From a virus: a DNA stretch of 21,291 nt. The translations under genes were made by a program, and so were the position numbers. Location of the stretch: positions 1 to 21,291 of IMG/VR virus record IMGVR_UViG_3300046718_000558; one strand, written 5' to 3'. The notes beneath the pieces are model-generated. The model saw nothing but the letters and a program-made list of their open reading frames with translations, did not search any database and was not told where the DNA came from. Of the stretch, positions 1-21,291 are shown piece by piece; the first letter of the stretch is position 1; each line of letters begins with the position of its first letter.

Positions 1-1
1 G

Positions 2-142
2 GCGGGTGCACGTGCACAGGCAGCGCGGACCCTTTTGGAGCTAGCCGGAGCGCTCAAAACGCCGCCTCCAGACACCGCCAAACCGGTATCGGAAATGTCC
101 CTTGACGAGGTCGAAAAGCGGCTGGCAGCGCTCACCGCGTGA
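2..142 (+). CDS. C-terminal end of a small-terminase-like protein (partial)
   Basis: This is an open frame entering from the left edge in frame 2 and ending at the TGA at 140-142; 46 residues are visible. They read as an Ala/Leu-rich helix (RAQAARTLLELAGALK), then a Pro-rich linker, then SEMSLDEVEKRLAALTA. A helix followed by a short linker and an 'EMSLDELE'-type terminal helix is typical of the C-terminus of phage small terminase subunits and a few other small phage DNA-binding proteins. If correct, the protein would recognise packaging sites and stimulate the large terminase encoded at 6143. It is unusual that about 6 kb of fibre and lysis genes would lie between the two subunits. The N-terminal DNA-binding part is outside the window, so the assignment rests only on the tail of the protein. 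Confidence 0.5.
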   Translation, partial: AGARAQAARTLLELAGALKTPPPDTAKPVSEMSLDEVEKRLAALTA

Positions 143-195
143 CAGCGCGTGACCAGCGAACGACCCCTAACCCATTGATTTTGCTCATGTCGACC

Positions 196-212
196 CTCCC
201 TTCCCGAGGGAG
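196..212 (+). terminator. Hairpin downstream of the small-terminase-like gene (possible terminator)
   Basis: CTCCCT at 196-201 pairs perfectly with AGGGAG at 207-212 around a 5-nt loop (TCCCG), 54 nt after the stop codon at 142. No T-run follows, so an intrinsic terminator is not well supported. Confidence 0.25.
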
Positions 213-228
213 CGTGCCTGCGCCAGGC

Positions 229-251
229 GGGCGGGCGCGGGCGCGGGCGGG
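229..251 (+). repeat. G-quadruplex-forming sequence
   Basis: Five GGG tracts lie at 229-231, 233-235, 239-241, 245-247 and 249-251, separated by 1, 3, 3 and 1 nt. This satisfies the usual G3(N1-7) x4 rule with a spare tract, so the + strand could fold as a short-loop quadruplex. It is directly followed by the hairpin at 252-291. Confidence 0.7.
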
Positions 252-291
252 CGCGCGTCTGCGCCCCCGGGGGTGCCTGCGCGGACGCGCG
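252..291 (+). other. Long GC-rich stem-loop
   Basis: CGCGCGTC at 252-259 pairs with GACGCGCG at 284-291. The stem continues inward through a T-G wobble (260/283) and four more pairs (261-264 with 279-282), giving about 13 pairs around a 14-nt loop that contains CCCCCGGGGG. It is not followed by a T-run. Confidence 0.6.
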
Positions 292-320
292 GGCTCGTGC
301 CAGACACTCCGACTAAATTT

Positions 321-338
321 GTCAGTATGCTGACTTTT
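321..338 (+). other. Small hairpin with T-run
   Basis: GTCAG at 321-325 pairs with CTGAC at 330-334 across a 4-nt TATG loop and is followed by TTTT at 335-338. It could be a weak terminator or an operator-like palindrome; five pairs are few for a terminator. Confidence 0.25.
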
Positions 339-497
339 GCTGCTGCACCTGCGAAGGGGTTATTGCTGCACTGCAATCGACGGCATCCAGCTCGCAGAGC
401 GTGCCTGCCCTCAATGTCGGCGAACCCGCCATCGGGGTCCTTGGTGCCGTCGGGCCGTGGGCCGCGAGGGCAGCACTGGCGGCTGGGAGGTTCACCA

Positions 498-529
498 GTG
501 TCTGTCGGCTCGACACGGACCCCAGACAC
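498..529. repeat. Inverted pair of the recurring heptamer
   Basis: GTGTCTG at 498-504 and CAGACAC at 523-529 form a perfect 7-bp inverted repeat with an 18-nt spacer. It lies in the gene-free gap about 80 bp before the first fibre gene. A similar pair lies at 10025-10068. Confidence 0.6.
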
Positions 530-589
530 GTTTATGGTCCCTGACCAGGCCGTCCAGGGGATCATTCGGCAGGATCCATTCGCACTCTT

Positions 590-598
590 TATATAAGG
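590..598 (+). promoter_or_regulatory. TATATAAGG leader element before the first fibre gene
   Basis: TATATAAGG starts 18 nt before the GTG start at 608, and its AAGGGA end acts as the ribosome site with a 7-nt spacer. The same 9-mer at the same 18-nt distance precedes the gene at 5186. It may be an extended ribosome site, or an AT-rich promoter core giving a very short leader; no -35 box is evident. Confidence 0.35.
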
Positions 599-607
599 GA
601 CGCGAGC

Positions 608-1948
608 GTGGCCTTCCCCCGACCCCCCGAAAAGATCGTGCCCTTCGAAAGCGGTCCTGTCGCAGCCCACGACATTGGCCGCCAGTTTGCCGAACACGCC
701 AAGTCCGTCTCCAATGTGATCGACTTCCTCAAGACCGTCGTTCGAGACGATGGCGTCATCAAGAACGGCAGCGTCGGACCTCAGCAGCTTGCACCCGAAC
801 TACCTGAAATCATTGCGAAAAGAGCCGTTGGAGCCGTCAGCGATCTGTTGGCGTCCGTGCGGCAGAGCGCATCCCAGGCGGCGGTGTCTGCCGAGGAAGT
901 CCGAGCCTTGCAGGCCCAGATCGAGGCACTGAGGCGCGGAATTGAGATCAGCGCGCAGGCGATGGCGCGTGCAGCTGAGGAGGTTCGGGAACGTCTCCTT
1001 AATATAGAGTATGAAGTGGACGCCCGTGTCGCCCAGATCCTGGGCACCGGCGTGCTGGGGCCGAATGCTGGCGGTTTCTACGCCACCGATGAGCAAAGCG
1101 CCGGGCCTCTGGCCCAGGACTATGCCCAGGTCTCCATCGAGTGGGCCGAGCATATGCCCGACACCATTCCGCCTAACATATTGGCAATCAACGCAATTAC
1201 CGGCGATCACTGGTCCTCTCGCTGGTGGGCCAACCGTTCGGCCAATGCCTTCGGTATGTTGGCCTGGTGGTACCAGGGAGCCTGGCCCCAACCCGGCCCG
1301 CCCAGCACGCCCAATACACCGACCGGACAGCCCCTGCCGCCTGGATCACTTTATTTTGATACCACGCACGGGGTGATGATGGTCTGGAACGGCTCGACCT
1401 GGGTCAGCGCTTCCGCGCCTCAAAAGGGCGTCACCGCCAGTTTATATTACCTAGCGTCAGCGGGCCAGACCGTGTTCCCGCTTTCAGTAATCGATAGAAA
1501 CGGCAAAACCTTCGCTTTCAACCAGACCGCGCCCGAGGGGGTGCAAGCTTACGTAAATGGAGTTCGGCTGGAGCCGACGTTTGACTTCACCGTCGATACC
1601 GTGGGCTCCTCGATTACTTTCCTGCGCGGCCTCACTTTGAACGCCCTGGCGACCTTCGATCTGCTCACGCCAGCGACCTCGCTGACACCCTCTGGTACCG
1701 TCAATACGGTATTATTGAACCCCATCACCCCCGACGGCACCACCACGGTGTTCACTGGTTTGACCGTGGCGATGAACGGGCACCCGACCAATGTCACCAA
1801 GAACGAGGAACTGCACGTTTCGGTGAATGGCGTGATCCAGGCACCGGGGAGTTCATACAATGCCACCGGCGCAACCATTACCTTCGTGGAAGCACCTGAA
1901 GCATCAGCCAATATCTTTATCGTCTGGTTCGGGCCAGCAAACCCATGA
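608..1948 (+). CDS. Tail fibre protein with N-terminal coiled coil and two tandem beta domains
   Basis: A 446-residue fibre protein. Residues 36-65 (VIDFLKTVVRDDGVIKNGSV...) match the virion-attachment style of many short-tail fibres. Residues 66-142 are Ala/Glu/Arg-rich heptads predicted to form a trimeric coiled coil. Residues 246-268 (GSLYFDTTHGVMMVWNGSTW) are the common 'G-x-LYFDT...WNGxxW' fibre repeat. Residues 275-355 and about 365-445 are two copies of a beta-sandwich type (QTVFPLS...VQAYVNGVRLEP...ITF and TTVFTGL...LHVSVNGVIQAP...ITF) seen in fibre stalks. The GTG start at 608 is chosen because AAGGGA lies 7 nt upstream and the N-terminal motif begins soon after. It heads a run of four fibre genes and overlaps the next by 4 nt (ATGA). 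The fibre role is well supported; the receptor is unknown. Confidence 0.85.
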   Translation: MAFPRPPEKIVPFESGPVAAHDIGRQFAEHAKSVSNVIDFLKTVVRDDGVIKNGSVGPQQLAPELPEIIAKRAVGAVSDLLASVRQSASQAAVSAEEVRALQAQIEALRRGIEISAQAMARAAEEVRERLLNIEYEVDARVAQILGTGVLGPNAGGFYATDEQSAGPLAQDYAQVSIEWAEHMPDTIPPNILAINAITGDHWSSRWWANRSANAFGMLAWWYQGAWPQPGPPSTPNTPTGQPLPPGSLYFDTTHGVMMVWNGSTWVSASAPQKGVTASLYYLASAGQTVFPLSVIDRNGKTFAFNQTAPEGVQAYVNGVRLEPTFDFTVDTVGSSITFLRGLTLNALATFDLLTPATSLTPSGTVNTVLLNPITPDGTTTVFTGLTVAMNGHPTNVTKNEELHVSVNGVIQAPGSSYNATGATITFVEAPEASANIFIVWFGPANP

Positions 1949-2439
1949 GCGTTTCCCGCGCCTTTGATCTCGCGCTTTTTGTTGGCACGCCGTCCAACGT
2001 CAACGACGGTGCCCTGGTGTCTGCGCTGGGACCGCCTTTCACGGCGACGTTCAAGCCCGTGGTGGTGGGTTCGATACCCGGGATCACCGTTGGTGCTTCG
2101 ATGCCAGCGGCGACAGCCCAGAACCAGATCCTGATTTCGGGGGTTGGACCGGGTTTCGCCTGGGGTTTGGGCACCAATCCGGCGGCAGCCGCTTCAGTGC
2201 CGCCGCCTCAGGGACTGAACCACGTGCTCTTGAGCGATGGTACCCCGGCCTGGCAGGACAGCACGCTCAACAACATGCTCCTCGTGGGCGGCGCGGTGCT
2301 TTTGTCGCTTGGTGGCACCTTCGGCCAGGCGGCGAACCTCGCTTTTACGACATCGGCAACCCTGAGAACCCGCATCGATGGCGGCGACCCGACTTTGTCG
2401 CAAATCGACGGGTTTTTGCTGGATTGTGGCACTTTCTGA
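1945..2439 (+). CDS. Fibre-associated structural protein, unknown
   Basis: A 164-residue protein that starts inside the stop codon of the preceding fibre gene (ATGA), so it is probably translationally coupled. The sequence is rich in Gly, Ala, Thr, Pro and small hydrophobics, with no charged catalytic cluster, signal peptide or membrane helix. Stretches such as LNHVLLSDGTPAWQD and NNMLLVGGAVLLSLGGTFG look like beta-rich fibre or baseplate-type repeats. Position between two fibre genes suggests a virion protein of the adsorption apparatus, for example a second fibre segment or a fibre chaperone. I do not recognise a specific family. Confidence 0.6.
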   Translation: MSVSRAFDLALFVGTPSNVNDGALVSALGPPFTATFKPVVVGSIPGITVGASMPAATAQNQILISGVGPGFAWGLGTNPAAAASVPPPQGLNHVLLSDGTPAWQDSTLNNMLLVGGAVLLSLGGTFGQAANLAFTTSATLRTRIDGGDPTLSQIDGFLLDCGTF

Positions 2440-2448
2440 GTGGAAAAC

Positions 2449-2485
2449 CGGTGCATATGCACCGTGAACCCGGCGTAGATACGCC
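2449..2485. repeat. Two adjacent palindromes in the fibre intergenic gap
   Basis: CGGTGCATATGCACCG at 2449-2464 is a perfect 16-bp palindrome. Eight bases later GGCGTA (2472-2477) and TACGCC (2480-2485) form a second perfect inverted repeat with a 2-nt spacer, followed by AAAAA. Both fit into the 67-bp gap before the GTG of the next fibre gene, whose ribosome site (GGGAGG at 2491-2496) follows directly. They could be protein-binding dyads, mRNA hairpins affecting translation of the fibre, or a recombination site. Confidence 0.6.
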
Positions 2486-2506
2486 AAAAAGGGAGGCTAG
2501 ATAGCC

Positions 2507-3595
2507 GTGACGACAAGGGTCCAGTCACTGAGGAGTTCAACCACGGGCTCCATGCCTGCCGCAGGCACCAGATCAGCGGGTGAACTCTGGACGAACTTCC
2601 CTGATCTCCAGATTGGCGTGATTGACGCCTCGAAAAACCCCCAGAAACTGGTTGGCGTGCGCTTCTTTTCGACCACGGCCAACTACGGGGTGGGTGATAT
2701 CGTCGTCCAGGCCGGAAAACTTTACTCTGCTACACAAGTGGTGACTGCGGGAGCGTTCAACGGCACCCAATGGTCGCAAATCGCAGCTTTGACCGATATT
2801 CCGGCCCAATATGTGCTGCCGACCGCCTCCACTAGTGTTTTGGGCGGCGTCAAGATTGACGGCACCACCATTTCGATTGCTGGTGGCGCGATCTCGGTGA
2901 CGGCACCCTATGTGCCCTATGTCCTGCCAACAGCCTCAACCACTGTGCTCGGCGGTGTCAAGGTTGACGGCACCACGGTTTCGATTGCCAGTGGCGTGAT
3001 CTCGGCAGCAGCCAAGATCGCCACCCAGGATACGGCTCCTGCCAGTCCGACAGACAACTCCCTGTGGTGGGAGAGCGACACCGGCAATCTCTATCTGCGC
3101 TACAACGATGGCAATTCCAGCCAGTGGGTGCAGGTGAACGCCTTGCCCAATGGTGCGGGCTACATGCCGTTGCAGGGTGTCACCGATGGCAGCAATGCCC
3201 CGGCAGGGCAGATCGGGGAGGTGATCTCCAGCAATGTCACCACGGGCGTGCCACTGACATCGAATGTTACTGCCAATGTCACGTCAGTTACGTTAACGCC
3301 GGGGGACTGGGATATCTCGGGTGAGGTCTGGTTTAGTGTAGGAACAGGCGCACCAACCAATATGCAGGCGTCTTTGAACACAGTGTCTGGAACCCTTGCA
3401 ACAGTGAGCAATATAGGAACCACAACTGCGAAATGGCTTGCTGCAGTGCTAGCATCGACTATGCCAACGCTGGAGTTGCGAACTGCTAGAGCCAGTCTGA
3501 CGGTGAACACGACCTACTATCTGTTGGCGTATCTGATCTTTCCGTCTGGAACTTGCACCGCCACCGGCAACATCATCGCGCGGAGGGCACGCTGA
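2507..3595 (+). CDS. Tail fibre / receptor-binding protein with 36-residue repeats and C-terminal head domain
   Basis: A 362-residue fibre protein with a GTG start and GGGAGG 10 nt upstream. Residues 60-95 have a carbohydrate-binding-like 'YGVGDIVVQAGKLYSA...W' module. Two tandem 36-residue repeats follow (YVLPTASTSVLGGVKIDGTT... and YVLPTASTTVLGGVKVDGTT...), a stalk repeat widespread in phage fibres. Next comes an 'APASPTDNSLWWESDTGNLYLRYNDG' segment. From residue 225 to the end is a domain beginning GVTDGSNAPAGQIGEVIS, containing GDWDISGEVWF and ending GNIIARRAR; it is common at fibre C-termini of phages and prophages and is presumed to be the head. This domain is repeated in the next gene. 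The stop overlaps the next start (TGATG). Confidence 0.85.
   Translation: MTTRVQSLRSSTTGSMPAAGTRSAGELWTNFPDLQIGVIDASKNPQKLVGVRFFSTTANYGVGDIVVQAGKLYSATQVVTAGAFNGTQWSQIAALTDIPAQYVLPTASTSVLGGVKIDGTTISIAGGAISVTAPYVPYVLPTASTTVLGGVKVDGTTVSIASGVISAAAKIATQDTAPASPTDNSLWWESDTGNLYLRYNDGNSSQWVQVNALPNGAGYMPLQGVTDGSNAPAGQIGEVISSNVTTGVPLTSNVTANVTSVTLTPGDWDISGEVWFSVGTGAPTNMQASLNTVSGTLATVSNIGTTTAKWLAAVLASTMPTLELRTARASLTVNTTYYLLAYLIFPSGTCTATGNIIARRAR
2810..3025 (+). repeat. 108-bp tandem repeat, two copies
   Basis: Two copies with a period of exactly 108 bp (2810 and 2918) encode the 36-residue fibre repeat. They share long stretches such as GTCAAG-TTGACGGCACCAC but have diverged at many third positions, so the duplication is old or both copies were inherited together. 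Confidence 0.75.
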
Positions 3596-3598
3596 TGG
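3179..3598 (+). repeat. Fibre head cassette, copy 1
   Basis: This is the first copy of a 420-bp unit whose second copy is at 3736-4155 (offset 557 bp, no net insertion or deletion). The left ends (3179-3225 against 3736-3782) match at 45 of 47 bases by my count, and the right ends (3565-3598 against 4122-4155) at 31 of 34. The central part is strongly diverged. The right flank includes the start codon of the next gene. Confidence 0.75.
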
Positions 3599-4152
3599 CT
3601 TTCGATTTCCCCAGCACCCCCTCCGTTGGCGACCTGTTTCAGGACAGCAGCTCCGGTGCGGTCTATCGCTGGAACGGCTATGCCTGGGTCGGCGGCGTCG
3701 CCCAGCTTCCGGGGGTCTACCAGCCTTTGCTGGGCGTGACCGATGGCAGCAATGCCCCGGCAGGGCAGATCGGTGAGGTGATTTCGGTTGCTGTTGCTTC
3801 CCCAGGAGTAACCTTATCGAACAGCGTGGTGGCCAATGTGGGTTCAATCGCGCTGACCGCAGGTGATTGGGATGTCGGCGGAGAAGTCTGGGTCTCCACC
3901 GGAACTGGCGCGGCGACCGCACTGCAAAGCGCGATTTCCAACGTTTCAGCCACGCTGCCGCTCCAAGGGATCGGGACTGCGCGGGTTATAGCGAACTGGC
4001 CGGTTACGGCATCGACGATAAATGCCTTCGCCTTGCGGCCCGCTCGCGTCAGTCTAGCGGCAGGGGCAACTTATTATTTGGTGGCGATAGCGAATTTCCC
4101 GTCGGGAACGACAACAGCCTACGGCAACATCATCGCCCGGAGGGTGCGCTGA
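3595..4152 (+). CDS. Short tail fibre / receptor-binding protein, paralogue of the preceding head domain
   Basis: A 185-residue protein. I use the ATG at 3595, inside the stop of the previous gene (TGATG), rather than an upstream in-frame ATG at 3553 that would overlap the conserved end of the previous fibre. The first 47 residues contain a 'STPSVGDLFQDSSSGAVYRWNGYAWV' module typical of fibre stalks. Residues 48-185 are a second copy of the head domain (GVTDGSNAPAGQIGEVIS ... GDWDVGGEVWV ... ATYYLVA ... GNIIARRVR), identical at both ends to that of the preceding protein but different in the middle. It has no long stalk, so it may mount on the longer fibre, form a minor spike, or act as an alternative tip. 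Confidence 0.8.
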   Translation: MAFDFPSTPSVGDLFQDSSSGAVYRWNGYAWVGGVAQLPGVYQPLLGVTDGSNAPAGQIGEVISVAVASPGVTLSNSVVANVGSIALTAGDWDVGGEVWVSTGTGAATALQSAISNVSATLPLQGIGTARVIANWPVTASTINAFALRPARVSLAAGATYYLVAIANFPSGTTTAYGNIIARRVR

Positions 4153-4155
4153 TGG
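3736..4155 (+). repeat. Fibre head cassette, copy 2
   Basis: Second copy of the unit described at 3179-3598: conserved flanks, divergent core, identical length. Its right flank includes the start codon of the membrane protein gene at 4152. Confidence 0.75.
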
Positions 4156-4445
4156 GTGCTGTCGAGGAAGTCGGAAAGGTCGGTACCGTCGCTGTCGCCG
4201 CCATGCAGAGCACGCCGCTGGCAATAGCTCTCCTGCTGGTTAACATAGGCTTTCTAGGCTTCGCCGGTTACGTGCTCGGGCAGGTCGCCGCCAACGCCTC
4301 CGAGCGCAACAAGAGCCAGATGGACCTGATTGGACGCCTCGCAGACGATATCAAGGACTGCCGCATGGCCCCGCCGAAGGCCAGCCTCGATCTCGATCTC
4401 AACCCCAATCCGATGTGGGCTTTTCCGGTCGGAGACCGGCGATGA
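4152..4445 (+). CDS. Small single-helix membrane protein, putative lysis protein (holin- or spanin-like)
   Basis: A 97-residue protein starting at the ATG that overlaps the fibre stop (TGATG at 4150-4154). Residues 21-44 (TPLAIALLLVNIGFLGFAGYVLGQ) form one clear membrane helix. Residues 48-70 (NASERNKSQMDLIGRLADDIKDC) look like an amphipathic coiled coil ending in Cys70. The tail is Pro-rich. The amidase gene follows with an ATGA overlap, so the two are translationally coupled and this is probably part of the lysis cassette. One membrane helix plus a coil fits an inner-membrane spanin or a class III-type holin; the sequence does not decide between them. Upstream in-frame starts would run through the fibre gene and are not used. 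Confidence 0.6.
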   Translation: MGAVEEVGKVGTVAVAAMQSTPLAIALLLVNIGFLGFAGYVLGQVAANASERNKSQMDLIGRLADDIKDCRMAPPKASLDLDLNPNPMWAFPVGDRR

Positions 4446-4951
4446 GCAGCGTGATTTCCAGTGGCCACGGCAAGATCGTACGCGGTGCCGCAGGCTTCCT
4501 CGACGAGGTTGACGAGGCTCGGCGCGTGGTCGAGGAAGTCGCCGAGATGCTGGAAGAGTGGGGCGTGTCTGTGCTGGTCTTCCACGACGATATCAGCAAG
4601 AGCCAAAGTGAGAACCTTAAAGCCATTGTCAGTTACCACAACGAGCAGACACGCGACCTCGATGTCTCCGTGCATTTCAATGCGTTCGAGAAAACCGACA
4701 AGCCGATGGGCACCGAAGTGCTCTATCTGACCCAGGCCGCGCTGGCGGCTGAAATGTCGGCAGCTATCGCCAAAGCCGGTGATTTCCTCAACCGAGGTGC
4801 CAAAAAACGCACGGATCTCGCCTTCCTGAACAACACCAGGGAACCCGCCATTCTGATCGAGGTCTGCTTCGTCGACAGCGCGGCAGACACCAGGAACTAT
4901 CTGAAGCACTTCAATGCGATCTGCAAAGCCATTGCTGAGGTGATCAGCTAG
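4442..4951 (+). CDS. N-acetylmuramoyl-L-alanine amidase endolysin (amidase_3 fold)
   Basis: A 169-residue, single-domain zinc amidase that cleaves the bond between N-acetylmuramic acid and L-alanine in peptidoglycan. The amidase_3 signatures are in order: SSGHG with zinc ligand His9, an acidic ligand in DEVDEAR (Glu25 or Glu22), DVSVHFNAF with His78, and PAILIEVCFVD with catalytic Glu140. It has no signal peptide and no cell-wall-binding domain, which is usual for endolysins of phages of Gram-negative hosts, so export would depend on a holin. The start is the ATG at 4442 within the stop of the preceding membrane protein; a longer in-frame start at 4415 would add nine residues that do not belong to the fold. 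The flanking genes on both sides encode membrane proteins. Confidence 0.9.
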   Translation: MSSVISSGHGKIVRGAAGFLDEVDEARRVVEEVAEMLEEWGVSVLVFHDDISKSQSENLKAIVSYHNEQTRDLDVSVHFNAFEKTDKPMGTEVLYLTQAALAAEMSAAIAKAGDFLNRGAKKRTDLAFLNNTREPAILIEVCFVDSAADTRNYLKHFNAICKAIAEVIS

Positions 4952-4960
4952 GAGGCACAA

Positions 4961-5167
4961 GTGTCTGAACTCATTCATCTGATTGTTTGGATTGCTGTGC
5001 TGGCCATCGTCGCGGTGGCTGTCTGGTGGATCTTGAGCCAGGTGCCGCTGCCCGACCCGATCCGCAAGATCGTTATCATTGCTGTTGTTGCCATCGTCGC
5101 TGTCCTGGCCATCATACTCCTGCTTCAGGTTGGCGGTGGTGGCCTGGGCATTCACCTGAGCCCCTAG
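4961..5167 (+). CDS. Two-helix small membrane protein, candidate holin (Thivi_2564-like)
   Basis: A 68-residue protein with a GTG start and AGGAGG 5 nt upstream. Two hydrophobic helices (residues 4-26 and 35-57) are joined by a short polar turn, VPLPDPIRK. The pattern (MxELIHLIV...P.PDPIRKI...VVAIVAVL) resembles the small 'Thivi_2564 family' membrane proteins found in many proteobacterial phages and prophages; that naming is from memory of the pattern. Size, topology and position directly after the amidase make it a good holin candidate. The start codon itself is part of one copy of the recurring heptamer (GTGTCTG at 4961-4967). Confidence 0.7.
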   Translation: MSELIHLIVWIAVLAIVAVAVWWILSQVPLPDPIRKIVIIAVVAIVAVLAIILLLQVGGGGLGIHLSP

Positions 5168-5176
5168 TATATAAGG
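5168..5176 (+). promoter_or_regulatory. TATATAAGG leader element before the Pro/Gly-rich gene
   Basis: Second copy of the 9-mer at 590-598. It begins 18 nt before the ATG at 5186, starts immediately after the preceding stop codon, and its end forms the AAGGAG ribosome site. Confidence 0.35.
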
Positions 5177-5185
5177 AGTGAAATC

Positions 5186-5653
5186 ATGGCTCTTCCAATG
5201 GGTGCCGGACCTCCTCCCGGTGGTCTTCCGCCTGGCGGTCCCCCGATGGGGGGCGGTGGTCCTCCTTCCAGTGGCGGCCTCGGCGGTCTTTTAGCGGCGC
5301 TGGCCCACAGACACGGCCAGGTTGCCAGCCTGTCCATGCACCCCGGCCCCGGTGGAGCGCCCGGCGGGATGCCGGGAGGGGGTCCGCCAGCAATGCCACC
5401 GGTCCTCAACGCTCCCCCGGCGGGCGGGCCTCCAGGTGGCGGCCTTGGCGGACCTCCACCTGGTCTCGGCGGACCTCCGGGCCTGGGCGGACCCCCGCCG
5501 CCAATGCCACCGCCCCGGCCCCCGATGGGAGGTTCACCAGCGCCGGGCCTGGGCCGACCGCCACCAATGGCTGCGAAAGGGCCGCCAAAAGGGCCTGGAA
5601 AAGCGCCGCCCAAAGGTATCAAGATCAAGGCCGCGCCCGTGCGCATAAGCTGA
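5186..5653 (+). CDS. Pro/Gly-rich low-complexity protein, unknown
   Basis: A 155-residue protein made almost entirely of Pro, Gly, Ala and Met blocks (GGPPMGGGGPP, GGPPGLGGPPPPMPPPRPP). One short ordinary segment interrupts them (about residues 30-52, GGLGGLLAALAHRHGQVASLSMH), which could be an amphipathic helix. The C-terminus is basic (KGPPKGPGKAPPKGIKIKAAPVRIS). It has a strong AAGGAG ribosome site with a 7-nt spacer, so it is likely expressed despite the open antisense frame that such composition creates. It lies between the lysis and packaging genes. A similar Pro/Gly-rich stretch ends the portal protein. It may be a disordered virion or assembly protein; no function can be assigned. Confidence 0.6.
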   Translation: MALPMGAGPPPGGLPPGGPPMGGGGPPSSGGLGGLLAALAHRHGQVASLSMHPGPGGAPGGMPGGGPPAMPPVLNAPPAGGPPGGGLGGPPPGLGGPPGLGGPPPPMPPPRPPMGGSPAPGLGRPPPMAAKGPPKGPGKAPPKGIKIKAAPVRIS

Positions 5654-5669
5654 GGAGGGTTCAACCATG
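5654..5669 (+). promoter_or_regulatory. Ribosome-site leader identical to the one at 12774
   Basis: GGAGGGTTCAACCATG, from ribosome site to start codon, is identical over 16 nt to 12774-12789. The unrelated downstream genes suggest a conserved translation leader rather than gene duplication. Confidence 0.55.
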
Positions 5670-6146
5670 ACCATCGGTGACAAATCAGCCCAGTCCTATG
5701 GCTGGGGCATCACGCTTTCTGCTCCAGTCAAAGACGGTGAAGGCATCAAGATCCCGACACCGGGCATCGATTTGCGCTACACAGACACCGCGCATACCGA
5801 TGTCAGCGTAATTTCGACCAACAAGGTGTTCAAAGCGGGCGACGGCGAAGTCAACACCGCCTTCGACATGACCGCAGGTGCTGAAACTGTCGATGTGACG
5901 AATTCCACCGGGCTCGAATGGCCGCTTGGCGACCAGGTCTATGTCTATTGTCCGCATCTTCTGGCTGAAGGCGACAATGAATGGGATCTCAAGGGCCAGA
6001 TCTGGGATCTTCAGGAGCGCGTGTCTGCGCTTGAAGGCGCAACTCGTCAGGAAACCCAGAAGCACAAGCCTGTCCCGGAACCCAAAGACGACAAAGACGA
6101 CGATGACGATGATCGTCCGACCAGGAAAGTCCCCAAACACAAATGA
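5667..6146 (+). CDS. Small structural-type protein with coiled coil and acidic tail, unknown
   Basis: A 159-residue protein whose ATG at 5667 has a GGAGG ribosome site. Residues 1-95 look beta-rich (ITLSAPVKDGEGIKIPTPGIDLRYTDT... and VDVTNSTGLEWPLGDQVYVYCPH). Residues 106-123 (NEWDLKGQIWDLQERVSALEG) form a short coiled coil. The tail is highly charged (about residues 138-159: PKDDKDDDDDDRPTRKVPKHK). Small proteins of this shape are often head decoration or fibre proteins in phages. It overlaps the terminase start by 4 nt (ATGA), so it is cotranscribed and probably coupled with packaging. No family is recognised. Confidence 0.6.
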   Translation: MTIGDKSAQSYGWGITLSAPVKDGEGIKIPTPGIDLRYTDTAHTDVSVISTNKVFKAGDGEVNTAFDMTAGAETVDVTNSTGLEWPLGDQVYVYCPHLLAEGDNEWDLKGQIWDLQERVSALEGATRQETQKHKPVPEPKDDKDDDDDDRPTRKVPKHK

Positions 6147-7711
6147 CTGACCAAAGCGAACTCAGGCGGCTGTTGCAGCGCAAAAAAGCCATTCTTCAGG
6201 CCCGCACCGACCTGATTTCGTTTGCTCAGTTCATGATGCCGGTGCCGGACACGCCCGATGATGTCTCTGTGTCTCTTTACAGGCCCAGCAAACACCACAG
6301 AGTGCTCGGCGCGGCCCTCGAAGAGATTGAAAGCGGTAATTTCAAGCGCCTTCAGGTGTCAATGCCGCCCAGACACGGCAAGACCAAGCTGTCGTCCCAT
6401 CTTTTCCCAGCCTGGTTTGTCGGAAAACACCCCGAAAAGTCCATTATAGTGGCCACTTATGGCGAAAAGTTCGCCTGGGACCATGGCCGGGCCGTGCGCG
6501 ACCTCATCGAGAGCCCGCTCTATCGCCAGGTGTTTCCGAACACCCGTCTCAAGACAGGTTCGGCCTCCCAGGAGCGCCTGGAGACCGAACAGGGTGGAAT
6601 TCTGTTCTTTCTGGGCCGTGGCTCGGGTGCAACCGGGCGTGGGGCCGATGTCATCCTGCTCGATGACCCGGTAAAAGACCGCAAGGAAGCCGATAGTCCC
6701 ACCATCCGCAACGATTTATGGCAATGGTACACCCAGGTCTTGCAGACACGCTTGATGACCAAAGCCGGAGCCATTGTGATCATCGCCACACGTTGGGGCG
6801 AAGACGACCTGATCGGACGGCTCACTGACCCCCAGAATTCCTACTACTCAGTCGGCGAAGCCCAGAAATGGCGGGTGATCGACATGCCCGCCCTCGCCCG
6901 TGACAAGGACGTACTGGGCCGGGCCGTTGGTGAACCACTCTGGCCGGAGCGGTTCGACAGAGACTATCTGGACACCATACGTGAAACCGACGTACGGGGT
7001 TTCCAGGCCCTCTATCAGGGTCGCCCGACCCCTGAAGAGGGATCTTTCTTCAAGGCGGTGTCTTTGCGCACCTACTCCAAGATGACGGTGATGCCAGCCC
7101 GCGAGAAACTACGCTTCTACGCCGCGAGCGACCACGCGGTGTCTCTGGAGCAGGGCCGCGACAAGACCTGTTTGATGGTGGTGGGTGTCGACGAGCACGA
7201 TCAGATCTGGGTGCAGCCTGACCTGTTTTGGGAGCAGGCAGACACCAACACCGTGGTCGAGCGCATGGTCAATCTGATGGAGAAATATAACCCTTTGTTC
7301 TGGTGGGCGGGCAAAGACCATATTTCCAAGTCCATCGGGCCATTCCTGCGCAAAAGGATGCTCGAAAGACGGGTGTTCTGCACCATCGATGAGATCACCG
7401 CCGTCTCTGACAAACAGACCCGTGCCCAGTCTATGCAGGCACGCATGGCGATGATGAAGGTGGTTTTCCCCGGTTTTGTACGCTGGTGGGCCGAAGCCCA
7501 TGACCAGCTCCTGAAGTTTCCGCAGGGCGCGCATGACGATTTCGTCGACACCCTCTCGCTGTTCGGCATTGGCCTCTACAAGCAGCGCGCCCATCGCCTC
7601 CCGGCCAAGGAAAAGAAGCAGCCCGCCATCCTGACCTATGGCTGGGTGATCGAAAACGCCAAGAAAGAGCGCAAGCGTGAGCGCGAAAACCTGACGACAG
7701 GGGGCTGGTAA
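6143..7711 (+). CDS. terL: Terminase large subunit (packaging ATPase and nuclease)
   Basis: A 522-residue motor protein that cuts concatemeric DNA and pumps it into the prohead through the portal. The ATPase domain shows a Walker A PPRHGKT at residues 75-81, an adenine-region motif around IIVATYGEKF (101-110), Walker B VILLDD (170-175) and the coupling motif IIATRWGEDDL (213-223). The RNase H-like nuclease domain has Asp330 in YAASDHAV, a strand-pair GRDKTCLMVVGVDEHDQIWV (338-357) and the terminal acidic motif GAHDDFVDT (462-470). All key motifs are intact and the length is normal for the family. The start overlaps the previous stop (ATGA) and the stop overlaps the portal start (TAATG), so the packaging genes are coupled. 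Confidence 0.95.
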   Translation: MTDQSELRRLLQRKKAILQARTDLISFAQFMMPVPDTPDDVSVSLYRPSKHHRVLGAALEEIESGNFKRLQVSMPPRHGKTKLSSHLFPAWFVGKHPEKSIIVATYGEKFAWDHGRAVRDLIESPLYRQVFPNTRLKTGSASQERLETEQGGILFFLGRGSGATGRGADVILLDDPVKDRKEADSPTIRNDLWQWYTQVLQTRLMTKAGAIVIIATRWGEDDLIGRLTDPQNSYYSVGEAQKWRVIDMPALARDKDVLGRAVGEPLWPERFDRDYLDTIRETDVRGFQALYQGRPTPEEGSFFKAVSLRTYSKMTVMPAREKLRFYAASDHAVSLEQGRDKTCLMVVGVDEHDQIWVQPDLFWEQADTNTVVERMVNLMEKYNPLFWWAGKDHISKSIGPFLRKRMLERRVFCTIDEITAVSDKQTRAQSMQARMAMMKVVFPGFVRWWAEAHDQLLKFPQGAHDDFVDTLSLFGIGLYKQRAHRLPAKEKKQPAILTYGWVIENAKKERKRERENLTTGGW

Positions 7712-10014
7712 TGGCGCTCGGCGACAACACAGACACCGCGAAGCAGTCAAGCCTGCTTGACCAGCTCCTGGCCGACCAACCCCAGGAGCCCATTGACAAG
7801 CTGATGGCGCAGTCCAAGCAAGACGAAGACCTGATGGAGCGTGATCCGCCCGATCCGCCCGAACCGCGCAAGCAACTGGTCTCGCAATGGTGCGACAAGA
7901 TCAAGCGTGGCAAGAAATACTGGACCCCGGTCTATGACCGCATGAAGGCCGATCAGGACTTCGCGGCGGGTTATCAGTGGTCGAAAGAGGAAAAAGACAA
8001 TCGATACACTGCGAATTTGACCCTGCGCATCATCAGTCAGCGGGTGGCGTTCTTCTACGCCAAGAACCCCAAATTCATCACCCATCGGCGCGAGCGGATC
8101 ATGAACACCGTCTGGGACAATTCCCAGGCCACGTTGGTCTCGCTCCAGCAATCCGCCGGGCAGGTGGCACAACAGGTGTCCATGGGCCAGATCGATCCGG
8201 CCATGGCGCAGCAGGCCCAGCAGACGGTGATGCCCGTGCTTCAGGACGCCGCCCGGGTCAAGGCCGAGGAAGAACAGCTCAACAAGATCGGCAAGACGCT
8301 CGAACTTCTGTTCCGTGCCAACATCGACGCCACGCCGCAGGATTTCAAGCAGATGATGAAGATGACGGTGCGGCGTGCCAGCACTGTCGGTGTCGGCTAC
8401 GTCAAGCTTGGCTTCGAGCGGGTGATGCAGAAAAAACCCGAGATCGAGCAGCGCATCGCCGATATCTCCAACCGCCTCTCGACCCTGGAGCGCATCAGCG
8501 CTGACATTCACGACGACGAGACCGACGAGAATGGCCCCGAGGTCGAACAGCTCAGGGTGTTGCTGAACGATCTGAAGTCGCAGACACAGGTGGTGGTTCG
8601 GGAGGGTCTGACCTTTGATTACCCAGTGTCGACCGCGATCATTCCCGACCCCAAATGCATGAATTTAAGGGAGTTCCTCGGCGCTGACTGGGTTTGCCAG
8701 GAATACATCCTCTCGCCCAACGACGTGAAGGAGATCTACAACATCGATGTCGGCAAGTCATACAATGCCTACAAGGGCGTCGACGACGGCGTGACTGTCA
8801 CTTCGCGTGGTGGTTTCGTGGTGCTGCAGGATAAATCCCAGAAGACAGACACGCGCGAAGGCAATGACGGACGCTCTTGTTGCGTGTGGGAAGCCTGGAA
8901 CCGCAAGGACGGCCTGGTCTACACCCTTTGTGACGGCTATCCGGACTTCCTGCGCGAGCCCGCTTCGCCCGAGGTCTACACCGACCGTTTCTGGCCGTGG
9001 TTCCCCCTCACTCTCAACGAGGTCGACCACGAGACCATGATCTTCCCACCAAGCGATGTGAAACTCATTCGCGACATGCAGATGGACTACAACCGGGGCC
9101 GCCAGGGCATTCGTGAACACCGCCGGGCCGCCCGGCCCAAGACCGTGGTCGCGGCGGGCATGGTCGACCCGGAAGACCTCGAAAAGCTGTCGAACCACCC
9201 TGACAACGCCATCATCGAACTGAACGGTCTGCAACCAGGCCAGAAGGTGGACGACCTCTTGCAAGGTTTCAGGGGACCTCCGATTGATCCCAACCTCTAC
9301 GAGGTCGAGCAGACCTATGTCGACATGATGCGGGTGTCTGGACTTCAGGACGCCAACATGGGCGGCGCTGGCGGTGGCGGTCCAAGCGCGACCCAGTCCA
9401 ATATCGCTGAAGCCTCTCGGGCGACGGCGATGGGGGCCAATATCGACGATATCGATGATTTATTGACTGGCATCGCTCGTGCTGGCGCGCAGATCCTGCT
9501 CCAGGAGGTGTCTGTTGACACCGTCAAGCGCATCGTCGGTGAAGGCGCGGTCTGGCCCGACATGACCCGCCAGCAGATCGCTGACGAACTCTGGCTACAG
9601 ATCGAAGCAGGCAGCACGGGTCGCCCCAACCAGGCCCAGGAAATCGCCAACGCCGAACGCATTTTCCCGATGCTGATGCAGCTCCCTGGCATCAAACCGG
9701 AGTGGCTGGCCAAGGAGCTGATCAAGCGCCTCGACGACAAGCTGGACATCACCACGGCGTTCCAGAGCATGTTGCCGTCGATTATCGCGATGAACGGCAT
9801 GGCCTCTCGCCAGGGCATTGGCCCGCAGGCACCTGGTGGCCCGATGGATTTCCCCGGCGCAGGTCCCGCCCAGGGTCCGGCAGGGGGTTCGAATGCGCCT
9901 CAGGGCGCACCTCCCGGCGCGCAGCGTCCCCCAGACCAGACCGGGCAACCGCCACCTCCCGGCCCGATGCCCGGTCCTGTCGCGCCGCCGCCGGGGGGAC
10001 ATCCCATCGCCTAA
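7711..10014 (+). CDS. Portal protein
   Basis: A 767-residue protein of P22-like portal size, directly after the large terminase (TAATG overlap). The dodecameric portal is the DNA channel at one capsid vertex. Supporting features are the N-terminal helical segment with WTPVYDRMKADQDFAAGYQW (71-90) and TANLTLRIISQRVAFFYAKNP (100-120), a Gln/Ala-rich coiled stretch (about 140-195), and the central region FLGADWVCQEYILSP, WEAWNRKDGLVYTLCDGYPDFL, WPWFPLTLNEVDH and MQMDYNRGRQGIREHRR, a layout typical of phage portals. A GGAGGGGPSATQSNIAEASRA segment leads into C-terminal helices. The last 70 residues are Pro/Gly/Gln-rich and probably disordered. An internal perfect hairpin (9507-9522) contains one copy of the recurring heptamer. 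Confidence 0.9.
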   Translation: MALGDNTDTAKQSSLLDQLLADQPQEPIDKLMAQSKQDEDLMERDPPDPPEPRKQLVSQWCDKIKRGKKYWTPVYDRMKADQDFAAGYQWSKEEKDNRYTANLTLRIISQRVAFFYAKNPKFITHRRERIMNTVWDNSQATLVSLQQSAGQVAQQVSMGQIDPAMAQQAQQTVMPVLQDAARVKAEEEQLNKIGKTLELLFRANIDATPQDFKQMMKMTVRRASTVGVGYVKLGFERVMQKKPEIEQRIADISNRLSTLERISADIHDDETDENGPEVEQLRVLLNDLKSQTQVVVREGLTFDYPVSTAIIPDPKCMNLREFLGADWVCQEYILSPNDVKEIYNIDVGKSYNAYKGVDDGVTVTSRGGFVVLQDKSQKTDTREGNDGRSCCVWEAWNRKDGLVYTLCDGYPDFLREPASPEVYTDRFWPWFPLTLNEVDHETMIFPPSDVKLIRDMQMDYNRGRQGIREHRRAARPKTVVAAGMVDPEDLEKLSNHPDNAIIELNGLQPGQKVDDLLQGFRGPPIDPNLYEVEQTYVDMMRVSGLQDANMGGAGGGGPSATQSNIAEASRATAMGANIDDIDDLLTGIARAGAQILLQEVSVDTVKRIVGEGAVWPDMTRQQIADELWLQIEAGSTGRPNQAQEIANAERIFPMLMQLPGIKPEWLAKELIKRLDDKLDITTAFQSMLPSIIAMNGMASRQGIGPQAPGGPMDFPGAGPAQGPAGGSNAPQGAPPGAQRPPDQTGQPPPPGPMPGPVAPPPGGHPIA

Positions 10015-10024
10015 GTTATTGTAT

Positions 10025-10068
10025 CGTGTCTGTTTTCACAGTACACATCATAGACACCGGCAGACACG
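10025..10068. repeat. 8-bp inverted repeat made of the recurring heptamer
   Basis: CGTGTCTG at 10025-10032 and CAGACACG at 10061-10068 are exact reverse complements separated by 28 nt. They fill most of the gap between portal and scaffold genes. As DNA this could be a two-site operator or binding dyad; as RNA the loop is long, which makes a terminator unlikely. Confidence 0.6.
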
Positions 10069-10089
10069 CCAGTGGAGACCCCGACGCAA

Positions 10090-11154
10090 ATGGCAGAACC
10101 ATCGTCACCTGCCGACCACGGCGAGACGACTTCTCACGAACCGGAAGTCCCCTCTTCCAGCTTGTTAGAACCCTCCTCGTCTGCCACCACTCCCGCGACC
10201 GACGCGACCGCCTCCCCGTCAGAGGCAGATAGAGGCGAGAAGAAGGAAACCCTGCTTGAAGCCGTCTTGAAGGCTGTTCAGCCCAAGGACGAGGGAGAAG
10301 AGGGTTCCGCCGAGGCATCGCCGACCCCGGAAAGCCCAGGTCCAACCGACGCCACCAAAGGTGAGGAAGGCAAAGGGCCAGATCTCAACCAGGACCCATC
10401 GCCCGAAGAACTCGCAGCCTACAAAAAGGGCACCCGCGAGCGCATCGAGAAGCTGCTTGAACAGCGCAACACGTTCAAAGCCGAAGCCGAAGTCACGCAG
10501 ACACTGCGGAATTTCCTCGTCACCAACGATATCGCACGGGAAGATTTCCAGCTCACGCTTGACCTGGCAGCAGCGATGCGGCGAGGCGACTTCAAGGCAT
10601 TCCTGGAAGGTGTCGGACCCTATGTTCAACTCGCCACCCAGGCGTTGGGGATCACTCTGCCGCCAGATCTCCAGGCGGAGGTTCAACAGCAGAGACTGAC
10701 GTTCGACGCGGCAGCCCAGATGTCGCGTGACAGATATGGCCGCATGCTGGCTGAGCAACGCGCCACGCGCGTCACCCAGGTGGCAAACGACCAGCAGACT
10801 GTTGCGCAACAGCAGGCTCTGTCCCGTTCCATCGAGCAGACGGTGTCTGCCTGGGAGAACGGCATACGCCAGAACGATCCGGACTACGGGCGCAAGGAAG
10901 AAACCGTTCGGCAACTTCTCTGGTCCGTGGTTCAGGAAAAAGGCGCTCCGACTTCTCCGGAGCACGCAGTCGAGATCGCCAAGGAAGCTTACGCCCGGGC
11001 GAACCGCGTCATGCAAAGCTTCGCTCCCCAACGCCAGGCCACCAGACCCGTTCCGAACAGCACCAACAGCCGCGCCGCGTCCGGCGCACGTCCGGAACCA
11101 CGCTCCCTGATGGAAGCCGCTGAACTCGGACTTGCGCGGGCACGCGGAGCCTAA
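10090..11154 (+). CDS. Scaffold-like protein preceding the capsid gene
   Basis: A 354-residue protein between portal and major capsid genes, the usual place for the head scaffold. Residues 1-105 are acidic and Ser/Pro/Thr/Glu-rich, probably disordered. The rest is largely helical, with coiled-coil stretches (PEELAAYKKGTRERIEKLLEQRNTFKAEAEV and DRYGRMLAEQRATRVTQVANDQQTVAQQQ) and a basic C-terminus, matching scaffold proteins in general design though not in recognisable sequence. The ATG at 10090 is preferred, with GGAG about 12 nt upstream; an in-frame GTG at 10072 would add six residues but has no ribosome site. The upstream inverted repeat at 10025-10068 could regulate it. Confidence 0.75.
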   Translation: MAEPSSPADHGETTSHEPEVPSSSLLEPSSSATTPATDATASPSEADRGEKKETLLEAVLKAVQPKDEGEEGSAEASPTPESPGPTDATKGEEGKGPDLNQDPSPEELAAYKKGTRERIEKLLEQRNTFKAEAEVTQTLRNFLVTNDIAREDFQLTLDLAAAMRRGDFKAFLEGVGPYVQLATQALGITLPPDLQAEVQQQRLTFDAAAQMSRDRYGRMLAEQRATRVTQVANDQQTVAQQQALSRSIEQTVSAWENGIRQNDPDYGRKEETVRQLLWSVVQEKGAPTSPEHAVEIAKEAYARANRVMQSFAPQRQATRPVPNSTNSRAASGARPEPRSLMEAAELGLARARGA

Positions 11155-11174
11155 CGCTCTGACGGAGCCGGAAC

Positions 11175-12290
11175 ATGGCCTTTACAGCAGGCGAAATCGC
11201 GAGCATTGCCAATGCCTCGCTTGACTACTACTTCAACAAGGGCGGTCAATTTGACCAGTCGATCCAGACCAAGCCGCTTCTGAACCTCCTGGAGGGTCGC
11301 AAAAAGACTTTTCCTGGTGGCAAGGGAAATATCTCCCTTGCCGTGGTCGGGAGCTATGGCGATGGCTCCGGCAACGACGTGGTGAAAGGCTACACCCACA
11401 ACGACGCCGTCAACTTCTTCACCCCAGCCAATATCAAGCGCGCAAACTTCCCCTGGCGTGAACATCACATTGGCCTCACCCTCACCCATACCGAACTTAA
11501 GATTGACGGTATCAGCGTCGTTGACACCAATGGCGAGAACACTTCGGATCACTCCAAGCGCGAACTCACGGTGCTGGTGAACCTGCTTGAGCAGAAGCTG
11601 TTCTCTCTGGGCGAACAGTATGCCCGCACCATGAACACCCTGATGTGGGGTGACGGCACCACGGACGCCAAGGCGCTCGCGGGCATGCGTTCGATCATCA
11701 AGGACAATCCCTGCACCGGCGTGGTCGGTGGTCTCGACCAGACCGCAGCGACGGGGTTCACCTGGTGGCGAAATCGTTCGCATACGGCGGCGATGGCGAC
11801 ACAGGTCGGCACGGTGCCTGGCGACGCCATCTCGGGCGGTGGTCCGATCACTTCGAACCCGGCCAATGGTGGCGCACTGCTCCAGCAGCTCCAGCACGAG
11901 TACTTCCAGCTCATTCGCTATGGCGGCAAGCCGACGGTGGCTCTCGCCGGATCGGCGCTGATCGACGCGCTGATGATCGAACGCCGGGCCAATGGCTACT
12001 ACACCATGACGGGGTTCTCCAACTCGCAAGACATCTCGTCGGGCGATATCATCCTGCCTGGTGGCACCAAGGTCCAGTACGATCCCACGCTGGACGATCT
12101 GGGCTTTTCCAAGCGTCTCTACTGGTTTGATCCCAAGTGCATCTTCCTGATGGCGATGGAAGACGAGTGGCGCAAGGATCACACCCCGGCGCGGCCCTAC
12201 AATATCTTCGTGCTTTACAAATCGATCACCAGCACGGGGCAGATGGTGGCGTCGATGCTGAACAGCTCACTGGTGCTCGATATCGCCTAG
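11175..12290 (+). CDS. Major capsid protein (HK97-like fold family)
   Basis: A 371-residue protein that forms the capsid shell. It matches a widespread family of phage major capsid proteins: an N-terminal helix, QTKPLLNLLEGRKKTFPGGKGNISLAVVGSY, ANIKRANFPWREHHIGLTLTHTELKIDGISV, HSKRELTVLVNLLEQKLFSLGEQYARTMNTLMWGDGT, AGMRSIIKDNP, LIRYGGKPTVALAGSALIDALM, VQYDPTLDDLGFSKRLYWFDPKCIFLMAME and KDHTPARPYNIFVLYKSITSTGQMV. Length and position after the scaffold-like gene agree. The ATG at 11175 follows a CGGAG ribosome site. The gene contains no copy of the recurring heptamer and is followed by a stable stem-loop (12315-12342). Confidence 0.9.
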   Translation: MAFTAGEIASIANASLDYYFNKGGQFDQSIQTKPLLNLLEGRKKTFPGGKGNISLAVVGSYGDGSGNDVVKGYTHNDAVNFFTPANIKRANFPWREHHIGLTLTHTELKIDGISVVDTNGENTSDHSKRELTVLVNLLEQKLFSLGEQYARTMNTLMWGDGTTDAKALAGMRSIIKDNPCTGVVGGLDQTAATGFTWWRNRSHTAAMATQVGTVPGDAISGGGPITSNPANGGALLQQLQHEYFQLIRYGGKPTVALAGSALIDALMIERRANGYYTMTGFSNSQDISSGDIILPGGTKVQYDPTLDDLGFSKRLYWFDPKCIFLMAMEDEWRKDHTPARPYNIFVLYKSITSTGQMVASMLNSSLVLDIA

Positions 12291-12314
12291 TGTCCTGTTT
12301 CGCGCTATACAGGC

Positions 12315-12342
12315 ACGACGGGGGCAGACACGCTCCCGTCGT
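12315..12342 (+). terminator. Stem-loop after the capsid gene, heptamer in the loop
   Basis: ACGACGGG at 12315-12322 pairs perfectly with CCCGTCGT at 12335-12342. The 12-nt loop contains CAGACAC (12325-12331). It lies 25 nt after the capsid stop in a 70-bp gap, the usual place for an attenuator that lowers expression of downstream neck genes or stabilises the capsid mRNA 3' end. No T-run follows, so a full intrinsic terminator is unlikely. Confidence 0.45.
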
Positions 12343-12360
12343 CCGAAAGGGGTTTATGGC

Positions 12361-12765
12361 ATGAACGAACGCGAAGAAGGCTACATGCAGCAGCATCTTT
12401 GCTCGTGCATGATCGACAACGCCGGTGAAGGCACCAACGTGCTCTGTCGCGGTGCTGAGAACCCGGTGCCCTGGCCCGAGATCGCCGTCTTGATGGAAGT
12501 CCACGGCGAGCAGAGTGTCTACGACATTCGCCCGGTGGCGCTTGGATCGCGCGAGACACCCCTGCGCGAGAAAGAGCGCATGATGTCGATCTATGGCCGT
12601 GACGTCGTTGAACTGGTCTATGCAGGCAAGCGCTTCAACATGGAGTTCTTCATGCCCGGCTGGCCTATCGATCCGGCCAAAGCCAGCAAGAAACTCCAGA
12701 ACGAGAAACCCAAGCGGGTTGCCAGGCACGAACCTGACGAAGAAGCCCTGGACACGCGCATCTAA
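12361..12765 (+). CDS. Small protein between capsid and adaptor genes, unknown
   Basis: A 134-residue protein with an AAGGGG ribosome site at 12347-12352. The N-terminal part has three cysteines (Cys14, Cys16, Cys29 in QHLCSCMIDNAGEGTNVLCRG) and a conserved-looking DIRPVALGSRETPLREKERMMSIYG stretch. The middle is a mixed alpha/beta segment (VVELVYAGKRFNMEFFMPGWPI). The tail is charged and probably disordered. Its place between the major capsid and adaptor genes suggests a head-completion, decoration or neck protein. I do not recognise the family. An overlapping ATG at 12357 is in a different frame and stops at once. Confidence 0.6.
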   Translation: MNEREEGYMQQHLCSCMIDNAGEGTNVLCRGAENPVPWPEIAVLMEVHGEQSVYDIRPVALGSRETPLREKERMMSIYGRDVVELVYAGKRFNMEFFMPGWPIDPAKASKKLQNEKPKRVARHEPDEEALDTRI

Positions 12766-12773
12766 CCGTAGCT

Positions 12774-12789
12774 GGAGGGTTCAACCATG
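12774..12789 (+). promoter_or_regulatory. Ribosome-site leader identical to the one at 5654
   Basis: This is a 16-nt exact match to 5654-5669, ending in the start codon at 12787. It gives a strong GGAGG site with a 7-nt spacer for the adaptor gene. Confidence 0.55.
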
Positions 12790-13557
12790 GCTTTGCGTTC
12801 GATGCGGGTGGGCGTGCCCCTAAGCGAGCTGCGCTACGAGCTGATGGCTGAGACCTTCCAGTCGTTGTCGCCCAACCAGACCACCTCGTCGACCCCGTTT
12901 TATAATTACCAGTTGGACCGCGTGCAGCGCGAGCAGTGGAACGATATCGAGTGGCCGCATCTGACCATCTACAACGATATGCCAATGGTGGCGGGCCAGC
13001 GCTACTATAGCTACCCACCTGAACTCCCCTTTGACAGCATTTTCCGGATCTGGTGGCCGCAGGGTAGCAATTGGGTGCCGTTGGACTATGGCATCAACCC
13101 CCAGACTTACGCCGCCATGGGTGGCGAACTGGTGCAGGCATGGCCTCCCCGGAGGTGGCGCAACTGCGCCCAATATGTCAACGGCCAGACCCAGCCAGCA
13201 GCCCAGTTCGAAGTCTGGCCGGTGCCGCCAGCGAACTACCCTTATTCCCTGCGCATCGAGGGCAACGCGCCAATTAATGCACTAGTGGAGGACACCGATA
13301 TCTGCGTGATCGACGCTACCCTGATTGTGTTGTTCGCCGCCGCCGAGATCCTTTCCGTGCAAAAGAGCGAAGGCGCGAGCCTGAAACTCCAGAAGGCTAA
13401 CCAATATCGCCGCATGCTGATCGCCCGGCTGGGTGCGCAGCAGCGCAGCATGAAGTCCCTGTCCAAGGATGGCGGTCAGATGGGGCCGCTGAGTGACGGT
13501 CGTCGTCTGGTGCCCTACCTGGATTTCATCCCGGCTCACGGGCAAATTGGCGGGTAA
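12787..13557 (+). CDS. Head-tail adaptor (neck) protein
   Basis: A 256-residue protein matching the general pattern of phage adaptor proteins bound below the portal. It starts with LSELRYELMAETFQSLSPNQTT, then YQLDRVQREQWNDIEWPHLTIYNDMPMVAGQRYYSYPPELPFDSIFRIWW, W-PLDYGINPQTYAAM and FEVWPVPPANYPYSLRIEGNAPINALVEDTDICVIDATLIVLFAAAEIL, ending in a helical tail. The 'WNDIEWP' and 'GQRYYSYP' motifs with the late helix are characteristic. It lies between the capsid and hub genes as expected and its ATG follows a GGAGG site. It would join portal and tail hub. Exact equivalence to P22 gp4 or T7 gp11 is not shown by the sequence alone. Confidence 0.75.
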   Translation: MALRSMRVGVPLSELRYELMAETFQSLSPNQTTSSTPFYNYQLDRVQREQWNDIEWPHLTIYNDMPMVAGQRYYSYPPELPFDSIFRIWWPQGSNWVPLDYGINPQTYAAMGGELVQAWPPRRWRNCAQYVNGQTQPAAQFEVWPVPPANYPYSLRIEGNAPINALVEDTDICVIDATLIVLFAAAEILSVQKSEGASLKLQKANQYRRMLIARLGAQQRSMKSLSKDGGQMGPLSDGRRLVPYLDFIPAHGQIGG

Positions 13558-13560
13558 GGT

Positions 13561-15312
13561 ATGGCGAAGGGGCATGCTGGCGGCGGTGGCGGGGGTAATC
13601 TTTACTTTGAGATTGCCAATTTCCAATCGGGCATGGACCTGCGCAAGTCCGCGCTCACCGCGCCCGCAGGCACGCTCAGGATGCTTCAGAACGCCGATAT
13701 CTCCCAGGGTGGTGAGATCGAAAAACGCCCGGCCTTCCAATATTGGTGCGATGCACCCGCTGGCACCCTTGGACTATGTTCGCTCAACAACCAGGCGTTT
13801 GCCCATGTCCAAAGTGGCACCGCTGGCTCAATCACGCCGCCAACTACCAGCGCAGTCGGGGTGATCCATCTCGGTGCTCCACATGGTCCAATTTATCTGT
13901 CCGGTTCGATCTCGGACGGCACGGGAACCACCACAGCAGCCGCAGGCACGGTGTTCAAGGTGGCTTCGATCAGCCCAGCCGCTGTGATGCCCATCGGTAC
14001 CGCAATCCAGGGCACCGGCGTGCTCGCAGGCACTGTGATCACCGATAACAGCGGAGCCATCACCACGGGTGGGGCCACAGGTACCGGCACCTACGCTGTC
14101 AACCTGTCACAACTCAGCTTCCCAAGCGGAGCAGTGGGCGCAGCCGTCGCCGGTGTCACCCTGACAGTGCAGACCGATTTCGACGTCTTCAACGGCATGA
14201 TCTACGCGACTTTCCTGGCCTCCAATGGCAGCTATTATCACTACTACAATGGTGTCCAGGTCGTGCAGGGCACCAACCGGGGCTCCAATATCCGCACTTA
14301 CAAGAACAAGATGTACGGCGTTCAGGGTCGAAATCTCTTCTTCAGTGCCAATGGCGATCCGACGATCTGGGTGAACCCCTCACCCGATAATTCCGGCAAT
14401 GTCGCCCGTAATCTCAGTGGGTTCATCAACATTGGTGCCAACGATGCTGACAGTGAGAACCTGATCTCGATGGAGGTCTATTACGACAAGCTGGCGATTT
14501 TCTCGTCGCTGTCGTGTCAGCTCTGGTTTCTCGACCCCGATCCGAACCTTAACCAGTATTACCAGACACTGCGTGATGCAGGCACGCTAGCAGCCAACAG
14601 CGTGCGCCAATACGTCGCCAACGATGTCTACTTTCTCGGCACTCACGGCATTCGCTCGCTCAGAGCCCGCGATCTCACCAACACCGCCGCCGTGGCCGAT
14701 GTCGGCTCGCCTCTCGACCCGGTGATCCAGGATCTGATTTCGCTATCCACCGCTGCCTATGTCCAGCAGGCCATCGCCCTGCTGTCCCCACGTACAGGCC
14801 GGATCTGGATGATCTTTACGGACAAGATCTATGTGCTCTCCAATTGGGCTTCGCCCAATATCTCGGCCTGGAGCATGTATATTCCGGAGTTCGGCATCGC
14901 CCGGCAGGGAGCCGTGTTCGCTGACCCTTATGTCGTGATGCTGACCACCGATGGGCGCATCTTCCGGTTTGGCTCACCCGGTGGTCTTGTCTACGATAGC
15001 TGTCCGGTGTCTTTCACCACGCCTTTCCTGAGTTTCGACAAGCCCGCGACCTTTAAGTTTTATCAGGGCTTTGACGCCATTTGCTCGAACGATCCGGGCT
15101 CGACCTGGAACGTGCAGGCGTCGTTCGACCCGACGCAGACACCGACGCCGTTCGACCAGATCTGCGTACTTGATGGACCAACAATCATGGACGGGCGTAT
15201 CCCCATCAGTGGCCGGGGCACCCACATCCAGCTCCAGATCACCCACCAGGCACCGGGACCGGCGACGTTCTCCAAGCTGTTCGTGCATTACGCGCCGAGT
15301 GACACCGGATGA
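13561..15312 (+). CDS. Tail hub / neck stabilisation protein (P22 gp10-like) with inserted repeat domain
   Basis: A 583-residue protein beginning YFEIANFQSGMDLRKSALTAPAGTLRMLQNADISQGGEIEKRPAF, the hallmark opening of the beta-propeller-like hub proteins that close the neck of short-tailed phages. The body continues with TDFDVFNGMIYATFLASNGSYYHYYNGVQV, NIRTYKNKMYGVQGRNLFFSANGDPTIW, YYDKLAIFSSLSCQLWFLDPDP, VYFLGTHGIRSLRARD and VYDSCPVSFTTPFLSFDKP. Between residues 113 and 200 a Gly/Thr-rich segment (GTAIQGTGVLAGTVITDNSGAIT...GTGTYAVNLSQ) interrupts the usual continuity of the family. It is probably an extra surface domain. The ATG at 13561 follows closely on the adaptor stop, and the stop overlaps the next gene (ATGA). 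Confidence 0.8.
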   Translation: MAKGHAGGGGGGNLYFEIANFQSGMDLRKSALTAPAGTLRMLQNADISQGGEIEKRPAFQYWCDAPAGTLGLCSLNNQAFAHVQSGTAGSITPPTTSAVGVIHLGAPHGPIYLSGSISDGTGTTTAAAGTVFKVASISPAAVMPIGTAIQGTGVLAGTVITDNSGAITTGGATGTGTYAVNLSQLSFPSGAVGAAVAGVTLTVQTDFDVFNGMIYATFLASNGSYYHYYNGVQVVQGTNRGSNIRTYKNKMYGVQGRNLFFSANGDPTIWVNPSPDNSGNVARNLSGFINIGANDADSENLISMEVYYDKLAIFSSLSCQLWFLDPDPNLNQYYQTLRDAGTLAANSVRQYVANDVYFLGTHGIRSLRARDLTNTAAVADVGSPLDPVIQDLISLSTAAYVQQAIALLSPRTGRIWMIFTDKIYVLSNWASPNISAWSMYIPEFGIARQGAVFADPYVVMLTTDGRIFRFGSPGGLVYDSCPVSFTTPFLSFDKPATFKFYQGFDAICSNDPGSTWNVQASFDPTQTPTPFDQICVLDGPTIMDGRIPISGRGTHIQLQITHQAPGPATFSKLFVHYAPSDTG

Positions 15313-15815
15313 CACGAACCACTTTCATCGCGCCCAATCCGCTCCAGCATATCCTGGACAACCTTCGCCCTGTCGACCGCGAGGAGATCGAAGCCGTCCG
15401 AGGTGAGGGGTTCGACAGTGTCCGGGTAGCGCTGCAGCTCTGTCAGTTGGCGACCACCCTGGGCGGCTGGATCTTCTGGCACTGGAACACCGGTGAACCC
15501 GTGGCTGTGCTCGGGGCCTACGCCATGACCCCAAAAGTTGCCGGATGCTGGGCGTTTGGCACCCCGGGCTGGGACGATGTGGTTACAAGCGTGACAAGAC
15601 AGGCACGCAGGGTTATGGTCCCTCAGTTATTGAAGGCGGGGTTTCACCGCGCCGAGTGCCGGGCTCTTGCCAAGCGCGAGGACACCCGGATCTGGCTCAC
15701 TTCGCTGGGCTGGAAGGCAGAGGCCGTGTTGTCGGAATTCGGCATCCGACACGAAGATTTCACCCTCTTCGCATGGCTTGCCAATGAACAAACCGATCAC
15801 CCTCGACAATCTTGA
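15309..15815 (+). CDS. T7 gp13-like internal virion protein with acetyltransferase fold
   Basis: A 168-residue protein starting in the stop codon of the hub gene (ATGA). The order is an N-terminal helix (NLRPVDREEIEAVRG), a beta segment WIFWHWNTGEPVAVLGAYAMTPKVAGCWAFGTPGWDDVVTSVTRQARRVMVPQLLKAGFHRAECRAL, then WLTSLGWKAEAVLSEFGIRHEDFTLFAW. This is the family often annotated as a GNAT-like protein next to tail-hub genes and equivalent in position to T7 gp13. The acetyl-CoA pyrophosphate loop is not obvious, so it may be a structural, non-catalytic member acting in virion assembly or ejection. Its last 32 bases overlap the next gene. Confidence 0.75.
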   Translation: MTRTTFIAPNPLQHILDNLRPVDREEIEAVRGEGFDSVRVALQLCQLATTLGGWIFWHWNTGEPVAVLGAYAMTPKVAGCWAFGTPGWDDVVTSVTRQARRVMVPQLLKAGFHRAECRALAKREDTRIWLTSLGWKAEAVLSEFGIRHEDFTLFAWLANEQTDHPRQS

Positions 15816-16275
15816 CAAGCACGTCGCCTTTCGATCCGCCGACGTGGATGACACGCCCGAAATCATGGGCTTGTATGAACGGTTCTACGCGGAAGCAGTC
15901 TACAAGGATTTCCTCGAATTCGACCCCCAGCGGGCGCGTAAAACGATTGCAGGGGAAATTGCCGCAGATATCCGCCCCCACATTCTGGCGACTATCGATG
16001 ACGAGATTGTCGGCTTTATCGCCTACATCCTCGATCACAGTTTTTCCGTGCGCCCGTGCCAGGTGCTGATGGAACTCTATGTCGTGCCCGAGCAGCGCCT
16101 AAGTGCGATTGGCCGGGCGCTGGTCGCTTTGGCGATTCAAGAAGGCCAGGTCGCTGGAGCAGGAGCGTTTCACGCACCGATTGCCTCGGGCCTGCGTAAC
16201 GCGGTTTCCCTGCGTAATCTCTTCCTGAAGGCTGGGTTCACCGACATGGGCTTCGTATTGCGGAAAGGACTGTAA
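15784..16275 (+). CDS. GNAT-family acetyltransferase, canonical type
   Basis: A 163-residue protein; I choose the ATG at 15784, which overlaps the previous gene by 32 bases and gives the usual GNAT N-terminus. No strong ribosome site is visible, so translation may be coupled. The fold shows beta1 VAFRSADVDDTPEIMGLYERF, beta4 QVLMELYVVPEQR and the acetyl-CoA loop RLSAIGRAL (105-113), where Ala replaces the usual middle Gly of R-x-x-G-x-G. The C-terminal motif is NLFLKAGFTDMGFVLRK, with the GF typical of the last GNAT strand. Unlike its neighbour it keeps a near-canonical cofactor loop, so it could be an active enzyme. The substrate is unknown; it might modify a host or virion protein, or be structural. 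Confidence 0.75.
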   Translation: MNKPITLDNLDKHVAFRSADVDDTPEIMGLYERFYAEAVYKDFLEFDPQRARKTIAGEIAADIRPHILATIDDEIVGFIAYILDHSFSVRPCQVLMELYVVPEQRLSAIGRALVALAIQEGQVAGAGAFHAPIASGLRNAVSLRNLFLKAGFTDMGFVLRKGL

Positions 16276-16277
16276 AG

Positions 16278-17288
16278 GTGGGCGGAAAGGGTAAGTCCGG
16301 GCCGGTCGCCGGTAATGACCAGATGGTGCAGATGCAGCAGACACAGGCTGCACAGGCGGCGCAGGCCAACGCACAGCGCAACGCCCGGCTCTCCTATGGC
16401 ACCGGGAACATCAAAAGCATCTTCGAAGGCAGGCCAAGCGACGCCTCCCAGTTGGATCTGTCTTCGCTGACCAATCCGAACGCCGCTACCTCTACCCTGA
16501 CAGCCGCCATCTCTCCGGAGCAGCAACAGCAAAACGCTCTCTACTATAGCCTTGGCGGCCAGCCTGTCGCGCCAACCCAAGGCGGAACCCTCTCGGGAGG
16601 CTACACCTGGAAAGCCCTGCCTGACGATGGCTCGAACACCAAGCAGTATGGTATTTTCGACCCCAATGGTAATCTGGTCAACAGCGCCGGATCGCTCTCG
16701 GATCTGGCCACGTCCAAGATCTACACTGGTGGCGGTGGGGTGGGTTCAACCACGACTGGCGGCTTCGGGGCTGATTTCTACAACAAATACAATAAAGCGA
16801 TCACCGATTACTACCTGCCCCAGGAGGGCCAGCAATACAATGATGCCCGCACCAATCTGGCGGCTTCGCTTGCCCGCGCAGGCACCTCGAATTCGTCGGT
16901 CGCGGGTTATAATATCGGTAAGTTGGCCAATCAGGACGCCATCAATCGGGCGCAGATCGCCTCCGGTGCAGACACCCAGACCGCTGCCTTGCGCACCACG
17001 GTGCAACAGAACGAGCAAAGCGCCCTCAACCAGCTCTATTCGACCGAAGACCCCTCGGTGGCAGCCAACACCGCCGAGAACATGGTTGCCAATGCCCAGC
17101 TCACCAAGCCGTTGCTGAACCCCGCCGGGGCCTTGTTTACGCCAATCACTGTGGGTGTCGGCAACGCCCTCACCGGCTTTGTCAATCCGACGGCCTACAT
17201 CAATCCGAGCGCCGGAGGCGTGGGCGGTGCTACCAGCACGACCACGTCGAGCGGCAACCAGAATGCTGGCGTGACAGGACAAGGGTGA
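16278..17288 (+). CDS. Internal virion protein candidate
   Basis: A 336-residue protein with a GTG start and GGAAAGG about 7 nt upstream. The N-terminus is Gln/Ala-rich and helical (QMVQMQQTQAAQAAQANAQRNARLSYG). The middle is Gly/Ser/Thr-rich with GGFGADFYNKYNKAITDYYLPQEGQQYNDARTNLAASLARAGTSNSSVAGYNIGKLANQDAINRAQIASGAD, a pattern shared by many small internal or ejection proteins of short-tailed phages. The C-terminal 50 residues are low-complexity Gly/Thr/Ser. It lies between the acetyltransferases and an MCDP-type protein with only 3 bases between stop and next start. The role in DNA ejection is inferred from position and composition. Confidence 0.65.
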   Translation: MGGKGKSGPVAGNDQMVQMQQTQAAQAAQANAQRNARLSYGTGNIKSIFEGRPSDASQLDLSSLTNPNAATSTLTAAISPEQQQQNALYYSLGGQPVAPTQGGTLSGGYTWKALPDDGSNTKQYGIFDPNGNLVNSAGSLSDLATSKIYTGGGGVGSTTTGGFGADFYNKYNKAITDYYLPQEGQQYNDARTNLAASLARAGTSNSSVAGYNIGKLANQDAINRAQIASGADTQTAALRTTVQQNEQSALNQLYSTEDPSVAANTAENMVANAQLTKPLLNPAGALFTPITVGVGNALTGFVNPTAYINPSAGGVGGATSTTTSSGNQNAGVTGQG

Positions 17289-17291
17289 CGC

Positions 17292-18125
17292 ATGTGTGAT
17301 CCGGTTACTGCCATCGCTGCCGCAGGGTCCCTCGCTTCGCTGGGTGGCTCCCTCTATGAAGGCTCGCAAGCCCAGAGCCAGCTCCAGGCGACGCAGACCG
17401 CCCAGAACAAGGCCAATGACGACTGGGTGGCCTACCAGACACGCATCCACCAGCAGCAGGTACAGGCGGAAGACGCCGCGCGCCAGGCGGCCACGGGCGC
17501 ACAACAAGCGACGCTTCAGAAGGTTGCACCCGAAGCCCAGCAAGCCCAGCAGACAGCCGAGCAGGCACGCTTGAACACCGTCTACAACAAGACGGCGGGC
17601 ACCGGGACTGACACCTCGAACCCCCAGAGCATGCTGTTGTCCGGCGAGCAGGGCGGCAACCAGCAGAGCATGGACAGCATCACCTCGCAGGTGAACCAGG
17701 CCACGGCGCAGGCACGCGGTCGCATCGCCGCGCTGGCGACCGCCAATTCCTATGGGGGTTCATTTGGGGGCCTGGGCACTACCACGCCGATCACCTTCGC
17801 CCAGGGTGCCAACAACATCAATTATCAGAACGCCATGCGCCAGGGCAATCTCAAGACTTACGGGGTCGAGCAGCAGGTCCAGCCGATCAATTATGCCGTC
17901 GGGCCAGGCACCGAAGCCACCATGGGCATCGGCAAGCAGCTTGGCGGCATCGCAGGCACGCTGGCAGGCTATGCCGGACCACGGGCGGTTACGGACATGG
18001 GCGGTTGGAGCGGCATCGGCGGCATGTTTGGCGGTACTGACCCGAAGTCCATGGGGATAAACTACGGTGGCACGCCAAACAGCACCTATAACTACACCAC
18101 TGACAATCCCTATGGCGCTTCCTAA
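17292..18125 (+). CDS. Internal virion protein, T7 gp14-type (MCDP start)
   Basis: A 277-residue protein opening MCDPVTAIAAAGSLASLGGSLYEG, the typical beginning of gp14-like internal virion proteins: a short polar start, then a glycine-rich hydrophobic helix that may insert into the host membrane. Residues 25-100 form a long Gln/Ala-rich helix. The second half is Gly-rich with GTGTEATMGIGKQLGGIAGTLAGYAGP, possibly a second membrane-active segment. T7 gp14 forms the outer-membrane pore of the ejectosome; a similar role here is inferred. It follows the previous gene by 3 bases and precedes the next, which has a strong AAGGAG site. Confidence 0.7.
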   Translation: MCDPVTAIAAAGSLASLGGSLYEGSQAQSQLQATQTAQNKANDDWVAYQTRIHQQQVQAEDAARQAATGAQQATLQKVAPEAQQAQQTAEQARLNTVYNKTAGTGTDTSNPQSMLLSGEQGGNQQSMDSITSQVNQATAQARGRIAALATANSYGGSFGGLGTTTPITFAQGANNINYQNAMRQGNLKTYGVEQQVQPINYAVGPGTEATMGIGKQLGGIAGTLAGYAGPRAVTDMGGWSGIGGMFGGTDPKSMGINYGGTPNSTYNYTTDNPYGAS

Positions 18126-18136
18126 GGAGTTCAAAC

Positions 18137-20302
18137 GTGCCTTTCCTCCGGATGCCTGGTGACAACGCGCTTGGGGATAGCCTGAGCAACCTTGGCACGG
18201 CGTTGAGCGGCGCGCTCAACCCGATGAACCAGTTGCGTGCCTACGACATCCAGCAGCAGATGTGGCTGCGTGAGCAGCAGGTGGCGCAGCTCCAGCGTGA
18301 GAACGCCGCCAAGCAGGCGGCGATCCAGCAATGGGGTCATCTCGTGCCTGCGGACAAGCTGCCGCAGATCGCCACCATGATCCTTCAGAACGCCCCCTAT
18401 GACCAGATCGCCCGTGCTGCCGCCGAAGCCAGCGGACAGTTGATCGATAAGACCGATCCCGCCTCAACCGCTGCCAATATCAAGTTCATGGAACAGGTTA
18501 CGGGCAAGCCGTGGACCGATCCCTATCCGCCCTATGCCGGTGAAGCCACCGGTGCCTACATCCGTGATCTCCAGGCCAAGCAGGCAGGCGCGGTGTCAGG
18601 CCAGCAGGAAGGCGGCAAGATCGCGGCGACCCGAACCGCCAATGAACCGCTGATCAAGAGCTATATCGACCAGGATACACCTGAAGCCATTGCCCATAAT
18701 GTGCAGGTCTATCAGCAGCTTCACAATGGCGACCTGCCCCCGGACGGCCTGACGCCAGCGGTCACGCCGGTCATGCGTGCTGTCCATGATGCCGAACTCG
18801 CCATCCGCACCGCCAACAATCAGCAGGCGACGGATACCGGCAAGCAGAACGCCATCAACACGCTCACCGCCCAGTACCGTGACAGCACCAATCCGGGTGA
18901 TGATGCTTTCAATCGACGGATCTATTCCGCCCTCAACAATGGGGCGCAGTTTGAGCCCGGCCTGCCGGTGCCTGTCGGCGATAAGACCAGAGATGCATAC
19001 AACAGGGCGCTCGGCGGTCGCCAGGAAACCGAAGCCGAAGCCAAGGCGCGCGGCGCTGTGCTTGGTGGCGGCATGGACGCGTCAAAGCCCACGGTTTTCC
19101 CGACCAATCTGCCCCAGACCAATGCGAACATCCCGCAGGCTCAGCAACCGCAGGCTCAGCAGCCGCAGGCTCAGCAACCGCAGGCTCAGCAGCCTCAGAC
19201 CCAGGCCCAGCAGCCCGTGCCTGTGACACAGACAGCAGTTCCACCAGGTGCGACACCTGATCCGAACCGCCCGGGCTGGTATTGGCAAGGCGGACAATTG
19301 CGCGCACCGATCAATACCGGCGGTTCCGTGATCGGCACGCTGCCAGGTGATGCCGACCAGGCGAAAAACGCCAGCGATGCGGCTGCCACAGATTTGACTG
19401 GTGCTTTCAGCGCTGGCGAGGCGGCAACCAAGCTAAAGAACACCACGGCCCAGATCCGGGTGCTGGAGGAAATCACCAAGTCGGGCGGTCTTTATGGGCA
19501 GCTCACCGCAGGTCTGGGGCGCGAGATGCTGGACAAGGTCGGGCTAGGCAGCGTCACCACTCCACAGCAGGCACAGGATGCGGAAGATCAACTGATCAAG
19601 ACCGAAATTCCCAGCCTGATCAAGTCCATGAACATGCGGGCTGCCAAGCCTGAACTCGACGCGATTGGCACCATGACCGGCACAGCGGACGTGCCGCCAG
19701 CCGTCCTCAACAATATCCTCGCCAATCTGGATGCGGGGGCGGATTACACGCTTTCACGCAAGGATCTCGCGGGCCGCACCCTTGGCTTTGGCGGTTCGGC
19801 ACAACCGATGAACTACCCTGAGTTCCAGCAGGAAGACACCAAGCTGCTCAGTAATTACAACACCCATGCCGAGAAACTGCGCCAGGGTTATGGTGCAGTC
19901 GGCACCAATCAGCCTGCGCCGACCACCCCGGACAAGCAGCCGCTTACGACTGGGGGCGGGGTCCAGGCTCCCTCGATGTGGGACGCGGTTTCGCACCTCT
20001 TTGGTGGCGGCAGCCAGACACCGGCTGAACCCTCTGTTGAACTCGACCCGAACACCGGCCTGCCAAAAGGTCAGGCCCCGCCTTCCTCATCGCAGTCGGC
20101 ACCAGCGCCGCCGTCGCTTCCGACTGTACCGATAACACCTCCGAAGCAGGGCAGCGTGCTGCCCGAAATGTCTGGGGTGCCCGCGTCAATCTGGGAGGCG
20201 GTGGCTCATCTGTTTGGTGGCGGCCAGGCACCGGAACAGGCTCAGATGCCAGCGCGGCCAGCGTCACCGACGCCGCCACCACCGCTTGTCGTGGGGCAAT
20301 AA
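18137..20302 (+). CDS. Large internal virion / ejection protein candidate with Q-rich and W-helix repeats
   Basis: A 721-residue protein with GTG start and AAGGAG 7 nt upstream. Residues 1-30 include an Ala/Leu-rich segment. Residues 31-70 form a coiled coil (NQLRAYDIQQQMWLREQQVAQLQRENAAKQAAIQQW). Long Gln/Ala/Asn-rich helical stretches follow. A Pro/Gln repeat (QAQQP x4) occupies residues 334-353. Residues 355-500 have a PDPNRPGWYWQGGQLRAP segment and helices. Near the end a tryptophan helix occurs twice (MWDAVSHLFGGG at 614 and IWEAVAHLFGGG at 685), each in a Pro-rich linker. The position after a gp14-like gene suggests an ejectosome component like T7 gp15/gp16, but no catalytic domain is visible. 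Confidence 0.65.
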   Translation: MPFLRMPGDNALGDSLSNLGTALSGALNPMNQLRAYDIQQQMWLREQQVAQLQRENAAKQAAIQQWGHLVPADKLPQIATMILQNAPYDQIARAAAEASGQLIDKTDPASTAANIKFMEQVTGKPWTDPYPPYAGEATGAYIRDLQAKQAGAVSGQQEGGKIAATRTANEPLIKSYIDQDTPEAIAHNVQVYQQLHNGDLPPDGLTPAVTPVMRAVHDAELAIRTANNQQATDTGKQNAINTLTAQYRDSTNPGDDAFNRRIYSALNNGAQFEPGLPVPVGDKTRDAYNRALGGRQETEAEAKARGAVLGGGMDASKPTVFPTNLPQTNANIPQAQQPQAQQPQAQQPQAQQPQTQAQQPVPVTQTAVPPGATPDPNRPGWYWQGGQLRAPINTGGSVIGTLPGDADQAKNASDAAATDLTGAFSAGEAATKLKNTTAQIRVLEEITKSGGLYGQLTAGLGREMLDKVGLGSVTTPQQAQDAEDQLIKTEIPSLIKSMNMRAAKPELDAIGTMTGTADVPPAVLNNILANLDAGADYTLSRKDLAGRTLGFGGSAQPMNYPEFQQEDTKLLSNYNTHAEKLRQGYGAVGTNQPAPTTPDKQPLTTGGGVQAPSMWDAVSHLFGGGSQTPAEPSVELDPNTGLPKGQAPPSSSQSAPAPPSLPTVPITPPKQGSVLPEMSGVPASIWEAVAHLFGGGQAPEQAQMPARPASPTPPPPLVVGQ
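19136..19195 (+). repeat. 15-bp tandem repeat, four copies
   Basis: Units start at 19136, 19151, 19166 and 19181 and encode QAQQP. Units 1 and 3 are identical (CAGGCTCAGCAACCG) and units 2 and 4 differ from them by one or two bases, which suggests expansion of a 30-bp pair by slippage or unequal exchange. Confidence 0.85.
19976..20224 (+). repeat. Duplicated W-[DE]AV-HLFGGG peptide motif
   Basis: The codons for MWDAVSHLFGGG (from 19976) and IWEAVAHLFGGG (20189-20224) are separated by about 210 bp inside the 721-residue protein. Each is a short amphipathic helix with a glycine hinge, set in Pro-rich sequence. DNA identity is partial, so the motif is conserved mainly at the protein level. Confidence 0.6.
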
Positions 20303-20305
20303 GCC

Positions 20306-21291
20306 ATGCCCCAACATGTCACTCTTTCCAATGGCTACAAACTCAACATTCCCGACGGCACGCCTCCAGACCAGGTCAAGCAGAAAGCTGCCGACATGGA
20401 GGCGCTGATCAACCCGCAGTGGAAAGGCTGGTCGGACCCAACCCAGTCACTGCGTTACCTGACCAGTTATCTGGATAACCCGATAGAGCGTATTGACACC
20501 GCTGTGGTTGGCAATGCGAGCCCCTGGGCTGTCGGTTATAATCTGGGAGCCGGTGGCATCAATGCCGCCAAATCGGCTGCCTCCGAATATCTCCCTTCCC
20601 TGAAGAACGTACCCGATCTGCCAACGACCACCGGCTTAATCCAAGGCGGTCTGGGCACGCCGCAACAAGATCCGAATGCGGAGGGGGCGGCACTAAGACG
20701 TTATGCCGAAGCTGCCATCACTGGCCTGACCAATCCCTCGCGCCCGATCATGGGCGCGTTGAGCATGCTCACCGGAGAGGGCGGGGGTGATATCGGCGGT
20801 TCGATTGCGTCCCAATATGGTGGTCCCTATTGGGAGAAAGTCGGACGCTACCTGGGAACCCTTACCGGCAGCGCAGCTCCCGGCGGGATCGAAAAGACAG
20901 CGTCAACTATCACACAGAAAACCGCCGGAAACCAGGCACCAGATGTTGGCGGCGCTGCCCAGCGGCTTAACGTCCAACCCAGCTTTGGCTCTCTTGCAAG
21001 CCCCTGGTGGCGCACGGTTGAAAAAGCCATCGGCGCAGTTCCCTGGGTTAACGCACCAGTGCTGAAAGCGCAGCAACGCATGCAGGAGGCCATCCAGAGA
21101 GCCAGGGACAGCGCGGCTGAACAGGTCAACCAGGGGCCTCTTCCGGCCAGTATCGATCCCAATTCTGTTGGCGGTAATCTGATCACGCTGGCACGCCAGA
21201 AGGTTAAGCAGATCAAGGACGATTTCAAGACACGCTACACCAATCTCAGCAACACCGTTGGACCGCAAAATCTGGTCGACGCCACGCCGCT
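20306..21291 (+). CDS. Large virion protein, N-terminal part (runs off the window)
   Basis: An ATG at 20306, 3 bases after the previous stop, opens a frame that stays open for 328 codons to the right edge; the true end is outside the window. It begins MPQHVTLSNGYKLNIPDGTPPDQVKQKAADMEALI, a version of the 'TLPDG...VPDGTSPEQ' motif found at the start of large internal and ejection proteins of many phages. Residues around 60-110 contain Gly/Ala-rich stretches (NASPWAVGYNLGAGGINAAKSAASEYL), followed by helices with the YAEAAITGLTNPSRPIMGAL and WRTVEKAIGAVPWVNAPVLKAQQRMQEAIQRARDSAAEQVN segments. It is the likely next ejectosome component. Any enzymatic domain such as a transglycosylase would be downstream and unseen. 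Confidence 0.7.
   Translation, partial: MPQHVTLSNGYKLNIPDGTPPDQVKQKAADMEALINPQWKGWSDPTQSLRYLTSYLDNPIERIDTAVVGNASPWAVGYNLGAGGINAAKSAASEYLPSLKNVPDLPTTTGLIQGGLGTPQQDPNAEGAALRRYAEAAITGLTNPSRPIMGALSMLTGEGGGDIGGSIASQYGGPYWEKVGRYLGTLTGSAAPGGIEKTASTITQKTAGNQAPDVGGAAQRLNVQPSFGSLASPWWRTVEKAIGAVPWVNAPVLKAQQRMQEAIQRARDSAAEQVNQGPLPASIDPNSVGGNLITLARQKVKQIKDDFKTRYTNLSNTVGPQNLVDATP

Follow-up and report, generated by a model that had tools for sequence, protein, structure and literature searches.

The closest described relatives of the tail-fibre locus analysed here are the phrog_11393 fibres of Drulisvirus such as KpV74 and of Pectobacterium phage PhiM1 (gp47, PDB 8VBX), which have the same C-terminal fibre domain by sequence. 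PhiM1 has six trimeric fibres of gp47 (PMC11440229). KpV74 and PhiM1 each carry one such fibre gene, whereas our window, the whole stretch of 21,291 nucleotides of IMG/VR virus record IMGVR_UViG_3300046718_000558, has two of them one after the other, the second bearing a short adaptor. A further resemblance is one of fold: TNF/C1q-like heads (the A-1(L) fibre, a domain of the Pam3 fibre gp24, and BC2L-C) have a jelly roll in common with the model of the window head, but sequence identity is only about 10%, and no glycine-rich tip of the Pam3 type was seen in the window head.

In fibre ends of the P2, Mu, P1, and T4 types, a variable receptor-binding end is swapped between conserved flanks, and the window locus appears similar. 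Unlike in those fibres, its left flank is a short island within the start of the head itself, and no invertase is found among the window proteins scanned. The invertible segments of Mu and P1 hold their alternative ends in opposite orientation; both copies in the window lie on the + strand. Coupled overlapping genes with a TGATG or ATGA overlap and a ribosome-binding site inside the upstream gene are also described (PMC6728339, PMC10666635), as is the arrangement here. The window differs from these in that the site falls in an invariant Arg-Arg motif of a domain that appears to be exchangeable.

Two serial fibre genes end in heads of one family

The original prediction, made from the sequence alone, was of two consecutive genes ending in fibre-head domains of the same length, 138 residues. 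We confirmed both the gene arrangement and the length (Table 1), and profile matches, C-terminal position, and a fold model identify the domain as a C-terminal fibre head. Genes A and B both match the phrog_11393 profile as far as its last position. Relatives in the family number at least 521 among viral contigs, and another 25 come from genome records of bacteria and archaea; no plasmid homologue was found. Its members include Drulisvirus and Pectobacterium phage fibres, with PhiM1 gp47 homologous to the head at an E value of 1.5e-24. In A and B, and in 111 of 117 family copies, the domain runs up to the stop codon; in the family it is preceded by anything between 9 and more than 600 residues.

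Table 1. Features of the serial fibre locus, in window positions
Feature	Positions	Strand	Description and basis
Gene A, long tail-fibre gene, 362 aa	2507-3595	+	N-terminal anchor (common to related phages), repeat shaft, C-terminal head; matches to phrog_15343, phrog_11393 (E 1e-14), and phrog_9729
Gene B, short tail-fibre gene, 185 aa	3595-4152	+	Adaptor plus head of gene A's family; phrog_11393 (E 1.3e-20), model pLDDT 88.8; start overlaps gene A stop as TGATG
Gene A head domain	3179-3595	+	138 aa plus stop, 417 bp
Gene B head domain	3736-4152	+	138 aa plus stop, 417 bp; offset 557 from head A
Head A left border	3157-3228	+	72 bp, 88% to 3714-3785; exact 35-nt run from 3182
Head B left border	3714-3785	+	Exact run from 3739
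Head A right border	3565-3598	+	Arg-Arg codons CGG-AGG give GGAGG, 8 nt before gene B start
Head B right border	4122-4155	+	GGAGG and TGATG likewise embedded, serving the gene at 4152
Gene B N-terminal adaptor	3595-3700	+	MAFDFPSTPSVGD...YRWNGYAWVGG; recurs at starts of serial fibre genes in other phages

An AlphaFold2 model of gene B, built as a monomer, is a jelly roll resembling TNF/C1q heads. It matches the short tail fibre of cyanophage A-1(L) (PDB 8KE9) with a Z score of 9.6, the TNF-like lectin BC2L-C with 9.5, and many other TNF/C1q-like heads with about 8-11. Variation across the family is greatest in the stretch that matches gene B residues 123-146; the two ends and a GDWD motif are conserved. 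The resemblance of the modelled jelly roll to TNF/C1q heads makes it likely that the heads bind receptors. They may also form trimers.

The phage and its serial fibre locus

A second record of the phage, IMGVR_UViG_3300046836_000693, matches the window without a single difference over 7,802 bp and continues for 11 kb on the upstream side. Genes for an integrase-family protein and an HTH repressor-like protein lie in this upstream part, which suggests that the phage is probably temperate; it is also probably podovirus-like. The same upstream part (L168) contains an AAA ATPase (CbbQ_C/AAA_5) gene adjoining a VWA-domain CobT_C-like gene (6505-10029) and a SNF2-type helicase (1207-2553). In the window, a small, very Gly/Pro-rich protein with MGGGGPP-type repeats is encoded between the lysis genes and the terminase (5186-5653), and a similar gene is present in a related phage, L006.

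L006, with a TerL 76% identical, keeps the N-terminal part of gene A (residues 1-157, 47%) and has a different C-terminal part. Its gene A homologue (L006 6001-7821) retains the anchor and continues into a long unrelated part, the end of which by eye resembles an S74-type chaperone domain. The head domain is absent from all records of the related phages L006-L009, and related phages with the same anchor or adaptor carry other fibre ends. The adaptor pattern of gene B, MxDFPxSPxxG...YxWDGxxW, is found at the start of serial fibre genes across many phages, and frequently begins two or three consecutive genes whose ends differ; such arrays were seen at L003 6001-8703, L097 1442-3417, and L127 3426-4814. 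Homogenisation of fibre adaptors within genomes was considered and set aside, with a slight rise only (0.52 versus 0.43, p 0.03, longest run 15 nt).

In two other phages (L139 3001-4291 and L152 2333-3438), a long head gene precedes a short one that has the adaptor of gene B and the same head family, the short gene resembling an internally shortened second copy. Both are pairs of long and short head-bearing genes, yet neither has a long identical patch.

Within the shaft of gene A, an 88-nt direct repeat (2810-2897 and 2918-3005, 82%) encodes two YVLPTAST..LGGVKxDGTT..I units that are head-fibre-like, with a weak PF11133 match below its cut-off. Between the shaft repeat and the head lies an LWWESDTGNLY...QWVQV module (3055-3148), whose DNA resembles that of fibre genes in many otherwise unrelated phages (79-100% over 27-91 bp). 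This module recurs in 23 loci with conservation mainly at the protein level, and was set aside as a candidate on that ground. It could represent a further exchange point just upstream of head A.

Heads A and B align along their whole length

The two heads had been described as conserved at both ends around a strongly diverged middle. The counts of matches at the ends are correct, as detailed below; the strongly diverged middle is not, and arose from an ungapped reading. Without gaps, the heads are 47% identical overall and 13-33% identical across much of the middle, because the comparison slipped out of register. Once gaps are allowed, the heads align over their full length, with 61% identity in both DNA and protein. 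The 6 gap columns of this alignment cancel out, so the equal length of the heads is a coincidence of compensating indels. Homology of the cores is plain, with a local score of 243 against 39 +/- 7 for shuffled sequences (maximum 77).

Where the residues of A and B agree, the codons are identical at 14 of 18 positions on the left, 17 of 47 in the core, and 6 of 7 on the right (ends versus core, Fisher p 0.0005), and synonymous sites in the core are saturated. Equal synonymous divergence at ends and core had been named as a result that would speak against the original prediction; the ends are in fact closer. The phage's own codon use leads to an expectation of 16.6 of 47 in the core, 2.9 of 7 on the right (P 0.016), and 7.3 of 18 on the left (P 0.001), the last from a test made once the pattern had been seen, in which a chance of about 0.001 is not negligible. 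Among 332 family pairs with similar protein identity, the mean fractions of identical codons are 0.35 on the left, 0.33 in the core, and 0.28 on the right.

The left border is exceptionally alike in DNA

The left 47 bp match at 45 positions, as first counted, and include the exact run of 35 nt. This run is the longest in some 5,990 family pairs below 70% identity. DNA identity of the A/B left border (0.91) is the maximum among the 332 pairs of similar identity, for which the mean is 0.61 (sd 0.10).

Several other causes of this likeness were considered. RNA structure was not detected at the left border (z 0.15). Family-wide codon constraint is weak there, consisting only of mild GGC and AGC biases. 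A border element in DNA common to many phages was also set aside: a 17-nt word of the left border occurs in five other viral contigs, never in this domain, and it is absent from the other head homologues. Mapped on a poorly resolved tree of the cores, left-border type requires 22 changes against 27.7 with shuffled labels, which ties border type to core weakly at most. The A/B left border is most likely a patch of DNA homology left by recombination, and we infer that it arose by exchange or conversion at the start of the head. Since synonymous sites in the core are saturated, no duplication of a single age would leave an exact patch of 35 nt.

The right border contains a probable ribosome-binding site for the next gene

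On the right, 31 of 34 bp match, again as first counted, and the stretch does include the next start codon, within TGATG. Its role as a recombination arm fares less well, as its conservation is better explained by a Shine-Dalgarno sequence together with the start of the next gene, which overlaps the stop codon. Across non-redundant homologues, AGG is present in the Arg-Arg pair in 27 of 35 with a coupled downstream start and in 9 of 57 without one (odds ratio 18, p 7e-9). AGG accounts for 0.41 of the Arg-Arg codons among the coupled homologues, compared with 0.06 of the other arginine codons of the same genes. A codon-bias scan of 91 columns ranked the two arginine columns first and fourth and showed little at the left-border columns.

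Because AGG tracks coupled starts and the arginine columns stand at the top of the scan, the likeness of the A and B right borders appears to be mostly that of a ribosome-binding site for the next gene, set inside invariant Arg-Arg codons. Translational coupling is known for overlapping genes and is consistent with this reading (PMC6728339, PMC10666635). In a homology-flanked cassette, recombination and no other constraint keeps both ends alike; the right end is mainly explained by such another constraint, the embedded ribosome site.

Exchange at the borders in relatives

The original prediction also called for exchange in relatives, and we observed exchange at the borders in one group only, L055 against L061, L132, and L143. 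L055 and L061 are two contigs of Cupriavidus basilensis KF708. They have an exact run of 32 nt, the second longest among family pairs, at the same left border as A and B, lying in a 53-bp island (51 matches) with diverged flanks on both sides. Their cores have 45% protein identity, and on the right, identity returns 27 nt before the domain end and continues for 1444 bp at 95%. L132 and L143 are of the L061 type. Judged from these alignments, a core swap whose breakpoints lie at the borders separates L055 from L061. Drulisvirus and Corkvirinae isolates were also considered as border swaps and rejected, as identity returns near the end of the domain but the whole distal fibre differs, and only a right-hand breakpoint is present. 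That breakpoint may be just the gene end.

The cores of the window heads appear to differ in ancestry. Gene A's core groups with those of L005 and L081 (support 96/88), apart from the core of B, although A and B as sister cores are not formally rejected (AU p 0.10). This looks like common ancestry of the A core with cores of other phages, the B core belonging to a different lineage. L081, whose core is among the nearest to that of A, has a left border very different from A's, which points to separate histories of borders and cores. In the only other record of the phage, A and B show neither a swap nor a 557-bp deletion. In outline, the original prediction is correct at the level of the family, where one group of relatives supports exchange at the borders; for A and B themselves, exchange is unproven.

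Discussion

We conclude that A and B are probably ordinary modular fibre heads in a serial locus, with a trace of recombination at the left border and mainly a ribosome-binding site at the right. On this model, each gene would join an anchor or adaptor to a TNF-like, probably receptor-binding head, and the heads would be modules exchangeable between phages. Recombination at the start of the head, by exchange or conversion, would leave the patch of DNA on the left. At the other end, the head's Arg-Arg codons would supply the Shine-Dalgarno sequence for the overlapping gene downstream, so an incoming head may bring a working ribosome-binding site for the gene that follows. Swaps of heads would be expected to alter host range.

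The original prediction went further, to a recombination cassette with both borders maintained as homology arms and heads moving between the two copies as well as to and from other phages. The likeness of the ends at synonymous sites and the border-to-border core swap in Cupriavidus fit such a cassette, and phage recombinases, through relaxed homologous recombination, accept short, diverged homology (PMC3945230). We nevertheless regard it as rather unlikely: the embedded ribosome site explains the likeness on the right, the left border is under little family-wide DNA constraint and contains a 17-nt word seen in none of the other homologues, and the one other record of the phage has no A/B exchange. 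A second alternative is that a tandem duplication simply diverged, without recombination, and that protein constraint and codon use alone keep the ends alike. This would agree with the conservation of both protein ends across the family and with the pairs of long and short head genes in L139 and L152. It is decidedly improbable in view of a left synonymous identity above codon-use expectation (P 0.001 in the post hoc test), a left-border DNA identity above every comparable family pair, an exact 35-nt patch alongside saturated synonymous sites in the core, and a core of A nearer to those of other phages.

Phage fibre ends are classic targets of diversity-generating retroelements and invertible segments. 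We consider programmed variation by either extremely unlikely here. Heads A and B lie on the same strand, their cores differ by indels as well as substitutions, and no reverse transcriptase or serine invertase was present among the window proteins scanned, which represent part of the ORFs; the upstream integrase-family gene matches Phage_integrase (PF00589). Returning to modular heads with a recombination trace on the left and a ribosome site on the right, a stronger version is possible, and we offer it only tentatively: heads of this family might be plug-in modules, the left end a recurrent homology handle by which heads are swapped inside one phage and from phage to phage, and the right end the next gene's ribosome-binding site, so that swaps change specificity but spare downstream expression.

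These results do not show a dedicated cassette device; the pair is well explained as modular host-range genes, a known kind of system. In fibre genes, conserved ends around a variable centre may reflect either recombination or a ribosome-binding site embedded in the coding sequence, and the two are easy to mistake for one another. Before such ends are named recombination arms, it is simple to check whether arginine AGG codons accompany a coupled downstream start. If the plug-in reading of handle and ribosome site is true, it would mark the points at which heads can pass from phage to phage while the operon is left intact.
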